Origin: Phycisphaerae bacterium
Lineage (GTDB): Bacteria > Planctomycetota > Phycisphaerae > Phycisphaerales > UBA1924
Assembly (NCBI GenBank): GCA_022180725.1
Contig: BQMO01000001.1
Span: 62,001 to 126,000, forward strand
Reading direction: 5' to 3'
DNA: 64,000 nt
Shown here: positions 1-64,000 of the stretch, in pieces
How the letters are laid out: each line of letters starts with the position of its first letter
Numbering within the stretch: the first letter of the stretch is position 1
Made by a program: the position numbers and the translations under genes
Notes under the pieces: model-generated
Seen by the model: only the letters and a program-made list of their open reading frames with translations
The model's database searches: none
Told to the model about the DNA's origin: nothing

Positions 1-275
1 GACGGGGCGTCTCCGGAGCCTGGGGTGCGCATGTCCTGTTCGGCAAGGCGCGTGAGGTTCTGCGGAGCGCCCATGCCATCGGGCAACGGATGCGACTGCG
101 CAATGCGGACCGCTTCGTCGAGCCGTTTCTGCGCACGCTCGCGCTGCGACTGCGCATCGGGCGTCGTCCCCGCGGAGAGTTCCAGGTGCGCGATGAACCC
201 CCCGCTCTTCGAGGGAGACGGGTCACGATCGGTCGGCACCACGGCGAGTTGCTGTTGAATCGGCTGGAGGTGCAT
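1..275 (-). CDS. Unidentified protein of the flagellar operon, partial (C-terminus off the left edge)
   Basis: The reading frame opens at an ATG at 275 directly after the TGA of the preceding MotE-like gene, and stays open for 91 codons to the left edge, so only the N-terminus is visible. It begins MHLQPIQQQLAVVP, has no signal peptide or membrane segment, and is rich in Gln, Arg, Pro and Ser with a short charged helix (AQSQRERAQKRLDEAVRIAQ). No Shine-Dalgarno is visible, so translation is probably coupled to the upstream gene. In many flagellar operons the gene after fliJ and the MotE-like gene is fliK (hook-length control), whose N-terminus is variable and unstructured. That is a positional guess only; nothing in the visible sequence proves it. 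Confidence 0.6.
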   Translation of the reverse strand, partial: MHLQPIQQQLAVVPTDRDPSPSKSGGFIAHLELSAGTTPDAQSQRERAQKRLDEAVRIAQSHPLPDGMGAPQNLTRLAEQDMRTPGSGDAP

Positions 276-1031
276 TCAGGGCGAGTTCCGCGGCACCCGG
301 GCGAATGCCGCCCGGTTCCGCAGTCGCTCCAGCAACTCCGCTGCCAGCGCCGGATCCGTCTTCAACCACTCGGCGATGATCTTGGTTCGATCGTCCCCCA
401 TGGCGTCCAAATAACCGACCACCGTGTTCATGTGCGATTCCGACCAGCCCGCGACGGGTAATCCCGGGTCGGTCGCCGACGCAGCCCCACCCGGGGCGCC
501 CGAGGGTCGGAGCATCTCGGTGAGCAACGCCGCAGCCTGGGCGGGCTTCAGGGACGTCAGCACGTCGAGGGTCTTTCGAAACTGCTGGTCATTGAGTTTG
601 AGGCGCGTGGCGTTGACCAGCGCGTTGAAAGTTGCGCGATCCTGTTCCAGGGCCGCTCGCTGCCGGGCTACATCGTCCAGGTCACGGGCGAGTTGGGCCT
701 GCAGGTCCGCCACCTCGCGCTGGAGCCGCTCGGCCCGCTGTCGGTCGATCTCCGTGGCTTCGCCCCGGGCCGCGAGTTTCTCGAAGGCCGTGAGCGGCGC
801 GCGGTTGTTTTTCAGCGCAAGTTCGGCGGCGTCGCGCTGTGCTTTGGCGGCCGTCTCGGCCTCGAGCGCCTCGGAGCGCTCCTGCGTGATCGTTTTGGAA
901 ACCATGGCCCGGATGACCGTTGCACGGCGTGTGTCCATGCGGTCCGACGCGACCAGCCACCCGGCGAAGGCCCCCAGGGCCACCATGTTCGCCACCGCGA
1001 CCACCGCGAGAATCGTCCATACGGATTTCAT
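276..1031 (-). CDS. MotE-like flagellar periplasmic chaperone-type protein
   Basis: A 251-residue protein with a single N-terminal membrane anchor (residues about 5-28, VWTILAVVAVANMVALGAF), a long coiled coil rich in Ala, Glu and Arg (about 45-150), and a C-terminal helical domain (about 155-250) of the MgtE-N/MotE type, including LTSLKPAQAAALLTEML. MotE proteins are periplasmic partners of the MotC/stator in some bacteria, and proteins of this build sit between fliJ and fliK in many flagellar operons. The start codon overlaps the fliJ stop by 4 nt, so the two are translationally coupled. Assignment to the MotE family rests on architecture and position; the exact function here is inferred. 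Confidence 0.75.
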   Translation of the reverse strand: MKSVWTILAVVAVANMVALGAFAGWLVASDRMDTRRATVIRAMVSKTITQERSEALEAETAAKAQRDAAELALKNNRAPLTAFEKLAARGEATEIDRQRAERLQREVADLQAQLARDLDDVARQRAALEQDRATFNALVNATRLKLNDQQFRKTLDVLTSLKPAQAAALLTEMLRPSGAPGGAASATDPGLPVAGWSESHMNTVVGYLDAMGDDRTKIIAEWLKTDPALAAELLERLRNRAAFARVPRNSP

Positions 1032-1486
1032 GATTCATCCTCCGCGCGACCGGCCCGCATCACCATCAACTCGTCGAGTTCCGCCGTCTCGCGACGCTTG
1101 TGGTCCTGAACCCAGGCCTCCCAGCGTCGCTCGCGCAACGCCTCGACGGCTTTGCGACGCATGGCGGCACGGAGCAGGTCGAGCCGGGCGGCCTCCAGCC
1201 GCTTGTGCACCCCCGCCAGTTCGAGCACCGCCCGCTGCGCCTTGTGCACCAGGTGGAGCGAAGCGCCCGCCTGCAGCCGCACCGCGCGCAGATCGACGCA
1301 CCCGCCCGCGGCGAGGTGCTCGCGCAGATCGTCGCGGGCCGCCAACGCGCCACGCTGAAACGCGCGGATCGCTTCCTCGACGCGGGCACGTTCACGCTCG
1401 AGCACCGCCACCTCGCGTTGCGCACGCTGTTCCTGCGCCCGCCGATGCGAGAGGACCGCCTCGAATCTGAATCGGAACGTCGCCAC
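1028..1486 (-). CDS. fliJ: Flagellar export protein FliJ
   Basis: FliJ is the soluble coiled-coil component of the flagellar type III export ATPase complex; it links the FliI hexamer to the FlhA gate and escorts chaperones. The 152-residue product has the family's usual length, starts MATFRFRFEAVLSHRR, as FliJ proteins do (an Arg/Phe-rich start followed by LxxR), and is an almost continuous Glu/Arg/Ala-rich coiled coil. The start is GTG with a good Shine-Dalgarno (AAGGAAG) upstream. It lies 3 nt after fliI and overlaps the MotE-like gene by 4 nt. The family is very divergent, so position right after fliI carries much of the weight. Confidence 0.85.
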   Translation of the reverse strand: MATFRFRFEAVLSHRRAQEQRAQREVAVLERERARVEEAIRAFQRGALAARDDLREHLAAGGCVDLRAVRLQAGASLHLVHKAQRAVLELAGVHKRLEAARLDLLRAAMRRKAVEALRERRWEAWVQDHKRRETAELDELMVMRAGRAEDES

Positions 1487-1489
1487 GCG

Positions 1490-2890
1490 TTACTTCCTTT
1501 CGACGGGTTTGCCCTTCCCGGCACGCCGCACCGCCTCGGCGATGTCCTTTCCGAGCCGGAGTAATCGCGCCCGCGCCTGTTCGAACGGTTCGGCGTCGTC
1601 GCCGGCTTGACGCAGCAGCCCGGAGATACTCGCGTGCAGTTCGATCGCCGCGTCGGCTTCGGGGCTGCTGCCCCGTGCGTACGCCCCGATCTGGACCAGG
1701 TCCTCGACCTCGCGGTACGCCGCCAGCATCCGCACGACGTCGCGCCGGGCCGCCGCATGCTCCGGGGTTGTCACCGCGTCCGCCACGCGGCTGACCGAAT
1801 CGAGGACGTCCACCGCCGGAAAATGCCCTCGCTGCGCTAACTTCCGCGACAGGATCACGTGCCCGTCGAGGATGCCCCGCGCCGCGTCCGCCACCGGCTC
1901 GGTCATGTCGTCGCCCTCGACCAGGATCGTGTACAGCCCCGTGATCGATCCGTGCCGCTTGTCCTCATCAAGGTCGACCGCGCCGGCCCGCTCCAGCAGG
2001 AGCGCCATCTGCGCGAACACGCTCGGGGTATACCCCTTGGTCGCGGGCGGCTCGCCCGCCGAAAGCCCGACCTGCCGTTGGGCGTGGGCGAACCGGGTGA
2101 TCGAATCGATCATGAGCATGACGTGCCGACCCTGGTCACGGAAGAACTCCGCCGCCGCGCACGCCAAACGTGCGGCCCGAAGCCGCATCAGCGGCGATTC
2201 GTCCCCGGTCGCAACGACCACGACCGACCGGGCCAGGCCCTGCGGCCCCAGGCCGTGCTCGAGAAAATCGCCCACCTCGCGCCCACGCTCGCCGATCAAG
2301 GCAATCACGTTCACATCGGCGCTGGTCCGCCGAGCGATCATGCTCAGCAGCGTGCTCTTGCCGACGCCCGGCCCGGCGAAGATGCCCAGCCGCTGGCCCC
2401 GCCCCACCGGGGTCATGAGGTCGATCGACCGCACGCCCGTCACCAGTGGCTCGCGGATCGTGCGCCGACGAAGCGCCGAGATGGGCTCGGGACTCAGCGG
2501 CCTGTGCACCCGATCGCGCATCGGCCCGCGATCGTCCAACGCCCGTCCCAGCCCATCGACACACCGCCCCAGCATGCCCCACCCGACCGCCGCCGTGGGC
2601 GATTCTTCCTCGCCGACGACAAGATCGCCGGGGGTGACGCCGCCGCTCTGCCCCAGGAGCATGACGACGGCCTGCTCGCGCGAGAAGCCGACGACCTCGC
2701 CCCGCAGCCGTCCACCACGCTCATCTCGGCGCGGTCCGCGGGCCATGCCCAGGCCGACCAGCGACCCGACGGGCAGGGGCAGATCATCCACGAGCACGAT
2801 CATCCCACGCACCGCGGCGACGCGCCCGATCACGCGGATCGGGCCGACGCGGTCGAGGGCTTCAAAGGCCGGGGCCAGCGTGCCGGTCAT
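1490..2890 (-). CDS. fliI: Flagellum-specific ATP synthase FliI
   Basis: The cytoplasmic ATPase of the flagellar type III secretion apparatus, related to F1 beta. The 466-residue product shows the Walker A loop GIFAGPGVGKSTLL, the Walker B region VMLMIDSITRFAHAQRQ and the following GEPPATKGYTPSVF block that is diagnostic of FliI/YscN ATPases. The start is placed at the ATG at 2888-2890 because it overlaps the fliH stop (ATGA), giving MTGTLAPAFEALDRV; a longer frame upstream is Arg/Gly-rich out-of-frame fliH sequence. It works with FliH (regulator/stator, upstream) and FliJ (downstream), and the three genes are contiguous here. Confidence 0.96.
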   Translation of the reverse strand: MTGTLAPAFEALDRVGPIRVIGRVAAVRGMIVLVDDLPLPVGSLVGLGMARGPRRDERGGRLRGEVVGFSREQAVVMLLGQSGGVTPGDLVVGEEESPTAAVGWGMLGRCVDGLGRALDDRGPMRDRVHRPLSPEPISALRRRTIREPLVTGVRSIDLMTPVGRGQRLGIFAGPGVGKSTLLSMIARRTSADVNVIALIGERGREVGDFLEHGLGPQGLARSVVVVATGDESPLMRLRAARLACAAAEFFRDQGRHVMLMIDSITRFAHAQRQVGLSAGEPPATKGYTPSVFAQMALLLERAGAVDLDEDKRHGSITGLYTILVEGDDMTEPVADAARGILDGHVILSRKLAQRGHFPAVDVLDSVSRVADAVTTPEHAAARRDVVRMLAAYREVEDLVQIGAYARGSSPEADAAIELHASISGLLRQAGDDAEPFEQARARLLRLGKDIAEAVRRAGKGKPVERK

Positions 2891-3594
2891 GCCGCGTCCT
2901 CCGGCACCAGCGCCCGCGCGATGCGGTCGAGTTGCACGCCGATCGACGCGTCCACCTCGCCGCCTTCGCGCGTGCCCACCACGCATGAACCTCGCGCCAG
3001 GGACGGGTCGGCGATCACGTCGATGTGCTCCACACGACTCAGCGCCGTGCGCAGGCCGGGAATCGCCTCGCGTGCCAGCGGTTCATCCGCCGGGCACACG
3101 CGCACCACCAGCCTTGTCGGCTTGGCGATCAGCGACAGCGCCCCCTCCAGCAACGCCCCGATCACCGTTGGGTCGTGGGCGTAGGTACGCCGCGTCACAC
3201 GCGTCGCGATGGCAAGGGCCAAACGGACCACGTCGGCCTTGGCGTCCAGCAGCAATCGCTCCCGATCCGCCACGAACGCCTCCAACGCCGTGCCCCACGA
3301 CTGCTCCAGCACCCGGAGGCTCGCCGCGTGCGCCGCGAGCGCGGCGGCCTTGCCCGCCTCGAGCCCCTCCCGCCGGCCTTCCTCGCGTCCCTCCGCCAGG
3401 CCCCGCGCGAAACCTTCCTCGCGCGCGCCGGCGAGGAGGCGGGCTCGCTCTTGCGAGGCCTGCTCCACGATCATCGCCGCGTCGCGTCGGGCCTTGGCGA
3501 GCATCTGCTCGCCCTGGCGCGTGAGATCGCCCAGATCCAGGACGATCGCCCCGGAGCCTTCGCGCTGCACGTCGCCCATCCGCACAACCGCCAT
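2887..3594 (-). CDS. fliH: Flagellar assembly protein FliH
   Basis: FliH is the peripheral stalk-like regulator that dimerises along its coiled coil and holds FliI at the export gate. The 235-residue product has the expected layout: a variable N-terminus, a Glu/Arg/Ala coiled coil (about residues 30-95) with GxxxG-like spacing (EEGFARGLAEGREEGRREG), and a C-terminal globular half resembling V/F-ATPase E/delta subunits. It overlaps fliI by 4 nt and follows fliG after 27 nt. Sequence conservation in FliH is low, so the call rests on architecture plus its place between fliG and fliI. Confidence 0.9.
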   Translation of the reverse strand: MAVVRMGDVQREGSGAIVLDLGDLTRQGEQMLAKARRDAAMIVEQASQERARLLAGAREEGFARGLAEGREEGRREGLEAGKAAALAAHAASLRVLEQSWGTALEAFVADRERLLLDAKADVVRLALAIATRVTRRTYAHDPTVIGALLEGALSLIAKPTRLVVRVCPADEPLAREAIPGLRTALSRVEHIDVIADPSLARGSCVVGTREGGEVDASIGVQLDRIARALVPEDAA

Positions 3595-3621
3595 CGACGC
3601 GTCCTTCCTCGCCGTGCCCGG

Positions 3622-4662
3622 CTAGACCATCAACTCGGCATCCCCGCCGCGGCCTTCGACCACAACGTCGCCCGCCTCTTCGAGCCGGCGCACGGTGTCC
3701 ACGATCCGCTGCTGGGCCGCCTCCACGTCGCTGATCTTCACCGGGCCCATGTACTGCATGTCCTCCTTGATCAGCGCCGCCGCACGCTCCGACATGTTCT
3801 TGAAGATCTTCGCCTTGAGTTCCTCGCTGGCGGTCTTGAGCGCCATCGCCAGTTCCGCGTTGTCGATCTCCTTCAGCACCGCCTGGATGCCCTTGTCGTT
3901 CACCTTCAGCACGTCCTCGAACACGAACATCAGGCGGCGGATCTGCTCCACCAGGTCGGGGTCGTCGGCCTCCAGCCCCTCCATGATCGCCTTCTCCGTG
4001 GAGCGGTCCGTCAGGTTCAGAATCTCCGCGACCGTGTCCACGCCCCCCGCCTTCTCCATGCTCTGCACCAGCATGCTCGACAGCCGGCTTTCCAGCCCCT
4101 TCTCCACGTCCCGGATCACCTCCGGGTTCGTCTGCTCCATGTTCGCCACGCGCTTCACCACCTCGATCTGCTTCTGCAGCGGCAGCCCGCCGACGATCTC
4201 CCCCGCCTTGTGGTGCGGCAGGTGGCACAGGATCAGCGCGATCGTCTGCGGGTGTTCGTCCTGGATGAACGTCATGAGGTTCTCGCTCTCGGCGCGCTGC
4301 AGGAACGAGAACGGCGTGCGCTGCACCTGCGTCTGGATCTGCCCCAGCATGCGCTCGGCGCTCTTGGCGTCGAGCGAGTTTTTCAGGATCTCCTTCGCGT
4401 AGTCGAGGTTTCCCTCGCTGGCGTACTGCGACGCGATGGTGATCCCGTAGAACTCCTCCACCACCGCGTCCTGCAACTCCTTGCTCACCCGCCCCAGGCT
4501 CGCCAGTTCGCGCGTGACTTCCTCCACGGCGCGCGGATTCAGATTCTTGAGGACCGACGAGGCCTTCTCCGGACCGACCGACAGCAGCAGGATCGCCGCC
4601 TTGGTCAGCCCCTCGAGTTCCGAGGCCTTGCTCGGGAGTTTTTCGTGCGGCTTGCGCGCCAT
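3622..4662 (-). CDS. fliG: Flagellar motor switch protein FliG
   Basis: FliG forms the rotor ring that receives torque from the MotAB stator and switches rotation with FliM and FliN. The 346-residue product is of standard length and carries the conserved middle-domain motif EHPQTIALILCHL, followed by the armadillo-like repeats and the C-terminal charged torque helix region (about residues 270-330). The ATG lies immediately after the fliF TAG stop with no spacer, so FliF and FliG translation is coupled, matching their direct contact at the MS/C-ring junction. No internal anomalies are seen. Confidence 0.97.
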   Translation of the reverse strand: MARKPHEKLPSKASELEGLTKAAILLLSVGPEKASSVLKNLNPRAVEEVTRELASLGRVSKELQDAVVEEFYGITIASQYASEGNLDYAKEILKNSLDAKSAERMLGQIQTQVQRTPFSFLQRAESENLMTFIQDEHPQTIALILCHLPHHKAGEIVGGLPLQKQIEVVKRVANMEQTNPEVIRDVEKGLESRLSSMLVQSMEKAGGVDTVAEILNLTDRSTEKAIMEGLEADDPDLVEQIRRLMFVFEDVLKVNDKGIQAVLKEIDNAELAMALKTASEELKAKIFKNMSERAAALIKEDMQYMGPVKISDVEAAQQRIVDTVRRLEEAGDVVVEGRGGDAELMV

Positions 4663-6381
4663 CTACTCCTCCACGTTGATCCACCGTGACAGCGTCTTCG
4701 CGGTCGCGTCGGGGTCCTTGCCCACGAGCTCGCTCACCTGCTCCAGGCGTTTGGCCGCCTCGAGGTCGCTCGCGCCGATCTCGATCCCCGCCAGCGCCGT
4801 CTCGCCTTCCTGGGCCTCGCCGATCACGTCCCCGGCCGCCTCCAGCGACGGGGGCAAGCCCACGAGTTCCTCCGCGGAGGGCGTTTCGGGCTTCTTGCCG
4901 GCCTTACGCACCATGACAAACATCAACCCCATCGCCGTGACCGCCAGCAACGCCAGAACACCCTTTTCGATCAGCCCGCCCCCCAGCGTGAAGCCCCCGC
5001 CCGTCGCGCCCAAAAAGCCCGCGGCCTGCGGAACGCCCGCCGTTGACGCCTCGCCCGGCACCATGTTCACGCTGATCGAGTCCATGACCATCGCCTTCAC
5101 CACCTCGGGGTCCGACCCCGCGTTGGCCTGCGCCACCATCGTCCGCAGGTGCGGCGTCAGGCTCGCGATGATCGCCGGCTTCACATCCTTCTCGAACTTG
5201 TCCGACACCGCCTTCTCGTCCGGGGTCGTTGCCGGCGCGGTGGAGCCGCCCGATGACTTCAGAAGCCCGGCGACGTACCCCGACGGCACGTTCACCGATA
5301 CCGCCACCGACGTCGATTGCCCCTTGGGGTCGATGATCGTTTCCGTCTTCGACCCGAATCGCGAGTCGTACTCCTCCTTGGTATCGCTCGATTCCGTCCG
5401 CACGCCCGTGCCGCTGCCCGCGCGCGTGATATCGGCGGACTGGTTGGCTTGCACACCCGGCACCGCCGCCCCGGTCGTCTCCGAGCTCGTGTTCACCACC
5501 GCGGTATTCGTCTTCGGCAGCGACACCGTCCCCTCGTTCTTCGGCAGGTAGGTCTGCACCTGGGCCGTGCTCCGCTTTACGTCCACCGACGCCGTCACGG
5601 TCACCGTCACCCCGGGGATGTGGGCGAGCATGGCCTGCAACTTGGCCTGTGTCTGGGCCTCGACCTTCGCGGCGTGTTCCAGCGCCAGCGTCGGCGCCGC
5701 TGAATCCGCCGTCGTCACCGTTCGGTTCGCGCCCGTCGCCGCATCCGTCACGGTTACGCGATCGAGGGAAAGCCCGGCGACGCTCCCCTCCACCAGACGA
5801 GCCACCCCGTCCACCACGGACTGCGGCAGGGGCCGCCCGTCGCTGCTCTTGACGATGACCGAGGCCTTGGGCTGTTTCACGCCCACGCCCAGGCCCTGCA
5901 CGGGGGGAATGTCCAACTGCACGCGGGCCGACTCCACGCCGCGCAAACTCGCAATCATCCGGGCCAGTTCATTCCGCAGGGCGATCTCGTACTGCTGGTC
6001 GTTGACCTGCCTCGAGTTCATCCAACTCTGCCGCGTGAGCAGGTTCTCGAAGTAGAGGGCTTTATCGCTGGGCAGCAGGTTGGCCCGCGCCAGCCCCGCG
6101 CTCGCTCTCGCCGCGTCACCCGAGGGCACCATGAGCCGTCCGTTCGCACCCATCTCAGACTGAATGCCCATCGATTCCAGGTGCGCCAGCGCCCGCTGCT
6201 GATCCTCGGCGCTCGCGCCGGGGAGCAGTTCGACCATCGAGGCTCGGCCGGCCACCTGCCCGATCACCACCAGCGTGAGCAGCACGATCACCACGACGCA
6301 GCCGACAAGCATCTTGTGGGTCGCGTTCATCGCGCCCACCTGCTTGCGGACCGTCCCGAACGCTCGCCGCAGCGGTTCCAT
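4663..6381 (-). CDS. fliF: Flagellar MS-ring protein FliF
   Basis: FliF builds the inner-membrane MS ring that templates flagellar assembly. The 572-residue product has an N-terminal membrane helix (about residues 24-44, LVGCVVVIVLLTLVVIGQV), ring-building motifs RBM1/RBM2 (YscJ-like region with DKALYFENLLTRQSWMNSRQ), a beta-collar segment, a second membrane helix (about 455-475, ALLAVTAMGLMFVMV) and a cytoplasmic C-terminus ending SRWINVEE that would bind FliG. The start at 6381 is chosen because a GGAGG sits 8 nt upstream; in-frame codons further upstream would give a 26-residue unsupported extension. fliE lies 146 nt upstream and fliG abuts downstream. Confidence 0.96.
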   Translation of the reverse strand: MEPLRRAFGTVRKQVGAMNATHKMLVGCVVVIVLLTLVVIGQVAGRASMVELLPGASAEDQQRALAHLESMGIQSEMGANGRLMVPSGDAARASAGLARANLLPSDKALYFENLLTRQSWMNSRQVNDQQYEIALRNELARMIASLRGVESARVQLDIPPVQGLGVGVKQPKASVIVKSSDGRPLPQSVVDGVARLVEGSVAGLSLDRVTVTDAATGANRTVTTADSAAPTLALEHAAKVEAQTQAKLQAMLAHIPGVTVTVTASVDVKRSTAQVQTYLPKNEGTVSLPKTNTAVVNTSSETTGAAVPGVQANQSADITRAGSGTGVRTESSDTKEEYDSRFGSKTETIIDPKGQSTSVAVSVNVPSGYVAGLLKSSGGSTAPATTPDEKAVSDKFEKDVKPAIIASLTPHLRTMVAQANAGSDPEVVKAMVMDSISVNMVPGEASTAGVPQAAGFLGATGGGFTLGGGLIEKGVLALLAVTAMGLMFVMVRKAGKKPETPSAEELVGLPPSLEAAGDVIGEAQEGETALAGIEIGASDLEAAKRLEQVSELVGKDPDATAKTLSRWINVEE

Positions 6382-6527
6382 GCCCAGGGCCTCCATACCC
6401 ATTCCCCGGCACGCTCCGCGCACCGGCGCAACACCCGCGCCCAAGCGCAAGGTTTGCAAGCCCTACTTTCGGTCCGCCCTTGAAGCACCCTTGAACTAAC
6501 GGTGGCGCACGTCCGAGAACCACGCGG

Positions 6528-6851
6528 TCACGTGCGGACCTGCTTGATTTCCTCGTACGCCTCCATCATCCGGTTGCGCAGTGATTGCAGCATGCGGAAG
6601 GCATTGTCCGCCTTGGCGGTCGCCAGCAGTACGTTCTCCACGTCTTGCCGTTTACCTGTTTGGAGATCTTCCACCGCTCGGGTGGCCTCCTGCTGAAGCC
6701 GGTTCGCTTCATCGAGCGTTTCCACCAGCGTCTGCTTGAACGATTTTCCCGCCTCGTTCTCGTTCGGGCGTGGCGACATGCCGCCCGGGCGGGGGTACCC
6801 CACCCGATCGATTCCGCCCTGCCCGCTGATGAATCCCAAGGGGTCTGCCAT
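6528..6851 (-). CDS. fliE: Flagellar hook-basal body protein FliE
   Basis: FliE is the small adaptor between the MS ring and the proximal rod and one of the first substrates exported. The 107-residue product has the family's helical C-terminal half with the typical DVENVLLATAKADNAFRML and LRNRMMEAYEEIKQ blocks. The N-terminus is Gly/Pro-rich and disordered, as is common. It stands between flgC and fliF in the canonical flgB-flgC-fliE-fliF order. The 146-nt spacer before fliF contains a short direct repeat (TTCAAGGG twice, 11 nt apart, minus strand, about 6479-6498) of unknown meaning. Confidence 0.95.
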   Translation of the reverse strand: MADPLGFISGQGGIDRVGYPRPGGMSPRPNENEAGKSFKQTLVETLDEANRLQQEATRAVEDLQTGKRQDVENVLLATAKADNAFRMLQSLRNRMMEAYEEIKQVRT

Positions 6852-6889
6852 TTCGATACCTCACCACAATTCCGGGCCGTTGCCACACT

Positions 6890-7309
6890 CTACGCGATCA
6901 GCCGCAACGCCTGGGCCATCATGCTCTTGCTCGCCTCCGCCGCCACCACGTTGGCCTCGTACGCCCGCGCCGCCTGGATCGCGTTCACCTGCTCCACGAT
7001 CGGGTTGACGTTCGACTCCCGCACGTACCCCTTCTGCGGCCCGTTGCGGAACGCGTGCGGATGCCCCGGGTCCCACCGCAGGTTGAACTCGCTCGGATCG
7101 TCCTCGATCCGGCTGACGTGAACCCCGAGCGCCCGTCCCTCCCGCGTCATCGCCGAAGGATCGCCCGCGGCGAAGAACACCCGTTTGGCCCGGTAGGGCG
7201 TGCCGTCCGCCGACACCGAGTTCCGATTCGCCAGGTTCGCCGAGATCGCCGTCAGCCGCTCCCGCTGGGCGATCATGCCGCTGGTCGAGATGTCAAGCAG
7301 GCCGTACAT
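6890..7309 (-). CDS. flgC: Flagellar basal-body rod protein FlgC
   Basis: A proximal rod subunit exported by the flagellar type III apparatus. The 139-residue product has the rod-protein N-terminal motif (MYGLLDISTSGMIAQRERL, SANLANRNS) and the C-terminal signature of FlgC, YVRESNVNPIVEQVNAIQAA followed by RAYEANVVAAEASKSMMAQAL. Length is normal. It follows flgB after 20 nt and precedes fliE by 38 nt. The N-terminal motif here has NLANRNS in place of the commoner NxANxxT, a mild variation. Confidence 0.96.
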   Translation of the reverse strand: MYGLLDISTSGMIAQRERLTAISANLANRNSVSADGTPYRAKRVFFAAGDPSAMTREGRALGVHVSRIEDDPSEFNLRWDPGHPHAFRNGPQKGYVRESNVNPIVEQVNAIQAARAYEANVVAAEASKSMMAQALRLIA

Positions 7310-7329
7310 CGAGGTTCATCCTTGCACCG

Positions 7330-7770
7330 CTACACACGCTGCGAAATAGCCACCCGAAGCAGGTCGTGCTCCCGGCGGATCAGGTCGGTGGTCATGCGGA
7401 AGGTCAGCGAGTTTTCCGCCAATCCCTGCATGAGCCGCTCGACGTCCCGGTTGTTCCGATCGTGATACAGCACGCCCCCCGAGGCCATTCGCGGGGTGAA
7501 CGTCACCCGTTCATGCTCATCGAATGACACGTCCCGCGTCGGCCTGATGTCGAGCGGCCCCCCCAGCCCTCCCGTGGCCTCCCGCCGACGGTCGATCGCC
7601 GCCGCCAGTTCCCGCCGGAATGCGGGTATATCGAGGTCCCGCGGCTGGAAGTCCGGCGTGTCGATATTCGCGATGTTGTGCGTCAGCATCCGCTGACGTT
7701 GCCCGGCCACCGCGAGCGTCGCCGTCAGCGAGGGCAAGGCACCGGATGTCGCCAGGTCTTGGATCAGCAT
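7330..7770 (-). CDS. flgB: Flagellar basal-body rod protein FlgB
   Basis: A proximal rod subunit. The 146-residue product carries the rod signature MLTHNIANIDTPDFQPRDLD near the N-terminus and a C-terminal rod helix (RLMQGLAENSLTFRMTTDLI). The ATG at 7770 (MLIQDLATSGALPSL) is preferred because it matches the usual FlgB start and has a G-rich GGATGGGG just upstream; ATGs at 7782 and 7812 would add 4 or 14 residues. It is the first basal-body gene after the two-component pair, 76 nt after the regulator's stop, and is a likely target of that regulator. Confidence 0.92.
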   Translation of the reverse strand: MLIQDLATSGALPSLTATLAVAGQRQRMLTHNIANIDTPDFQPRDLDIPAFRRELAAAIDRRREATGGLGGPLDIRPTRDVSFDEHERVTFTPRMASGGVLYHDRNNRDVERLMQGLAENSLTFRMTTDLIRREHDLLRVAISQRV

Positions 7771-7782
7771 CGCCCCATCCAT

Positions 7783-7799
7783 CCGCAAAGCACAGGCCA
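7783..7799 (-). promoter_or_regulatory. Candidate sigma-54 (-24/-12) promoter before flgB
   Basis: The minus strand reads TGGCCTGTGCTTTGCGG, matching the sigma-54 consensus TGGCAC-N5-TTGC at the invariant GG and GC with exactly 10 nt between them, but with mismatches at the AC positions. The gene just upstream encodes a GAFTGA-containing sigma-54 activator. The weak point is that transcription would start only 1-3 nt before the preferred flgB ATG, leaving almost no leader. Confidence 0.3.
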
Positions 7800-7846
7800 C
7801 ACTCCGCCGCATCTCTGGCGCTCGGTTCGGCGCACAACCTGCGCGG

Positions 7847-9274
7847 CTAGAGCGATTCCATGACCAGCCCCTGCTGCTTCCACTTCTTCAGTTTCAGCCC
7901 GAGTGTCCGCACCCCGATCCCCAACGCCTTGGCCGTCTTCTGCCGATGCCCGCTCAATCGCACCAGCGTCTGCACGATCGCCTCGCGCTCGATCTCGTCG
8001 AGTGTCTTTCCGGGCGTGACCGTCACCCCGCCGCCCGGCTTGGCCTCGATCTGCTGCGACGGCGTCGCCGGCGCGTCGCACGTCAGCCACGGCTCGAGCA
8101 GGTCTCGCGTGATGACCCCCGGCGTGCGCGTCGTCGCCGAGAGCACCGAGGCCCGCTCGCACACGTTCTGCAACTCGCGCACGTTCCCGGGCCACCGGTA
8201 CGCCCGCAGCAGATCCGCCGCTCCCGCGTCGATGACCGCCGGCGGGCGGCCTTCCCGCCCGGCGCACTCCCGCACGAAGTACTCCGCCAGCGCCGGCACG
8301 TCCTCGGCCCGCTCGCGCAGCGACGGCACGCGGATCGGCAGCACGTTCAGCCGGAAGTACAGGTCCTGCCGAAAATCCCCTTTCGCGCACGCCGCGGTCA
8401 GGTCCCGGTTGCTCGTCGCGATCACCCGCACGTCCACCCCGATCGTGACGCTCGAACCCACCCGCTCGAACGACCGCTCCTGGAGCACGCGCAGCAACTT
8501 CGCCTGGATCTGCGGCTTGACCTCGCTCACCTCGTCGAGCAACAGGCTCCCCGCGTCGGCGAGTTCGAACCGCCCCTTGCGAAGTCGTTCCGCCCCCGTA
8601 AACGCCCCGCGTTCGTGCCCGAACAGTTCACTCTCCAGCAGGCTCTCCGACAGCGCCGCGCAGTTCACGGCCAGGAACGGCCCGCCCCCGCGCGGCCCGC
8701 ACTCGTGCACCGCCCGCGCCACCAGTTCCTTCCCCACCCCGCTCTCCCCGGTGATCAGCACCGTCCCCTGCGACGAGGCCACCATCGCGATCTGCTCGCG
8801 CAACTGCTGCATCACCGCCGATTCACCCCGCAGCCGCGACAGTCCGCGCGGCGAGGCGGCCCCGGCCCGCGGCGCTTCCCCTGCGCGCAGCAGCGCGTTC
8901 TCCCGCACCAGCCGCCGATGCTCCATCGCCCGCTTCACCGCGATGATCAGTTCGTCCCCTTCGAACGGCTTGGTCAGGTAGTCGAACGCCCCGAGTTTCA
9001 TCGCTTTGACCGCCGTCTCGATCGTTCCGAACGCGGTCATGAGGATCACCGGCAGATCGTCGTCCAGGGACCGCAGCCGCTCGATCAGTTCGATCCCCGT
9101 CATGCCCGGCATGCGCATGTCGGTGACCACGGCGCCGGGCCGCTGGCGCATCGCCGCATCGATCGCGGCCTGCGCATCGGCGGCGATCTCCACCTCGAAC
9201 CCCGCGCGGCGCAGCGTCGTCGCCACACTGTCGCGCATCATCTCCTTGTCGTCCACGACCAGCACGTTCTTCAT
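7847..9274 (-). CDS. Sigma-54-dependent NtrC-family response regulator (FlgR/FleR-like)
   Basis: A 475-residue three-domain regulator. Receiver domain (1-120) has the acidic pair DD8-9, phosphoacceptor Asp52 in VVTDMRMPG, Thr in the MTAFGT motif and Lys in LTKPF. The AAA+ domain (about 150-380) has Walker A GESGVGKE, the sigma-54 contact loop GAFTGA and the LLDEV Walker B. A Fis-type helix-turn-helix ends the protein (RQKTAKALGIGVRTLGLKLKKW). The cognate kinase overlaps the start by 4 nt. Because flgB-flgC-fliE-fliF follow directly, the pair probably controls sigma-54-dependent flagellar genes as FlgSR does in Campylobacter and Helicobacter; that assignment is from context. Confidence 0.93.
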   Translation of the reverse strand: MKNVLVVDDKEMMRDSVATTLRRAGFEVEIAADAQAAIDAAMRQRPGAVVTDMRMPGMTGIELIERLRSLDDDLPVILMTAFGTIETAVKAMKLGAFDYLTKPFEGDELIIAVKRAMEHRRLVRENALLRAGEAPRAGAASPRGLSRLRGESAVMQQLREQIAMVASSQGTVLITGESGVGKELVARAVHECGPRGGGPFLAVNCAALSESLLESELFGHERGAFTGAERLRKGRFELADAGSLLLDEVSEVKPQIQAKLLRVLQERSFERVGSSVTIGVDVRVIATSNRDLTAACAKGDFRQDLYFRLNVLPIRVPSLRERAEDVPALAEYFVRECAGREGRPPAVIDAGAADLLRAYRWPGNVRELQNVCERASVLSATTRTPGVITRDLLEPWLTCDAPATPSQQIEAKPGGGVTVTPGKTLDEIEREAIVQTLVRLSGHRQKTAKALGIGVRTLGLKLKKWKQQGLVMESL

Positions 9275-10197
9275 GACACAATCTCCATGAGCCGCGCGTC
9301 GTGTGTTCCGAGCGACAGCCCTCCGTGTTCGTCCTTGTTCCGCGGGAGCACGATCTCGATGCAGGCTCCCGGCCCATCGCCCCGTTCCGCGTTGTTCCGC
9401 ACGCGCACCACGCCCCCGTGCGCATCCACGATGCGATGCACCAGCGCCAGTCCCAACCCCGTTCCCGCCGCGCGCGTCGTAAAGAACGGGTTGAACATCC
9501 GCGTCACCACCTCGGGCGTGACGCCCGGGCCGGTGTCCCGCACCATCAGCACCAGCGACGCGTGCTCAAAGGCCGCGCGGAGCGTCAGTACGCGCTCCGG
9601 CGTACCGTGCTCGGCCATCGCCTCCAGCGCGTTGCGGATCACGTTGACCAGCGCCTGCCGCAGCAATCCCGCGTCGCCGCGGACCTCGCCCTGGACCACG
9701 CCCTCCGCCGTGTCCTCGCGCACGAGGCGCACGCCCTCCATCGGCGCCCCGCTCTGCCGGCACGCCTCCTCCGCCGCATCCAGGAGCGCCCATGGATCGA
9801 GCCGCTCCATCCGCAGCCGAAACTCGCGGGAGAACGCCAGTATGTCGCCCACGATGCCCTCGACGGCGCGGGTCGCGCGGCCGATCTTCACCGCCGTCGC
9901 GTGCGGTTCGCCGCCCGCGGGAAGGTCCTCCTCCAGCATCCGCGCGTACAGCCGGATCGATCCCAGCGGGTTGCGGACCTCGTGCGCGATGCCCGCGGCC
10001 ATCTCGCCCAGCGCCGCCAGCCGACGGGACCGTTCCACCTGCGCGTTCGCTTCGCCCAGTTCGCGACGAAGCCTCGCCACCTCGCCCTGGAGTACCTCGT
10101 GCGACGCCTGGAGCTTCGCCGTCACCTCCGTGAACGACGCCATGAGGTCCGCCAGGTCGGCGGGCGTCAGGCTCGGGCGGTTGTCGGGACTGGTCAT
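9271..10197 (-). CDS. Cytoplasmic sensor histidine kinase (FlgS/FleS-like)
   Basis: A 308-residue soluble kinase without membrane segments. A coiled coil (about residues 20-60) leads into the HisKA box with phosphoacceptor His72 (AAGIAHEVRNPLGSIRLYAR), followed by an HATPase domain with N box NVIRNALEAMA, G1 box DTGPGV, F box FNPFFTT and G2 box GTGLGLALVH. There is no PAS or HAMP domain, which is like FlgS, a kinase thought to sense the state of the flagellar export apparatus rather than an outside ligand. The stop overlaps the downstream regulator's ATG, so the two form a pair. The flagellar role is inferred from gene order. Confidence 0.9.
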   Translation of the reverse strand: MTSPDNRPSLTPADLADLMASFTEVTAKLQASHEVLQGEVARLRRELGEANAQVERSRRLAALGEMAAGIAHEVRNPLGSIRLYARMLEEDLPAGGEPHATAVKIGRATRAVEGIVGDILAFSREFRLRMERLDPWALLDAAEEACRQSGAPMEGVRLVREDTAEGVVQGEVRGDAGLLRQALVNVIRNALEAMAEHGTPERVLTLRAAFEHASLVLMVRDTGPGVTPEVVTRMFNPFFTTRAAGTGLGLALVHRIVDAHGGVVRVRNNAERGDGPGACIEIVLPRNKDEHGGLSLGTHDARLMEIVS

Positions 10198-10203
10198 GGC
10201 GAA

Positions 10204-10683
10204 TCAGCCCTTGGCGTCCTGGTACCGTGCACCGTCACTCCGGCCCGGCGCGTACGCACGCACCGCCCGCTGCCCCGTGGCCAGGTCGGCCAGTTCGCGG
10301 GCCATCTGCTCGCGTGTCGCGACGAGCAGTGCCGCGTCGTCCGCGTCGGCCTTCTCGAGACGTGCCTGGGCGGCGATCAACTCCTCGATCCGACGCCGCA
10401 CTTCGCGCACACGCCACGTGGCGGGCGTGCCCTGCTCCCACGCCTCGCGGACCCGTCGCCCCGCCTCGGCCGCCCGGCCGAGCCGTTCGATCACCCCCTG
10501 CCGCCGCGCCAGCAGCGCGAGCAACGCTTCCCCATCGCACGCCGACACCAAGGCCCGCCGATCTCGGCCGAGCGCTTCGAGTTCCAGCATCGCCGCACGC
10601 TGCTCGTCGAGCAGCGTCACGAGACGGTGAAACTCCTCGTCGGAATCCGCGACCTCGGGGCGAACGGTTGCGATGTCGGCCAT
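10204..10683 (-). CDS. FlgN-like flagellar export chaperone (putative)
   Basis: The 159-residue product is almost wholly helical. Its first half (LVTLLDEQRAAMLELEALGR) and the block LLALLARRQGVIERL resemble FlgN, the export chaperone for hook-filament junction proteins FlgK and FlgL, which has a helical hairpin with a conserved R(R/Q)xxxxxL region. The start is set at the ATG at 10683 (MADIATVRPE); the open frame upstream of it is Arg/Ala-rich and overlaps the neighbouring gene. It lies 6 nt upstream of the histidine kinase gene at the head of the flagellar block. FlgN is poorly conserved, so this is a moderate call. Confidence 0.6.
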   Translation of the reverse strand: MADIATVRPEVADSDEEFHRLVTLLDEQRAAMLELEALGRDRRALVSACDGEALLALLARRQGVIERLGRAAEAGRRVREAWEQGTPATWRVREVRRRIEELIAAQARLEKADADDAALLVATREQMARELADLATGQRAVRAYAPGRSDGARYQDAKG

Positions 10684-10717
10684 CCATGACCTCCCGGCGG
10701 CGCTCCGCGCCGCGTGT

Positions 10718-13171
10718 CTACGGCACGTCGCGTTCCGCCGCGCCCGCCAGGCGGTCCTGCGCCGCCAGCCACCGCTCCCAGTCGGCGCGCGACATGGGCA
10801 GGGTGGGATCGTCCCAGACTTGTTCGGGAAGCGACTCGTAAAACCGCTTGGCGCGGGCATTCGCGTCCGCCGCCTGGGCCGCCTTTCCCTGCGCGAGCAG
10901 CACCGACACCATCTGCGTCATCGCCACCAGCGCCGCCGGCTCGCGGGCATACCGCTCGCGGGCCGCCTCGTAGCACCGCAGCGCGTCGTCGAACTCCCCG
11001 AGATCAAACGCGCAGTCCCCCTTGTAGAAGAACGCATTGCGGAGCGACAACTCCTCGAGCATCGTGCGGCGGGGGACGGCATCAAACTCCACGCGGGCCG
11101 CCTCGTACAGCCCGGCCGCGCGGCGCAACCGTACCCGCCGCTCTTCCTGCAACGCCCGCCTCGTGCCGTCCGGAAGGCCCGCCGCCAGCGTCTTGGCCAT
11201 CTCCGACGCGGATCGCCGGTACGCGTCCGCCAGCCGGAAGCGAACCCCGGCCAGCACGCGCGCCGATTCTCCGCCCTCTCGATCCGCCAACGCCAGGTAT
11301 TGCTCGAACCGTTCGACCGCCGACTCGTACCGCCCCGTCCTGAACTGATGCTCCCCGAGTTCCTTGATCGCGGCGCGGAAGTTCGCCGTGCCCGGGCCGC
11401 CATACTCCCCCTCCGCCGCCTGCATCAGGATCGCCTCGGCCCGGGCGTCGTTGGCCGGGTCGGCGTCGTCCAGCAGCGCCTTGGCGAGAGGCACCGCGCT
11501 GCGATCGCCCCACGCACCCGACCCCTCGGCGCCGCCGCGCGACTCGATCAGCGCCTGATACACCTTCGCCGCCAACTCCACGTCACCCCGCGCCAGGTAG
11601 GCCTGTCCAAGCCGGTACGCCGCCTCAGGACGACGCGTGTCGCCCGGAATGTCGCCGATGAACTGCTGAAAGGCCTGGATCGAAGCGTCGAGTTCGCCGG
11701 CCCGGTCGAACATGTCCGCCGAGTTCCACACGCTGTCCGCGTACGCCGCGCTGTCCTCCCGCACGACTTTGGCCCCGTGCAGTCGGAAATACTCGCCGCC
11801 CCGGAGCAGGTGCTCGCGGGCCTCGCGCTGTGTCGCCGGGTCGGCCTGGGCCAGGCTCAACGCGCCCCCCGCCGCCGCGGAGGTCAACAACTCCTCCGCG
11901 AGTCTGCGGTGGGCCTCGGCCAGCGCCAGCAGCACCTCCGCCGGAGCACCGGCGCTCCCATGAAGACGCTCCGCCAGTTTCGCGAACCGCAACGCGCCCA
12001 CGAAATCCTTCCGTTCGAATCGCTCATGGAATCGCGTCAGGAGGCTCGCGCTGACCCGGGCCGTCGGCATGGTTGACGTGCCCAACCGCATCAGGTCCAC
12101 GAGTTGCGAGTATCGCTCCTGGGCCTGGTCCACCTCGTCGGTCGACACGCCCCCCGCGATCTGCGACTCCACCTCGGCAAGCCCCAGCAAGGCCGACGAA
12201 TGACCCTGCTCAAACCCCGTGGCCTCGAGCACCGCCAGGTACCGCTCGCGCGCGGCCTGCAACTCGCCGTTCTGCTGATCGATCTCGGCCCGCAGCAGGG
12301 TGATCAGCGGGTGCAGTTCATGCCCCACCGGCAACTTGGCGGCCGCCGCCACCAACTGGGCCTTGGCGTCCGCGATCGCACCCGTCGCCAGGTAGGCCTT
12401 CGCCAGGGTCAGTCGCACTTCGCCCTCGTACGACGGCGCGGTCTCGCCCAGCCGGGGGAGCGTGCGGATGATCCGCGTAATCGCGTCGTCGGCGAATCCG
12501 CTCGCGATCATCAGTTCCGCCTGACGCACCAGCGTCCACGCGCGATCCTCGTTCGAGAGGTTCGCGTCCGCGGCCAGCACCGTCACCAGGTCCAGCGCCC
12601 GCGCGTGGTTCGCCCGCGTCCCGTGCATCGACCGCGTGATCATCCGCTTGAACAGGTCCAGCCGACGATCCCGATGCGATTCCGGGAGAAGTTCCGCCCG
12701 GTTCGCCGCCGCGTCGAGATCGTCCAGGGCCATCAACGATTCCGTGAACATCACGAGATCATCCGGCCCCAGGGAGGCGTTGAGCCGTTCGGCCGACTCA
12801 TACTCGCCTCGGATGCTCGCGTAGTTCTCCGTACGCTCGATCCCCAGGTCTTTCTGCCCGCGGTACAACGCCCTCGCCCGCAGCAGATGAAACGTGCGGC
12901 GGTCGTCGGGCGAATACGCCGTCCCGGCCAGGTGCGGCAGGACCGCCGTATTCAAGTACTCCAGCGACTCCCCGTATCGCCGGGCTTCCAGCAGCGCCGC
13001 CGCGTGCTCAAGATGCTTCTCCACGGGCGTCTTGGGTGTGGTCATCACCGCCATCGCCACCGCCCCAAGGAGCACCGCGACTCCGAGCACCAACGCCGGC
13101 ACCTGCCACACTTCGCGCCATGACCGCGGCACGACCGTCGGCTCGGGTTGTCCCTCTGGCTGATTCGACAC
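10718..13171 (-). CDS. Membrane-anchored TPR-repeat protein
   Basis: An 817-residue protein with one membrane helix near the N-terminus (about residues 24-48, VPALVLGVAVLLGAVAMAVM) and a long extracytoplasmic part made of degenerate tetratricopeptide repeats, for example ARRYGESLEYLNTAV, YRLGQAYLARGDVELAAKVY and FDLGEFDDALRCYEAA. The start is placed at a GTG at 13169-13171 because GGGAG lies 5 nt upstream; a TTG 21 nt earlier is less likely. It ends 34 nt before the FlgN-like gene, so it may be first in the flagellar transcript, but nothing in it is specific to motility. Planctomycetes carry many such TPR scaffold proteins. The partner is unknown. Confidence 0.8.
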   Translation of the reverse strand: MSNQPEGQPEPTVVPRSWREVWQVPALVLGVAVLLGAVAMAVMTTPKTPVEKHLEHAAALLEARRYGESLEYLNTAVLPHLAGTAYSPDDRRTFHLLRARALYRGQKDLGIERTENYASIRGEYESAERLNASLGPDDLVMFTESLMALDDLDAAANRAELLPESHRDRRLDLFKRMITRSMHGTRANHARALDLVTVLAADANLSNEDRAWTLVRQAELMIASGFADDAITRIIRTLPRLGETAPSYEGEVRLTLAKAYLATGAIADAKAQLVAAAAKLPVGHELHPLITLLRAEIDQQNGELQAARERYLAVLEATGFEQGHSSALLGLAEVESQIAGGVSTDEVDQAQERYSQLVDLMRLGTSTMPTARVSASLLTRFHERFERKDFVGALRFAKLAERLHGSAGAPAEVLLALAEAHRRLAEELLTSAAAGGALSLAQADPATQREAREHLLRGGEYFRLHGAKVVREDSAAYADSVWNSADMFDRAGELDASIQAFQQFIGDIPGDTRRPEAAYRLGQAYLARGDVELAAKVYQALIESRGGAEGSGAWGDRSAVPLAKALLDDADPANDARAEAILMQAAEGEYGGPGTANFRAAIKELGEHQFRTGRYESAVERFEQYLALADREGGESARVLAGVRFRLADAYRRSASEMAKTLAAGLPDGTRRALQEERRVRLRRAAGLYEAARVEFDAVPRRTMLEELSLRNAFFYKGDCAFDLGEFDDALRCYEAARERYAREPAALVAMTQMVSVLLAQGKAAQAADANARAKRFYESLPEQVWDDPTLPMSRADWERWLAAQDRLAGAAERDVP

Positions 13172-13271
13172 ACAGGCTCCCGACGAGCGCAATCCACGCC
13201 CGTTCGGGTTCAGTTATCGGATGATCCAGCCCCCTGAATTGAACCTTCACCCCAAAAACGCGCAAATCCGA

Positions 13272-14816
13272 TCACTCATCCGCCGTTTCGGGTGAACGAA
13301 TCACCACCGCCGTGCCCGCGAACTGGTCCGCCCGCGCTCTCCCCGCGGGGTCGAAGAGCGCCATCAACCCCACCGGCGGCAGCCCCCACTTGATCACGTT
13401 CCGCACAAAGGCCTGAAGCAGCGAGGGGCACCGCCACGCGTCCGAACCGCGCCGCACCGTCACCACCCCCGCGCCCGTGAGGAACTTGCCCGGCGTTCGC
13501 CCGATCACGGCTTCCATCACCGTGCCCATCACGATCAACCCACCCACCGCGCGGAGAATCACCCCCTGCGCGCCCGGCGAGGCCCACCACGAAATGGACA
13601 TCCACTGCGACGACGACTCCCCGCTCGCCATCGCCGCGACCACCATCGCAAGGCTCAGATCAACCACGCCACCCACCATCCGCCGCAGCGGCTCGGCGAG
13701 GCTCGCGTCCTTCGGCAGCACCACCGGCTCATCCCGCGGCCGCCACACCGTCACCACGATCGACCCCGCCAGCACCGCCATCAGCCCGACCAGCACCGCC
13801 AGGTCCATCATTGCAACCGGGTTCGCGAGTCTCGCCCGTCCCTCGTAAAACACCCGCCCGCTCGACGCCGAGAGTTCTCGCAACTCCAGATCGCCCGGTT
13901 GCCCCCGGGGCGGCTTCGTCTCTTCCGTCATCCATGCCACCATCACGCGGGCATCCTCGTCCAGCGGCGCCACCGCCGGCATCGCGCCAACGCCCGGAAT
14001 CTCACCAACTCGCCGCCACGCCCCTCCTCCCGTCGCCGGCGTGCCGTACAAACTCAGCGTTCCATCCTCACCCAGACGCCAAGCCATGACCTGCCCGCTT
14101 GCGGCGAGGACATTCCACCCTGCCCCGGGTTCCATGCCGGGCATCACGCGCCACGAAACTTCGCTCGTAGAACCGCCGGATGGACTCCGCGTAACCACGC
14201 CAAGGCGCTGGTCGGCCCCGACGCCCCGCACCACCCCCACCCCGCCCGGCACGCTCACCACCGCCCATGGTCCTTGCCCGGCCTCGCCCTCAAACTCCTG
14301 TGTCCAGCGATTTCCATCAAGCCGCAGGAGTGTCACTCGCCCCTGGTCGAGTACCGCCGTAAACACCCCTGCGTCCGACGACGCCAGCCCAAGGAACTCT
14401 CCCCGCCCGGGGATCGACGCCTCCGCCTCCAGCCGCCCCATCGGCTCGCTCACCCAACGCCCTCGCCCGGCTTCCACCGCCGTCAGTGACAACACAGGCC
14501 TGGGCTTGGGTTCCACCACGCCTACGAACGCCGGCCCGACCGGCGGCGGCTCGAACACCATGTACAGCCGCGCCCCGCTCGCCGCGATCGCCGTCGGCGC
14601 CTCCAACACCTCGCCCGCAAGCCGAACCACCCCGTCCGACACCGCGCCCCGAGGCGGCACGTGCAGAATCGTCGCCCCGCCCCCCGCGTTGGGCACCACC
14701 AGCCACGCATGGCCACCCCCGCCGCCGGGCACGGTCAGGCTCCCCGCCGACATCACCTGCGCGCGCGCAATTGCCGCCGCCACGACCACGACAAACACCA
14801 CCACCCACCGCGTCAC
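13272..14816 (-). CDS. RDD-family membrane protein with an extracytoplasmic propeller-like domain
   Basis: A 514-residue protein. It has a signal peptide/membrane start (MTRWVVVFVVVVAAAIARAQ), a large Gly/Val-rich secreted domain of repeated beta-strand pattern (about 20-330, suggestive of a beta-propeller), a membrane helix near 340-360 (MMDLAVLVGLMAVLAGSIVVTVW), and a C-terminal RDD domain (about 375-505) with three hydrophobic segments and the RTPGKFLTGAGVV motif typical of RDD proteins. The GTG start overlaps the stop of the lipoprotein gene (GTGA). RDD domains are often found in ion or small-solute transport proteins, but the substrate here cannot be told. Confidence 0.8.
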   Translation of the reverse strand: MTRWVVVFVVVVAAAIARAQVMSAGSLTVPGGGGGHAWLVVPNAGGGATILHVPPRGAVSDGVVRLAGEVLEAPTAIAASGARLYMVFEPPPVGPAFVGVVEPKPRPVLSLTAVEAGRGRWVSEPMGRLEAEASIPGRGEFLGLASSDAGVFTAVLDQGRVTLLRLDGNRWTQEFEGEAGQGPWAVVSVPGGVGVVRGVGADQRLGVVTRSPSGGSTSEVSWRVMPGMEPGAGWNVLAASGQVMAWRLGEDGTLSLYGTPATGGGAWRRVGEIPGVGAMPAVAPLDEDARVMVAWMTEETKPPRGQPGDLELRELSASSGRVFYEGRARLANPVAMMDLAVLVGLMAVLAGSIVVTVWRPRDEPVVLPKDASLAEPLRRMVGGVVDLSLAMVVAAMASGESSSQWMSISWWASPGAQGVILRAVGGLIVMGTVMEAVIGRTPGKFLTGAGVVTVRRGSDAWRCPSLLQAFVRNVIKWGLPPVGLMALFDPAGRARADQFAGTAVVIRSPETADE

Positions 14817-15673
14817 GGCGTCACCCCCGCGTCCACCTCGATCACTTGGTCCACTCCATACGCCCGCAGCAGCGTCTCCAACTCGAACGGCTTCGTTCGC
14901 ATGTCCTTCCCCGGGTTCTCCGGCGCCGACACCCCCACCACCACCTCCACCCCCGCGTCGGGCACCTCGATCGTCACCCGCGTCGCCACCTTCGCCGGCG
15001 AGAACGTGTTCCCCGCCACCCGTACCCCTTCGTATCGCGACAACGCCGCCCGGATCACCACGCGTCCCGCCGCGTCCGCGATCTCCACCCGCGACGGTTG
15101 GGCTGTCGCCTCGTCCACGTACACCCGCGTGTGGCCCCACCCCGCCCCGCGCGGCGGGAGCGTCACTCCCACCGTTCCGTCCGTCGCCCGCGCCACGCTC
15201 GCACCCTCGGCCGGCAGCGACCTCACCCCGAGCACGTCGATCAGATCGAGCGGGTGCACCGGCACCCCGAACGCCTCCGCCGCCGCCGGCGTCGCGCGCT
15301 CGTGCAGCCCCACCCGCGCCGTCGGCGTCTCCGCCAGGTCGATCCACCAATACCGCGACTCGTTGCTCCCCAGAATCGCCAGCGTCTGCCCCACCTTGTC
15401 GATCCGCAGGGACACCAGCCGCGGCTGGATGATCTGCAGGTTCGCCTCCACTTGATCCGTGCGCTTCCCGCCCCGCTCGTCGCGCGACGTGATCACCAGC
15501 GACACCGCCGCCTTCAGCCGATCCAAGTCCGCGCAGCGCTCGTTGTACCGCGCCGCGAGTTCCGCGTACGCCGGGGGCGGATCAAGCCTCGGCGGCGCTC
15601 CGTTCCCCCCGCGCGGGCCGCAGCACCCGGCCAGCACCGCCGCCAACGCCACGATCAGCACGCCACGCGTCAC
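14813..15673 (-). CDS. Putative lipoprotein of the LolA/LolB-like fold
   Basis: A 286-residue lipoprotein: signal peptide with lipobox (LIVALAAVLAGC, Cys17). The mature part begins with a helix (PAYAELAARYNERCADL) and then beta-rich sequence with the block VSLVITSRDERGGKRTDQVE and LVSLRIDKVGQTLAILGSNE, which looks like the open beta-barrel of outer-membrane lipoprotein sorting proteins (LolA/LolB/LppX type). It starts with GTG, overlapping the upstream gene by 4 nt, and overlaps the RDD gene downstream by 4 nt, so all three are translationally coupled. The fold call is by general resemblance; transport of lipoproteins is not shown. Confidence 0.65.
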   Translation of the reverse strand: MTRGVLIVALAAVLAGCCGPRGGNGAPPRLDPPPAYAELAARYNERCADLDRLKAAVSLVITSRDERGGKRTDQVEANLQIIQPRLVSLRIDKVGQTLAILGSNESRYWWIDLAETPTARVGLHERATPAAAEAFGVPVHPLDLIDVLGVRSLPAEGASVARATDGTVGVTLPPRGAGWGHTRVYVDEATAQPSRVEIADAAGRVVIRAALSRYEGVRVAGNTFSPAKVATRVTIEVPDAGVEVVVGVSAPENPGKDMRTKPFELETLLRAYGVDQVIEVDAGVTP

Positions 15674-16182
15674 GAAGCCGCCCCGTCGCCCGCCACGATC
15701 TGCCCAAGTTGTTCGATGGCCTCCGCCACCACCGTGTCGCTCAGCCCGGGGTCCGCAATCTCCAACGGCTCGCCCTGCTCACCCTTGCGCAGCACCAGCA
15801 TCGCCCCGGCCCGCGACCCCACCACCCGCAACTGCCGCCGCCGGATCAGCAAGAGCGCCAGGAAGTACCGGAACGCCACCTGCTTTCCTTCGGTCACCCC
15901 GGCGAGGTCGTCGAACAGGTCCAGCAGTTCCTCGTCGCTCAGGAGCGCGTTGGCCCGCTTTTCTTCGGGCGTGTACGTGCACCGCCAGAACCCGAAGATC
16001 ACGCCCTCGGGGCGGGCGCCGCGCTCCCACGCCTCCACCGCGTAGTCCCGCCGTTCCAGCCCACCGCCGACGCGCTCGACGAGCACGGCGACGACGCCCT
16101 CGCCCGCGGCGAACTCGCGCCCGCTCGCCGCGCACCGCCCCGTGCACCGCGCCACCGAATACCCGCTCCCGATCACGCTCAT
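15670..16182 (-). CDS. Conserved planctomycete protein of unknown function
   Basis: The 170-residue product starts MSVIGSGYSVARCTGRCAASGRE at the ATG at 16182, which overlaps the stop of the HAF-repeat gene upstream (ATGA). Visible features are an N-terminal Cys/Gly knuckle-like stretch (CTGRCAASGREFAAGE), a central WERGARPEGVIFGFWRC block, and a helical C-terminal half with FRYFLALLLIRRRQLRVV. It has no signal peptide. I recall similar short proteins in planctomycete genomes next to lipoprotein genes, but I cannot give a function. It sits in an overlapping four-gene group with a lipoprotein and an RDD protein downstream. Confidence 0.75.
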   Translation of the reverse strand: MSVIGSGYSVARCTGRCAASGREFAAGEGVVAVLVERVGGGLERRDYAVEAWERGARPEGVIFGFWRCTYTPEEKRANALLSDEELLDLFDDLAGVTEGKQVAFRYFLALLLIRRRQLRVVGSRAGAMLVLRKGEQGEPLEIADPGLSDTVVAEAIEQLGQIVAGDGAAS

Positions 16183-17327
16183 GCGCGAGTGTACGCGAGC
16201 CGTGGCGTCCTCGAACGACGACCGGCGATCGCAACCACACCCAGCACAAGCACGCCGGTGACTCCCGGCGCGGGAATTCCCGTCACCAACCACGCCGATG
16301 AAGATCCGTACGGGCGTGTCGCCCATCCCACGGCTCGGGTGCCATCCGCGCTGATGTCATTCGCGTTGATCAGCAGGTATTCGCCGAGCGAAACACCTCG
16401 CTGTGGAAGGTATGTGTTGAGGTTCACGAACCCATCCATGTGCGTCCACATCGTCGCGGATGCGACAGTGGTGAGGTCCGCGCCAACCGCGACCATGCCG
16501 TTGTCGTTGATCGCATAGAGCACCCCGCGCGATCCTCCCGGCACCACGCCGATGTCGATGGTCTGGTCGTTCTCCCACATGGTCGCGCGGGAAGACGCCC
16601 CCGTGATACTGCTTCCGACAACTCGCGTACCCGCAAGGGACACGCCGTACCCGCGTGCCAGGCTCCACCCCGGTAACGCCGACAACAACTCATATCCCGA
16701 GCTCTCGGTCCATCGAAACGCGTACTGAGTACCGTCAACGACCGCTGCCCCGGTGATCACCGATCCATCGGGAGAAATGTCGTATGGGGTGATACTCGTG
16801 CTCCCGGCCAGGACCCCGATCTCCTGCATTCCCCCGGCGGCAGTCCATCGGAATGGTCGGTATGTCGCGCTGACCGTACACGTGCCCACGATCACAGACC
16901 CGTCCGCGCTGATGGCATACGCACTCGACGATAGTGTGCCCGGCAACACACCGAGTGATTGCATGCCGTGCTCCTGCGTCCAGCGAAAGGCCAAACTACT
17001 CTGGCCCGGGGAGAACGCGCTGCCGATCACGACGCTCCCGTCATGATTCGTGGCCATCGCATTCGACGCCACACGTCCCGGGAGCACGCCAAGGTCCGTC
17101 CAACCGCTCACGGCATCCCACCGAAGCGCCCGTTGATTTCCCCCGGTCGATCCATGGCCGACAACAACCTGGCCATTCGCACTCATGCTCTTGCCATAAC
17201 TTCCACTAAAGCCGGCGGGATGCCCGAGGAACGTAATCGTGATCGCGCCCCACGAGGGGGTCATCAACCCGAGGGACACGGCACAGGCCGCACACCATCG
17301 GCTCCGGGTTCCTCTGCTTTTTCGCAT
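16179..17327 (-). CDS. Exported HAF-repeat protein with PEP-CTERM-like C-terminus
   Basis: A 382-residue exported protein with a signal peptide (to about residue 29, LMTPSWGA) and at least six HAF-type repeats of the form 'DLGVLPG ... A.AIS.DGSVVVG.....G...AFRWT', for example LGVLPGTLSSSAYAISADGS. The C-terminus has the short Pro-containing hydrophobic helix and Arg cluster of PEP-CTERM/exosortase-type sorting signals (IPAPGVTGVLVLGVVAIAGRRSR). The start at 17327 is supported by GGAG 6 nt upstream; the ATG at 17339 would add four residues. Such proteins are exported surface proteins of planctomycetes. It opens the 17327-13272 group and its base composition is less GC-extreme than its neighbours. 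Confidence 0.85.
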   Translation of the reverse strand: MRKSRGTRSRWCAACAVSLGLMTPSWGAITITFLGHPAGFSGSYGKSMSANGQVVVGHGSTGGNQRALRWDAVSGWTDLGVLPGRVASNAMATNHDGSVVIGSAFSPGQSSLAFRWTQEHGMQSLGVLPGTLSSSAYAISADGSVIVGTCTVSATYRPFRWTAAGGMQEIGVLAGSTSITPYDISPDGSVITGAAVVDGTQYAFRWTESSGYELLSALPGWSLARGYGVSLAGTRVVGSSITGASSRATMWENDQTIDIGVVPGGSRGVLYAINDNGMVAVGADLTTVASATMWTHMDGFVNLNTYLPQRGVSLGEYLLINANDISADGTRAVGWATRPYGSSSAWLVTGIPAPGVTGVLVLGVVAIAGRRSRTPRLAYTRA

Positions 17328-17459
17328 CAAGTGCTCCATTGATTCGCCCGAGTCTACCCGATTCCATCGGATAACAAACAGATTTCATGCCAGGGAATGC
17401 CCAACGGGCGGCATACGCCAGCCCCCGGGTGCGTGGTATCCCCCGCCCTACCCTTCCCC

Positions 17460-18533
17460 ATGTTCGTCGATCGCGCCATCATCACCGTCCGCGCCGGCTC
17501 CGGGGGGAACGGGCACGTCTCCTTCCGCCGCGAGAAGTACGTCAACAAGGGCGGGCCCGACGGGGGCAACGGCGGCGACGGGGGCAGCGTCATCGTCCTC
17601 GCCGACGACGGCATGAGCACGCTCTACGACTTCCGCAACCAGCGCCTCTGGGCGGCCGCCGACGGCGACGCGGGCGGACCCAAGCAGTGCTCGGGGCACG
17701 CGGGGAAGGACCTCGTCATCAAACTCCCCCCGGGCACCATGCTCTTCAACAACGCCACCGGCGACCTGATCCACGACCTGAAGCCCGGCGAGCGCGTCAC
17801 GCTCGCCAAGGGCGGCAAGGGGGGCTGGGGCAACGAGCACTTCAAGAGTTCCACCAACCAGACCCCGCGCACCGCCGACCCGGGCGAACCGGGCGAAGAG
17901 ATCGAGGTGCGCCTCGAACTAAAACTGATCGCCGAGGTCGGCATCATCGGGAAGCCCAACGCAGGCAAGTCCACACTCCTCGCCGCCCTCACCAAGGCGA
18001 CCCCCAAGATCGCCAACTACCCGTTCACGACGCTCTCCCCGCAACTGGGCGTGGCCGAACTGCCCGGGCGCGACACCCGCCGCATTGTTCTGGCCGACGT
18101 GCCGGGGCTGATCGAGGGGGCCGCCGGCGGGGCCGGCCTCGGGCACGAGTTCCTCCGGCACATCGAGCGCACGCGCGTGGTCGTCCACCTGCTCGACCTC
18201 CAGCCCGAGGACGGCTCGGACCCCGTCGCCAACTACCGCCTCATCCGCGAGGAACTCCGCCAGTACAGCCAGGCCCTCGCCGACAAGGCCGAACTCGTCG
18301 TGCTGAACAAGATCGACCTCTTCCCCTCGCCCAAGGACGCCGCGGCGGCGATGAAGAAAGTCGCCCGCGACCTGGGGCTGCGCGACGGGCGCGACATGCT
18401 CGCCGTCTCCGGGGCCGCCCGCAAGGGCCTGGACGAACTCCTCGAACACCTCTGGACCATGCTTCATCGCACGGGCGAGCCCGACGCCGGGTGGTCGGCC
18501 CGCCCCGCCCCCGCCGCCACCCCCACGCCATGA
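17460..18533 (+). CDS. obgE: GTPase Obg/CgtA
   Basis: ObgE is an essential GTPase that binds the 50S subunit and links ribosome maturation to growth. The 357-residue product has the glycine-rich OBG fold at the N-terminus (AGSGGNGHVSFRREKYVNKG, GGDGGSV), followed by the G domain with P loop GKPNAGKSTLL, switch II DVPGLIEGAAGGAGLGHEFL and NKIDL. The start at 17460 (MFVDRAIITVRAG) is canonical; the upstream open frame is not conserved. The C-terminus is short and Ala/Pro-rich, without a TGS extension. The stop overlaps the start of the glycosyltransferase gene (ATGA). Confidence 0.97.
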   Translation: MFVDRAIITVRAGSGGNGHVSFRREKYVNKGGPDGGNGGDGGSVIVLADDGMSTLYDFRNQRLWAAADGDAGGPKQCSGHAGKDLVIKLPPGTMLFNNATGDLIHDLKPGERVTLAKGGKGGWGNEHFKSSTNQTPRTADPGEPGEEIEVRLELKLIAEVGIIGKPNAGKSTLLAALTKATPKIANYPFTTLSPQLGVAELPGRDTRRIVLADVPGLIEGAAGGAGLGHEFLRHIERTRVVVHLLDLQPEDGSDPVANYRLIREELRQYSQALADKAELVVLNKIDLFPSPKDAAAAMKKVARDLGLRDGRDMLAVSGAARKGLDELLEHLWTMLHRTGEPDAGWSARPAPAATPTP

Positions 18534-19447
18534 TCTCGATCATCGTCCCGAACCGCAACGTGCGCGACCTGGCCATCGAGTGTCTCACCTCGATCCGCGC
18601 CGCCGTGCACGCCCTGGGCCTGGCGCCCCACGTCGAGTACATTCTTCTCGATGACCAGAGCGACGACCACGAGCAGATCCCCGAACTCTTCCGCCAGTTC
18701 CGCGCCGGCGCCGGGTCCGAGGTTCGCGCCTGGCGCTTCAAGCAGCGACAGCACTACACCGGCGCGTTCGCCTTCGGCCTCTCCCGCGCGCGTGGCGATC
18801 TCGTCTTCTTCATCTCCAACGACATCCACGTCACCACCCCCTGGATGCGCACGCTCCTTGCCGTCGCCTCGCTCGACAAGTCCATCGGCGTTGTCCGCGG
18901 GGTCTCCAACCTCTGCGACTCGCACGAGTATCACCAGGTGCAACCGCCCGTCGAACGCGGCCCGGAGGACTTCCACGCCTTCGCCGAGTACCTCGAACGT
19001 GCCCAGGGCCTGACCCACGTCGACGACGCGCTCCTCTCGGGCGATGCGATCCTCATCCGCCGGACACTCCTCGATAAGGTCGGCGTCCTCGACACGCGCT
19101 TCTTCGGGTACTTCGGCGACCCGGACTTCGGCCTGCGCGCCCGCCGCGCCGGTTTCCGCCTTGTCTGCGCCAAGGGCGCGTGGGTCAAGCACTACGGGCA
19201 GGGGCACATCAAGCATGAGCACCTCGCCACCGGCGCGCCCATGGACACGATCCACGCGAACCGCATGAAACTCGTCCGCGAAGCGTTCGTGAAGTTCCAG
19301 CAGAAGTGGGGTTCGCCCCCCGTCCCCGCCGAGCCGTGCGACCTCAACACTTGGGATTGGGATGCCCTGCTGAAAGCCCCCGCGCCCAAGTCCGGCGAGT
19401 TCCAGCATCCCATTCCCGACAGTCCCGCCCTCGCGCAACCCATCTGA
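18530..19447 (+). CDS. Family 2 glycosyltransferase
   Basis: A 305-residue cytoplasmic or membrane-associated inverting glycosyltransferase of the GT-A fold. The start MISIIVPNRNVRDLAIECL with LLDDQSDD is the nucleotide-sugar binding beginning of GT2; FFISNDIHVTTPWM holds the DxD-like metal site (NDIH) and DTRFFGYFGDPDFGLRARRA matches the E/D-D-xDxxxR region near the acceptor site of rhamnosyl/galactosyl GT2 enzymes. No membrane helices. Its ATG overlaps the obgE stop, so the two are co-transcribed. The acceptor is unknown, presumably an envelope polysaccharide. Confidence 0.85.
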   Translation: MISIIVPNRNVRDLAIECLTSIRAAVHALGLAPHVEYILLDDQSDDHEQIPELFRQFRAGAGSEVRAWRFKQRQHYTGAFAFGLSRARGDLVFFISNDIHVTTPWMRTLLAVASLDKSIGVVRGVSNLCDSHEYHQVQPPVERGPEDFHAFAEYLERAQGLTHVDDALLSGDAILIRRTLLDKVGVLDTRFFGYFGDPDFGLRARRAGFRLVCAKGAWVKHYGQGHIKHEHLATGAPMDTIHANRMKLVREAFVKFQQKWGSPPVPAEPCDLNTWDWDALLKAPAPKSGEFQHPIPDSPALAQPI

Positions 19448-19459
19448 CCAGCCGCTCAC

Positions 19460-20047
19460 CTACGCCGCGTCGGTCGCTTCGAGCAGCACCAGCCACTCCG
19501 CGTTCCCCGCGGCCTTCGCCCCGCCCAGGATCGGCGACTTCGTCACCCCCAGCACGCGCACGCCCCACGACGGCATTTGAGCCGTCACGCTCTCGACGAC
19601 GCGGGCCGCGTCCGCCTCCGCCAGCACGCCGCCTCGCGGCAGCGCCCCGCCCGCGTCCTTCACCTCGTAATGCGGCTTGACCAGCGAAATGAGCCGCCCG
19701 CCCTGCAATACCCACTTCACCGCTGCGGGGATCGCCAGCCGTTGCGGCGTCCACCCCAGGTCCATCACCACCACGCCGACGCGTTCGGGGGGGGTCGCGT
19801 GCAAGGCGTTGGTCCGCTCCAGCACCACCACCCGCGGATCGTTCCGCAGCGTCCACGCGAGTTGACCGTACGCCGTGTCCACCGCGTACACCGTCGCCGC
19901 CCCGGCCCGCAGTAAACAATCCGTGAACCCGCCCGTGCTGCACCCCAGGTCCGCCGCCGTCTGACCGTTCACGTCCAGATGAAACGCGTCGAGCGCGTGG
20001 CGGAGTTTAAGCCCGCCCCGGCTGACGAACGGCCGATCCTCGCTCAC
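19460..20047 (-). CDS. TlyA-like rRNA 2'-O-methyltransferase lacking the S4 domain
   Basis: A 195-residue S-adenosylmethionine-dependent methyltransferase of the FtsJ/TlyA type. TlyA proteins methylate cytidine 2'-hydroxyls in 16S and 23S rRNA. The sequence starts directly at the TlyA linker block FVSRGGLKLRHALDAF and continues with motif I DLGCSTGGFTDCLL, AVDTAYGQLAW, LERTNAL, the DLGWTP catalytic region and LVKPHYE. Full TlyA proteins are about 250-270 residues with an N-terminal S4 RNA-binding domain; that domain is absent. It has a GTG start overlapping the lpxI stop by 4 nt. No in-frame S4 sequence is seen upstream because that space is lpxI. Confidence 0.88.
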   Translation of the reverse strand: MSEDRPFVSRGGLKLRHALDAFHLDVNGQTAADLGCSTGGFTDCLLRAGAATVYAVDTAYGQLAWTLRNDPRVVVLERTNALHATPPERVGVVVMDLGWTPQRLAIPAAVKWVLQGGRLISLVKPHYEVKDAGGALPRGGVLAEADAARVVESVTAQMPSWGVRVLGVTKSPILGGAKAAGNAEWLVLLEATDAA

Positions 20048-20991
20048 GCCGCCGCCCCGTCCATCACGGGCGGAACCACCGGCGTGCTTGTCGCCGCCAG
20101 TTCCTGCGGCACGCCGACAATCGCGATGCCGAGCCGATCAGCCAGGGCGATCATGTCGGCCTTTTCCAGCATGATGACGTCGTTGGCGGCCAGCGCCAGG
20201 CACCCGCCCCCGTTCGCGTGCAGGTTCTTGATCGTGTTGATGCCCACGGTCGGCACGTCGCTCCGCCGGTCGTGCCCCAGCCGCGCCCCCTTGCACAGCG
20301 TCCACCCTTTCACACGGCACAACTTTCCCGACCGTTCGATCATCCGATCGGTCCCCTCGACCGCCTCCACCGCGATCACGTCGCGCTCCCGCACGGAAAT
20401 CGCCTGCCCCACGTCCAGCCGCAGCAGGTGGGCCAGGAGAGGCCAGGCGAACTCGACGTCCGCGCGCTGCTCGGGCGTGGGCTGGCGTGTGGTCATCACG
20501 CCTTCGCTCGCCATCTCGTCGGGGATCGGTGAGGTCGAATCCAGCAGCGTCACCCCGCACCGTCCGAGTTCCTCGGCCACGATGGTCAGCACCGCGTGCG
20601 AGCGCTTGTCCAGCCGCAGGTGACGGTACCACGCGCCGATGGTCCGCCAGTCCGGGATGTTCTTGAACGCCCGCCACGGGTCGTGCATCAGCCGGGCCTT
20701 ATCCACCTTCCCCACCATGATCGCGTGGTGCACGCCCAACTTGTTCAGCACGCGACCCCACGCGCCGACGCGCAGCAGCCCCACCTCGCGGAACGTCGAG
20801 CACAACGCCGGCAACTCCGGCTCGAACTGGTTCACCAGCCCCAGCCCGTGCACCGGGTGCCCGGCCTCGCGAAGCGAACGGGCGATCAGGAGGGGCAACC
20901 CGCCCCCGCCCGCGATCAGCCCGATGGCCGTCGGCGGCGGCGGAGTCTCCGCGAACGACCGCAACGCCGCAGGTGTGACAATCGCGCTCAT
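20044..20991 (-). CDS. lpxI: UDP-2,3-diacylglucosamine pyrophosphatase LpxI
   Basis: LpxI hydrolyses UDP-2,3-diacylglucosamine to lipid X in lipid A synthesis, replacing LpxH in many bacteria. The 315-residue product has the N-terminal GLIAGGGGLPLLIARSLREAG (family signature), VGKVDKARLM, and the C-terminal domain with GVTLLDSTSP, DVGQAISVRERDVIAVEAVEGTD and PTVGINTIKNL motifs. The start at 20991 (MSAIVTPAAL) is chosen as the first ATG before the conserved core; upstream options are an ATG at 21033 and a TTG at 21048. It implies an LPS-type outer membrane. The gene overlaps the TlyA-like gene downstream. Confidence 0.93.
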   Translation of the reverse strand: MSAIVTPAALRSFAETPPPPTAIGLIAGGGGLPLLIARSLREAGHPVHGLGLVNQFEPELPALCSTFREVGLLRVGAWGRVLNKLGVHHAIMVGKVDKARLMHDPWRAFKNIPDWRTIGAWYRHLRLDKRSHAVLTIVAEELGRCGVTLLDSTSPIPDEMASEGVMTTRQPTPEQRADVEFAWPLLAHLLRLDVGQAISVRERDVIAVEAVEGTDRMIERSGKLCRVKGWTLCKGARLGHDRRSDVPTVGINTIKNLHANGGGCLALAANDVIMLEKADMIALADRLGIAIVGVPQELAATSTPVVPPVMDGAAA

Positions 20992-21276
20992 CGATTCGTG
21001 GCCCACGCCGGACTTGTTGCCATGGCGACCCATTCTCCGAACTGGCAACGCATCCGCTTCCGAAGTTCATCACCCCACGACAACCCGCATTTTACGGTGC
21101 CTGCGGTTCCCCTTCAATACCGTTGAGCACCTCGTTAGGATTGCGCTCGGTTGACGCCGAAGATTGCGGAAAACCTGTCGATTCGCCGATACGTCGCTCT
21201 AATGGGGCACGAATACGGCGAAACCGGCTCGCAGGTCCCGCCGAGGTCCGGCGTGATCTCGCCTCGCCCATGGCTC

Positions 21277-21447
21277 ATGGTGTGGTTCCGATGCGCCGCG
21301 AAGTATCAACGTGTGCACCGGTCGCCCGACGGTTCTCGCTACGACGCCCGGTGTCCGTCGTGCGGCAAGGCCCTCACGTTCTTGGTCGGCGATTCCGGCA
21401 CGTCCCAACGCCTGTTCGAGGCGGACTGCGGGCAACGCCATCGGTAA
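21277..21447 (+). CDS. Small zinc-ribbon-like protein
   Basis: A 56-residue product starting MVWFRCAAKYQRVHRSPDGS, with RCPSCGKALTF in the middle and DCGQ near the end. Three Cys positions (RC, CPSC, DC) suggest a small metal-binding ribbon, though the first half has a single Cys instead of a CxxC pair. Short proteins of this type occur in planctomycetes. The start could be this ATG or the next codon, GTG. It ends exactly one base before the 3' end of the convergent tRNA-Val gene. The 285-bp stretch between it and lpxI shows no other gene. Confidence 0.5.
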   Translation: MVWFRCAAKYQRVHRSPDGSRYDARCPSCGKALTFLVGDSGTSQRLFEADCGQRHR

Positions 21448-21521
21448 TGAGCGATCCCGGACTCGAACCGGGGACCTCTTCCATGTCAAGGAAGCGCGCT
21501 AGCCAACTGCGCTAATCGCCC
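21448..21521 (-). tRNA. tRNA-Val (anticodon GAC)
   Basis: A full cloverleaf is readable on the minus strand: acceptor GGGCGAT pairing with ATCGCTC (one G-U), D arm AGCGCAGTTGGCTAGCGC, anticodon arm CTTCC-TTGACAT-GGAAG with GAC at 21485-21487, T arm with GGTTCGAGTCC, and discriminator A at 21448. The 3' CCA is not encoded. The sequence is close to the standard bacterial tRNA-Val(GAC). Confidence 0.96.
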
Positions 21522-21531
21522 AAGGCCGTTG

Positions 21532-21537
21532 ATTGTA
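21532..21537 (-). promoter_or_regulatory. Candidate -10 element of tRNA-Val
   Basis: On the minus strand TACAAT lies 10 nt before the mature 5' end of the tRNA. A matching -35 is not convincing (GTGGAG at the right distance). The upstream 21540-21567 stretch can fold into an imperfect GC-rich hairpin (CCCGCG-TGGA / TCCACTCGCGGG). Confidence 0.35.
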
Positions 21538-21586
21538 CCGCCCGCGTGGATGATCTCCACTCGCGGGGGCATCGGACCCCACCGAC

Positions 21587-21615
21587 AAAAAACACCCGGC
21601 CACGGGGCCGGGTGT
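21587..21615 (-). terminator. Rho-independent terminator of the GC-type dockerin gene
   Basis: On the minus strand a perfect 9-bp GC-rich stem (CACCCGGCC / GGCCGGGTG, arms 21606-21614 and 21593-21601, 4-nt loop) is followed by six T residues (A run at 21587-21592 on the plus strand). It lies 33 nt after the stop of the gene at 21648-23060. Confidence 0.85.
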
Positions 21616-21647
21616 GTGAGGTAATCACGCGCTATCGCCCCGCGGGA

Positions 21648-23060
21648 TCAGCAGGGCGCGCCACCGACGCGGAGTTCCTGGTACTCCACATCGTTGCCGT
21701 TCACCGCGCCGTCGCCGTTGAGGTCCGCGTCGGTCCCGCAGAAGTCGGTCATGTCGCCGCCAACGACCGCCTCGGCCACTTCCACGTCGACGCCGTTGAC
21801 AGCGCCGTCGCAGTTGATATCCGGATCGGGGCAGGCGCACGTATCAGGCACCAGGATGTTGACCGACATGGAACCACCCGTGCGGAACAGCCCGATCGTG
21901 CCCGTGCCCATGACGGGCGGTCGGTTCGAATCAAACCGGAACGAGTACGACGTGCTCCATCGCAGGGCGTTGCCGTTCGGGGCGGTCGCGAAGGTGGGCC
22001 CGACCCACTGATACCCGGACGATGTCTTGGTGCCGGCCCAGTCGGTGCCGTCGTACGGCTCCATGCTGTGATAGAAGATGTCGCGGAAGCCGACGTTCAC
22101 GGTATCGATGCACGATGTCTGCCCGCCGCTGGGGAAGTTCACCGTGAAGGAGTTCGCGCCGATGTGCGAGGTCTGGTTGTGCACCATGTACTCGTAGTGG
22201 TACATCCCACCCGCGATGGGGGTGACTTTGTACGCCACGTGCATCGTCCCGCGGTACTGTTCTTCGCCCGGAACTACAAGTGTCTCGATCGTGACGCCGC
22301 TCTCGAGCGTGGGCCAGGCGAAAATCGCGGCCTGCTCGCGGACCGTGGTGCTCGTTACGTTGAACGTCCAGTTCGAGGTCGTCCCCCCGCGGGTGATCCG
22401 CCGCCACGAGGCGTTGTTCGTGCCGTTGCCGCTGATGGCGTCGTCGGGCGCCACGTACTGCCCTTCGCAGATGTAGATCGCGTTCAGGTTCGCGTTGTTG
22501 TTCATGTTCGGATCAATGTCCACCTCCAAGACCTGGAGGCGGCGATTGATCACCGACGAGTTCGCCGTACCGCGGCTCGTCCACGGCATGTTGTAGAAAC
22601 CGTTGTACGGGTTGATATCGTCGCGCGGTCCCAGCCGCGTCTGCGTGCCGTTCAGGCTCGACACGTACGGGTCCGAGCAGTGCACGCCCAGGGTCGTGCC
22701 GCCCGTGGGCTGGCAGTCGCTGAAGCACAGCGTCTGCTGGAGCGCGGTATACCCGTGCTTGAGGTGCCCGCCCCCGATGTGCTCGAACTGCCCGGCCCCG
22801 TTCACCATGCGGAACCGATAGAAGTTCTGCGCGATCACCGGGTGCTGGTTCGTGTTCGCCACCCACATCAGCGGCTGCGTCCCGGCGTTGCACGAGGTCG
22901 TGCCCACCGCGTACGCGAAAATCCGGTTCGGCGTGGTCCCGACCGAGCCGTAGTTTGAGATCCCCGAGCAGTCACCCACAATCACGTCCGGTCCGGGAAA
23001 TGCCAAGGCCGCCCCGGCGCAGCCCAGCAGCGCCAATACCGACACCATGCTCGTTTTCAT
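21648..23060 (-). CDS. Secreted GC-type dockerin domain-anchored protein
   Basis: A 470-residue exported protein. The signal peptide is MKTSMVSVLALLGCAGAALA, then about 370 residues of Asn/Thr/Ser/Gly-rich beta sequence with paired Cys residues (for example CSGISNYGS, SCNAGTQP, CFSDCQP), which match no enzyme family I recognise. The C-terminus has two calcium-binding dockerin-like repeats: DINCDGAVNGVDVEVAE and DADLNGDGAVNGNDVEYQE, in the CPDPDINCDG arrangement named GC-type dockerin in planctomycetes. The start at 23060 is backed by GAAAGGG 9 nt upstream; an in-frame ATG at 23081 is possible. A strong terminator follows. In these bacteria such repeats probably serve surface attachment rather than cellulosome assembly. 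Confidence 0.85.
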   Translation of the reverse strand: MKTSMVSVLALLGCAGAALAFPGPDVIVGDCSGISNYGSVGTTPNRIFAYAVGTTSCNAGTQPLMWVANTNQHPVIAQNFYRFRMVNGAGQFEHIGGGHLKHGYTALQQTLCFSDCQPTGGTTLGVHCSDPYVSSLNGTQTRLGPRDDINPYNGFYNMPWTSRGTANSSVINRRLQVLEVDIDPNMNNNANLNAIYICEGQYVAPDDAISGNGTNNASWRRITRGGTTSNWTFNVTSTTVREQAAIFAWPTLESGVTIETLVVPGEEQYRGTMHVAYKVTPIAGGMYHYEYMVHNQTSHIGANSFTVNFPSGGQTSCIDTVNVGFRDIFYHSMEPYDGTDWAGTKTSSGYQWVGPTFATAPNGNALRWSTSYSFRFDSNRPPVMGTGTIGLFRTGGSMSVNILVPDTCACPDPDINCDGAVNGVDVEVAEAVVGGDMTDFCGTDADLNGDGAVNGNDVEYQELRVGGAPC

Positions 23061-23196
23061 TGCGATCAACCCTTTCTTCATCATGAATGAGGCGAGAATG
23101 ACCCCTGCCAGAGACCCCCAGATTATCACATCGGCGAATTGCTGCAACCCGAGATTCGGAAAAAAGTAAGGGTTCCTCTTTTTCGGGCCGGTAGTT

Positions 23197-25269
23197 CTAC
23201 GGAATGCCCGGCGAGGGTGACTCGAGTTCGGCCAAACGCCGTTCGATACGAGCCAAGTCCACCGGTCGCCCTTGTTCGTCGTACATCTGCGCCAACACCA
23301 AGAGAAACTGCCTGTTTTTCGGTTCCAACGTCGCGGCACGCTCGAGTTCGTCGATCGCCGCCCCAGGCTGGCCCGAGAAGTACAGCGCGCGGCCGTACCC
23401 CGCCCGGAGGATCGCCACGTCCGGATGCCGCTCGATGGCGCCGCGGAGAATCCCCAACGACCGCTCGATCTTCCCCAGGCCCATCAGCAGTTCGGACCCC
23501 CCGACCACCTGGATCGGCGTGGGTGGGCGTCGGACATTGCCCAACACCGTCTCCACCTCGGCCTCGCACGCGACAAGGTCGCCCTTCGCCCCCAGGAGCA
23601 CCGCCAGCCGCAACCGTGATCCGTTGATATCCGGGTACTGCGTGAGCACCGCGCGATACGTCTCGATCGCCTGATCGAGCGTGTCGTCCTGGAGCGCCCT
23701 GACTTGTTCCAGGCTGCGGACCAGTTCCTCGGCCGGCTCGACCATCTCCATCATCCGACGCAGATACCGCTCGCCCGCAGGCAAGTCTCCCGCCACGGCG
23801 CTGAGCCAGGACAATCGCACGTAGATCGCGGGCGGTGGCTGCCAGCCCCATCCGCCTTCCTTCCACGACAAGGCCCGCTCGTACTTCGCGCGGGCACGCT
23901 CGGCCAACGCCTTATCCTCCGCACGCGGCCGATAGCCCGGCGCGTACACCACTTCGGCGGGCACGCGAATCTGCGCGTCGATCAGGTCCGCCGAGTGCCG
24001 CTGCCACCGCACCCACCCCGACCAGCCTGCCATGGCCGAGAAAAGCACGACCCCCGCGGCAACGAGGCGCCCCGCCGTCGTCCATCGACCCGTGATCTTC
24101 AGTTGCAGGCTCTGGAGACGTACGCTCGGATCACGGAACAGCCGTGACAGTTTCCACGCGCCGAACGCGCCGATCATCGCCAACCCCGCGGCCATGAGCA
24201 GCGGCACAAGATCGAGAAACTGACGCAGCGCAACAAAATACGCGATCCCCGCGACGAAGACCCATGCCTCCTCCCACCAGGTCAGGTCGGGCGCGGGTCG
24301 GTCGATCTTTCCGGCCCGGGCCTCTTCGGTACGTGCCTTGGTCAAGGCCGATGGCTTCGCAAAGGAGAACGACAGCGCATCGTTGGGGCACACGCTCACG
24401 CAATCCATGCACTTCATGCACCCCGGGTCCATGACCATGCCGAAGTCGCGCACTTCCTGGTGCACGCGGACGTTGCTCGTGCACGCCGTAGTGCAGTGTC
24501 CGCAGTGGTTGCATGCGTCCGACACCACGATCCGTCCCACGCTCAGCCGATCCAGCGGCGCGAAGAACGCCCCGTACGGGCACCCATACGTGCAGAAGGC
24601 CTTGCTCCCGAGGAAGTACACGGTGGCGAACCCGCACACCAGCAGGAACGGCACGGCCACCGCCGGCCCGGCGAAGGTCGCCCAGAAGTTCTCGACGACA
24701 AAGTGCGGCTGAAGCCCCTCTTTCGGGAACGACGCCACGTCGGCCAGCCATTCCGGGCGGGGCATCTCCGCCCATCGCATCAGCGGGAACACCACCTCGC
24801 GCTTGAACGTCGGCCACACAAACATGTACAGCGCCAGCAGGAGCGCCCAGTACAGCGGAAGGCGAGAGCGGAACGGCCGGGGGCGCACGCCGAGCTTGTT
24901 CATCCAGTGGGCGCACAGGTCCTGCAACGCCACAACGTGGCACGCCCAGCCGCAGAAGTACCGCCCGAAGACAACGGTCGAGATCATCGCCGCGCAGAAC
25001 AGCACGAACCCCGCGTTGAGTTCGCCCTTCTCCAGCGTCGCCATCGACTCGCTCGGCTCAACCGGCGAGATGGTCTTCCCGTGCATCAGCCATTGGATGA
25101 TGTGGGCGGCCATCAGCACGTGCACGCCGATGAGCACCGCCGCGCGTTTCTTCCCCATCCGGCTCTTGCGTGGAAGGTTGGGGGTCGTCCGTCCTCCCGG
25201 CACCACCGGCAGCGACACCACACCCGAGTGGGCGGGGCCGCAGGACCGCGTCGTGGCCTTGGGGGTCAT
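23197..25269 (-). CDS. 4Fe-4S membrane protein (NapH/CcoG/NosR-like) fused to a TPR domain
   Basis: A 690-residue polytopic protein. The N-terminal half has several membrane helices (about 42-62, 84-103, 138-152, 200-220, 335-355, 365-385), the FGRYFCGWACH motif (101-111) and FCTYGCPYG (225-233) of NapH/CcoG/NosR electron-transfer proteins, and two ferredoxin sites CNHCGHCTTAC (253-263) and CMKCMDCVSVCP (284-295), enough for two 4Fe-4S clusters. After a further helix (about 410-425) the last 250 residues are tetratricopeptide-like, such as GYGRALYFSGQPGAAIDELE. It probably passes electrons from the quinol pool to an unknown periplasmic acceptor; none is encoded nearby. The fusion with TPRs is unusual. 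Confidence 0.85.
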   Translation of the reverse strand: MTPKATTRSCGPAHSGVVSLPVVPGGRTTPNLPRKSRMGKKRAAVLIGVHVLMAAHIIQWLMHGKTISPVEPSESMATLEKGELNAGFVLFCAAMISTVVFGRYFCGWACHVVALQDLCAHWMNKLGVRPRPFRSRLPLYWALLLALYMFVWPTFKREVVFPLMRWAEMPRPEWLADVASFPKEGLQPHFVVENFWATFAGPAVAVPFLLVCGFATVYFLGSKAFCTYGCPYGAFFAPLDRLSVGRIVVSDACNHCGHCTTACTSNVRVHQEVRDFGMVMDPGCMKCMDCVSVCPNDALSFSFAKPSALTKARTEEARAGKIDRPAPDLTWWEEAWVFVAGIAYFVALRQFLDLVPLLMAAGLAMIGAFGAWKLSRLFRDPSVRLQSLQLKITGRWTTAGRLVAAGVVLFSAMAGWSGWVRWQRHSADLIDAQIRVPAEVVYAPGYRPRAEDKALAERARAKYERALSWKEGGWGWQPPPAIYVRLSWLSAVAGDLPAGERYLRRMMEMVEPAEELVRSLEQVRALQDDTLDQAIETYRAVLTQYPDINGSRLRLAVLLGAKGDLVACEAEVETVLGNVRRPPTPIQVVGGSELLMGLGKIERSLGILRGAIERHPDVAILRAGYGRALYFSGQPGAAIDELERAATLEPKNRQFLLVLAQMYDEQGRPVDLARIERRLAELESPSPGIP

Positions 25270-25311
25270 GGCGTAGACGGTAGCGCGCCGATGCGTGCGT
25301 GGGCCGGCGCG

Positions 25312-25704
25312 TTACGCCGCGTTGCGACGGCGGATCACCACGCGCAGCCTCGCCAGCAGGCGATCCCGATCGGCTTCGCTCGCGAACTTGGTGAACGCCA
25401 CCGCCAACCGCACCGGGCCGGGTTCGCTTTCGTCCGCCCAGACGACGTTACCGGTCACGAACACCTCGCGCTGCGAGTCGGCCTCACCGCCGAACGACGC
25501 CGGCAACTCGATCCGCAGGCCCACGGTCGTTCCCGGAGCGATGTAGTCGTCGAGTTCAAACTGAATCCCGCCCTCGGAGAGGTCGTAGGAGTGCCCGTCG
25601 CGGCGGAACTTCCGCTCCCCGGCCAGGCGCACCGACACCGGGGTGTACATCGGGGGCACGTTCAGGCGTTCAAATCGGCGGCGATTCCCGGCGGCGTTGG
25701 TCAT
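25312..25704 (-). CDS. PilZ domain protein
   Basis: A 130-residue soluble protein consisting of one PilZ domain, a c-di-GMP receptor. The N-terminal RxxxR-type switch is RRRFERL and the second motif is DLSEGGIQFE (D/NxSxxG), both needed for c-di-GMP binding, followed by the beta-barrel with GNVVWADES. The start at the ATG at 25704 (MTNAAGNRRRFERL) leaves the arginine motif near the N-terminus, as usual; the upstream extension is dropped. It stands alone downstream of the 4Fe-4S gene on the same strand, 42 nt after it in coordinate order but upstream in transcription. Confidence 0.9.
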   Translation of the reverse strand: MTNAAGNRRRFERLNVPPMYTPVSVRLAGERKFRRDGHSYDLSEGGIQFELDDYIAPGTTVGLRIELPASFGGEADSQREVFVTGNVVWADESEPGPVRLAVAFTKFASEADRDRLLARLRVVIRRRNAA

Positions 25705-25835
25705 GATCGAACTCCAAGAAGCCACCGGTGTCGCCAGCCCGCGGGGCGGCTCCATTCCGGCGTCCTCTCGCCTATCGGGCCTTCCAAGGTCCGACTTGTG
25801 CGGTAATGGCCCTTTTCGTGCAGGTTTCGGCCGAT

Positions 25836-27038
25836 TCAGCGACCCCGAGGGATGACTCGTACCCCATCACCAATGCGATCACCCGGGTACACGATCACCC
25901 GATCGCCCGCGCGCAATCCTTCCTGGACATGCGCTTCAGATTCATTCCGACGCCCAATTGCCACATCGCGCCGAAACGCGCGGCCATTTTCCATCACAAA
26001 GACCGCCCAGGACGCCCCTCGGCGGAACAAGGCGGCGGTCGGCACCTTGAGCACGTCGCTCGATTCCCAGATCACCACGCGCGCCTCTACGCGAAAGCCG
26101 TCCCCCAGTCCACGCCGTGCATCGGGGGGGTCCATGATGTCGATGATGACATTGACGCGCTGCTCCTCGACGCCCAGCGCCGAGACTTTCGTGAACGCGG
26201 CGGGTTCCACGAGCCGGACCTGACCCCGCAACACCGCCTCCCCTCCCCATCGATGCAACTCCGCGGCCGCGCCGGGGCGGATGCCCACCGCGTCATTCGA
26301 CAGCACGTCCACCACGAGTTCCAAGTCCGCCGGATCGCCGATCTGCATGAGCGGCGTGCCGGTCTGGACCACCGCGCTGCTTTCCTGCATCACGCGCAGC
26401 ACTCGCCCGCTGATCGGCGCCAGGATTTCCAATCGCCATAGGGTGTCCTCGGAGGATGCGGTCGCACGCATCAGGGCCGTCCGGGCGAGGTCGAGTTCGA
26501 ACCGCGCGATCTCCTGTTCGAACCCCGCCGCGCGATCGTCTTCCCGTCGCATGGAGGCTTCCGAGGCGGCCCGGGTAAGTTCGAGTTCCGCGGCGGCGCC
26601 TTGGCGCTGGGCATCGCGCAGGCGCGCGAGTTCCGCCTGCGCAAGTTCATACGCGGTCGCGGCGCGTGATCGGGCGGCCTCGGCCCGCAAACTGGCCGCC
26701 TCCGCCGCGTGAACACGCGCCGTCGCCGCCGCTCGTTCTCTCGGGTCGAGCAGCGAAGGGTCCGCCGGCTCGATGGATGCCAGCACTGTCTCCCCCGCCA
26801 GTACCATGTCGCCTTCACGGAGCGTGACCCGCGCGAGTTTTCCCGCGAGCGGCGCCGAAACGACATACCTCTCCTTGATCCGCGTCCGGCCGTCTTCATC
26901 GACCGTGATCCGAAGCGGCCCGGCCTCCACGACGCCAACCTCGACCGCCTCGGGCGCCGGCCAGAGCAGGAACGTGAGCATCGCGGCCAGGCTCAGCACG
27001 ACCAGCATCACGAGGATGCGTTGGCTCATTCGGTTCAT
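25836..27038 (-). CDS. HlyD/RND-type periplasmic adaptor of an ABC efflux system
   Basis: A 400-residue membrane fusion protein. An N-terminal membrane anchor (about 8-27, ILVMLVVLSLAAMLTFLLW) precedes a first lipoyl half (RYVVSAPLAGKLARVTLREG), a long Ala/Arg/Glu alpha-hairpin (about 95-200), the second lipoyl half (LEILAPISGRVLRVMQE), a beta-barrel (GQVRLVEPAAFTKVSALGVE) and a membrane-proximal domain with VPTAALFRRGASWAVFVMENG. It begins 3 nt after the FtsX-type permease stop and thus belongs to the ATPase-permease-adaptor operon, as in MacAB-like exporters. Substrate unknown. No outer-membrane TolC homologue is in the window. Confidence 0.9.
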   Translation of the reverse strand: MNRMSQRILVMLVVLSLAAMLTFLLWPAPEAVEVGVVEAGPLRITVDEDGRTRIKERYVVSAPLAGKLARVTLREGDMVLAGETVLASIEPADPSLLDPRERAAATARVHAAEAASLRAEAARSRAATAYELAQAELARLRDAQRQGAAAELELTRAASEASMRREDDRAAGFEQEIARFELDLARTALMRATASSEDTLWRLEILAPISGRVLRVMQESSAVVQTGTPLMQIGDPADLELVVDVLSNDAVGIRPGAAAELHRWGGEAVLRGQVRLVEPAAFTKVSALGVEEQRVNVIIDIMDPPDARRGLGDGFRVEARVVIWESSDVLKVPTAALFRRGASWAVFVMENGRAFRRDVAIGRRNESEAHVQEGLRAGDRVIVYPGDRIGDGVRVIPRGR

Positions 27039-27041
27039 GCA

Positions 27042-29408
27042 TCATCCCTTGCTCTTGAGGACTTCGATCAGGTCCAAACGATGAATGCCGCGACGAAGCA
27101 CCAGCACCGCGACAGCCAGCGCCGCAAAAATAGCGATCGTGCCGAAGGCGTACGTGCCCGGGTCGATCATCGCCGGGATGCGGTGCGTTTCCGTACGCAT
27201 CGCGGACGCGGCGTACAACGTCAAGAGCCGACCCAGCACCAGTCCGATGGGTATCGCGAGCACCGTCAAGGTCGCCAGTTCCCCGGCAATCACCGTGAGG
27301 ACTTCGCGCCGCGTGAATCCCAGAATCCGCATCGTCGCGAGTTCGTGGGCGCGTTCCGCGAGCGCCACACGGGCGCTATTAAAGATCACGCCGAACGCGA
27401 TGGTCGACGCGAAGATCAGGTTGAACGCCCGCATGATCAGGATGTTTCTCGCGAACGTCTCGCGAAAGATCACCCTCGCCGCATCCTTGACGGTCACGCC
27501 CGCGACACCGGGGGTTTCCTTCAGCATGGCATACAGCTCCGCGCCGCGGACCGAATCCACGGTCAGGTTCGCCCCGGAGATCACCGCCCCCTCGCGCATC
27601 AGACGATTCAAACCGTCCCGGCTGAGGTACACGCCGGTGCCCATGTACGTCGGCACCCGTCCCGCCACCATCATCGTGCGCTCGGGGCGTGGTCCCTCGA
27701 GGACTTCCACGCGCACGGTATCGCCAGGCCGCACCCTCAGCATGTCCGCCATCGAGTCGCTCAGGAGCAATCCTTCCGCGGGCATTCCGATCGGGACTTC
27801 GCGATCCGAGATCACACGGTTCAAGGTTGGCGTGCCGACTAACCCCATCAGGGGCTCGCGTCGTGAGTGGTGCTGGGATCGAAGTCGTGCCGGAACCGCC
27901 CGGAACGGTTCCGTCGTGATCACGCCCGGCAATCGGGCCAGGGCATGCACCGCGGCGGGCGACGCCGGCTCATTGAACACCACGGTGAGGTGCTGACGCT
28001 GCGATAGACGGAACTGAAAATCCATGAGATAGTTCACGGCGCCGTGCGCGTACGACCCCATGATGAGAACGGCGAGCGCCAACGCGATCCCCAGGACGGT
28101 CATCGCCGCACGCACGGGCTGCCGCTCCAGGTGACGAACCACCATCCGTCCCATCGGGCTGATCACCCCCGTGATGCCCATGCGCTGCATGAGCGTGATC
28201 CTGTAGTCGGTAGGTGCGGGCGGGCGCATCGCCTGCGCCGGCGGAAGTGCCGCGGCCCGGGCGATGGCCGTGTAGGTGCCAAGGACAGACGCCCCGGCGC
28301 CGGCCGCGATCGCCAGGACCACGCCGGGCTTATACAGTGAAAACTCGAGCGTGGGAAATCGGAAAAACTGCGTATACAGGCGTGTGACCGTGAGGCCCAG
28401 GCGCCACCCGAGCAGCATCCCCAGCAGCGAACCGACGCACGCCACGACGAGCACCATGAGGAGGTAATGTCGGGCGACCTGCCCGGTCGTATACCCGAAC
28501 GCGCGGAGTGTCGCCGCCTGTTCCCGTTGTGTCTGGATCAACCTTGAAAACGCGATGTTGAGGATGAACGCCGCCGCGGTCAGAAAGATCGCCGGCGGGA
28601 TCACCGCCATGCCCCGCAGTTGGGACATTTCGTCGGTGATGTACCGGTGGGACGTTTGGTCATTCCGCCCGTAGGCGCCGCCGCCGCCATATTCCCGCAG
28701 CACGCCATCGACCGCGTCGATGACCGCGGCACGTTCGACGCCCGGGCTGATCGCGAACACCGCATCATTGAACGACCCGTCAAGATCGAACGCGGGCGCC
28801 AGTTCCCGGTACGGTATCCAGAACACGCCGAAGCGCCGGTCGTCCGGGAGCAGTTCCCCGGGTCGAATCTGGTAGATGTACTCCGGTGAAAGGGCAACCC
28901 CCACGATCGTCAGCCGCTGCAACCGACCATGCATGACCGCGGCAACATCCTGCCCGAGGGCGAACCCGTGCGCCTCCATGAATCCCTCGTTCGCGATCAC
29001 CTCGCCCGCACGGCCCGGCTCGGGGAATCTCCCACGGCGCAGGTAAAGTTCTGAGAGCCCGAACGGCGGCGCATCGGGGATGGAGATAATCCGTCCTGTC
29101 GCCGGTTCGAGCAGCCCCGGAACGTTGAGGTTGACATCCACCACGACCCGGGTGACCACGCGCTGGACGCCCGGTACCTCTGCCAGGCGTGCCGCGACCG
29201 TGCGCGGCGCCCGCTTCAATCCCGCAAAGATGTGCGGAAAGCGGTGCGCGTCGTAATAACTATCCATGGCACGTCGCAGCGACTCCAGCGCCGACAGCGA
29301 CATCGTGATCGCGCCGATCCCGACACACATGACCAGCGCGGCGGCCAGCAGCGGCGCCCATTGACGCCCCAGGTCTCGGAGCAGTTTCCGCTGCAAGGCC
29401 GTCACCAT
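27042..29408 (-). CDS. FtsX-family ABC transporter permease
   Basis: A 788-residue permease with one N-terminal membrane helix (about 18-38), a large extracytoplasmic domain, three helices near 270-390, a second long periplasmic segment, and three C-terminal helices (about 655-770). The block [16 protein letters not shown] and its C-terminal counterpart [17 protein letters not shown] are the coupling motifs of duplicated FtsX domains. This 2 x FtsX architecture is found in YvrN/DevC-like and LolCE-like exporters that move lipids, lipoproteins or peptides out. It overlaps the ATPase gene by 7 nt. Substrate cannot be told. Confidence 0.9.
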
Positions 29409-30187
29409 GCGAGCGATCCCGTCGAAGCCTTGACCGCGTTCCGTCGGATCGAGGCGATACGCCCGCCCGAGAGAGTGACGACTCGATCCGCGATGGACGC
29501 GATCATCGCGTTGTGCGTGATGACCGCCGTGAGCGTGCCCAACTCGCGGTTGACCCGCGCCAGGGCTTCGAGCACCATCACCCCCGTGGTGACGTCCAAC
29601 GCGCCCGTGGGCTCATCGCAGAGCAGAACGTCCGGACGCTTCGCGACCGCTCGCGCAATCGCCACGCGCTGCTGCTCGCCCCCGGACAGTTGCGATGGAA
29701 AATGGTCCGCACGGTTGCCCAGGCCGACCAGTTCGAGAGCCTCCCTCGGGTTCATGGGGGACGATGCAATCTCCGTCACAAGCCCAACATTCTCCGCGGC
29801 GGTCAGACTCGGGATGAGGTTGTAGAACTGAAACACAAACCCGACGTGTTCGCGGCGATAGCGCGTGAGCGACGCTTCGTCATACGCCGAGAGATCATGA
29901 TCCAGATAGTGCACCCGACCCGACGTCGGCACGTCGAGCCCGCCGAGAATATTGAGCAACGTGCTCTTCCCGCTGCCCGAGGGGCCCAGGAGGACGACAA
30001 ACTCCCCGCGGTAGAGGTCGAGGTCCACTCCGTTGAGCGCGTGAATCTCGACCTCGCCCATACGGTACATCTTCGTCAATCCACGCGCCGAGAATACCGC
30101 GGTTGGATCGTCGGGCATGACGTTGGCGACGAACCTCTCCTCAACGTTGGAGGGAGACCGTCCGGGCTTCTGAGCCTGGTCGTGCAT
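29402..30187 (-). CDS. ABC transporter ATP-binding protein (LolD/MacB-like)
   Basis: A 261-residue nucleotide-binding domain. Walker [11 protein letters not shown] loop [13 protein letters not shown], signature [14 protein letters not shown], Walker [14 protein letters not shown] and the H-loop region AVITHN are all intact. The VFQFYNL/ENV pattern is that of the LolD/MacB/DevA group working with FtsX permeases, and such a permease overlaps its 3' end. The first 23 residues could be dropped if the ATG at 30118 is used. It begins 27 nt after the stop of the Ser/Thr kinase gene, so the kinase may be in the same transcript. Confidence 0.93.
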
Positions 30188-30214
30188 CCGTGCACTGTAA
30201 CGCCTGCCCTGCCC

Positions 30215-32509
30215 TTACGGCATTCGCACCCGTACCGCCGCCGCCTTCTCCGGCTGCCCCGCGGCCTCATAGAACTTCGCGAATGATTCGAGCACGCTCC
30301 GCCGGCGGGCCTTGGTGTCGGGATCATCCCCCTCGCACGCGGCCAGGGCGGCCTCGAAGGCTCCCTCGGCCGGCGCGGTCCTGCCCGCCGCCGCCAACGC
30401 CCGCGCGTGTTTCACGTGTCCCTGCACGATCATGGGATGCTGCGGGTTCAACGGGCCATACAGCCGTGCGTACGTCTCCGCGACTTCACCCGCGAGCGTC
30501 ACGGCCTGGTCGAGATCGCCGGGGTTGTTGCGTCGTATGAGGCAATCGGCCATGTGGCTCTTGATGAGGCTGCCTGCGATGTTGCCCTCGCCCCCCAGGC
30601 GCAGCCGCGCCGCGGCCCGGGCCGAGTTGAGCAACGCCAGTGCGTCGTCCCACCGCTCCTGCTGCTTGGCGACGAAGGCCAGGCTCGTCTGGTATTCGGC
30701 GACTTCAAGCGTATCGGGCGCGAGCCGCTTCACCCGGTCGAGGGCCTTGGAGTACCACGCGATGGCTTCGTCGTACCGTTCCAGGTAGGCGTACGCCCGG
30801 CCCGTCATGTGCTCGACCCGGGCCACGGGCAGGCTTTCTTCGCCGTGGACGCCCTTGCGGATCGCTAGTGCCTTCTCCAACTGTCGCAGCGACGCTTCGT
30901 ACTCCTTCTTCGCGGTGCGGAGTTCCGAGAGGCTCTCGTAACTCTCCGCGAGGTCGGCCGACACGCCGCTCGGGCCGGCCGCACGTTGGCGCAGGTCCAG
31001 CGCTCGCTCGAACGCCGCGTCGGCGAGGTCCAGCCGATTCATCGCGAGGTAGGCCCGCCCGATGGCATCGAGCACCGCCGCGTGGACCAGCGGCTCGGCC
31101 CCCAACTCGCCCGCGGCCCGGAGGTCGCCCTGCCGCAGCAGTTCGATGATCGCCTGCGGGCCGGTGCCTTTCAGGAGCGACGCCTCGGCGTGGCTGAACA
31201 ACCCGTTGACAAACTCCGAGACGCGTTGGGCCTTGCGTGCTTCCCGCTCGGCCCCGGCGCGCGCCGTCTCCGCCTCGCCCCGGCGTGTTTCGGCTACCGA
31301 TTTCGCCGTTCGCTCGCCTTCCAGCGCCGTTTCGGCCTGACGCCAGTACGTAAACGACACCACAAACCCGACCGTCAACGAGGCCGCGACCGCCACGATG
31401 GCCGCCGCCAGCACCCGCCGCTGGGCCACGGCCTTTCGCACGAGGTAGAGCACGCTGTCCCGCTTGGCCTCGATGGGCGCACCCGTCAGATAGTTGCGGA
31501 TGTCGCGCCCGAGTTCGCCCGCGTTCTGGTATCGCCGCTCGCGTTCCTTCGACAGTGCCTTGAGGATGATCGTTTCGACCTCGTCGTTGATCTTCCCGCC
31601 CACGGTGCTCGGGCGCGCGGGGATGGCCTTCTCGATGTTCTCGAGCACCTCCCGGAGCATCCCCACGACCGCGTACGGGAAGTGGTTCGTGAGCGCCTTG
31701 TACAGCATGACGCCCAGCGAGTACACGTCCGTCCGCACGTCGATCTTCGAGATGTCCCCCACCGCCTGCTCGGGGCTGGCCCACGCCGGCGAGCCGATGA
31801 ACTGCCCGGTGACTGTCATCAACTCCGGCGAATCGCCCCCCAGCACGCTCGACCCGGCCACTTTGGCCAGCCCGAAGTCGAGGATGTGCGGCTCGCCGTT
31901 CGCGTCCACCCGGATGTTCGTGGGCTTCAGGTCGCGGTGGATTACCCCGTTCAGATGCGCGGAGTTGACCGCCTCGCAGATTTTCGCGAAAAGCGCGAGG
32001 ATCTCCTTGGTGTCGGGCTTCGCGTCTTCCAGGTATCGGTCGAGCGTTTTCCCCGAGATGTAGTCCATCACGAAGAAGTGCATCCCGCCCTTATCCGGGG
32101 GGAGAACGCCGCTGTCGTGCACCGTCACGATGTTCGGGTGGTTGAGCTGCGCCAAGACCTCGACCTCGCGGTCGAACCGCGCCTTCTCCTTGTGCCCGGC
32201 AAACGGGCCATCCTTCATGACCTTGATGGCGGCCTTGCGTTTCGTGCTCTTGTGGATGGCCTGGTAGACCACGCCCTGCCCGCCGCGGTGAATCTCACGG
32301 ATGATGATGTACCCGGGGAAGAGGTCGGGCGGAATACCCGCCAAGGCCTGCACGCCACCCGTGGGTGTTGGGCTGATGCCGGCCGCCGCGGGCGAGGCGC
32401 CCAGTTGACGCAGCGCCGCCTCGATCAGCGGGTCTTCGCTGCTCTCTCGCTTCGACGACGGTACCGGCTCGGGGGCGTCGCTCGGGTTGGTGGGAAGGTC
32501 ATCGGGCAC
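30215..32509 (-). CDS. Serine/threonine protein kinase with transmembrane helix and TPR sensor domain
   Basis: A 764-residue Hanks-type kinase. The kinase domain (about 67-340) has a Gly loop RGGQGVVYQA, the ATP-binding Lys96 (AAIKVMKDG), catalytic loop HRDLKPTN, metal-binding DFGLAK and activation segment ending GSPAWASPEQ. A membrane helix follows (about 368-390, RVLAAAIVAVAASLTVGFVVSFTYW), then a coiled coil and a C-terminal series of tetratricopeptide repeats (about 450-760), for example AYAYLERYDEAIAWYSKAL. This is the common planctomycete form, in which the TPR part lies outside. It directly precedes the ABC efflux genes, suggesting a shared response, which is inference. Confidence 0.93.
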   Translation of the reverse strand: MPDDLPTNPSDAPEPVPSSKRESSEDPLIEAALRQLGASPAAAGISPTPTGGVQALAGIPPDLFPGYIIIREIHRGGQGVVYQAIHKSTKRKAAIKVMKDGPFAGHKEKARFDREVEVLAQLNHPNIVTVHDSGVLPPDKGGMHFFVMDYISGKTLDRYLEDAKPDTKEILALFAKICEAVNSAHLNGVIHRDLKPTNIRVDANGEPHILDFGLAKVAGSSVLGGDSPELMTVTGQFIGSPAWASPEQAVGDISKIDVRTDVYSLGVMLYKALTNHFPYAVVGMLREVLENIEKAIPARPSTVGGKINDEVETIILKALSKERERRYQNAGELGRDIRNYLTGAPIEAKRDSVLYLVRKAVAQRRVLAAAIVAVAASLTVGFVVSFTYWRQAETALEGERTAKSVAETRRGEAETARAGAEREARKAQRVSEFVNGLFSHAEASLLKGTGPQAIIELLRQGDLRAAGELGAEPLVHAAVLDAIGRAYLAMNRLDLADAAFERALDLRQRAAGPSGVSADLAESYESLSELRTAKKEYEASLRQLEKALAIRKGVHGEESLPVARVEHMTGRAYAYLERYDEAIAWYSKALDRVKRLAPDTLEVAEYQTSLAFVAKQQERWDDALALLNSARAAARLRLGGEGNIAGSLIKSHMADCLIRRNNPGDLDQAVTLAGEVAETYARLYGPLNPQHPMIVQGHVKHARALAAAGRTAPAEGAFEAALAACEGDDPDTKARRRSVLESFAKFYEAAGQPEKAAAVRVRMP

Positions 32510-32615
32510 GGGTACACCCTCGGCGCATCGCTCGCGCGTCTCCCGGGCAGCGACGCCACCCCGGAACCACTCACGCGGAAACGTCCCGTGTTGTACGCCG
32601 CGAGTTCGGACCCCG

Positions 32616-33050
32616 TCAGGAGGTCGCCGGATTGGTAACCACCTGCACTGTTAGCCCGGACACCGTCACCCCCATCCGGGCTTCGAGTTCGCGGATGATG
32701 TCGGGCGAAATGCCCGCCAGAAGCCGGTCGGAGAGGTCCTCAGGAGCATCAACAACCCGCCCGTCCGGCGTCGTTACGTGCACGTGCGGCTCCGTGATGG
32801 CGTCGTAACGGCAGGCGCCTGATGATGGAATCCGCCTCGCCAGCCCAACGCCGAGGAATGCATCGAGCGTGTTGTACACGGTTGCAAGGCTGATGTTCGG
32901 GTCTTGGACGTGCAGGGTCTGGTAGAGTTCCTCGGCGGTCGGGTGGGAGTTTGTCGCCGAGAGTTCCGCGTACACGATTTCCCGCTGATGCGTGCATCGC
33001 AGGTCGTGACGCCGGAATAACTCGCGGATGTGATCGGGTTCGGCTCGCAT
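32616..33050 (-). CDS. Fur/PerR-family transcriptional regulator without structural-zinc cysteines
   Basis: A 144-residue Fur-superfamily repressor. The winged helix has NSHPTAEELYQTL and SLATVYNTLDAF, the DNA-recognition part. The regulatory metal site is PerR-like: His of HPTAEE, Asp of RYD, the two His in EPHVHV and Asp of VVD. The CxxC pairs that bind structural zinc in most Fur proteins are missing, and the C-terminus ends without any Cys. The ATG at 33050 is chosen (GGGGGG 6-8 nt upstream); the longer frame starts with TTG and is unsupported. It is divergent from the membrane-protein gene at 33134, sharing an 83-bp spacer. Confidence 0.88.
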   Translation of the reverse strand: MRAEPDHIRELFRRHDLRCTHQREIVYAELSATNSHPTAEELYQTLHVQDPNISLATVYNTLDAFLGVGLARRIPSSGACRYDAITEPHVHVTTPDGRVVDAPEDLSDRLLAGISPDIIRELEARMGVTVSGLTVQVVTNPATS

Positions 33051-33133
33051 CTGAATCCCCCCGCTTCGTCCAACGGTTGAATCATTGGCCTCTTGCAATC
33101 GCCCGGCCAAACGACCGGGATTGGAACCGAGTC

Positions 33134-33898
33134 ATGGACGACTTCACCGTGCTGTGCGAGGACTGCGGGTATGACCTGGCCGGGCTTGCGTCTGAGGGCG
33201 CATGCCCGGAGTGCGGGCGGGCGGTGGCGCGTTCCCTTCCAAGCGCCCGTCGCGGGTCGGCGTGGCAGAATCGCCCCGAGTTCTTTTCCTGGGTCACGAC
33301 CATGCTGCATGTGCTTCTCAGGCCGACGCAGACGCTCCGACAGGTGCAAGTTTCCTCGCGCGGACGCCACCTGCTCGTGGTGAACCTCATGCTCGCCGGG
33401 GCGGCGGCGGTGGCGCCGTGGTGGGGCGTCTTCGCGGGGGACCCGGGGCGCGAGGCCCGACGCCTACCCGGACCGGACGGCCTCGTCCTTCAGGCCGGGA
33501 TCGCAAGTATGCAGATCGTCAGCGCCGCAACAGTCCTGTTCCTCCTCACGTGGATCGAGTGTCGCGGCATCCGCTTCTTCGCCGCACGGCGCGGGTGGCG
33601 GCTCACGCACGCCGGCGCGTGGCAGGTGTGTGCTCATGCCTCCTTCGGCTGGCTTTTCTGCGGCGGGCTGGCCACGCTCTTCCTTGCGGGCATGTTCAGC
33701 GTGCTCCGGCTCTTCGGCATTGCGCCCACCGGCACCCTGGACCTCTCGCCCATCCTCCGCGCGCGGCTCGATTGGTCGCAGATCGTCGGCGTGGGCGGGC
33801 CGGTGCTCGCGTACTTCGCCGGGTTGATGATTTTCGAAATTCTCATTTACAAGGGGGTGCGCGCCTGCCGCTTCGCCACGACCCTCAGGCCCGGATGA
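33134..33898 (+). CDS. Zinc-ribbon membrane protein of unknown function
   Basis: A 254-residue protein. The N-terminus is a four-Cys ribbon (CEDCGYDLAGLASEGACPEC, residues 8-27), then four hydrophobic segments (about 78-98, 118-140, 165-195, 220-242). The ribbon of the form CxxCGYDLxG...CPECG is a common planctomycete module and recurs in two other proteins in this window. No family function is known to me. Its 3' end overlaps the convergent hisN-like gene by 14 nt. The ATG is preceded by only a weak ribosome-binding site. Confidence 0.75.
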   Translation: MDDFTVLCEDCGYDLAGLASEGACPECGRAVARSLPSARRGSAWQNRPEFFSWVTTMLHVLLRPTQTLRQVQVSSRGRHLLVVNLMLAGAAAVAPWWGVFAGDPGREARRLPGPDGLVLQAGIASMQIVSAATVLFLLTWIECRGIRFFAARRGWRLTHAGAWQVCAHASFGWLFCGGLATLFLAGMFSVLRLFGIAPTGTLDLSPILRARLDWSQIVGVGGPVLAYFAGLMIFEILIYKGVRACRFATTLRPG

Positions 33899-34682
33899 GC
33901 GCCATGGCGTCGGCGTGCACCAGCCCGTTGGTGCCCAGGCCATTCCCGCCGTACGCCGACTCGTCGCCGCGCCAATCCGTGAACTTCCCGCCCGCCTCAT
34001 GCAAGATAACCGGCGCGGGGGCGATATCCCACGGCTTCACGCTCGGCTCGAACCACACCTCGGCCCTGCCCGTCGCGACCAGCACCAGCCCGTAGCAATC
34101 GCTCCACCCGCGCACCAGCCCGCACGCCCCGGTCAGCCGGCGCTGCGCGGAACCCGCGCCCGCCGATTCGGTGTATTCCGGCCCCGTGTGCACCATCAGC
34201 GCCTCGCGAAGCGACCCGACGTGCGACACTCGCGCCGCACGACGAACACCGCCCGCTACATGCCATGCCCCCAACCCTTCCCCCGCGAAAACTGTTTCCC
34301 CGAGCGCGGGCATCTCAACCACCCCGACCACGCTCCGCCACAGCCCCGCCGCCTGCCGCTCCACGGCCAGCAAGGTCCCGAAGAGCGGTACGCCCCGCGC
34401 GAAACTCTTCGTCCCGTCGATCGGGTCGATCACCCACCGAAACGCGCCACGGCCTGCGTGCTCCCCATACTCCTCGCCCACAAGCCCATCGTCGGGATAT
34501 CGCGATCGGATGCGATCACGCAGGAACTCCTCGGCCTCGCGGTCCGCGCGCGTCACGGGGGTCCCGTCCGACTTCGTTTCAACACTCAACCCGTCGCGCT
34601 GGAAGTACCGCATCACCAGCGCCCCGGCCTCCGCCGCCATGGCTCGCGCTGCATCCAATCGATCCGCGATCGCGTGGTCCAC
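33885..34682 (-). CDS. Inositol monophosphatase-family phosphatase, probably histidinol-phosphatase HisN
   Basis: A 265-residue Mg-dependent phosphatase. Metal-binding motifs are GEEYGE, WVIDPIDGTKSFARG (the DPxDGT motif) and the C-terminal KPWDIAPAPVILHEAGG, which is diagnostic of the IMPase superfamily. The KSFARGVPLFGTLL and SDCYGLVLVATGRAE blocks favour the HisN type (histidinol-phosphate phosphatase of histidine synthesis) over inositol phosphatase. The start is put at GTG 34682 because AAGGAGG lies 6 nt upstream; the ATG at 34688 directly abuts that Shine-Dalgarno and is too close. It is divergent from the tricorn gene (91-bp spacer). Confidence 0.85.
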   Translation of the reverse strand: MDHAIADRLDAARAMAAEAGALVMRYFQRDGLSVETKSDGTPVTRADREAEEFLRDRIRSRYPDDGLVGEEYGEHAGRGAFRWVIDPIDGTKSFARGVPLFGTLLAVERQAAGLWRSVVGVVEMPALGETVFAGEGLGAWHVAGGVRRAARVSHVGSLREALMVHTGPEYTESAGAGSAQRRLTGACGLVRGWSDCYGLVLVATGRAEVWFEPSVKPWDIAPAPVILHEAGGKFTDWRGDESAYGGNGLGTNGLVHADAMALIRA

Positions 34683-34773
34683 GCGCATCCTCCTTGCTTC
34701 AGGGTGGCGAGGCATGGCCACCCCGGGCACGACATCCTACGGGTCGGTATCCTCTCGCTTTTCGGAGTGCCGC

Positions 34774-37700
34774 ATGCTGACCACCCTTGTGATCGCCGCC
34801 GTTGTTGCCCAACCACCCCGCGGGTATTACCGCCAGCCCGCGCTCCACGGCCACACCATTCTGTTCATCGCGGAGGGTGATGTGTGGAAGGTGGCCGACA
34901 CCGGGGGCGTGGCCACGCGTCTCACCAGCCACCCGGGCGACGAGGGCACCCCCCGCTTCTCGCCCGACGGCACGCTCGTCGCCTTCACCGCCTCGTACGA
35001 AGGCCCCACCGAGGTGTACGTCATGCCGGTCACGGGCGGCCTGCCGACGCGCCTCACGTGGGACGCATCCCGCGCGGCCGTGGTCGGCTGGACGCCCGGC
35101 CCCACGCCCCGCGTCATGGCAACCACGACGCGCTTCTCGACGCTTCCCAACGTGCAACTCACCCTGATCGACCCTGCGTCGGCGGCCCGCGAGCGCGTCC
35201 CGCTCTGGCAGGCCAGCGACGGCGTCTACAACCCCGACGGCACCACGCTCTACTTCACGCGGCTGCCGTTTCAAGGAAGCCAGACGAAGCGTTACCACGG
35301 CGGGACGGTGCAGAACCTCTGGCGCTTCCGCGCGGGCGATACTGAGGCCTCCTCGATGACCGCCGACTACACCGGCACGAGCACCTCGCCCATGTGGTGG
35401 AACGGTCGCGTGTTCTTCCTCAGCGACCGCGATGGCACGATGGAAGTCTGGTCCATGACGCCCGACGGCGCCGACGCCCGGCAGCACACCAGCCACACCG
35501 CCGAGGATGAACGCCTGCTTGACGTGCGGGGTGCGTCGATGGACGCTTCGGGCAAGACCGGTCGAGTTATCTATCAACTCGGCGCCGACCTCTACCTCTT
35601 TGACCCCGCCGCATCCTCCACCGCGAAACTCGACGTCCGGCTCGACTCCGACTTCGATCAGACGCGGGAGAACTGGGTCAAGAAGCCCCTCGACTACCTC
35701 ACGCACGCCGCCATCTCTGACGACGGCGCCAAGGTTGCCCTGACGGCGCGCGGGCAGGTTTTTGTCGCCTACAAGGAAGGTGGACGGCTTGTGGAAGCCA
35801 CACGCGCCAAAGGCGTCCGGTACCGCGAGGCCCGCTTCATGCCCGACGGCGCGTTGCTGGCCCTCTCCGACCAGTCCGGCGAGGTCGAGTTCTGGACGCT
35901 CCCCGCGAACGGCGTGGGCGAACCGGCGCAGCGCACCCGCGACGGACATGTCCTGCGATACGGGGGCGTCCCCTCGCCCGACGGCGCACGCATCGCCTAC
36001 CACGACAAGAACCAGCGGCTGTACCTGCTCGACCCCGCGAGCGGCGAAAGCCGCCTGATCGACGAGAACACCATCGACGCCTTCGCCGACTTGGAATGGT
36101 CTCCAAGTTCTCGCTACCTGGCCTACGCCGCGTACGCCCGGAACTTCAACCGGCAGATCAAGATCCACGACACCACCACCGGGCAGACGCACGAGGCCAC
36201 GTCCGACCGGTTTGATTCCTTCGACTCGGCGTGGAGCCCCGACGGCCAATGGCTGTACCTGCTCAGCGACCGCAACATCAGCACGAGCGTCCCCTCGCCC
36301 TGGGGCCCGCTCCAACCCGAGCCGTACTTCGACAAGCGGACGAAGGTGTACGCCCTGGCCCTGCGGCCCGGGCTGCGATCGCCCTTCCAGCCATGGGACG
36401 AACTCGCCGCCGCCGCCGTGAAGGACGGCACTCCCAAGGACGAACCGAAGAAGGACCCTTCCGCGGGTGATGCGGCGAGCGCCGACGGCAAGGCCCCCGA
36501 ACCGCCTCCGCCAACAGCCCCCGAGGTTGCGTTCGATGGCCTCGCGTCGCGCCTGGTCGAAGTTCCCGTCCCCCCGGGCAACTACGCCGATCTCTCGGTC
36601 AACGAGAAGCGCCTTTTCTTCGCCTCCCGCGCCGGCGACGGCTCGACCGAACTCGTCGCCCTCGACATCGCGAACAAGGACATCGAGATCAAGTCCCTCG
36701 TCAAGAAAGCGGACCTCTACCAACTCTCGCGCGACGGCAAGAGCCTGCTCGTCCGCTCGGGCGACACCCTCGCCATTCTTGATGCGTCCGCCGGCCCCGG
36801 TGCCGACCTCGCCAAGGCCGCCCTCAAACTCGGCGGCTGGGCCTTTCCCATCACGCCCCGCGAGGAATGGCGTCAGATGTTCATCGAGGCCTGGCGCCTC
36901 GAACGCGACTACTTCTACGACCAGGGCATGCACGGCGTGGACTGGCCCGCCATGCGCGACCGCTACCTGCCGCTCGTGGATCGCGTCGCCACCCGCGCGG
37001 AACTCTCCGACCTCATCGCCCAGATGGTCGGTGAACTCTCCGCCCTCCACATCTTCGTGCGCGGCGGCGACCTGCGCACCGGCCCCGACGCCGTACAGCC
37101 CGCCGCGCTCGGGGCTCTCTGCACGCGCGACGAGCGCGCGGGCGGCTTCCGCATCGAGCACATCTACCAGTCCGACCCCGACGAGCCGCAACGGGCCTCG
37201 CCCCTTCTCCGCCCGGGTGTCGAGGCGAAGGTCGGCGACGTCATCACGCACGTCGACGGGCGACCCGCGCTGGAGGCGCCGGACGTGGGCCTGCTCCTTC
37301 GCGGCAAGGCCGGGCGTCAGGTGCTCCTCACGCTCCAGTCCAACCCCGACGAAGCGCCGCGTCATGTCATCGTGACCCCCGTGTCCCCGTCAGCCGAGGA
37401 AGACCTGCGCTATCACGAATGGCAGTACACCCGCCGCCTGAAAGTGGAGGAAGCCTCCAACCGCGAGTTTGGATACGTCCACCTGCGCGCGATGGGCGGC
37501 GAGAACATGAACGAGTTCGCCAAGGGTTTTTATCCTGTCTTCCACCGCAAGGGACTCATCATCGACGTCCGCCACAACCGCGGGGGGAATATCGACTCGT
37601 GGGTCCTCTCGCGGCTGCTCCGCAAGGCGTGGTTCTTCTGGCAGGGGCGGGTCGGAGAGCCGTACTGGAACATGCAACTCGCGTTCCGCGGGCACGTCGT

Positions 37701-38094
37701 CGTTCTCTGCAATGAACGCACCGCCAGCGACGGCGAGGCCTTCGCCGAGGGGATCAAGCGCCTGAACATCGGCCGCGTCATCGGGACCCGCACCTGGGGC
37801 GGGGAAATCTGGCTCTCGTCCAGCAACTTCCTGGTCGACGGGGGCATCGCCACCGCCGCGGAATACGGCGTCTATGGGCCGGAAGGCGAATGGCTCATCG
37901 AGGGGCACGGCGTGGATCCTGACGACGTGGTGGACAATCTCCCACACGCCACCTTCACCGGGGGGGATGCACAACTCGACGCCGCGATCGCGCATCTGCG
38001 GCAGAAACTCGCCGCGGAGCCGATCGTGGTGCCGCCGCCGCCCGCGCACCCCGACAAGAGTTTCAGAGTGCCCGGCGGGAACTCGCGGAAGTAG
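34774..38094 (+). CDS. Tricorn protease homologue
   Basis: A 1106-residue exported peptidase. A short signal peptide (MLTTLVIAAVVA) is followed by two beta-propeller regions (about 20-680) with repeated strands such as RFSPDGTLVAFTASYEGPTE and FSPDG/SPDGARIAY, a C1 domain, a PDZ domain (about 800-870) and a C2 catalytic domain. The catalytic residues of tricorn are present: His759 (LSALHIF), Ser985 (RTASDGEAFAEG) and Glu1043 (WLIEGHGVDPD). The residue before the His, Ser in archaeal tricorn, is Leu758 here. Tricorn cleaves short peptides made by larger proteases. The start has GGAG 6 nt upstream. A Pro/Lys/Ala-rich linker lies near residues 565-590. Confidence 0.93.
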   Translation: MLTTLVIAAVVAQPPRGYYRQPALHGHTILFIAEGDVWKVADTGGVATRLTSHPGDEGTPRFSPDGTLVAFTASYEGPTEVYVMPVTGGLPTRLTWDASRAAVVGWTPGPTPRVMATTTRFSTLPNVQLTLIDPASAARERVPLWQASDGVYNPDGTTLYFTRLPFQGSQTKRYHGGTVQNLWRFRAGDTEASSMTADYTGTSTSPMWWNGRVFFLSDRDGTMEVWSMTPDGADARQHTSHTAEDERLLDVRGASMDASGKTGRVIYQLGADLYLFDPAASSTAKLDVRLDSDFDQTRENWVKKPLDYLTHAAISDDGAKVALTARGQVFVAYKEGGRLVEATRAKGVRYREARFMPDGALLALSDQSGEVEFWTLPANGVGEPAQRTRDGHVLRYGGVPSPDGARIAYHDKNQRLYLLDPASGESRLIDENTIDAFADLEWSPSSRYLAYAAYARNFNRQIKIHDTTTGQTHEATSDRFDSFDSAWSPDGQWLYLLSDRNISTSVPSPWGPLQPEPYFDKRTKVYALALRPGLRSPFQPWDELAAAAVKDGTPKDEPKKDPSAGDAASADGKAPEPPPPTAPEVAFDGLASRLVEVPVPPGNYADLSVNEKRLFFASRAGDGSTELVALDIANKDIEIKSLVKKADLYQLSRDGKSLLVRSGDTLAILDASAGPGADLAKAALKLGGWAFPITPREEWRQMFIEAWRLERDYFYDQGMHGVDWPAMRDRYLPLVDRVATRAELSDLIAQMVGELSALHIFVRGGDLRTGPDAVQPAALGALCTRDERAGGFRIEHIYQSDPDEPQRASPLLRPGVEAKVGDVITHVDGRPALEAPDVGLLLRGKAGRQVLLTLQSNPDEAPRHVIVTPVSPSAEEDLRYHEWQYTRRLKVEEASNREFGYVHLRAMGGENMNEFAKGFYPVFHRKGLIIDVRHNRGGNIDSWVLSRLLRKAWFFWQGRVGEPYWNMQLAFRGHVVVLCNERTASDGEAFAEGIKRLNIGRVIGTRTWGGEIWLSSSNFLVDGGIATAAEYGVYGPEGEWLIEGHGVDPDDVVDNLPHATFTGGDAQLDAAIAHLRQKLAAEPIVVPPPPAHPDKSFRVPGGNSRK

Positions 38095-38152
38095 GCGTGA
38101 GCACCGGGGGGCGCACGTCGCTTAGACTGTGGCCTCGACTGGGAGGCCCGCC

Positions 38153-38788
38153 ATGCCCACCGACCCCGCGACCCCGTCCGACGCCGACCTGCTCACCAAG
38201 GCCACCACGGGTGACCAGGCGGCGATGGCCGAACTGCTCCGACGGCATGGGCCTGTGGTGCGGGCGCGCCTGGCGAGCAAGATGTCCACGGTGTGGCAGT
38301 CCGCGCTCGACGTGGACGACGTCATGCAGGTGACGTACCTCGAGGCGTTCATGCGGATCACGTCGTTTCAGCCGCGACACGAAGGGTCGTTTCTCGCATG
38401 GGTTTCACTCATCGCCGAGAACAACCTGCGCGACGCGATCAAGGAACTTGAGCGGCAGAAGCGCCCGAACCCGCGGAACCGCGTGCAGGCGACGGCCGGG
38501 CAGGATTCCTACGTCGCCCTAGTGGAGATGCTCGGCGCGACCATGACCACCCCGAGCATCCAGGCGGCGCGGGGCGAACTTGTCGGCGCGCTCGATCAGG
38601 CCCTCGCCAAGCTCCCGCCCGACTACGCCAAGGTCATCCGGCTGTACGACCTTGAAGGTCGAGACGCCAACGAGGTCGCGAAGGAAGTCGGTCGCTCCCC
38701 GGGCGCCGTCTACATGCTCCTCGCCCGCGCCCACGACCGCCTGAAGGACGTGCTCGGGAGCGAATCCCGCTTCTTTACTCGCGCCTGA
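38153..38788 (+). CDS. ECF-type RNA polymerase sigma factor
   Basis: A 211-residue sigma-70 family factor with region 2 (LASKMSTVWQSALDVDDVMQ, VTYLEAFMRITSFQ) and region 4 (DYAKVIRLYDLEGRDANEVA, VGRSPGAVYMLLARAHDRLK) but no region 3 or 1.1, i.e. an extracytoplasmic-function factor. The form with a longer linker between sigma 2 and 4 (about 40 residues) fits the planctomycete-type ECF groups. The start has GGGAGG 6 nt upstream. No anti-sigma gene adjoins; the next genes are a histidine kinase and an NtrC-type regulator on the same strand, after a 140-bp spacer. Confidence 0.9.
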   Translation: MPTDPATPSDADLLTKATTGDQAAMAELLRRHGPVVRARLASKMSTVWQSALDVDDVMQVTYLEAFMRITSFQPRHEGSFLAWVSLIAENNLRDAIKELERQKRPNPRNRVQATAGQDSYVALVEMLGATMTTPSIQAARGELVGALDQALAKLPPDYAKVIRLYDLEGRDANEVAKEVGRSPGAVYMLLARAHDRLKDVLGSESRFFTRA

Positions 38789-38821
38789 CCGTGTTCGCGC
38801 GTCCGACGCCCGAGAACACGG
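38789..38821 (+). terminator. Hairpin after the ECF sigma gene (weak terminator candidate)
   Basis: A perfect 8-bp stem CCGTGTTC / GAACACGG begins on the base after the stop codon, with a 17-nt loop. There is no T tract after it, so it may be a transcript-stabilising hairpin rather than an intrinsic terminator. Confidence 0.35.
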
Positions 38822-38928
38822 ACGGTGACCCGCCGCAACGTCACACCCCGCACACATGACCCACGGTGTTGCCCGGACGCAACGCCGAACGCTATCACCC
38901 GTGCCCGCGAGTCGATCCTAGCGGACGC

Positions 38929-39735
38929 ATGAACACGCCCCGCCCGACGGAAACACCCGCCGCACCCGACGTATCGTCCGCCGCCGATCGTTTCGAGCGG
39001 CTCCTCCACGAACTGCGGACGCTCCTCGACGCGTCGCGCGCGCTGCTCGACCACGCGACCCGAAGTCTGGAGGGTGGGAGAGCGCCCACGACGACCAGTG
39101 CCGTGGGCATCGAATCCGACCTTGCCGGAATGGCCCAGCGGCTCGAACGCATGGCCGAACTCGTGCAGGCGGGCATGCAGAGCGCCTCCAAACCCCTCGG
39201 CTCACCCGCCCTGACACGGGCGCGACCCGTCACGCTGGGCGACGCCGTTGACCACGCCATCGACGTGCTCACGCCGATGGCCCAGACGCACCAAGCACGG
39301 CTCGCGTGCGCCGGCGGTCCGCTCTTGAAGGCTCTTCCCGCGGGCGCACTCTATACGGTGGTCCTCAACGCCCTTCAGAACGGCATCGAGGCGGTCGCCG
39401 CGCGCGGCGGGCCGGGCACGGTCACGCTGACGCTCAGGCCCGACGTGGCGCCCGAGGGCGTCGGTTATGGCCGCGACGGGCGCGACTGGTTCGTGCTCGA
39501 TGTCGCCGACGACGGCGTCGGCCCGCCCCAGAACGCCGCGCGATGCTTCGATCTGGGCGTTACGACCAAGCCGCGTGGCGCGGGCGTCGGCCTTGCCGTG
39601 GCGCGCAGCGTTGTCCAGGGCATGGGCGGCACGATCGAACTCCTCCCACGCCCGCACACCGGGGGCGCCCTCCTCCGCGTTCGCTTCCCTTCGCTCGCCA
39701 ACGTCGCGACGTTGACCCTTGGGGGCGCGGCGTGA
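38929..39735 (+). CDS. Cytoplasmic histidine kinase-like ATPase
   Basis: A 268-residue protein with no membrane helix. A helical dimerisation region carries the possible phosphoacceptor His in LLHELRTLLDASRALL; this H-ELR-xLLD-x-S form differs from the usual HE(L/I)RTPL by having Leu where Pro normally sits. The HATPase domain has N box NALQNGIEAVA, G1 DVADDGVGPP and G2 GAGVGLAVARSVVQGMGG. The start is the ATG at 38929 (MNTPRPTETP). Its stop overlaps the GTG of the downstream sigma-54 regulator, so they act as a pair. The signal is unknown. Confidence 0.85.
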   Translation: MNTPRPTETPAAPDVSSAADRFERLLHELRTLLDASRALLDHATRSLEGGRAPTTTSAVGIESDLAGMAQRLERMAELVQAGMQSASKPLGSPALTRARPVTLGDAVDHAIDVLTPMAQTHQARLACAGGPLLKALPAGALYTVVLNALQNGIEAVAARGGPGTVTLTLRPDVAPEGVGYGRDGRDWFVLDVADDGVGPPQNAARCFDLGVTTKPRGAGVGLAVARSVVQGMGGTIELLPRPHTGGALLRVRFPSLANVATLTLGGAA

Positions 39736-41195
39736 AGGCTCGCCCGGGTCAGGTTTCATCTGTGGCGGAAACCCTTTCGCCAGCACAGGGCCTGCGCGTG
39801 CTCATTCTCGACGAGGATGTGGCCCTGACGCGCTCGATGTCCGCTTTCCTGAAGCGTGAAGGCCACGACCCCCTCGCCGCGCACGACCGCCCCGCCGCCG
39901 ACGCCGCCCTCGCTCAGGCCGACGACGCCGGCACGCCCTTCGCCATCGCCATCATCGGCGTCACGGCCTGCGGCGACGATTTGCCGGAGTATCTCCGCGT
40001 CCTGGCCCGTCGCCATCGCCGAACCGCCGTCATCGTGCTCGCCGGCTACCCGACGGTTGAGCACGCGGTCGAATCGCTTCGCCTGGGCGCGTGCGATTAT
40101 CTCGTGAAACCCCTGGTCGACGCGGAACTGCGCCAGAGCCTGACGCGCGCCGCCCACCAGCACGCGCTGCAACGCGAGAACCAGGCCCTGCGTTCGCGAC
40201 TCGACGAGCGGCTCGACCTCGAGGGCATCGTGGGCAATGACCCGCGCATGCGCCGCGTCTACGACATGATCCGCGCCGTGGCCGCGGGCAAGACCACCGT
40301 CCTGATGGAGGGGGAAAGCGGCACGGGCAAGAGCCTCATCGCCCACGCCATTCACCACCACGGGCCGCGGCGCGACCGTCCCTTCGTCGAAATCTCCTGT
40401 GGAAGCATCCCCGAAACGCTGCTCGAAAGCGAACTCTTCGGGCATGTGAAGGGCGCCTTCACCGGCGCCCACGCCGACAAGGCCGGCCGCTTCGTCGCCG
40501 CCAACGGGGGCACGCTCTTCCTCGATGAGATCAACAGCGCCAGCCCCGCGATGCAACTCAAACTCCTGCGCGTCCTCCAGGAACGACGCTTCGAGCCGGT
40601 CGGTGGCAGCAAGACCGTCGAGGTTGACGTGCGGGTTATCCTCGCGAGCAACCAACCCCTCGAAGATCTCGTCGCCTCGGGGCAGTTCCGCCAGGACCTC
40701 TACTACCGAGTCAACGTCGTCAAGATCGAACTGCCTCCGCTCCGCGAACGCCTGGGCGACATCCAGCCCCTCGCTGAGCGCTTCCTCGCTCGCTTCGCGG
40801 GCGAACTCGGGCGGCAGCTCGTCGGCTTCACCCCCGACGCGCTCGACGCGCTCCGCCTCTACCGATATCCCGGCAACGTGCGCGAACTCCAGAACATCGT
40901 CGAACGGGCCGCTGTTCTCGCGCGCGGGCAGACCATCACTCGCGATGATCTGCCCGAGGCCGTTACGTCACCCCCGGATGGACCGCTCGCGCTCTCGCGT
41001 GGCGACGCCGCGTGGGTCCCCAGGCCCCTCGAAGAGGCCCTGCGCGAACCGGAGAAGCGCATCATCCTCCAGGCGCTCGCCGCCAACAACTGGAACCGCC
41101 AGAGGACCAGTGAAGTGCTCGGCATCAACCGCACCACGCTCTACAAGAAAATGAAGACCTACGGGCTGCTCGACGACGAGCGCCTCGCGGGCTGA
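39732..41195 (+). CDS. Sigma-54 activator with a receiver-like domain lacking the phosphoacceptor Asp
   Basis: A 487-residue NtrC-family protein. The receiver-like domain (20-140) keeps the acidic cluster DED (27-29) and the Lys of LVKP (126), but the phosphoacceptor position in AIAIIGVTACG is Gly76 and the Thr/Ser position in VLAGYPT is Ala. The AAA+ domain is intact: Walker A GESGTGKS, GAFTGA sigma-54 loop, LFLDEINSA Walker B and the sensor RYPGNVRELQN. The Fis-type HTH ends the protein (RQRTSEVLGINRTTLYKKMK). The GTG start overlaps the kinase stop. So it should bind sigma-54 polymerase, but normal phosphorylation looks impossible. Its last 37 bp overlap the convergent hydrolase gene. Confidence 0.9.
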   Translation: MKARPGQVSSVAETLSPAQGLRVLILDEDVALTRSMSAFLKREGHDPLAAHDRPAADAALAQADDAGTPFAIAIIGVTACGDDLPEYLRVLARRHRRTAVIVLAGYPTVEHAVESLRLGACDYLVKPLVDAELRQSLTRAAHQHALQRENQALRSRLDERLDLEGIVGNDPRMRRVYDMIRAVAAGKTTVLMEGESGTGKSLIAHAIHHHGPRRDRPFVEISCGSIPETLLESELFGHVKGAFTGAHADKAGRFVAANGGTLFLDEINSASPAMQLKLLRVLQERRFEPVGGSKTVEVDVRVILASNQPLEDLVASGQFRQDLYYRVNVVKIELPPLRERLGDIQPLAERFLARFAGELGRQLVGFTPDALDALRLYRYPGNVRELQNIVERAAVLARGQTITRDDLPEAVTSPPDGPLALSRGDAAWVPRPLEEALREPEKRIILQALAANNWNRQRTSEVLGINRTTLYKKMKTYGLLDDERLAG

Positions 41196-41998
41196 ACCGG
41201 CGGCGGCGAGGCCCGCGTCGCGAAGGGCGGTTCGCCCCGGAGCCGCCTCGCGATCTCGACCTGCAACCGCCGGTCGTAGATGCTCGCAAAGTGCGAGAGC
41301 ATGCGCGGCACGAACCCCACCGGATCGAGCCAGTACGGCTCCATGCCGAACGGGGCCGTGTTCTCCTCGCCCACCAGCCAGTCCCGCCGAAGCGCCAGAC
41401 ACGTCAGGTCGTATGTTCTCGCGGGGAAGGCCTCATCGAGTCGGCGAAGCAGATCGGACCCCGGTCGCAACTGCTCCGAGGCCCGGTCCAGCCGCACCTT
41501 GGCCGCCAGGCGCGCCCCGCGGTGCGGCGAAACGAGCGTAAATACCCGTACGGCTCGCACCACCTCGGGCCCGCCGAGGCCCAACACCCCGCTGGTGATG
41601 GCCCGGGCCACAATCCCGCCCATCGAGATGCCTACAAGGTCGATCTCGCGCCCGCTCAGCCCGCGATGTTCGACGACGCGCATCGCCTGTCTCGCCGCGG
41701 CGTCGACCGACATCGCCAACGGGTACGTCGCCCACGCGAAGTCGCTCCAGCGGCCGCTTGTGAGTTTGCACAGCCGCCTGGCCAGGCCCCACGCCGTGAT
41801 CCCGGGGGAGTGCCACCCGTCGAGCACCAGCACCGGGCGCGGCAGAGACCTGTGATCGGTCCGCATCCGCCGCCATTCCGCCCGGGCCAGTTCGTGCGAG
41901 AGCGCGAAATCGGGGTTGTGCACCGTGCCGTCGGGCGCAGGGCGATCGACCACGCGGGGCGTGCTCGCGGCGTCCGGCATGGCGGGGTCGGCGTTCAT
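41159..41998 (-). CDS. Alpha/beta-fold hydrolase (lipase/esterase-like)
   Basis: A 279-residue soluble protein of the alpha/beta hydrolase fold. VLVLDGWHSPGITAWGL holds the oxyanion region and DLVGISMGGIVARAI has the nucleophile elbow GxSxG (GISMG). VSPHRGARLAAKV resembles the region after the elbow in lipase class 3/PGAP1-like enzymes. The acid and histidine of the triad are not certain; FASIYDRRL has no clear His-containing end motif, although MLSHFAS is a candidate. No signal peptide. It overlaps the 3' end of the sigma-54 regulator and is divergent from the TraB-like gene (51-bp spacer). Substrate unknown. Confidence 0.78.
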   Translation of the reverse strand: MNADPAMPDAASTPRVVDRPAPDGTVHNPDFALSHELARAEWRRMRTDHRSLPRPVLVLDGWHSPGITAWGLARRLCKLTSGRWSDFAWATYPLAMSVDAAARQAMRVVEHRGLSGREIDLVGISMGGIVARAITSGVLGLGGPEVVRAVRVFTLVSPHRGARLAAKVRLDRASEQLRPGSDLLRRLDEAFPARTYDLTCLALRRDWLVGEENTAPFGMEPYWLDPVGFVPRMLSHFASIYDRRLQVEIARRLRGEPPFATRASPPPVQPARRSSSSSP

Positions 41999-42049
41999 GC
42001 GTGATCGTGCCCTGAAACGTACGGGCCAACCCGGGCGTACAACTCCGGC

Positions 42050-43279
42050 ATGACCACGACCATTCTTCGCCGTCTCGCCCTGGTTCTTTCATGCTTCGCG
42101 ATCGCGCCCGCCCAGGCTCAGGAAGCCGCGTATGTACGCGCCGTGGACGCTCACGACGGCAACAGCCGCCAACTCCAGGTCGCCGTACGCACGTTCGCCC
42201 CGAAGGATGGCGCCGGGCCGCTGGTGCAGATGGTCGGCGTGGTTCACATCGGCGACAAGGCGTACTACGACCAACTGCAACAATACCTTGACGCCCAGAC
42301 GATCGTGCTGTACGAGGGCGTGAAGCCCGCCGGCGCGGGTGACACCCAGGGCACCGATGAGGACAAGGCGAAGATCACCACCGCACGCCAGCGGATGCTC
42401 GCGATCCTCATCGCGCGGCATCGTCGAGAACACAAACAACTGCCCGAGTCGATCGAGGCGTGCACAGCGGGCCTCGCGGGCACGCTGGGTCGCATCGCCG
42501 CCGCCGCGGTGAACGACGCCTGGGGACGCCCGATGCGGTACGACGTCGTCACGACCGCCGAGGGGTCGAAGTTCGAGATCGAGTCGTACGGGAGCGACGG
42601 CGTGGCCGGGGGCGAGGGGCATGCGGCGGACCTGCGCTTCTCGGCCCAGAAGCCGCTCACCCGCCGGGAGGTCTCCGCCGCGGGCGAGGGCATCCAGACG
42701 CAACTGGCCGAGGCGCTGGGACTGGTCTTTCAACTCTCGGCGATCGATTACACGCGGCCATCGTGGAAGAACAGCGACCTGTCCGTGGACGAGGTCGAGG
42801 CGCGCCTGGAGGCCAAGGGCGCGGGGGGCGAGGCGCTCTTCCAGATGCTCGACGGCTCGTCGGCCATGGCGATGATGGGCGGCGCGGTGCTGAAGATGAT
42901 CGGGTCCAGCCCCGAGATGTCGTTCATGGCGAAGATGATGCTGGTGGAGGCGCTGCCGGCGTCGGACGACATGACCAAGGCCGCCGGCGCCGAGATGGGT
43001 GCGCTGATGGAAGTGATCATCGTGGACCGCAACGCGGCGGTGCTGGCGGACCTGAAAGCGGCCCTCGCCGAGCACCCGCAGGCCGAGAGCATCGCGCTGT
43101 TTTACGGGGCCGGGCACCTGCCGGACCTGGAGCGTCGCCTGGAGGCGGACTTCGGGTACGCGTACAAGGAATCGCGGTGGTTCACAGCGATCGATGTGGA
43201 CCTGACGGCGATCCCCGGGGGCAAGGCCCAGGCCGAGCAGATGCGCGAGATGATGAAGATGATGCGACCGAAGCCATGA
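42050..43279 (+). CDS. Exported TraB/GumN-like protein with an inserted pseudopilin (GspG)-like segment
   Basis: A 409-residue exported protein (signal peptide to about residue 24, ALVLSCFAIAPAQA). Residues 58-92 (VQMVGVVHIGDKAYYDQLQQ, IVLYEG) and 345-395 (SIALFYGAGHLPDLERRL, RWFTAIDVDL) are TraB/GumN-type, with the GxxH and GAGH motifs of that fold. Between them, residues about 110-197 read like the C-terminal domain of type II secretion pseudopilin GspG: a helix, NDAWGRPMRYDVV, FEIESYGSDGVAGGEGHAAD. In GspG the DxWGxPY...S.G.DG..GG.G...DI motif is typical. The two halves of TraB thus surround a pseudopilin-like insert. It is followed by an overlapping YjbR-type gene. Function unknown. Confidence 0.75.
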   Translation: MTTTILRRLALVLSCFAIAPAQAQEAAYVRAVDAHDGNSRQLQVAVRTFAPKDGAGPLVQMVGVVHIGDKAYYDQLQQYLDAQTIVLYEGVKPAGAGDTQGTDEDKAKITTARQRMLAILIARHRREHKQLPESIEACTAGLAGTLGRIAAAAVNDAWGRPMRYDVVTTAEGSKFEIESYGSDGVAGGEGHAADLRFSAQKPLTRREVSAAGEGIQTQLAEALGLVFQLSAIDYTRPSWKNSDLSVDEVEARLEAKGAGGEALFQMLDGSSAMAMMGGAVLKMIGSSPEMSFMAKMMLVEALPASDDMTKAAGAEMGALMEVIIVDRNAAVLADLKAALAEHPQAESIALFYGAGHLPDLERRLEADFGYAYKESRWFTAIDVDLTAIPGGKAQAEQMREMMKMMRPKP

Positions 43280-43587
43280 ACGCCGCGACGTTCCGGCGAT
43301 TGGCGCTCGAACTCCCCGGCGCGGTCGAGGGATCGCACATGGGCCACGCGGACTTCCGCACCGGCGGGCGCATCTTCGCGTCGATCATTGACGAGGTTGA
43401 AGGGCCCGGCATGGTGAAACTCGCGCCCGAGGACCAGTCGCGGTACATCGACGAATGGCCGGACGTGTTCTCGCCGTGCGCCGGGGCCTGGGGCCGGGCC
43501 GGGGCGACGTACGTCCGGTTGCCCCCCGCTCGCGCGGCGGTCATTCGCCGGGCGCTGAAAGCCGCGTACAACCGCGTGCGTGCGTGA
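43276..43587 (+). CDS. YjbR/MmcQ-family DUF protein
   Basis: A 103-residue protein of the MmcQ/YjbR double-psi barrel-like family: MNAATFRRLALELPGAVEGS, GHADFRTGGRIFASI, MVKLAPEDQ and the C-terminal VIRRALKAAYNRVRA helix. The fold is known structurally as CyaY-like; a DNA-binding role has been proposed for the family but is not established. The ATG overlaps the stop of the TraB-like gene (ATGA). It is the last gene of that two-gene unit, 5 nt before the convergent OmdA-like gene. Confidence 0.85.
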   Translation: MNAATFRRLALELPGAVEGSHMGHADFRTGGRIFASIIDEVEGPGMVKLAPEDQSRYIDEWPDVFSPCAGAWGRAGATYVRLPPARAAVIRRALKAAYNRVRA

Positions 43588-43592
43588 CCCTG

Positions 43593-44207
43593 CTACCCCT
43601 CAGCATCGGCCACGGGACACGACAGGCTCTTGCTGTACATCCCCGAGCGATCGAAGCAGCACGGGCGGCGCTTGCCCTTGGCGAGCATGTCGCACGTCGT
43701 GACGATGCGCTTGGCACGGGTCACGGCTTGCTTTGGCGAGGTGATCCAGTGGATGAAGTCCCGCCGGGCCGCGGGAGTGATGTCGGCCCAGGCCTCGCAC
43801 ACGCGGGGCGAGGCCGCCGCCAGCGCCCGGCGAAGATCCGCGGGCACGCGCGGCTCGGGCTGTTTGGCCGACGGCGAAAACTCCAGCACAACCTCGTCGC
43901 CGGCCATGGCCCCCGCCGCCTCGCGGAGCCGCCGGGGCACTTTCAGCCAGTGCCCTCCCCGACCGTCGGGCTGGAGCGTCGCGCGAAACTTCGCACCGTT
44001 CAAGGTTCCTGTGACGGCCACCAGCGCCCGCGAGGGGAGTTTCTCGCTCGTCTCCCGCGGAATGACGAGGAAGGTCCAGGACTTGGTTATCTCGTGTGAG
44101 CCGGGCTTTCCCTCCGACCGCGGCGTGAGCAGTCGTGCCACGCAATGCCCATGCGCTGTGCCTGCACGACGGCCTCGCTCGAATGAACTGGACAGTTTGC
44201 TAGACAT
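43593..44207 (-). CDS. DUF1905 plus YdeI/OmdA-like protein
   Basis: A 204-residue protein with two modules. The N-terminal one (about 25-110, ITKSWTFLVIPRETSEKL, VTGTLNGAKFRATLQPDGRG, GAMAGDEVVLEF) is the DUF1905 barrel. The C-terminal one (about 120-200, PADLRRALAAASPRVCEAWA, RRDFIHWITSPKQAVTRAKR) is the YdeI/OmpD-associated helical domain, implicated in protection against peptides and bacteriocins in enterobacteria; the role here is unproven. The start at 44207 has GGAG 6 nt upstream. The last residues (CCFDRSGMYSK) are unusual for the family. Confidence 0.82.
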   Translation of the reverse strand: MSSKLSSSFERGRRAGTAHGHCVARLLTPRSEGKPGSHEITKSWTFLVIPRETSEKLPSRALVAVTGTLNGAKFRATLQPDGRGGHWLKVPRRLREAAGAMAGDEVVLEFSPSAKQPEPRVPADLRRALAAASPRVCEAWADITPAARRDFIHWITSPKQAVTRAKRIVTTCDMLAKGKRRPCCFDRSGMYSKSLSCPVADAEG

Positions 44208-44251
44208 TCGCGGCTCCACGCGATCGTGTTGAACCCCCCCGCTCCGCGTTC

Positions 44252-44647
44252 TTACTTCACCCGAATCAGTTTCCCCTTGCGCTTCACGATGTTCTTGTAG
44301 TCCCACTGAATCTCGGCGGCCTTGGCCAGCCACCGGGCCAGTTCGGCCTGATCGATTTCGTTGGCACAGGTGTAGCGTCTCTCTGCGGCCTTGAAACTCC
44401 CCTCGGGCGTCAGCCCCGGTTCCTCGAACGATTGCCCGCTCCAGAAAAGCAGACGCACGCTGTCCTTGAGCTTGCTGTAGCCGACGATGGGATTGCCTTC
44501 GAGGAACCAGACGGGGTGGCGGTGCCAGATTTTTCGTTCGACGCCGGGAAGGTTGGCGTCGATGATCTTGAAAAGCGCCGTACAGATTCGGCGGTCGGCG
44601 GGCGCGAGGGACGCGTGATACTCACGAATCTCGGGGGGGAGAGACAT
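44252..44647 (-). CDS. DUF1801 (YdhG-like) protein
   Basis: A 131-residue single-domain DUF1801 protein: EIREYHASLAPADRRICTAL, LPGVERKIWHRHPVWFLEGN, LKDSVRLLFWSGQSF and the C-terminal IVKRKGKLIRVK. The fold is similar to frataxin/CyaY; the biochemical function is unknown. The start MSLPPEIREYH (ATG 44647) is chosen because upstream in-frame sequence is not conserved. It lies 7 nt after the small membrane protein gene stop and may be co-transcribed with it and the DUF1905 gene. Confidence 0.85.
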   Translation of the reverse strand: MSLPPEIREYHASLAPADRRICTALFKIIDANLPGVERKIWHRHPVWFLEGNPIVGYSKLKDSVRLLFWSGQSFEEPGLTPEGSFKAAERRYTCANEIDQAELARWLAKAAEIQWDYKNIVKRKGKLIRVK

Positions 44648-44654
44648 GGTCGGC

Positions 44655-45104
44655 TCACGCGGGGTTCTTGGTCTTGCACACACAGAGGCCGCCAAGGAAC
44701 ACCGTGATGGCGCCGAGGATGGGGTTCGAGATGGCGACCCAGGTGGGTTCGCGGCCCACTTCCATGATCTCCTTCACGGTCATGCCCGCCGGACGCGGAT
44801 CGGCCGGGTAGGGCTTCTGAAGCGTGAAGTACGCCATGGTCAGCCCCAGCACCAGCACCACGGCGGCGAGCGCCGCGACCGGACCGCGGCCACGCCCGAT
44901 CTTCGCGCACAGCCATCCGCCGAACAACCCTCCGACGCCGGCGATGGTCGGCGCGGCGATGCTGATGAGCATGTTGCCCTTGTAACTGCCCGGCTGGAGC
45001 AGGCCGTCGGGCCCCAGGCCGTACCACATGGCCATGAAGGCGCCGATGACAAGAATGGCCATGACAATGTACGAGACGATGACGGCGAGAATGGAACGGA
45101 GCAT
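44655..45104 (-). CDS. Four-helix membrane protein of unknown function
   Basis: A 149-residue membrane protein with four hydrophobic helices (about 5-27 ILAVIVSYIVMAILVIGAF, 46-66 MLISIAAPTIAGVGGLFGGW, 74-93 VAALAAVVLVLGLTMAYF, 124-144 PILGAITVFLGGLCVC). A periplasmic or cytoplasmic loop between helices 3 and 4 has EIMEVGREPTW. The pattern (N-terminal LRSILAVIVSY) is common in small uncharacterised bacterial membrane proteins. It is divergent from the SnoaL-like gene with a 218-bp spacer in which I see no gene. Confidence 0.75.
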   Translation of the reverse strand: MLRSILAVIVSYIVMAILVIGAFMAMWYGLGPDGLLQPGSYKGNMLISIAAPTIAGVGGLFGGWLCAKIGRGRGPVAALAAVVLVLGLTMAYFTLQKPYPADPRPAGMTVKEIMEVGREPTWVAISNPILGAITVFLGGLCVCKTKNPA

Positions 45105-45322
45105 GGGAATCTCCTGGCGTCAAGGTGGGCTGGCGCCCGACCGGGTGCAGCATACCAGACGCATCGGCTCGCCGGGCTTGTGGCCCACGGGGCCATGCGG
45201 GCGAGCCGTCGCAGCGCCTAGGGTGTTGGGAAGTCGCCAGCGGTAGTTCCGCATGCCGCGCCAGGTCCGCTGGCACGTCGCGAGAGAGGCCCCCGGCGTC
45301 ACAACGAACCAAGGAGCCTGTC

Positions 45323-45727
45323 TTGGCTGAATCCAACCTTCAAGTCATCCGCGGGATGTACGACGCCTTCGCGAAGGGCGACGTCGCGGGGGTGCTCGGG
45401 CGGATGAGTCCGGGCATCGTCTGGAACGAGGCCGAGAACTTCCCCTACGCGGACGGGAACCCGTACCACGGCCCGGCGGCGGTCGCGCAGGGCGTGTTCG
45501 CGCGGTGCGCGAGCGAGTGGGACGGGTTCGCGGTGATCATCGAAGACCTGATCGACGCGGGCGATACCGTGGTGGCGCTGGTGCGCTATCGGGGCACGTA
45601 CAAGGCCACGGGGCGAAGCCAGGACACGCAGGCCGTGCACGTGTGGCGCCTCGCGGCGGGCAAGGCGGCCCGGTTCCAGCAGTACGCGGACACGTTGCAG
45701 GTGGCTCGGGTGACGGGCGCGTGCTGA
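45323..45727 (+). CDS. SnoaL-like/NTF2-fold protein
   Basis: A 134-residue single-domain protein of the ketosteroid isomerase/SnoaL superfamily: NLQVIRGMYDAFAKGDVAGV, GIVWNEAENFPYADGNPYHG, VVALVRYRGTYKATGR and VHVWRLAAGKAARFQQYAD. These cone-shaped folds act as isomerases, hydrolases or simple ligand binders; the reaction here cannot be assigned. The start is TTG at 45323 with AAGGAG 6 nt upstream, giving MAESNLQVIRG; no ATG fits before the conserved helix. It is monocistronic. Confidence 0.85.
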   Translation: MAESNLQVIRGMYDAFAKGDVAGVLGRMSPGIVWNEAENFPYADGNPYHGPAAVAQGVFARCASEWDGFAVIIEDLIDAGDTVVALVRYRGTYKATGRSQDTQAVHVWRLAAGKAARFQQYADTLQVARVTGAC

Positions 45728-45804
45728 GCGGCTGGCGGCGCGGACGCCCGTGGATGAGCCGGCCGACGGCTCGCAGGACATGATCTTCGGTGAGCACCGG
45801 AATG

Positions 45805-45831
45805 AAAAACCCCGCGGACATGCCGCGGGGT
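45805..45831 (-). terminator. Rho-independent terminator downstream of tRNA-Pro
   Basis: On the minus strand ACCCCGCGG pairs with CCGCGGGGT (9 bp, loop of 5 nt) and is followed by TTTTT (A run 45805-45809 on the plus strand). It lies 12 nt beyond the tRNA-Pro 3' end. Confidence 0.85.
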
Positions 45832-45842
45832 GCTCCGTGCAA

Positions 45843-45916
45843 TCGGGGTGAAAGGATTTGAACCTTCGACCTTCTCGTCCCGAACGAGACGCGCTACCAA
45901 GCTGCGCTACACCCCG
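45843..45916 (-). tRNA. tRNA-Pro (anticodon CGG)
   Basis: Minus strand cloverleaf: acceptor CGGGGTG pairing with CACCCCG, D arm TAGCGCAGCTTGGTAGCGC, anticodon stem TCTCG-TTCGGGA-CGAGA with CGG at 45880-45882, T arm GGTTCAAATCC and discriminator A at 45843. The 5' C1-G72 pair and overall sequence are typical of bacterial tRNA-Pro. CCA is not encoded. Confidence 0.95.
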
Positions 45917-45928
45917 GAGTGTGCGTCG

Positions 45929-45934
45929 AGTATA
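45929..45934 (-). promoter_or_regulatory. Candidate -10 element of tRNA-Pro
   Basis: TATACT on the minus strand lies 12 nt before the mature 5' end of the tRNA, a good -10 match. The -35 region is weak (CTTCCC about 17 nt upstream). Confidence 0.45.
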
Positions 45935-46020
45935 GGTCGGCTGAACGTGGAGGGAAGTTGATCCGTACTCGGGCGGTTTCGTCGGAGGTTGAGAATCTGT
46001 ACGCCTTTGTCGTGAATACC

Positions 46021-46045
46021 CCGCTCGCTCACGCTCGCGGCTCGT
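46021..46045 (+). repeat. Dispersed intergenic repeat, copy 1
   Basis: Contains the exact 20-mer CGCTCGCTCACGCTCGCGGC followed by TCGT. The same unit is found at 49699-49723 and 57776-57800 without change, and in altered form at 46065-46088, 52323-52347 and 52361-52385. All copies lie between genes or at a gene's extreme 3' end. Confidence 0.85.
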
Positions 46046-46064
46046 TCAGAGATAGGTGAACTAT

Positions 46065-46088
46065 CGCTCGCTCACGCGCGCGGCTCGT
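46065..46088 (+). repeat. Dispersed intergenic repeat, copy 2 (one mismatch)
   Basis: Reads CGCTCGCTCACGCGCGCGGC then TCGT, differing from copy 1 at one base. It follows copy 1 by 20 nt in the same orientation and ends 9 nt before the pseudopilin stop codon. Confidence 0.8.
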
Positions 46089-46097
46089 TCGGAGAAA

Positions 46098-46982
46098 TCA
46101 ATCGAACTTGGTCGGGAACATCGGCCGCGTGGTGTAGACGTTGTCCTTGTTGTAGTCCTCGATGATGTTGTCGCTGGCGTCGTGGAGGACGCCGACCTTG
46201 CCGTCGGGGCCGGCGGAGTAGAAGTACGGCCTGTTGCCGATGCACGATCCGCCATCGGAATCCGGGAGTCGCTGGGCCGTCAGCGGCGAAGGGAGCGGCT
46301 CGTGCGCGACGGCGTTCCGGCGGATGGAGGGGATGATGTACGACGTACCGGTGCGGGCCGGGCCGAGGATCTGGTCGACCGTGCGGGCCGCGTCGTGGTT
46401 GGGATTGGGGCTGCTGGGGTCGTCAAACTGCATGCCGTCGAAGGCGGGGTGCACGTACCGCATCGGACGCCCCCAGGCGTCGAGCGGGGTTTGAATGGCC
46501 GGCTGGCGGTCGGGGGCACGATCGGCGTCGAAGACGGCGGAAAGGCGCTGCGGGAGCGCGTTGAGGGCGGCTTTGGCGGTGGACGACGGGCGGGTGCGGA
46601 TGATCTGCCCGGTATAGGTGGGCGGAGTGACCTGCGTCAGGAACAGCCCGGCCGAGTTGATCATCTGGTTGCCCGCGGGCGACATGCCCGTGTCCGCGTC
46701 GGTCATGTTCCGGGCGTCGGCGACAGGGAAGAACTGGCCGCGCCGGGTGGGGTCGGAGGCGGCCCGCGGGTCCTCGGCGATGGGCGGGGGGTTGTCTTCG
46801 AGTTCGGTGATGTACGCCTGAAGGGCGTTGTCGAGCACGCGCAGGCCGTCGGCGGTCAGGCTTTTTTTAGCCCCGGATGTGACCGCGGACCCGACCACGA
46901 AGACGACGGCCACGAGCACGGCAATCAGCCCGATGACCACGAGCATTTCCATGAGCGTGAAGGCGCGGCGGGAGGCGAGCAT
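46098..46982 (-). CDS. Type II secretion-like pseudopilin (prepilin with class III leader)
   Basis: A 294-residue protein with a type IV prepilin leader: MLASRRAFTLMEMLVVIGLI, with the cleavage Ala/Phe-Thr-Leu and Glu5 of the mature protein (FTLME), followed by the hydrophobic helix. The C-terminal part has PLDAWGRPMRYV and YFYSAGPDGKVGVLHDASDN, the GspG/major-pseudopilin region. It is much longer than GspG (about 140) because of a Pro/Asp-rich middle part with an unusual insert (TGMSPAGNQMI ... SSPNPNHDAAR). Planctomycetes have many such solitary 'DUF1559-like' or T2SG-like pilins. Its DAWGRPMRY block also occurs in the TraB-like protein at 42050. Confidence 0.85.
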   Translation of the reverse strand: MLASRRAFTLMEMLVVIGLIAVLVAVVFVVGSAVTSGAKKSLTADGLRVLDNALQAYITELEDNPPPIAEDPRAASDPTRRGQFFPVADARNMTDADTGMSPAGNQMINSAGLFLTQVTPPTYTGQIIRTRPSSTAKAALNALPQRLSAVFDADRAPDRQPAIQTPLDAWGRPMRYVHPAFDGMQFDDPSSPNPNHDAARTVDQILGPARTGTSYIIPSIRRNAVAHEPLPSPLTAQRLPDSDGGSCIGNRPYFYSAGPDGKVGVLHDASDNIIEDYNKDNVYTTRPMFPTKFD

Positions 46983-47159
46983 GGCGATCTCCGGGTGCGG
47001 TACCTTGCGCGACGAAAGGCGACGCGTCGGCAAGGATAGCGCGGGGACGCCCCCATCCCCACAAGAGTGTACGGCCCGGGGCTGGTTCGGGTTGCGGGCC
47101 GTCCTTGCGTAACTTCGGCGGGCAGACCCGCGCACCCGGACGCGGTATTCTTTCCCAGC

Positions 47160-47711
47160 ATGCGTCCACGACGAACCGTCCCCCCGGTCATCCTGTGTTT
47201 CGCATTGGCCGGGTGCGTCGGCGGCGATCCCAAGCCAGGGCCGAAAGGGCCTGATACCCCGCCGGCCCGTGCGAACACCCCTTCCTCGGTGAAACCCGGA
47301 GATCGTCCGATGATGCTCGGCAACTTTTCGATCAGCCTCGCCGTCAAGGACCTCGCCGCGTCGCGGGCGTTCTACGAGAAACTCGGCTTCGCGGTGATCG
47401 GCGGGAACCCGTCGCAGGGCTGGCTGATTTTGCAGAACGATTCGAGCACCATTGGGTTGTTTCAGGGAATGTTCGAGAAGAACATCATGACGTTCAACCC
47501 CGGGTGGGACCGCGCCGCCGCGACGCTCCCGACCTTCGACGATGTCCGCGATATCCAGCGTCTCCTGGAGACCAAGGGGCTGACCCTGACGACCCGGGCC
47601 GATGAATCAAGCGCCGGCCCGGCCAGCATCACGCTCACCGATCCCGACGGCAACATGATTCTGATTGACCAGCACGTGCCCCGCCCCTCGACGCCCCCGG
47701 CTCGTCCCTGA
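47160..47711 (+). CDS. VOC (glyoxalase-fold) lipoprotein
   Basis: A 183-residue predicted lipoprotein. The signal peptide ends with the lipobox FALAGC; a Pro/Gly/Lys-rich tether follows (about 20-45). The mature domain is a single vicinal oxygen chelate fold: [40 protein letters not shown], and [20 protein letters not shown]. The usual metal-binding His/Glu pattern is incomplete, as is common in uncharacterised VOC proteins. A lipid-anchored VOC domain is uncommon, since most are cytoplasmic. The next gene downstream is a lipoprotein hydrolase on the same strand. Confidence 0.82.
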
Positions 47712-47758
47712 ACCGAATCGCCGCCACGCGCATGATGTTTGAACTCCCGTACCAGCCC

Positions 47759-48877
47759 ATGTCCTTGATCCGGTCCATGCTCCTCGTCCTCGTGGCCTTT
47801 CTCCCGCTCGGGTGCGCGGGCGGGTCGTATTCGCGGCTGGTGAGAGAGTCGAATGTTTCGACCCTCGCGTCGCTCCGCGAGTCGTACGCCGGGGTCGCGA
47901 ACCACACCTCCCTGATCCCGACATCCGGCGTGAGCGGCGCGCCGGCCCGCGTGGCCTTGCACGAGATCGGTGCCCGGGGCGATCGCGAACTGCTCGTGTT
48001 CGTGCACGGCGTGTTTTCCGACCATCGCATGTGGCGGTTCCTCGCAGGCGACCTGGTCCGCGACTATGACGTGCTGTTGATCGATCTGCCGGGGTGTGGG
48101 GAAAGCGACCGTATCGACCCCGACAAGGCCCCGGACTCGACCTACACCCCCGCCGACCTCACCCGCCGATTGCTCGAAGCCCTTCAGACGTACCTCCGCG
48201 CCAGGCCGACGCCCCCGCCGGCGATGACCGTGATCGCGCATTCGTACGGCGGGGCGCTGGTGATCCGAGCGTACGGCGACCCGCTGATCCGCAAGGATTT
48301 TTCCGACACCATCGCACGCATCGACCGCATGATCCTGTTCGCGCCGCTCGACATCGCGGTGGAAAAAGCCCATCCGATCCTCATCGAACTATCGCGGCTG
48401 TCGGGCGTGCGGGTGTGGAGTGCGTTACAGACGGGGCTGCTGAAGGAGCGTGTGGCCGCGGCGATGCTCGAGAGTTCGTTCCACCCTCACCGCGCGCTGC
48501 GGGAAGAGGCGGACGCGAAGATGAAGATGCTGACGGACTGGAGCACGCGTCGGGCGATGCAGGCGACGCTGAACCGGGCGGTCCCGACGAAGGGCGACCG
48601 CCCGGATTGGGAGCGGATTGACCGCATCGTGGCGTCGTACGCCCAGGTGGACCGACCGGCGCTCATTGTGTGGGGCGTGCACGACGAGGTGCTCCCGGTC
48701 TCGATGGGCTACAAACTCACGGCCCAACTTCCCCAAGCCCGGCTGATCACGATTCCGGACGGGATGCACTCCTTCCCGCTCGAGCAGCCCGACGTAGCGG
48801 CGCGGATCGTGCGGGCGTTTCTGACCGGGCAGGCCGAGGGGGTCCGCGTCCCGCCGGCCGAGATGCCAACGCCATGA
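47759..48877 (+). CDS. Alpha/beta hydrolase lipoprotein
   Basis: A 372-residue protein with a lipoprotein signal (MSLIRSMLLVLVAFLPLGCA) and an alpha/beta hydrolase domain. LLVFVHGVFSDHRMWRFLA has the oxyanion HG motif, MTVIAHSYGGALVIRAY the nucleophile elbow (AHSYGG), IVWGVHDEVLPVS the acid residue, and DGMHSFPLEQP the catalytic His. The start at the ATG at 47759 gives a clean lipobox (LPLGC); an ATG at 47732 would add nine residues. Its stop overlaps the sirtuin ATG. Substrate unknown, probably an ester or peptide at the envelope. Confidence 0.88.
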   Translation: MSLIRSMLLVLVAFLPLGCAGGSYSRLVRESNVSTLASLRESYAGVANHTSLIPTSGVSGAPARVALHEIGARGDRELLVFVHGVFSDHRMWRFLAGDLVRDYDVLLIDLPGCGESDRIDPDKAPDSTYTPADLTRRLLEALQTYLRARPTPPPAMTVIAHSYGGALVIRAYGDPLIRKDFSDTIARIDRMILFAPLDIAVEKAHPILIELSRLSGVRVWSALQTGLLKERVAAAMLESSFHPHRALREEADAKMKMLTDWSTRRAMQATLNRAVPTKGDRPDWERIDRIVASYAQVDRPALIVWGVHDEVLPVSMGYKLTAQLPQARLITIPDGMHSFPLEQPDVAARIVRAFLTGQAEGVRVPPAEMPTP

Positions 48878-49680
48878 CTCCCGAGGCGCTCAAACGCGTC
48901 GCGGCCGTGCTCCGAACGGCGCATCGCGTGGCGGTGCTGACCGGCGCGGGGATTTCCGCGGAGTCAGGCCTGCGCACCTTTCGCGGCGGTACGGGCGCCA
49001 CCGCCGCCGATCTGCCCGCCGACATGCAGGCCCTGTGGAAAGAGTTCGACCCGATGCGCCTCGCGACCCCGGAGGCCTTCGACGCCGACCCGGCGATGGT
49101 GTCGCGCTGGTACGACTGGCGACGTCTGGGGTGTCTTGCCGCGGAGCCAAACGCGGGGCACAGGGCATTGGCGCGGCTGGAGCGGGAACTCGCGTCGCGA
49201 AGCGGGCAACTGACGATCCTGACGCAGAACGTGGATCGGCTGCACCAGAAGGCGGGATCGCGCGTGGTGGTGGAGTTGCACGGAACGATCCTGGAATGGC
49301 GCTGCACGATGTCGGGGCGACGGACGACGCCGAGTCCTGAGCCGATGCCGGCGTACCCCATGCCCTCGCCGTTTCACCCGCGCGGGGTGCTGAGGCCCGA
49401 CGTGGTGTGGTTCGGGGAAATGCTCCCCGAGGCGGCACTCAAGGCGGCGGCGGAAGCCGTGGAGGCATGCGAGGTCTTCATGTCTATCGGCACCAGCGCC
49501 GTGGTGTATCCGGCAGCGGGGTATATCGCGGCGGCGGCGGCACGCGGAGCGATGACGGTCGAAGTGAACCCGGAAGCGACGCCGATCTCGTCGGCCGTGG
49601 ATGTGAGTATCCGCGCGAAGGCGGGGGAGGCTCTGCCGAGGCTGGTGGCGGGGGCGTTTGATTCGAGCGGACTTGCCTGA
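48874..49680 (+). CDS. Sir2-family NAD-dependent deacylase without the zinc cysteines
   Basis: A 268-residue sirtuin: GAGISAESGLRTFRG (NAD-binding), ILTQNVDRLHQKAG, catalytic His in VVELHGT, LRPDVVWFGEMLP, and SIGTSAVVYPAAGY and VEVNPEATP at the end. Bacterial CobB-type enzymes normally carry two CxxC pairs for a structural zinc between the His and LRP; here only one Cys (WRCTMSGRR) remains and the rest of the loop is Pro-rich (PSPEPMPAYPMPSP). The ATG overlaps the hydrolase stop (ATGA). It would remove acyl groups from lysine, if active. The loss of zinc ligands makes activity uncertain. Confidence 0.9.
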   Translation: MTPEALKRVAAVLRTAHRVAVLTGAGISAESGLRTFRGGTGATAADLPADMQALWKEFDPMRLATPEAFDADPAMVSRWYDWRRLGCLAAEPNAGHRALARLERELASRSGQLTILTQNVDRLHQKAGSRVVVELHGTILEWRCTMSGRRTTPSPEPMPAYPMPSPFHPRGVLRPDVVWFGEMLPEAALKAAAEAVEACEVFMSIGTSAVVYPAAGYIAAAAARGAMTVEVNPEATPISSAVDVSIRAKAGEALPRLVAGAFDSSGLA

Positions 49681-49698
49681 ACTGCATGCGTGCGGATT

Positions 49699-49723
49699 CC
49701 GCTCGCTCACGCTCGCGGCTCGT
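49699..49723 (+). repeat. Dispersed intergenic repeat, copy 3 (exact)
   Basis: Identical to copy 1 over 25 nt, lying in the 59-nt gap between the sirtuin gene and the AIM24-family gene, 19 nt after the sirtuin stop. Confidence 0.85.
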
Positions 49724-49739
49724 AAGGACACCTAAGACC

Positions 49740-50534
49740 CTAGAACGTGTTATCCCCGTCGAGCAGCCCGCCAAGCCCGCCGAGCACCGAACCTTCCTCG
49801 CGCTTGTGCTTCGAGGCCGCGATGATGCGGTCGGCCATGCGTGAAAGAGGCAGCGTCTGGAGCCAGACGGTGCCCGGCCCACGCAGCACGGCGTAGAAAA
49901 GACCTTCGCCGCCGAAGAGCATGTTCTTGACGCCGGGAACCATCTGGATGTCATACGACACGCCGCGCTCGAAGGCGACGATGCACCCGGTGTCGACCCG
50001 CAGCGTTTCCCCGGCGACCAGGACGCGCTCGACAACCAACCCGCCGGCGTGGAGGAAGGCCAGGCCTCGGCCTTCGGGGGCGGTCAGTTTCTGGAGAATG
50101 AACCCCTCGCCGCCGAAAAGCCCTACGCCGATCTTCTTCGTGAAGGCGATGTCCACGTTGACCCCGCGGGCGGCGCAGAGGAACGAGTCTTTCTGGCACG
50201 TGATCTCCCCGCCGTGCATCGACAGTTCGACCGGCACGATCCGACCGGGATACGGGGCGGCGAAGGCGGCGTCGGCCCGGACGCGGCCCTGGTTGGTGAA
50301 GTACGTGATGAAGAACGAATCGCCGGTAAGAACGCGCTTGCCGGCCTCGAAGAGTTTACCCAGCAGACCGGGGGCGTCCTTCTTCATCGAGAGCGCCGTG
50401 GACATCTCGACGCCGTCCTGAAGGTACATCATCGCCCCGGCCTCGGCGACGACGGCCTCGCCGGGGTCCAGCGTCACCACCACCGCCTGAAGGTCTTCAC
50501 CCAGAATCTCGTAGTCGATTACGTCGGCAGCCAT
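49740..50534 (-). CDS. AIM24-family (TIGR00266) protein
   Basis: A 264-residue soluble protein of the AIM24 family, a beta-helix/barrel fold of unknown biochemistry also found in mitochondria. It shows DYEILGEDLQAVVVTLDPGE, GAMMYLQDGVEMSTAL, GGEGFILQKLTAPEGRGLAF and PGVKNMLFGGEGLFYAVLRG, which are family hallmarks, with a repeated Gly-rich strand turn pattern. The ATG at 50534 is preceded by GGGAGG; the longer frame upstream is not conserved. It is divergent from the FHA-GspE gene with a 103-bp spacer. Confidence 0.9.
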   Translation of the reverse strand: MAADVIDYEILGEDLQAVVVTLDPGEAVVAEAGAMMYLQDGVEMSTALSMKKDAPGLLGKLFEAGKRVLTGDSFFITYFTNQGRVRADAAFAAPYPGRIVPVELSMHGGEITCQKDSFLCAARGVNVDIAFTKKIGVGLFGGEGFILQKLTAPEGRGLAFLHAGGLVVERVLVAGETLRVDTGCIVAFERGVSYDIQMVPGVKNMLFGGEGLFYAVLRGPGTVWLQTLPLSRMADRIIAASKHKREEGSVLGGLGGLLDGDNTF

Positions 50535-50637
50535 GCGGCCTCCCTTCGGAGGTGATTGTTCGGGAGATGCCGCCCGGGTTTCAAGACCGCTCCACGCCGA
50601 TGGAACCTCACCCGCCATCGGGCGGTACACTCGCCGC

Positions 50638-52317
50638 ATGCCCCACCTGCGTCTGACCCCCATCCGAGGCTCGGCGAAGCAGACCCCGCTCGAGGGCGAG
50701 CGGATCGTCATCGGCCGGAACCCGGAATGCACGATCCCCATCATCGACGAGCGGGCCAGCCGCCAGCACTGCGTCCTTCAGCCCGACGGCAAGGGTGCGT
50801 GGGTGGTTCGCGACCTTGGTTCACGGAACGGCACGAAGGTGAACGAGATCAAGGTGACGGAAGCGGTGCTCAAGCCCGGGGACGTGATCAAGGTGGGTGG
50901 ACACGAGTTCCTGGTGGAGAAGGTTCGGACGGCGGAGGGCGCCCCCGGAGACACGGACGCCGAGGGGACGTTTCACGTGGCCGCGGGGCTGGCGGAGTTG
51001 CCCAAGGACATGATGAGCGCGCCGCTGACCGCCAGCCGCGAGGTCGGGTGGATGTTCGAACTGCGCGAGATGCTCGCGGCGCTGCCCCCCAAGGACGCCG
51101 ACCCTGAGTCGGTCGAGATCATCGACGCCAACGGGTACAACACCGACGTGCTGGCGGGGGAGAGCGACGGGCCCAACGCGCTGCGGCTGCTCGTGCAACT
51201 GGCGAGCAAGAGCCGGGCGACGGACATCCATATCGAGCCCAAGGGCGAGAACCACCACATCCGCATGCGCGTCGACGGGGACATGGTGCAGATCGTCGAG
51301 GTGAGCAAGCGGGTGGGTGAACTGGTCTTCGGCGTCGTGAAGGCGGCCTGCCAGATGGTGGTCGCGGCCCGAGACGCCATGCAGGACGGTCACTTCTCGG
51401 TGGTGTTCCCGGATCGGCGCGTGGAGTACCGAATATCGTTCACCCCCACGCTGCACGGGCAGAAACTCGTGCTGCGCGTGCTCGACGCGAAGTGGCAGCC
51501 CACGTCGATGTCGGACCTGGGCATGCTTCCTTACATGTTCGAACGCATTCAGCGGATGTGCCAGCAGGACAGCGGGATGCTGCTCGCGTGCGGGCCGACA
51601 GGTTCGGGCAAGACCACCACCCTCTACAACGCCATCCGCACCATCGATCGCACGACCCGGAACGTGGTCACCATCGAGGACCCCGTCGAGTACCAACTCG
51701 ACAACGTGACGCAGATTCCCGTCGACGACGCCAAGGGCAACACCTTCGGCGGACTACTGCGCGGGGTGCTGCGACAGGATCCGGACGTGATCCTCGTGGG
51801 CGAGATCCGCGATGAAGAAACGGCCCGCACCGCGATGCAGGCCGCCCTCACCGGGCACCTGGTCTTTTCGAGCGTGCACGCGAAGGAATCCGTCGCGGCG
51901 GTTTTCCGTCTGCTCGACCTGCGCGTGGAGCCCTACCTGGTCGCCAACTCGCTCGACCTCATTGTCGCCCAGCGCCTGGTGCGGCTGCTGTGCGACAACT
52001 GCAAGCGCGAAACGCAGGTCATGCCCGGGCAGGCCTCGCGTCTGGGCAAGTGGCTGGGGGGCAAGACGTACATCTACCACGCGGTGGGGTGCGCCAAGTG
52101 CCTGCGCACCGGCTATCGAGGCCGACGCGCGCTCTACGAGATGCTCGACTTCAACGATGAACTCCGCGACATCGTGCTGCACAACCCCAGCATCCAGGGC
52201 ATGAAGAAAATCATCGAGCAGGGGCACTTCACGACGCTCGCGCAGTTCGGGTGGCGCATGGCGGCGGAAGGATTGACGAGTTTGGACGAGGTCGATCGCG
52301 TGGCGGGGCTGGGGTAA
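50638..52317 (+). CDS. FHA domain fused to a GspE/PilB-type secretion ATPase
   Basis: A 559-residue protein. Residues about 10-100 form an FHA domain (IVIGRNPECTIPIIDERASR, DLGSRNGTKVNEIK), a phosphothreonine-binding module. After a linker comes the ATPase of type II secretion or type IV pili: ATDIHIEPKGENHHIRMRVD, Walker A CGPTGSGKTTTLYNA, Asp box ITIEDPVEYQL, Walker B DPDVILVGEIRDEETA and VFSSVHAKES (His box). CDNCKRET and CAKCLRTGYRGR supply the CxxC zinc-binding pairs near the C-terminus. The start is ATG 50638. An FHA at the N-terminus, in place of the usual GspE N1 domain, suggests recruitment by a phosphorylated partner, perhaps a kinase. No GspF/GspD genes adjoin. Confidence 0.92.
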   Translation: MPHLRLTPIRGSAKQTPLEGERIVIGRNPECTIPIIDERASRQHCVLQPDGKGAWVVRDLGSRNGTKVNEIKVTEAVLKPGDVIKVGGHEFLVEKVRTAEGAPGDTDAEGTFHVAAGLAELPKDMMSAPLTASREVGWMFELREMLAALPPKDADPESVEIIDANGYNTDVLAGESDGPNALRLLVQLASKSRATDIHIEPKGENHHIRMRVDGDMVQIVEVSKRVGELVFGVVKAACQMVVAARDAMQDGHFSVVFPDRRVEYRISFTPTLHGQKLVLRVLDAKWQPTSMSDLGMLPYMFERIQRMCQQDSGMLLACGPTGSGKTTTLYNAIRTIDRTTRNVVTIEDPVEYQLDNVTQIPVDDAKGNTFGGLLRGVLRQDPDVILVGEIRDEETARTAMQAALTGHLVFSSVHAKESVAAVFRLLDLRVEPYLVANSLDLIVAQRLVRLLCDNCKRETQVMPGQASRLGKWLGGKTYIYHAVGCAKCLRTGYRGRRALYEMLDFNDELRDIVLHNPSIQGMKKIIEQGHFTTLAQFGWRMAAEGLTSLDEVDRVAGLG

Positions 52318-52322
52318 GAACA

Positions 52323-52347
52323 CCGCTGGCTCACGCACGCGGTTCGT
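52323..52347 (+). repeat. Dispersed intergenic repeat, copy 4 (diverged)
   Basis: CCGCTGGCTCACGCACGCGG followed by TTCGT: three differences from copy 1. It lies in the 50-nt gap after the FHA-GspE gene. Confidence 0.7.
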
Positions 52348-52360
52348 GGCAGGACTGAAG

Positions 52361-52385
52361 CTGCTCGCTAACGCGCGCGACTCAT
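52361..52385 (+). repeat. Dispersed intergenic repeat, copy 5 (diverged, entering a gene)
   Basis: CTGCTCGCTAACGCGCGCGA followed by CTCAT: several differences from copy 1. It follows copy 4 by 13 nt in the same orientation, and its right part encodes the last residues and the TAA (52368-52370) of the trpG/pabA gene on the minus strand. Confidence 0.55.
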
Positions 52386-53030
52386 TGCAAGAAAGTTGGC
52401 GAGAAGTTTCGGCCCTTCGAGGGTCAGAAAACTCTCCGGGTGAAACTGCACGCCTTCGAGAGGGGATCGGGCGGGGTCGGCCCAGACGCGACGAAGGCCC
52501 ATCACCACGCGGCGGGTGCCGCCGGCGGGGTCCGGTTCTTCCGTCCATGCCGAAACCTCCCACCCATCCTTGCCCGGTTCGCGCGGCGGGATGGACGTCG
52601 GGCGGACCACCAGCGAGTGATACCGCGTCGCGTCGAAGGGATTAGACAGCCCGGTAAAGACCCCGCGGCCATCGTGCTGAATCGGGCTGGTCTTGCCGTG
52701 CACGGGAATGACATGTCGCTCGACGACCATGCCGTTCATGTCGGCCATGGTCTGGTGCCCCAGACATACGCCGAGGATGGGGACGCGCCCCGCGAAGCGT
52801 TCGATGATCGACGCCGAACACCCGGCCTCCTTGGGCGTGCAGGGGCCCGGGGAGATGATGATGCGAGTAGGGCCGCGGCCGGTGTTCAGTCGCTCGGCCG
52901 CGTCGGGGTCGATGGCGTCGTTGCGGACCACAAGCAAGTCCTCGTCCACGCGCAGGGTGGGGTCGATCTCGCCGAGGCGCTGGACGAGGTTCCACGTGAA
53001 CGAATCGTAGTTGTCGATGAGCAGGATCAT
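52368..53030 (-). CDS. pabA/trpG: Glutamine amidotransferase of anthranilate/aminodeoxychorismate synthase
   Basis: A 220-residue class-I glutamine amidotransferase that supplies ammonia to a TrpE or PabB partner in tryptophan or folate synthesis. MILLIDNYDSFTWNLVQ is the hallmark start; GPCTPKEAG, the nucleophile elbow GVCLGHQTMAD (Cys), the RYHSLVV block and FHPESFLT (His and Glu of the triad) are complete. PabA and TrpG are alike, and one protein often serves both; no trpE or pabB is seen in the window. It follows the topoisomerase VI A gene after 6 nt on the same strand, an unusual pairing. The C-terminus (SRAR) lies within a diverged copy of the dispersed repeat. Confidence 0.93.
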   Translation of the reverse strand: MILLIDNYDSFTWNLVQRLGEIDPTLRVDEDLLVVRNDAIDPDAAERLNTGRGPTRIIISPGPCTPKEAGCSASIIERFAGRVPILGVCLGHQTMADMNGMVVERHVIPVHGKTSPIQHDGRGVFTGLSNPFDATRYHSLVVRPTSIPPREPGKDGWEVSAWTEEPDPAGGTRRVVMGLRRVWADPARSPLEGVQFHPESFLTLEGPKLLANFLAMSRAR

Positions 53031-53036
53031 CGTCGA

Positions 53037-54161
53037 CTAATCCAGCCAGGCCTTGGCCTTCAGACGCTGGGGCACATACTCCTCCGTGACGAACGATACA
53101 CCCTTGGCGATCATGGCTTCGACTTCCATCTTGAAACCGTTGTCGAGCAGGGCCGCGATCTCCTTCTGCCAGGCCTTATGCTCCGCGAACCACGGGTACG
53201 CCGCGATTTCTTTCGCCCGCTTGATGTCGTTCTCGGAGAGGGTGATCTTGACGGCGTCGGGGAGTTTGCAGTCCTTGAAGTCCGCCGCCCGGATGCCGAG
53301 GAACTTGGCCTCGGGGATGGCCAGGCGCGACGACTCGAACGCCAGCGAGATGGAGCCTTGCTTGATGACGCTGTAGATGTAGTGCCCCCAGGGGTCGCAG
53401 TCGAGCAGGCAGATGATCGGGAGTTTCAGTTCCTGGTTGAACCGCTGGAGCAAACGACGCACGCCGCGCGGCGGCTGGCCAGCGCCATGGGTCAGGATGC
53501 AGTTGTGCTCCTCCCAGAAACGGTCCTCGTTGAAGCGGTTCCAGACGGTGCCCTTCTCGACATGCAGCACGAACTTGGCCTCGCACTTGCCGAACTGGAT
53601 GACGTCGGCCTCGACGATCGAGGGGATGCCCCACCCGCCGGATCCCTGCTTGCGGGCGTTGATCTCGTCGCCCTTGTCGATGATCGTGATGTTCCCGACC
53701 AGCGTGCCGCGGTTCTCCGCGAAGATGTGCAGTTCCTCGCGCAGCGCCCCGAGCGTCACTTCGAGGTCCTCGAGGATCGGGTCGCTTTCCTCCTGACCGT
53801 CGAAGGTGTTCTCCTTCGTCCCCGCCACCGTGTGCTTGGCCTTGTAGAACACCCCGCGGAGGCTGCTGGTTTTGCCGATCTCGATGAGGTCCTTGATGGT
53901 GCTCGCGTGCAGCATCGTCTGCATGAACTGTTTGGCCTGGTTGAGGTTGAAGAGTTCCCGATCCGCCGTGGCGTCGCCCATGCGGAGGATGCCCCGCTTC
54001 TTGTCCCAGGTGGTGTTGCCCTTCGTGCGCAGCGGGATCTCGACCTTGGGCTCACGCCCGGCAAGGGCGGACTTGGCCACGGCGTCGGCGAGGCCGGTCA
54101 GTTTGCCGAGAGTTGCCTTGTCGCGTTCGCGGAGTTTCGGGAGTGGGGACTTCTTCGCCAT
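53037..54161 (-). CDS. top6A: DNA topoisomerase VI subunit A (Spo11-like)
   Basis: The 374-residue catalytic subunit of a type IIB topoisomerase, which relaxes and decatenates DNA by double-strand cleavage. The winged-helix (CAP-like) domain contains LRGVFYKAKH, where Tyr106 is the likely active tyrosine (usual motif RxxYY). The Toprim domain has Glu202 (FVLHVEKGTVWNRF) and the DCDPWG acidic motif (Asp254, Asp256). KNLR-type and SKAIA-type regions typical of archaeal subunits are represented by ENRGTLVGNITI. The ATG at 54161 (MAKKSPLPKL) is used; the 25-residue upstream extension is Pro/His-rich. The B subunit is at 55060-57306 with one gene between. Confidence 0.93.
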   Translation of the reverse strand: MAKKSPLPKLRERDKATLGKLTGLADAVAKSALAGREPKVEIPLRTKGNTTWDKKRGILRMGDATADRELFNLNQAKQFMQTMLHASTIKDLIEIGKTSSLRGVFYKAKHTVAGTKENTFDGQEESDPILEDLEVTLGALREELHIFAENRGTLVGNITIIDKGDEINARKQGSGGWGIPSIVEADVIQFGKCEAKFVLHVEKGTVWNRFNEDRFWEEHNCILTHGAGQPPRGVRRLLQRFNQELKLPIICLLDCDPWGHYIYSVIKQGSISLAFESSRLAIPEAKFLGIRAADFKDCKLPDAVKITLSENDIKRAKEIAAYPWFAEHKAWQKEIAALLDNGFKMEVEAMIAKGVSFVTEEYVPQRLKAKAWLD

Positions 54162-54234
54162 GCGTGGCCTCCGTGCCGGGTGTGGCGGATGGTAGTGGAC
54201 CGGGGGGCGTGGCGACGTGTGGTACGATGTCGGC

Positions 54235-55053
54235 ATGAAATGCTCGATGCTCGCCGCCGTCGTGCTCTTGGCCGCTCGGGCCGCGGCTCAGGACGCCTCC
54301 CCTTCCGATACCCCGCTGAAGGGGCCCCAGATCCCGCGTGAAGTGGCCGTGACGCTGGTCGAGCGCGATGCGCGGGGAAACTTCCGCCGCGTGGAGGGTC
54401 GGCCCGAAGAGGCGGCGGCGGCGAAAGTGCTCGTCGAAGACGCGGAGCGGGAACGGGTGCGCGAGGTCGGCACGGCCCGGGCAACGGCGATCGGCGTGTT
54501 CCTCATCGAGCACGCGGACCGGGTGCGCGAAGTCGCGGATGCAACGCTGGCGGGCGAGCGTGATCGCGCGTCGGACATGGTCCGCGAGTTGTGGCGCGAG
54601 TTCGAACCGGGGGAGCCGGAGATGCCCTTGGTGGCGCCGCTCGCCTCGGTAATGACCGAGGCACAACAGGCCGAGATTCGGCGATTGGTTGAAGAGTATT
54701 GGGCCGCGTGGATCGATTGGGAACTGCGCAACGCGCGGGACAAGTCCGACGCAGCCCGGCAACGCACGCGGGCGAGGCTGGCGTTCACGCTCTTCCAGGA
54801 GGAAGTTCGGCAAGCCTACGAGCGGGTCATCAAGCCCTACGCGGATCGGATCGAAGCGCTCTACGCCGCGCTCGACCCCACCCCCGAGCAACGCGACGCC
54901 ATCAAGGCGGTCGTCATCGCGTTTGTACGTGAATCCAAGACCCGACCCACGCGCGAGCAGCGGCACGAGGTGCTCACGGCGATCTACCGCGTCCTGGACG
55001 ATGAGCGACGGGTGAAGTTCTTCGATCTGGTGGCGCGGCAGGCGTCGGAGTAG
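54235..55053 (+). CDS. Secreted helical protein of unknown function
   Basis: A 272-residue protein with a signal peptide (MKCSMLAAVVLLAARAAAQ) and a long, highly charged helical body rich in Glu, Arg and Ala (for example ADRVREVADATLAGERDRAS). It has no Cys besides the signal region and no recognised motif. It probably forms helical bundles or a coiled coil. It lies on the plus strand between the two topoisomerase VI genes, divergent from subunit A (73-bp spacer) and convergent with subunit B (6 nt between stops). I recognise no family; a link to the topoisomerase is not implied. Confidence 0.75.
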   Translation: MKCSMLAAVVLLAARAAAQDASPSDTPLKGPQIPREVAVTLVERDARGNFRRVEGRPEEAAAAKVLVEDAERERVREVGTARATAIGVFLIEHADRVREVADATLAGERDRASDMVRELWREFEPGEPEMPLVAPLASVMTEAQQAEIRRLVEEYWAAWIDWELRNARDKSDAARQRTRARLAFTLFQEEVRQAYERVIKPYADRIEALYAALDPTPEQRDAIKAVVIAFVRESKTRPTREQRHEVLTAIYRVLDDERRVKFFDLVARQASE

Positions 55054-55059
55054 CGGTGG

Positions 55060-57306
55060 TCAGAACAGGCTCGGCCCGTCGTCCACCGGCACGTACTTCC
55101 CGTTCACCAGCCGCATGCGCGGCTTGGGCTTCTTCGCCGGTTCCGCGGGCTTGGCGGGTGTCGGCGACGCCTCGACGGCGCGGGCGGGCGCGGGCTTGGC
55201 CGCAGACTTGGCTTCAGGCTTCGTCGCGGGCTTGGGGGCCTCTTTCGCCCGAACTGATTTCGCCGGAGCGCGGAGCAGGGCCGGTTCGTCGTGCTCGGTC
55301 TTCGCGAGCGCCGCGACCTTGAGCGCGGCGGCCTCCTTCTTCGAGAGCGCAAACGGGTCAGGCTTGCCGGGCGTGGGGGCCGGCGCGGGAGATGCGCCCG
55401 CGGCATCGACGATCAGGACTCCTTCCTGGTCCGCCGGGTCTTCGTCCTTCATGGCCTTGCCGTGTTCGTCGAGTTCGAGGTCCGCGATGGCCGTGCGGCG
55501 CTTCGCCTGCGCCAACAGCGCCTCGTACAACTTCTTCGCGTCGGTGCCGTTGAGTGCCTCGACGGCCTGGGCGATCTCGCCGATGTACCGCTCGAAGATA
55601 TCGCGGCGTTCGCCCTCACGCTTCATCTTCGCGCGCTTGCGGAGGTACGCCCCGAGTTTCCGCCCGCACTCCATCAGCGCGAGTTTCATCTCCTTGCGGA
55701 TTTCGTCGTAGTCCGCGATGGCCTCCTTGCTCTCGCTGGTAAACGGCACCCACACGCTGGCCATGTGAATCATGACGACGAGCGGGCCCACGGGCACGCT
55801 CCCGCGAGGCTGCTGGAGGTCGTAGTTCCGCCAGTTCGTCTCGGCCACGGCCTTGAAACTCGAGCACGCGGACTGCTGGAAGAGCAGCGGGACACGGTTG
55901 GCGAACCGGATCACCCGGGCCGGCTCGTCGGCGGGGAGTTCGCCGCCGAAGGCGATGGCGGCCTCGATAAGAAAGGGCCGCCCGCGGTAGACCTCGGCGC
56001 TGCGCGAACTCGCCGCGTAGAACTCGGCCCGCACGCCCTTGAACATGCCCTTGAGCATCTGCTGCACGCCGATGGGCGCGAGGCAGTCTGTCGGCGGGGG
56101 GCCGAGCTTGGCCTCCTGAAAGACCTTGTACAACGCCTCGGCCTGGGGCGGCTCGATGTCGGCCACCTTGGTCCGGCTCGTCACGCCGATCTTCTCGCAG
56201 AAATCCCCCGCCGTCCCCGCCGACACGCGGCAGAAACGGTCCTGCAGGAAGTGATACAACGACCCGCCCTTCTCGGATTGCTCAAAGTCCTTGAGCATTT
56301 GAAGAAGCGTCCCCAGTTCCACCCCGCGCGGGTGCGGTTGGATTTCCTTCGTCTCGGGGGGCAACTCCGTCACCCCGCGCGGGAAGACGACCATGGCGCC
56401 CAGGTCTTCCGTGGTCGCGGGGGTTGCGGGTTCCATGCCCGGCGATGCAGGCCCGGATTCCGGCCCTTTCGCCTTCCGCAACAGCGGCACGTCCTCTTCC
56501 TCGTCGGTCGTCCGCGTCGGGCGCACAAACGTGAACTTCGCGTGCGGGTTCGCGATGGCGGTGAGTTCGAGGAACTCATCGACGCTGCCCCGTCCCTTCT
56601 GGTACTTGCCCTCGAGTTCGATGGTGACGCTCGTGCCGGTGGGGTACGCGGCGGGATCGAGCACATCGACCCCGCGGGCCTGCGGGAGGTCGCGAAGCCG
56701 CTGGAGCGGGAAGTCGTCCGTCTCCTCGTCGACGGTCACCTCGGCCCGGTTGGTCTTGGTGTTCATCGCGAGTTCGATGTGGTGGGCTTTTTTCCCCGCC
56801 TTGGGACGGGTCTGGATCATCATGGGCTTGCCCGTGGTGATCAGCCCGTACATGCCCGCGGCGGAGATGCCGATGCCCTGCTGTCCGCGGCTCATCTTGA
56901 GGCGATGAAACTTCGAGCCGTAGAGGAGTCGCCCGAAGATGTGCTCCACCTGCGCCCGCATGATGCCCGGGCCGTTGTCCACCACCGTGATGCGGTACCT
57001 CGAACTCTTCGCGCTGGCGGGGCGGTCGGGCTGCAAGTCCTCGATCACGACCGTGATGTCCGGGAGAATGCCCGCCTCTTCGCAGGCGTCCAACGAGTTG
57101 TCCACCGCTTCCTTCACCGTCGTCAGCAGGGCCTTGCGCGGGTTGTCGAACCCGAGCAGGTGGCGGTTCTTGGCGAAAAACTCGGACACGGAAATATCGC
57201 GCTGCCGAGCGCCCATGGTCTCGGCGGTCGCGCGTGGGGCGGGCTTCTTGCTCATCGGGGTGCAGGGGGTGGCGTCCGGGGCGTCCGGCAGCGTGGCGGT
57301 GCTCAT
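55060..57306 (-). CDS. top6B: DNA topoisomerase VI subunit B
   Basis: The 748-residue ATPase subunit that dimerises and drives strand passage. The GHKL domain has N box EAVDNSLDACEEAG, G1 VVDNGPGIM and G2 SRGQQGIGISAAGMYG. An H2TH domain and the transducer follow, with WVPFTSESKEAIADY carrying the conserved ATP-contacting Lys. After about residue 650 there is an Ala/Pro/Lys-rich tail that ends in a structured-looking motif RMRLVNGKYVPVDDGPSLF. Archaeal B subunits are about 530-620 residues. The ATG at 57306 has GGAAGGG upstream; a long extension further upstream is rejected. Confidence 0.94.
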   Translation of the reverse strand: MSTATLPDAPDATPCTPMSKKPAPRATAETMGARQRDISVSEFFAKNRHLLGFDNPRKALLTTVKEAVDNSLDACEEAGILPDITVVIEDLQPDRPASAKSSRYRITVVDNGPGIMRAQVEHIFGRLLYGSKFHRLKMSRGQQGIGISAAGMYGLITTGKPMMIQTRPKAGKKAHHIELAMNTKTNRAEVTVDEETDDFPLQRLRDLPQARGVDVLDPAAYPTGTSVTIELEGKYQKGRGSVDEFLELTAIANPHAKFTFVRPTRTTDEEEDVPLLRKAKGPESGPASPGMEPATPATTEDLGAMVVFPRGVTELPPETKEIQPHPRGVELGTLLQMLKDFEQSEKGGSLYHFLQDRFCRVSAGTAGDFCEKIGVTSRTKVADIEPPQAEALYKVFQEAKLGPPPTDCLAPIGVQQMLKGMFKGVRAEFYAASSRSAEVYRGRPFLIEAAIAFGGELPADEPARVIRFANRVPLLFQQSACSSFKAVAETNWRNYDLQQPRGSVPVGPLVVMIHMASVWVPFTSESKEAIADYDEIRKEMKLALMECGRKLGAYLRKRAKMKREGERRDIFERYIGEIAQAVEALNGTDAKKLYEALLAQAKRRTAIADLELDEHGKAMKDEDPADQEGVLIVDAAGASPAPAPTPGKPDPFALSKKEAAALKVAALAKTEHDEPALLRAPAKSVRAKEAPKPATKPEAKSAAKPAPARAVEASPTPAKPAEPAKKPKPRMRLVNGKYVPVDDGPSLF

Positions 57307-57445
57307 GGTCGGCCCTTCCGTGGGCGGTGAAACGGAGCGCCCCCATCCACACGGGGCGACCGGCAAGCATATCGCCCCTCGGCCCGCCACCGCCGCACTT
57401 TCCGTGCCGAGGGTGTATGCTGCACGCTCCAAGCACGGGAGGCCC

Positions 57446-57769
57446 ATGTCCGATTCCCGCAGCAAGCCCGGCGCGACGCTCGGCGCGTGCCTCGCGAGCC
57501 TGATCCTCGCCGGGGCACTCGGCACGGGGGCGTACTTCCTCATCGTGGCCGCCGTGGATACCACGGATGTCCTCACAAACGGCGGGAAGCGTCCAACCGG
57601 GTCGCTGTCGCTCGGGTTTCTCTGGTTGCTGGCGGTGGTGGTCGGGCTGGGGGCGCTGGTGTTCCTGGGCGTTGCCGTGGCGACGGCGTGGCGAGGGCTG
57701 CATCCCAAGCCCGAGCCGCAGGAAACCGAGGAAGATTGGAAGCGGTTTCCGGCGCCGAAAGATGGATGA
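57446..57769 (+). CDS. Small two-helix membrane protein
   Basis: A 107-residue protein with two membrane helices (about 12-34 LGACLASLILAGALGTGAYF, 57-80 LGFLWLLAVVVGLGALVFLG) and a short charged C-terminus (EPQETEEDWKRFPAPKDG). The ATG has GGGAGG 3 nt upstream. I recognise no family. It is divergent from topoisomerase VI subunit B with a 139-bp spacer. Confidence 0.7.
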   Translation: MSDSRSKPGATLGACLASLILAGALGTGAYFLIVAAVDTTDVLTNGGKRPTGSLSLGFLWLLAVVVGLGALVFLGVAVATAWRGLHPKPEPQETEEDWKRFPAPKDG

Positions 57770-57775
57770 GTTGGT

Positions 57776-57800
57776 CCGCTCGCTCACGCTCGCGGCTCGT
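57776..57800 (+). repeat. Dispersed intergenic repeat, copy 6 (exact)
   Basis: Identical to copy 1 over 25 nt. It lies in the 50-nt gap between the convergent small membrane-protein and DUF2802-like genes. Confidence 0.85.
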
Positions 57801-57819
57801 GAAGATGCGCGCGGATGGC

Positions 57820-58320
57820 CTAGAGCGCCACCCCGCCGCGTCGCAGGTTGAGGATGAGTTCGACCTGCCCGGTCGGCCGGCCCGTTCGCCGGGCGATCTC
57901 GATGGGGCCGACGCCCGCATCGGCCAGGTCGTAGACCTCGGCGAACTCGGCCCGGGGCGCGCCGGCCGGACGTTCCTTGACTTCAACGACGCGGGACGCG
58001 GCACGCTCGAGCGTCGCGATGCGTTCCTCGGCCTGCACGATCAGCCGCTCGAGTCGATCCGCCCGCGCGTCGAGTTCGGCGGCGAGTCGTTCGGTCAACT
58101 CGCGCAGGTCATCGCCCACGGCGCGAGCGTCCGTGGTCGGGTCGGCGTCCTGATCCTCGACCTTGAGCAGGCCTGTGCGGCGCATCACACGGACGCGCCA
58201 CGCGTACACCAGCAGGGCCAGCCCGCCGACGACCAAGGCGGTCGCGAGCGTGGTCGCCCCGGTCGGCCACGCCGACGCTGAGTCGGGCGGGGGCAACGGT
58301 TGGCCCTCGAGGGTGAGCAT
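57820..58320 (-). CDS. Membrane protein with coiled coil and C-terminal helix-turn-helix-like motif (DUF2802-like)
   Basis: A 166-residue protein: a single membrane helix (about 20-42, TTLATALVVGGLALLVYAW), a coiled coil (about 60-125), and a C-terminal helix pair EVYDLADAGVGPIEIARRTGRP with QVELILNLRR that looks like a helix-turn-helix. This layout resembles DUF2802/DUF6115 proteins, several of which sit in flagellar clusters, but none is near here. It is divergent from tilS with only 23 bp between the starts. Confidence 0.65.
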   Translation of the reverse strand: MLTLEGQPLPPPDSASAWPTGATTLATALVVGGLALLVYAWRVRVMRRTGLLKVEDQDADPTTDARAVGDDLRELTERLAAELDARADRLERLIVQAEERIATLERAASRVVEVKERPAGAPRAEFAEVYDLADAGVGPIEIARRTGRPTGQVELILNLRRGGVAL

Positions 58321-58325
58321 GGTCT

Positions 58326-58343
58326 GTCCCGTATTATCGGGAC
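58326..58343. promoter_or_regulatory. Perfect inverted repeat in the divergent spacer
   Basis: GTCCCG-TATTAT-CGGGAC, 6-bp perfect arms around an A/T core that resembles a -10 element (TATTAT), between the starts of the DUF2802-like gene and tilS. It could be an operator or a shared promoter core; it could also form a hairpin at the start of the tilS transcript. Confidence 0.4.
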
Positions 58344-59513
58344 GTGCGAGGTACCCGCTCCAACTTTCATCGAAATCCGGACGTACGGACCATTCTGCGG
58401 GATTGGCGGGCTCTGACAGGGGGTGGCGCGGTGCGCGACGCCGCGCGGCGGACGCTGGTGGCTGTCTCGGGCGGAACAGACTCGGCCGCCATGATGCTGG
58501 CGCTGGCATCCCGCCCACGGGAGGTCGTTGTCGGGCATGTCGTACATGATCTGAGGCCTGCACGACAGTCACGCGCCGACGCGGGGTTTGTCCGCCAGCT
58601 CGCGACAACCCTTGGCTTGGCGTATCGCGAGGCACGCGTCGCCGTGCGAGCCTTGCCGGGGAACGCCGAGGCCAACGCTCGCCGTCTGCGGTACGCGGCG
58701 TTGGCCGAGATGGCCCGCGAGGCCGGGTGCCGGTACGTGGCGGTGGCCCACCAGGCCGACGACCTGGCGGAAACGATGCTGATGCGACTTCTGCGGGGCA
58801 GCGGTCCGCGCGGGCTGGGCGTGCTTCGCGCGCGCCGACCACTCGCCCCGGACGTCACGCTGATCCGCCCGATGCTGACGCTGACGCGCGCGCAGACTCG
58901 CCGCCTGTGCAGGCTGGCGCGAATCACCCCGCGGCATGACGCGACGAACGACGACACGACGCGGATGCGCGCAGCGCTCCGCACCGGGGTGATGCCGCGG
59001 CTGGCGCGATTGTCGCCGGGGTATCAGCGCCGGCTGGCGGCTTCCGCGTCGCTGCTGGCTCAGGCGGGTGATCTCATCGCGACGCGCGCGGCACGGGTGC
59101 TGGCCAAGGCCGACCACCACGAGGATTCGATCATCGTCCCGCGGGCCAACCTGCGTAGGCTCCGTCCGATCATCCTCGGGGAAATGCTCCGCCAGGCTGC
59201 CCGGCGATTATCCCCACGGGCCGCCGACCAGATCGGCCAACGCGTGCTCGCACCGATCGTTCGCGGCGTGCTCGATGACACATCGGACCCCCGCACCTAC
59301 ACCCTCGGCGTGTTGCGGGTAGGGGTCACGGCCCGGGCCGTCCAGATTGCTCGTGTCGTTACGTCAGCACCGATCGCGCCACGCCCTCGCCGACCATCAC
59401 GATCAGCAGCAACGGCAAGTGGGCGATCGACGCAAAGAACACGACCCGGGCGTCGGCCCGCCGGCGCGTCAGCGCCAGCCGCACGCAGAACACGGCGTAG
59501 ACCAGCCCGGTGA
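58344..59513 (+). CDS. tilS: tRNA(Ile)-lysidine synthase TilS
   Basis: TilS attaches lysine to C34 of tRNA-Ile2 (anticodon CAU) so that it reads AUA. The 389-residue product has the PP-loop SGGTDS (LVAVSGGTDSAAMML) and the HxxHxLR block VGHVVHDLRPAR, with the conserved H-Q-A-D-D-L-A-E region VAHQADDLAETMLMRLLRG. The start is GTG at 58344, just after an inverted repeat. The last about 50 residues are Arg/Pro-rich (SRSAATASGRSTQRTRPGRR) and lie antisense within the ctaB gene (155-bp convergent overlap), so the tail is probably read-through of no functional value. C-terminal tRNA-binding domains are shorter than in E. coli TilS. Confidence 0.9.
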   Translation: MRGTRSNFHRNPDVRTILRDWRALTGGGAVRDAARRTLVAVSGGTDSAAMMLALASRPREVVVGHVVHDLRPARQSRADAGFVRQLATTLGLAYREARVAVRALPGNAEANARRLRYAALAEMAREAGCRYVAVAHQADDLAETMLMRLLRGSGPRGLGVLRARRPLAPDVTLIRPMLTLTRAQTRRLCRLARITPRHDATNDDTTRMRAALRTGVMPRLARLSPGYQRRLAASASLLAQAGDLIATRAARVLAKADHHEDSIIVPRANLRRLRPIILGEMLRQAARRLSPRAADQIGQRVLAPIVRGVLDDTSDPRTYTLGVLRVGVTARAVQIARVVTSAPIAPRPRRPSRSAATASGRSTQRTRPGRRPAGASAPAARRTRRRPAR

Positions 59514-60339
59514 CGATCGCGACGATCGGGTAGACCACCCCCACCACCTCGGGCATGAACACCGCCGGCAACAGCGACGCCGGCACCAGCGCCCACGACC
59601 ACAGCGTCATGGCGCCCGCCGTCACGCGTCCGTCCGGGTCCACGTGCGGAAGCATGACATACCCCCCGGCCTCGTAGTCCTCGCGGTAGAGCCAGGCGAT
59701 GGCCAGAAAGTGCGGCAACTGCCACACAAACATGATGGCGAACAGCGAAAGCCCGATCGGATGCGACAGCGACTCGAACCCGCCCCCCAGGGCCGCCGAG
59801 GTGCCGATCAGCGGGGGCAGGGCGCCGGGAATCGCACCGACAAAGGTGTTGAGGGAGGATCGTGTCTTCAGCGGCGTGTACATGGCGACGTAACTCACCA
59901 CGCATGCGAGCGAGATGACCGCCGGTGCCGGCCCCGCCACGAAGAGCAGCCCCACGCCGAGGGCGCACAGGGCCACCCCGCTCCAGAGCACCGCGCCGGG
60001 GGTCACACGTCCGCTGGGGAGCGGCCGACCCTTGGTCCGTTCCATGCGTCCATCGCGGGCGCGTTCCATCCACTGATTGACAGCGTTCGCGCCCGCCGCC
60101 GACAGGGCCGTGCCGAGCAGCGCGACGGTGCCGGCGAGCAGCAACGACCACGACCAGGCGCGGGTCAGCGCGGCCATGACAAAGCCGACGGCGGCGGTAA
60201 TCGTCACCAGGCGCGTGATGCCCATCTTGCAGGATTCGATCACGGCGGCGGCGCCATGGCCCGTGCCGTGGCGACGGCGTGGTGCGGGAGCGTCGACGCC
60301 CGCATCAAGAACCACATTCTCGGCCGCGCGTGACTCCAT
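59359..60339 (-). CDS. ctaB: Heme O synthase (protoheme IX farnesyltransferase)
   Basis: A 326-residue integral membrane UbiA-family prenyltransferase that adds farnesyl to heme B for cytochrome oxidases. The first Asp-rich motif is NAVNQWMERARDGRMERTKG (NxxxD/ERxxD), the second region is YTPLKTRSSLNTFVGAIPGA, and about eight membrane helices are seen. Conserved FVWQLPHFLAIAWLYREDYE is diagnostic of CtaB/COX10. The ATG at 60339 is chosen over a TTG at 60348. The N-terminal 45 residues are a Gly/Arg/Ala-rich cytoplasmic tail. No cytochrome oxidase genes are in the window. Confidence 0.95.
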   Translation of the reverse strand: MESRAAENVVLDAGVDAPAPRRRHGTGHGAAAVIESCKMGITRLVTITAAVGFVMAALTRAWSWSLLLAGTVALLGTALSAAGANAVNQWMERARDGRMERTKGRPLPSGRVTPGAVLWSGVALCALGVGLLFVAGPAPAVISLACVVSYVAMYTPLKTRSSLNTFVGAIPGALPPLIGTSAALGGGFESLSHPIGLSLFAIMFVWQLPHFLAIAWLYREDYEAGGYVMLPHVDPDGRVTAGAMTLWSWALVPASLLPAVFMPEVVGVVYPIVAIVTGLVYAVFCVRLALTRRRADARVVFFASIAHLPLLLIVMVGEGVARSVLT

Positions 60340-60377
60340 GAGTCGCAATCATAGAACGCCCGTCCCACGGATTCGCG

Positions 60378-61331
60378 TTACGACGCCGAGAGCGCCAGCA
60401 CCTCGAACATGACGTGGGCCGCGAGCATCGCCGTCATGCCCGACACGTCGCGGTCCGGGAGTACTTCGACGACATCGGCGCCGGCGAGGTGCAGGCCTCG
60501 CAGGGCTCGCAGCAGGGCGAAGCCTTCATTCGCGGATAACCCTCCCGGGCAGGGCGTGCCCGTACCCGGGGCCACGCTGGGGTCGAATACGTCGATATCC
60601 ACCGTGACGTACGCCTCGCGCCCGCCGAGGGCTTTGACATACGCCGCGAGCAGCGCGGCCCCCGAGGCACGTGCCTCATCGATGGACACGAGCCGCACGC
60701 CGGCCTTGGCGGCAAAGTCCAGATCGGTCGGCGTGTTCAGTGGTCCTCGAACCCCCAGCGAGATCATCGCCTTCGGGTCGATCAGGCCGTCCTCGATGGC
60801 CCGGCGGAAGGGGGACGCATGACCCCACGATTCGCCCCAAACGGCATCCACCGTGTCGAGGTGGGCATCGAAATGCACCAGGGCTAACCCACCCTTCGGC
60901 TTGCCGCGGCGTTCCCATGTCGCGCGGATGTTCGCGTACGCCACGCTGTGGTCCCCCCCCACCGCCATGAGGCGCGTGCCGGGATCGGCGAGGGAGGTGG
61001 CCCAGGCGGCGACGGCGTCGAGCGTCGCTTTGATCCCGTAGGGCTTGATCGGGGCGTCGCCCGCGTCGGTGAGCGACAGGGCCTCGCACACGTCAACGCG
61101 ATGCCCAAGGTGGTACCTCTTGAGGTACTGCGAAGCGTCACGCACCGCGCGCGGACCAAATCGCGCACCGGGTCGAAAGGTTACCCCGCCGTCGAACGGC
61201 ACGCCGAAGATCGCCCAATCCACGGGCCGGCCCGCCGGGCCGACGTCCTCCAGCCGGGGGTAGCGACCAAACGTGCACACGCCGGCGAAACGGGGGCTGA
61301 CTCGGGCATCGGGCAGTTCTGTTCGCGCCAT
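60378..61331 (-). CDS. Agmatinase/arginase-family ureohydrolase
   Basis: A 317-residue Mn-dependent ureohydrolase that releases urea from agmatine, arginine or a related guanidino compound. The metal ligands are GGDHSVAYANI, VHFDAHLDTVD and VDIDVFDPSVAPGTGTPCPG, i.e. the three conserved regions intact, giving two Mn sites. IFGVPFDGGVTFRPGARFGP is the substrate-proximal N-terminal block and favours the agmatinase (SpeB) type. The start is ATG 61331 (MARTELPDARV). astD lies 1.6 kb away on the same strand, suggesting arginine breakdown, but SpeB and Ast pathways are separate. Confidence 0.9.
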   Translation of the reverse strand: MARTELPDARVSPRFAGVCTFGRYPRLEDVGPAGRPVDWAIFGVPFDGGVTFRPGARFGPRAVRDASQYLKRYHLGHRVDVCEALSLTDAGDAPIKPYGIKATLDAVAAWATSLADPGTRLMAVGGDHSVAYANIRATWERRGKPKGGLALVHFDAHLDTVDAVWGESWGHASPFRRAIEDGLIDPKAMISLGVRGPLNTPTDLDFAAKAGVRLVSIDEARASGAALLAAYVKALGGREAYVTVDIDVFDPSVAPGTGTPCPGGLSANEGFALLRALRGLHLAGADVVEVLPDRDVSGMTAMLAAHVMFEVLALSAS

Positions 61332-61419
61332 GGTGCCGGGAGTGTACCGCCCGGTACGCGGACGCGCCCACGCTGTGATGCCGTTCGGTACACTGCGCCC
61401 ACTTTGAAGGAGCCTTCCG

Positions 61420-62292
61420 ATGTCCCAGGTTCCCCCACTTCCTCCGATGCCGCCGTCCATGCCCGGTCCGATACGCCTCCCCCGTTACGAACCGGGCGCG
61501 GGTACGTTCTCGATCGGTGACGCCTTCTCCGTCGGCTGGGCCACGCTCAAGGACAACTACGGCGTGCTGCTCGGGGCCTCCATCCTCTGCATGCTCGTCT
61601 ATTTCGGCGGGTCGATCATCGGGGGCCTCGTCCCCATCGTCGGCTCCTTCGTGGGCATCTTCCTCGCGCCGCTGTGGGTCAGCCTGACCTTCGTCTTTGT
61701 CCGCGCCGTGCGAGGACACCAGGTCGCCGCGTCCGAGTTCTTCCCGCTTCTCAAAGTCCCATACTGGTCCCTCGTCGTCATCCAACTGCTCGTCGGCGTG
61801 CTCGGCATGGTCGTGGCGCTCCCGATGATCATCGTGATTGTCATCCTCGCCATCGCGGGCGGTGCGGCGGGTGGCGGCGCGGCGTCGGGCGCGCTCATCG
61901 CCGTGGCCGTCCTGTGCGTGATCGTCACCATGATCGCCATGATGTACATCCAGGCCCGGCTTGGTTTTTCCGGCCTGCTCTTCATGGACGCGCCCCCGGG
62001 CACGCTCGAGATCATCGAGTCCGTCAAACTGTCGTGGAAACGCACGCGCGATTTCGCCTGGCCCCTGGTCGGGCTGGCCATCCTGCTCGCCCTGATCAGC
62101 CTCGGCACCTTCGTCCTGCTTGTCGTGCCGCTCTTCCTGCTGGGCATCCCGCTGGCGCTCGCCGCCACCGCCGCCGCGTACGACATGATCTGCCCGCAGG
62201 CGTATTCGGGCACCTGCCCGGTGTGCGGCTACGACTGCCGCAACTCCCCCCCGGGCACCTGCCCGGAATGCGGGGCCGCGCTGCCCACCTGA
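61420..62292 (+). CDS. Multi-helix membrane protein with C-terminal zinc ribbon
   Basis: A 290-residue protein with a Pro-rich N-terminus, about six membrane helices (for example 48-72, 76-97, 119-142, 148-172, 210-235, 240-262) and a C-terminal ribbon CPVCGYDCRNSPPGTCPECG (residues about 266-285). The ribbon has the planctomycete CxxCGYD...CPECG form; the membrane part resembles DUF975/glycerophosphoryl-type small membrane proteins but I cannot place it. The ATG has AAGGAG 8 nt upstream. Its 3' end overlaps the convergent gene at 62229 by 64 nt. Function unknown. Confidence 0.8.
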   Translation: MSQVPPLPPMPPSMPGPIRLPRYEPGAGTFSIGDAFSVGWATLKDNYGVLLGASILCMLVYFGGSIIGGLVPIVGSFVGIFLAPLWVSLTFVFVRAVRGHQVAASEFFPLLKVPYWSLVVIQLLVGVLGMVVALPMIIVIVILAIAGGAAGGGAASGALIAVAVLCVIVTMIAMMYIQARLGFSGLLFMDAPPGTLEIIESVKLSWKRTRDFAWPLVGLAILLALISLGTFVLLVVPLFLLGIPLALAATAAAYDMICPQAYSGTCPVCGYDCRNSPPGTCPECGAALPT

Positions 62293-62627
62293 TCCACCGT
62301 CCGCCCGCACCCTGGGCAGGCCGGCCCCTCGACGCCGCGCAGGTCGTACTGACACGCTCGACACCGCGCGGCATCGTCGGCAAGGATCCACGCAACGACC
62401 TCGCGTCCACCCAACGCCAGATACACACCCAGCGCGACCTGGGACGCCGCGGCCACCAGATACCCGCACGTGGCAAAGACGCCGAACCACGTCCACCCGG
62501 CATTTGACGCCCCGTGCAGCCATTCGCCCGTCCGGACAATCTGATCGAGCAATCTCGGCGTGCCAAGCCCGGCGAGGATCAGCCCGACACACCGGACGCT
62601 CAACGGAAACCACGAACGGTCGTTCAT
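62229..62627 (-). CDS. Membrane protein with C-terminal zinc ribbon
   Basis: A 132-residue protein with two or three membrane helices (about 12-30, 42-75) and a C-terminal ribbon CRACQYDLRGVEGPACPGCG, then a short Gly/Ser/Gln tail. It is the same CxxC-x-YDLxG...CPxCG ribbon as in two other membrane proteins of the window. The ATG overlaps the stop of the upstream small membrane protein gene (ATGA). The last 64 bp overlap the convergent gene at 61420. Function unknown. Confidence 0.7.
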   Translation of the reverse strand: MNDRSWFPLSVRCVGLILAGLGTPRLLDQIVRTGEWLHGASNAGWTWFGVFATCGYLVAAASQVALGVYLALGGREVVAWILADDAARCRACQYDLRGVEGPACPGCGRTVDQVGSAAPHSGQVPGGELRQS

Positions 62628-62920
62628 CGCGCCATCCTCCGCGTGAGCCACCCCAGATTCCTTCCCGGAAGGGCCACGAGCGCCACCCCGCATACGCATC
62701 CCACCAACGGCATCCACGCCTCGGGCCTCGCCAACGACCACCATCCGCCGTACGGCGAAAAGGAAAAACCATGCCGGATCATGCCGTTGATCGCGCCCAT
62801 CCAAAGCAACACGCACGTCAACGCACCCGGCAGCATCACACCGCCCAAGATCAACCCCGCCAGGCGCAGCACGAGCGCGGGGCGTTCGAATCGGAAAGGC
62901 ACCGTGTGCGTCGTATCCAT
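62624..62920 (-). CDS. Small membrane protein
   Basis: A 98-residue protein with two hydrophobic segments (about 18-42 LVLRLAGLILGGVMLPGAL, 65-85 WMPLVGCVCGVALVALPG). The ATG at 62920 (MDTTHTVPFRFERP) is 33 nt before the astD stop on the same strand in coordinate order. It overlaps the ribbon gene downstream by 4 nt, so the two are likely partners. No family is recognised. Confidence 0.65.
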   Translation of the reverse strand: MDTTHTVPFRFERPALVLRLAGLILGGVMLPGALTCVLLWMGAINGMIRHGFSFSPYGGWWSLARPEAWMPLVGCVCGVALVALPGRNLGWLTRRMAR

Positions 62921-62952
62921 GAAACGCAGTCTACCAAGGGCCGCGTCGATCT

Positions 62953-64000
62953 TCAGGCGAGCCAGCGCGGGTCCACGTGCATGCCGGGCGGGAGCGTTGC
63001 CCCCTCGCCGTGCTCTTCCAGCCCTGCCACCGCGTACGCGCAGTAATCCAGCGAGAACGCGCCCGCGGGGCGGTGGTTGCCGGAGCGTCCCAGCCCGCCA
63101 AAGGGCAGACGGGACGAGGCCCCGGCCGTGCCGGTGTTGACGTTCACGCACCCGGCCTGGGCCTCGCGCCGGAACCGTTCCATCGCGGCGGCGTCACGCG
63201 TGAAGAGGCTCGCCGCCAGACCAAACCGCGTCGCGTTGACCTGCGCGAGCGCCTCCTCGAACGAGTCGGCGACGCTGACGCGCAGACACGGGCCGAAAAC
63301 TTCCTCGTCCGCCCCCGCGCCGCCGTCGAGCGTGAACTGCTCCACGCGCATCACCCCGGGCGTCATGTACCACCCGCCCGTCCCGCCGTCGGTGGGCGTC
63401 ATGGGCACGAGGACTTCGCCCCCGGCCTTGGCCAGCCGTGCCTGCGCCGCGAGCACGCCCGCCCGCGCCTCATCCGAGATCATCGGCCCCATGAAGACCG
63501 GGTGAGTGGCCGCCGGGTCGCCCACGATGAGCGCCGACGCCGCCTTGCAGAGCGCGGGGATCACCCGGTCCGCGATCTCGCGGGACACGATCACCCGCCG
63601 CGTGCAGGTGCACCGCTGTCCCGTCGAGATGAACGCGGCCCGTACACACTCGCGCACGGCGAGACCGAGATCGGCATCGGCAAGAATGACCACCGCGTTG
63701 TTCCCGCCCATTTCCAGCGCGAGCAGACGTCCGGGACGGTCGAGGTTCGCCTCCAGGATGCGTCGCCCGACCGGCCAGGAACCGGTAAAGAGCACGCCGT
63801 CGATCCCTTCGCCGCCGGCGAGTTTCGCCGCCACGTCCGCCCCGCCGTGCACAAGATTGATCACGCCCGGCGGGGCACCCTCCGCGTCGAGCGCTTCCTG
63901 CCAGAGCATCGCCAGCGCCTGCCCGCTGGCGGGGGCCTTCTCCGACGGCTTGAACACCGCGGTGTTGCCCATGAGCAACGCGGGCGCCAGGTGCCCGTGC
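62953..64000 (-). CDS. astD: Succinylglutamate-semialdehyde dehydrogenase AstD, partial (N-terminus off the right edge)
   Basis: AstD oxidises N-succinylglutamate semialdehyde, the fourth step of the arginine succinyltransferase (AST) pathway. The visible 349 residues start inside the NAD-binding domain with HGHLAPALLMGNTAVFKPSE, and include LLALEMGGNNAVVILADADL (catalytic Glu), STGQRCTCTRRVIV with the active Cys, and the AstD-specific C-terminal GASSRLPFGGLGRSGNHRPA plus DYCAYAVA. The frame is still open at the right edge, so the start lies outside. It would supply glutamate from arginine. Confidence 0.92.
   Translation of the reverse strand, partial: HGHLAPALLMGNTAVFKPSEKAPASGQALAMLWQEALDAEGAPPGVINLVHGGADVAAKLAGGEGIDGVLFTGSWPVGRRILEANLDRPGRLLALEMGGNNAVVILADADLGLAVRECVRAAFISTGQRCTCTRRVIVSREIADRVIPALCKAASALIVGDPAATHPVFMGPMISDEARAGVLAAQARLAKAGGEVLVPMTPTDGGTGGWYMTPGVMRVEQFTLDGGAGADEEVFGPCLRVSVADSFEEALAQVNATRFGLAASLFTRDAAAMERFRREAQAGCVNVNTGTAGASSRLPFGGLGRSGNHRPAGAFSLDYCAYAVAGLEEHGEGATLPPGMHVDPRWLA

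Follow-up and report, generated by a model that had tools for sequence, protein, structure and literature searches.

The gene at 42050-43279 (+) of the window (the whole stretch of 64,000 nucleotides that was analysed) encodes a Phycisphaerales TraB/TIKI enzyme-like protein of 409 aa with one GspG pseudopilin head inserted in its fold, an observation that the analyses described below confirmed. The reading that we favor, to which we give a probability of roughly 0.5, is that this is an exported TraB/TIKI hydrolase-like protein, in which the pseudopilin head with its calcium loop lies beside the active site and selects or gates the substrate. An artefact of the ORF or of the assembly was ruled out by the recurrence of the same uninterrupted architecture at 57 loci in different assemblies.

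The protein begins with a signal-peptide-like segment (residues 1-23, 42050..42118, +), recognized from the sequence and the model, which reads MTTTILRRLALVLSCFAIAPAQAQEAA and ends in APAQA, followed by QE. The model renders this region as a low-confidence helix (residues 5-13) followed by a loop. Hydrophobic N-termini are present in 44 of the 57 fused homologues, and the protein is likely to be exported through the predicted signal peptide.

The inserted GspG head

Searches against Pfam recovered a T2SSG match at residues 151-195 of the window protein (E 1.9e-6, above the gathering score), and 52 of the 73 members of the family alignment A2 gave matches to the same profile (best 3.7e-12). A profile search of the PDB initiated with the family recovered, at E <= 0.01, no structures other than those of GspG, the best being XcpT (2kep, 5.3e-12) and EpsG (3gn9, 9.3e-10). 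The AlphaFold2 model of the window protein, computed from a 73-sequence alignment (pLDDT 90.4, pTM 0.85), displays two folds in one model. Its residues 100-201 match EpsG (3gn9 and 3fu1) with Z 10.4 over 94 residues and 4lw9 with Z 10.2 and an rmsd of 1.8 A over 87 residues. Together with the absence of this segment from insert-free homologues, these results delineate an inserted GspG head with its alpha1C helix at residues 100-204 (42347..42661, +). The alpha1C-equivalent helix itself spans residues 103-128 (42356..42433, +), as assigned by DSSP on the model. The preliminary description, made from the sequence alone, had placed a GspG domain in the middle of a TraB-like protein, and this is borne out by Pfam, the PDB profile search and the model. 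The span of 110-197 that it gave was correct in position, if slightly narrow, as the structural match covers 100-201 and the insert-free homologues resume at about 211, giving an insert of approximately 100-210. Its statement that both the pilin helix and the prepilin leader are absent holds for the leader and the hydrophobic alpha1N, but not for alpha1C, which is kept.

Could the GspG similarity be due to chance, or could the segment be an ordinary TraB element? The T2SSG match covers just 45 residues when the window protein is taken alone. However, the segment is missing from insert-free TraB relatives, the family profile matches GspG only in the PDB (best E 5e-12), and GspG chains are the best structural matches at residues 100-201. 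The preliminary description had itself named a normal TraB element as the finding that would overturn it; when this was checked, the relatives proved to lack the head and the insert matched EpsG/GspG at Z 10.4. We accordingly rejected this alternative on the strength of the insert-free relatives and the structure, and regard it as extremely improbable.

A T2SS pseudopilin has a prepilin leader and a hydrophobic N-methylated alpha1N. Neither is present in the window protein, in which a TraB half precedes the head and no N_methyl match was found with Pfam at E <= 10. It is hence not filed as a T2SS pseudopilin, and its head cannot enter a filament because alpha1N is absent.

The TraB/TIKI flanks and the predicted active site

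The two flanks together constitute one TraB/TIKI fold. The N-terminal half (residues 27-97, 42128..42340, +) is conserved in insert-free relatives and contributes strands 29-34, 39-51, 58-64 and 85-88 to the model, while the C-terminal half (residues 212-385, 42683..43204, +) is defined by the Pfam TraB match and by its alignment with the insert-free relatives. The TraB_PrgY_gumN profile (PF01963) matches the window protein at residues 293-358 with E 7.8e-4, a score that for this protein alone lies below the gathering score (19.8 versus 26.8 bits); across alignment A2, 53 of the 73 members match at E <= 0.01 (best 8.6e-12). The model of L085, an insert-free homologue (pLDDT 85.5, pTM 0.81), matched ChaN (Z 7.0), HopBA1 (5.3), BcR135 (4.7) and EreC (4.3), these members of the TraB/TIKI superfamily ranking directly after Tetrahymena chains. 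The top rank is held by a subunit of the mitochondrial complex IV of Tetrahymena (Z 8.2), which among solved structures matches the TraB core best (PDB 7w5z_E, 8b6h_DQ, 8bqs_DQ; Z ~8).

The complete set of active-site residues of the form GX2H ... E ... R-N ... GX2H is present, with H66, E89, R327, N328, G353 and H356 invariant in all 73 sequences. The first GX2H motif is GVVH (residues 63-66, 42236..42247, +), with H66 in 73/73; its glycine, G63, is retained in 41 of the 57 fused rows and is otherwise S or A. It is followed by the predicted catalytic glutamate E89 in VLYEGV (42314..42316, +; 73/73), the Arg-Asn pair R327-N328 (43028..43033, +; 73/73) and the second GX2H motif GAGH (residues 353-356, 43106..43117, +), in which G353, G355 and H356 are invariant in 73/73. 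The Z values are moderate, but in combination with the Pfam matches and the motifs they make the superfamily assignment firm. The claim that the flanks are TraB-like is consequently upheld by the 53/73 Pfam matches, the invariant TIKI-type residues and the L085 matches to ChaN, HopBA1, BcR135 and EreC, and the converse, that the flanking parts are not TraB-like, was examined and spoken against by the same results.

HopBA1, BcR135 and ChaN have been named, along with PMT, as TIKI-superfamily structures (PMC6254334). The same source describes RRSP as a TIKI-fold endopeptidase that depends on the corresponding His/Glu residues together with an Arg close by, and that recruits its substrate with a separate lobe. 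As VvRRSP is metal-independent (PMC6254334), a metalloprotease mechanism is not assumed for the window protein. Under the favored reading, the protein, once exported via its predicted signal peptide, would hydrolyse a peptide or ester bond at the predicted H66/E89/R327/H356 site. The calcium-stabilised head might then serve as an accessory domain at the mouth of the active site, selecting or gating the substrate. This proposed role is drawn from the insertion of the head right after the catalytic-Glu strand, a topology that would place it near the active site; the function of the head is the least certain step of the mechanism.

Distribution and history of the insertion

Some match to the window protein was detected in 45 of the 61 genomes of relatives and none in the remaining 16. 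The first 30 loci, the window itself aside, each aligned with 34-62% identity over at least ~350 residues. Among the nearest 80 genome loci the insert is present in 57, nearly all labelled as Phycisphaerales or other planctomycetes, whereas the insert-free remainder are mostly from Verrucomicrobiota. A class-wide sample of 298 genomes yielded full-length fused matches in the window's own order only; outside this order the matches to the two TraB halves adjoin each other and the insert is lacking. The phylum sample contributed further fused forms in families f57, f63 and f85, plus f83 (in which the contig is cut off at its end), and many further insert-free forms. The search for the same architecture in other planctomycetes that the preliminary description had called for was thus successful, both among the nearest loci (57/80) and in the families of the phylum.

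In the insert-free relatives from Verrucomicrobiota and other planctomycetes the E-G-V sequence is joined directly to the next TraB helix, indicating a clean domain insertion. For instance, the catalytic-Glu strand of L085 runs straight into this helix (VLFEGVGGKSKKKMRFDPEEETSIQHTMASALGLVFQL). The head enters the fold between E89 and helix 215-222, about ten residues past the catalytic-Glu strand, and between window residues 98 and 212 the fused rows have 100-134 residues as against 6-34 in the insert-free ones. The same catalytic residues are retained in the insert-free relatives, and the head is therefore an add-on to the core.

When a tree was computed for the TraB part, leaving out the insert columns, it required three changes of the fused state. 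In its free form this tree has the insert-free Verrucomicrobia nested among the fused rows. Constraining the fused rows to a single clade gave an AU p of 0.537, so that one origin is not rejected; accordingly, the loss of the head hinted at by the nesting of the Verrucomicrobia was not retained as a result. A tree of the heads (105 columns, too short to resolve) groups the heads of the fused proteins apart from most pilin heads, a pattern compatible with a single origin. The simplest reading is one capture of the head, with possible later loss in Verrucomicrobiota.

These patterns also bear on the alternative that the insert is a neutral passenger, tolerated and with no role beyond being able to fold. 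The retention of the whole predicted active site in the insert-free relatives favors it, and secondary loss, which would fit the weakly supported nesting of the insert-free Verrucomicrobia among fused forms, would do so too. However, the head is retained down to ~30% identity with D156, W158, S179 and D194 invariant, and its entropy of 2.3 bits is only moderately above the 1.8-1.9 bits of the TraB halves. We hence consider a passenger unlikely.

The calcium loop and the genomic context

The head contains the GspG calcium-loop motif SYGSDGVAGGEGHAADL (residues 179-195, with D183 and D194; 42584..42634, +), recognized by its conservation and by comparison with the solved EpsG of V. vulnificus, which reads GADGQEGGEGAAADI at this position. 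D194 and S179 are each present in 57 of the 57 fused rows and D183 in 54, and the fold residues D156 and W158 are invariant in the fused homologues (n=57). The preservation of these five residues in 54-57 of the 57 homologues argues that the head is held folded by selection. Position 192 is occupied by A in 25, D in 18 and N in 11 of the 57 rows, with A also being found in the solved EpsG. The GspG loop binds calcium, which stabilises GspG, according to Korotkov 2009 as cited in PMC5131608, and by analogy the head of the window protein probably binds calcium at its loop. Three fused TraB proteins of family f63 (L154, L155 and L156) keep the length of the insert with a decayed calcium loop, implying that calcium is not universally needed.

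It is conceivable that the head is mainly a calcium-dependent switch of folding or activity, with the enzyme staying inactive until it has been exported to a compartment rich in calcium. The conservation of D183 (54/57) and D194 (57/57) and the stabilisation of GspG by calcium, as reported in the citing source, would agree with this; the loss of the loop in L154-L156 and the variability at position 192 count against it, the latter with the reservation concerning A in EpsG. On balance a primary role as a switch appears rather doubtful.

The fused gene has as its divergent neighbor an alpha/beta hydrolase related to PGAP1/DUF7379 (41159..41998, -; from the neighborhood comparison), which starts 51 bp from the start of the TraB gene and whose relatives occur beside the fused gene in 18 of the 57 loci by tblastn and in 14 by clustering. 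Other recurrent neighbors are ispG (18 loci) and a HEAT-like protein (18 loci). No T2SS genes or conserved operon were found around the fused gene at the 57 loci, no neighbor at the fused loci points to a substrate, and a search for plasmid carriage of the fused gene gave no match. Encoded at 46098-47135 (-) of the window is a large protein resembling pilins, which has an N-methylation motif (Pfam N_methyl only, no T2SSG) and contains the string DAWGRPMRY, found identically in the insert at a distance of 3 kb.

The context further allows one to evaluate the proposal that the head serves for docking or as a decoy. By binding components of T2SS or type IV filaments or other pilins, it would recruit the hydrolase to the secretion machinery, or give it access to pseudopilins or exported substrates. 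The insert does retain the GspG fold plan, GspG-type pseudopilins are present in 61 of the 61 genomes of relatives, and the genome of the window protein has six secretin matches. The universal presence of GspG also makes any correlation of the fused gene with T2SS uninformative. Yet many GspG-bearing relatives lack the fused gene or a match to it (16/61 without any match), which indicates that it is dispensable as a partner; nor does it lie with T2SS genes, and the head lacks the hydrophobic alpha1N, the main element of filament packing. Docking thus strikes us as a rather improbable role, and the selection or gating of substrate by the head remains the preferred reading.

Free GspG heads in other planctomycete proteins

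The TraB insert is not the sole free pseudopilin head in planctomycetes: following weak matches of the insert profile uncovered other non-pilin planctomycete proteins with free GspG heads. Four tandem heads are present in L178 (410-1876, -), L179 (1125-2714, +), L180 (64-1494, -), L181 (2-1531, -) and L182 (203-1561, -), proteins of family f49 with ~450-530 aa, a signal peptide and no pilin N-terminus. In L195 (1767-3494, -) HEAT repeats are followed by three tandem C-terminal heads. Single C-terminal heads were found in the non-pilin proteins L183 (279-2882, +; 867 aa, with a DUF1559-type segment) and L184 (2395-4602, -; 735 aa), and in L194 (503-1705, +; 400 aa), which combines a zinc ribbon and membrane helices with the head. 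The genome of the window protein itself encodes, on contig C14, a protein of 563 aa (L146, 25-1716, +) that weakly resembles GspG in a stretch near its C-terminus (RYPASLRELVP...DPWSG...LYSVGNDGTDNGG).

In the tree of heads, the head of L183 branches together with genuine pilins from the same class (starred branch), which suggests several independent captures. Taken together, TraB inserts, four-fold repeats, HEAT fusions and C-terminal heads of membrane and large proteins make it fairly probable that the planctomycete pseudopilin head is a general exported calcium-loop module, freed from the filament machinery by several independent captures. Searches of open-access papers brought up neither a combination of GspG with TraB nor free GspG heads, and this wider reuse, of which the TraB insert would be one part, is apparently undescribed. 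A T2SSG/GspG annotation in planctomycetes is hence not by itself proof of a pseudopilin.

Comparison with known systems

Pilin heads are filament parts, on to which other modules are grafted. The present case represents the reverse traffic: a pseudopilin head lacking the helix used for assembly resides inside a protease-like enzyme superfamily and in other exported proteins, as a filament part reused as a free building block. The TraB/TIKI superfamily is widespread and poorly understood, and the naturally occurring forms that have or lack the head offer a test both of the role of the head outside the filament and of how TraB/TIKI proteins gain specificity.

The window protein shares with the TraB/PrgY/GumN - TIKI - EreA/ChaN superfamily (PF01963; ChaN 2g5g, HopBA1 5t09, BcR135 3b55/2rad, EreC 6xcs/6xcq) a common core fold with the paired GX2H, the Glu and the Arg-Asn, but differs from it in having a pseudopilin head that follows the Glu strand and precedes the next helix. 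This head has the alpha1C, beta hairpin, DxWG motif and calcium loop (SLGADGxxGGEGxxADI) of GspG/EpsG/PulG/XcpT (PF08334, TIGR01710; 3gn9, 3fu1, 4lw9, 2kep, 5o2y). Unlike the T2SS major pseudopilin GspG, it has no leader or alpha1N, which precludes its processing or polymerisation in the manner of a pilin, and it lies inside another fold. The combination of a pilin-type fold with a functional module is reminiscent of modular pilins such as PilB of S. sanguinis (PMC8179133). These are defined by an N-terminal pilin module with a class III signal peptide (PMC8179133), which the sequence, Pfam and the model do not reveal in the window protein. In modular pilins the extra module comes after the N-terminal pilin module, whereas in the window protein the arrangement is reversed, with the head being a guest in an enzyme fold.
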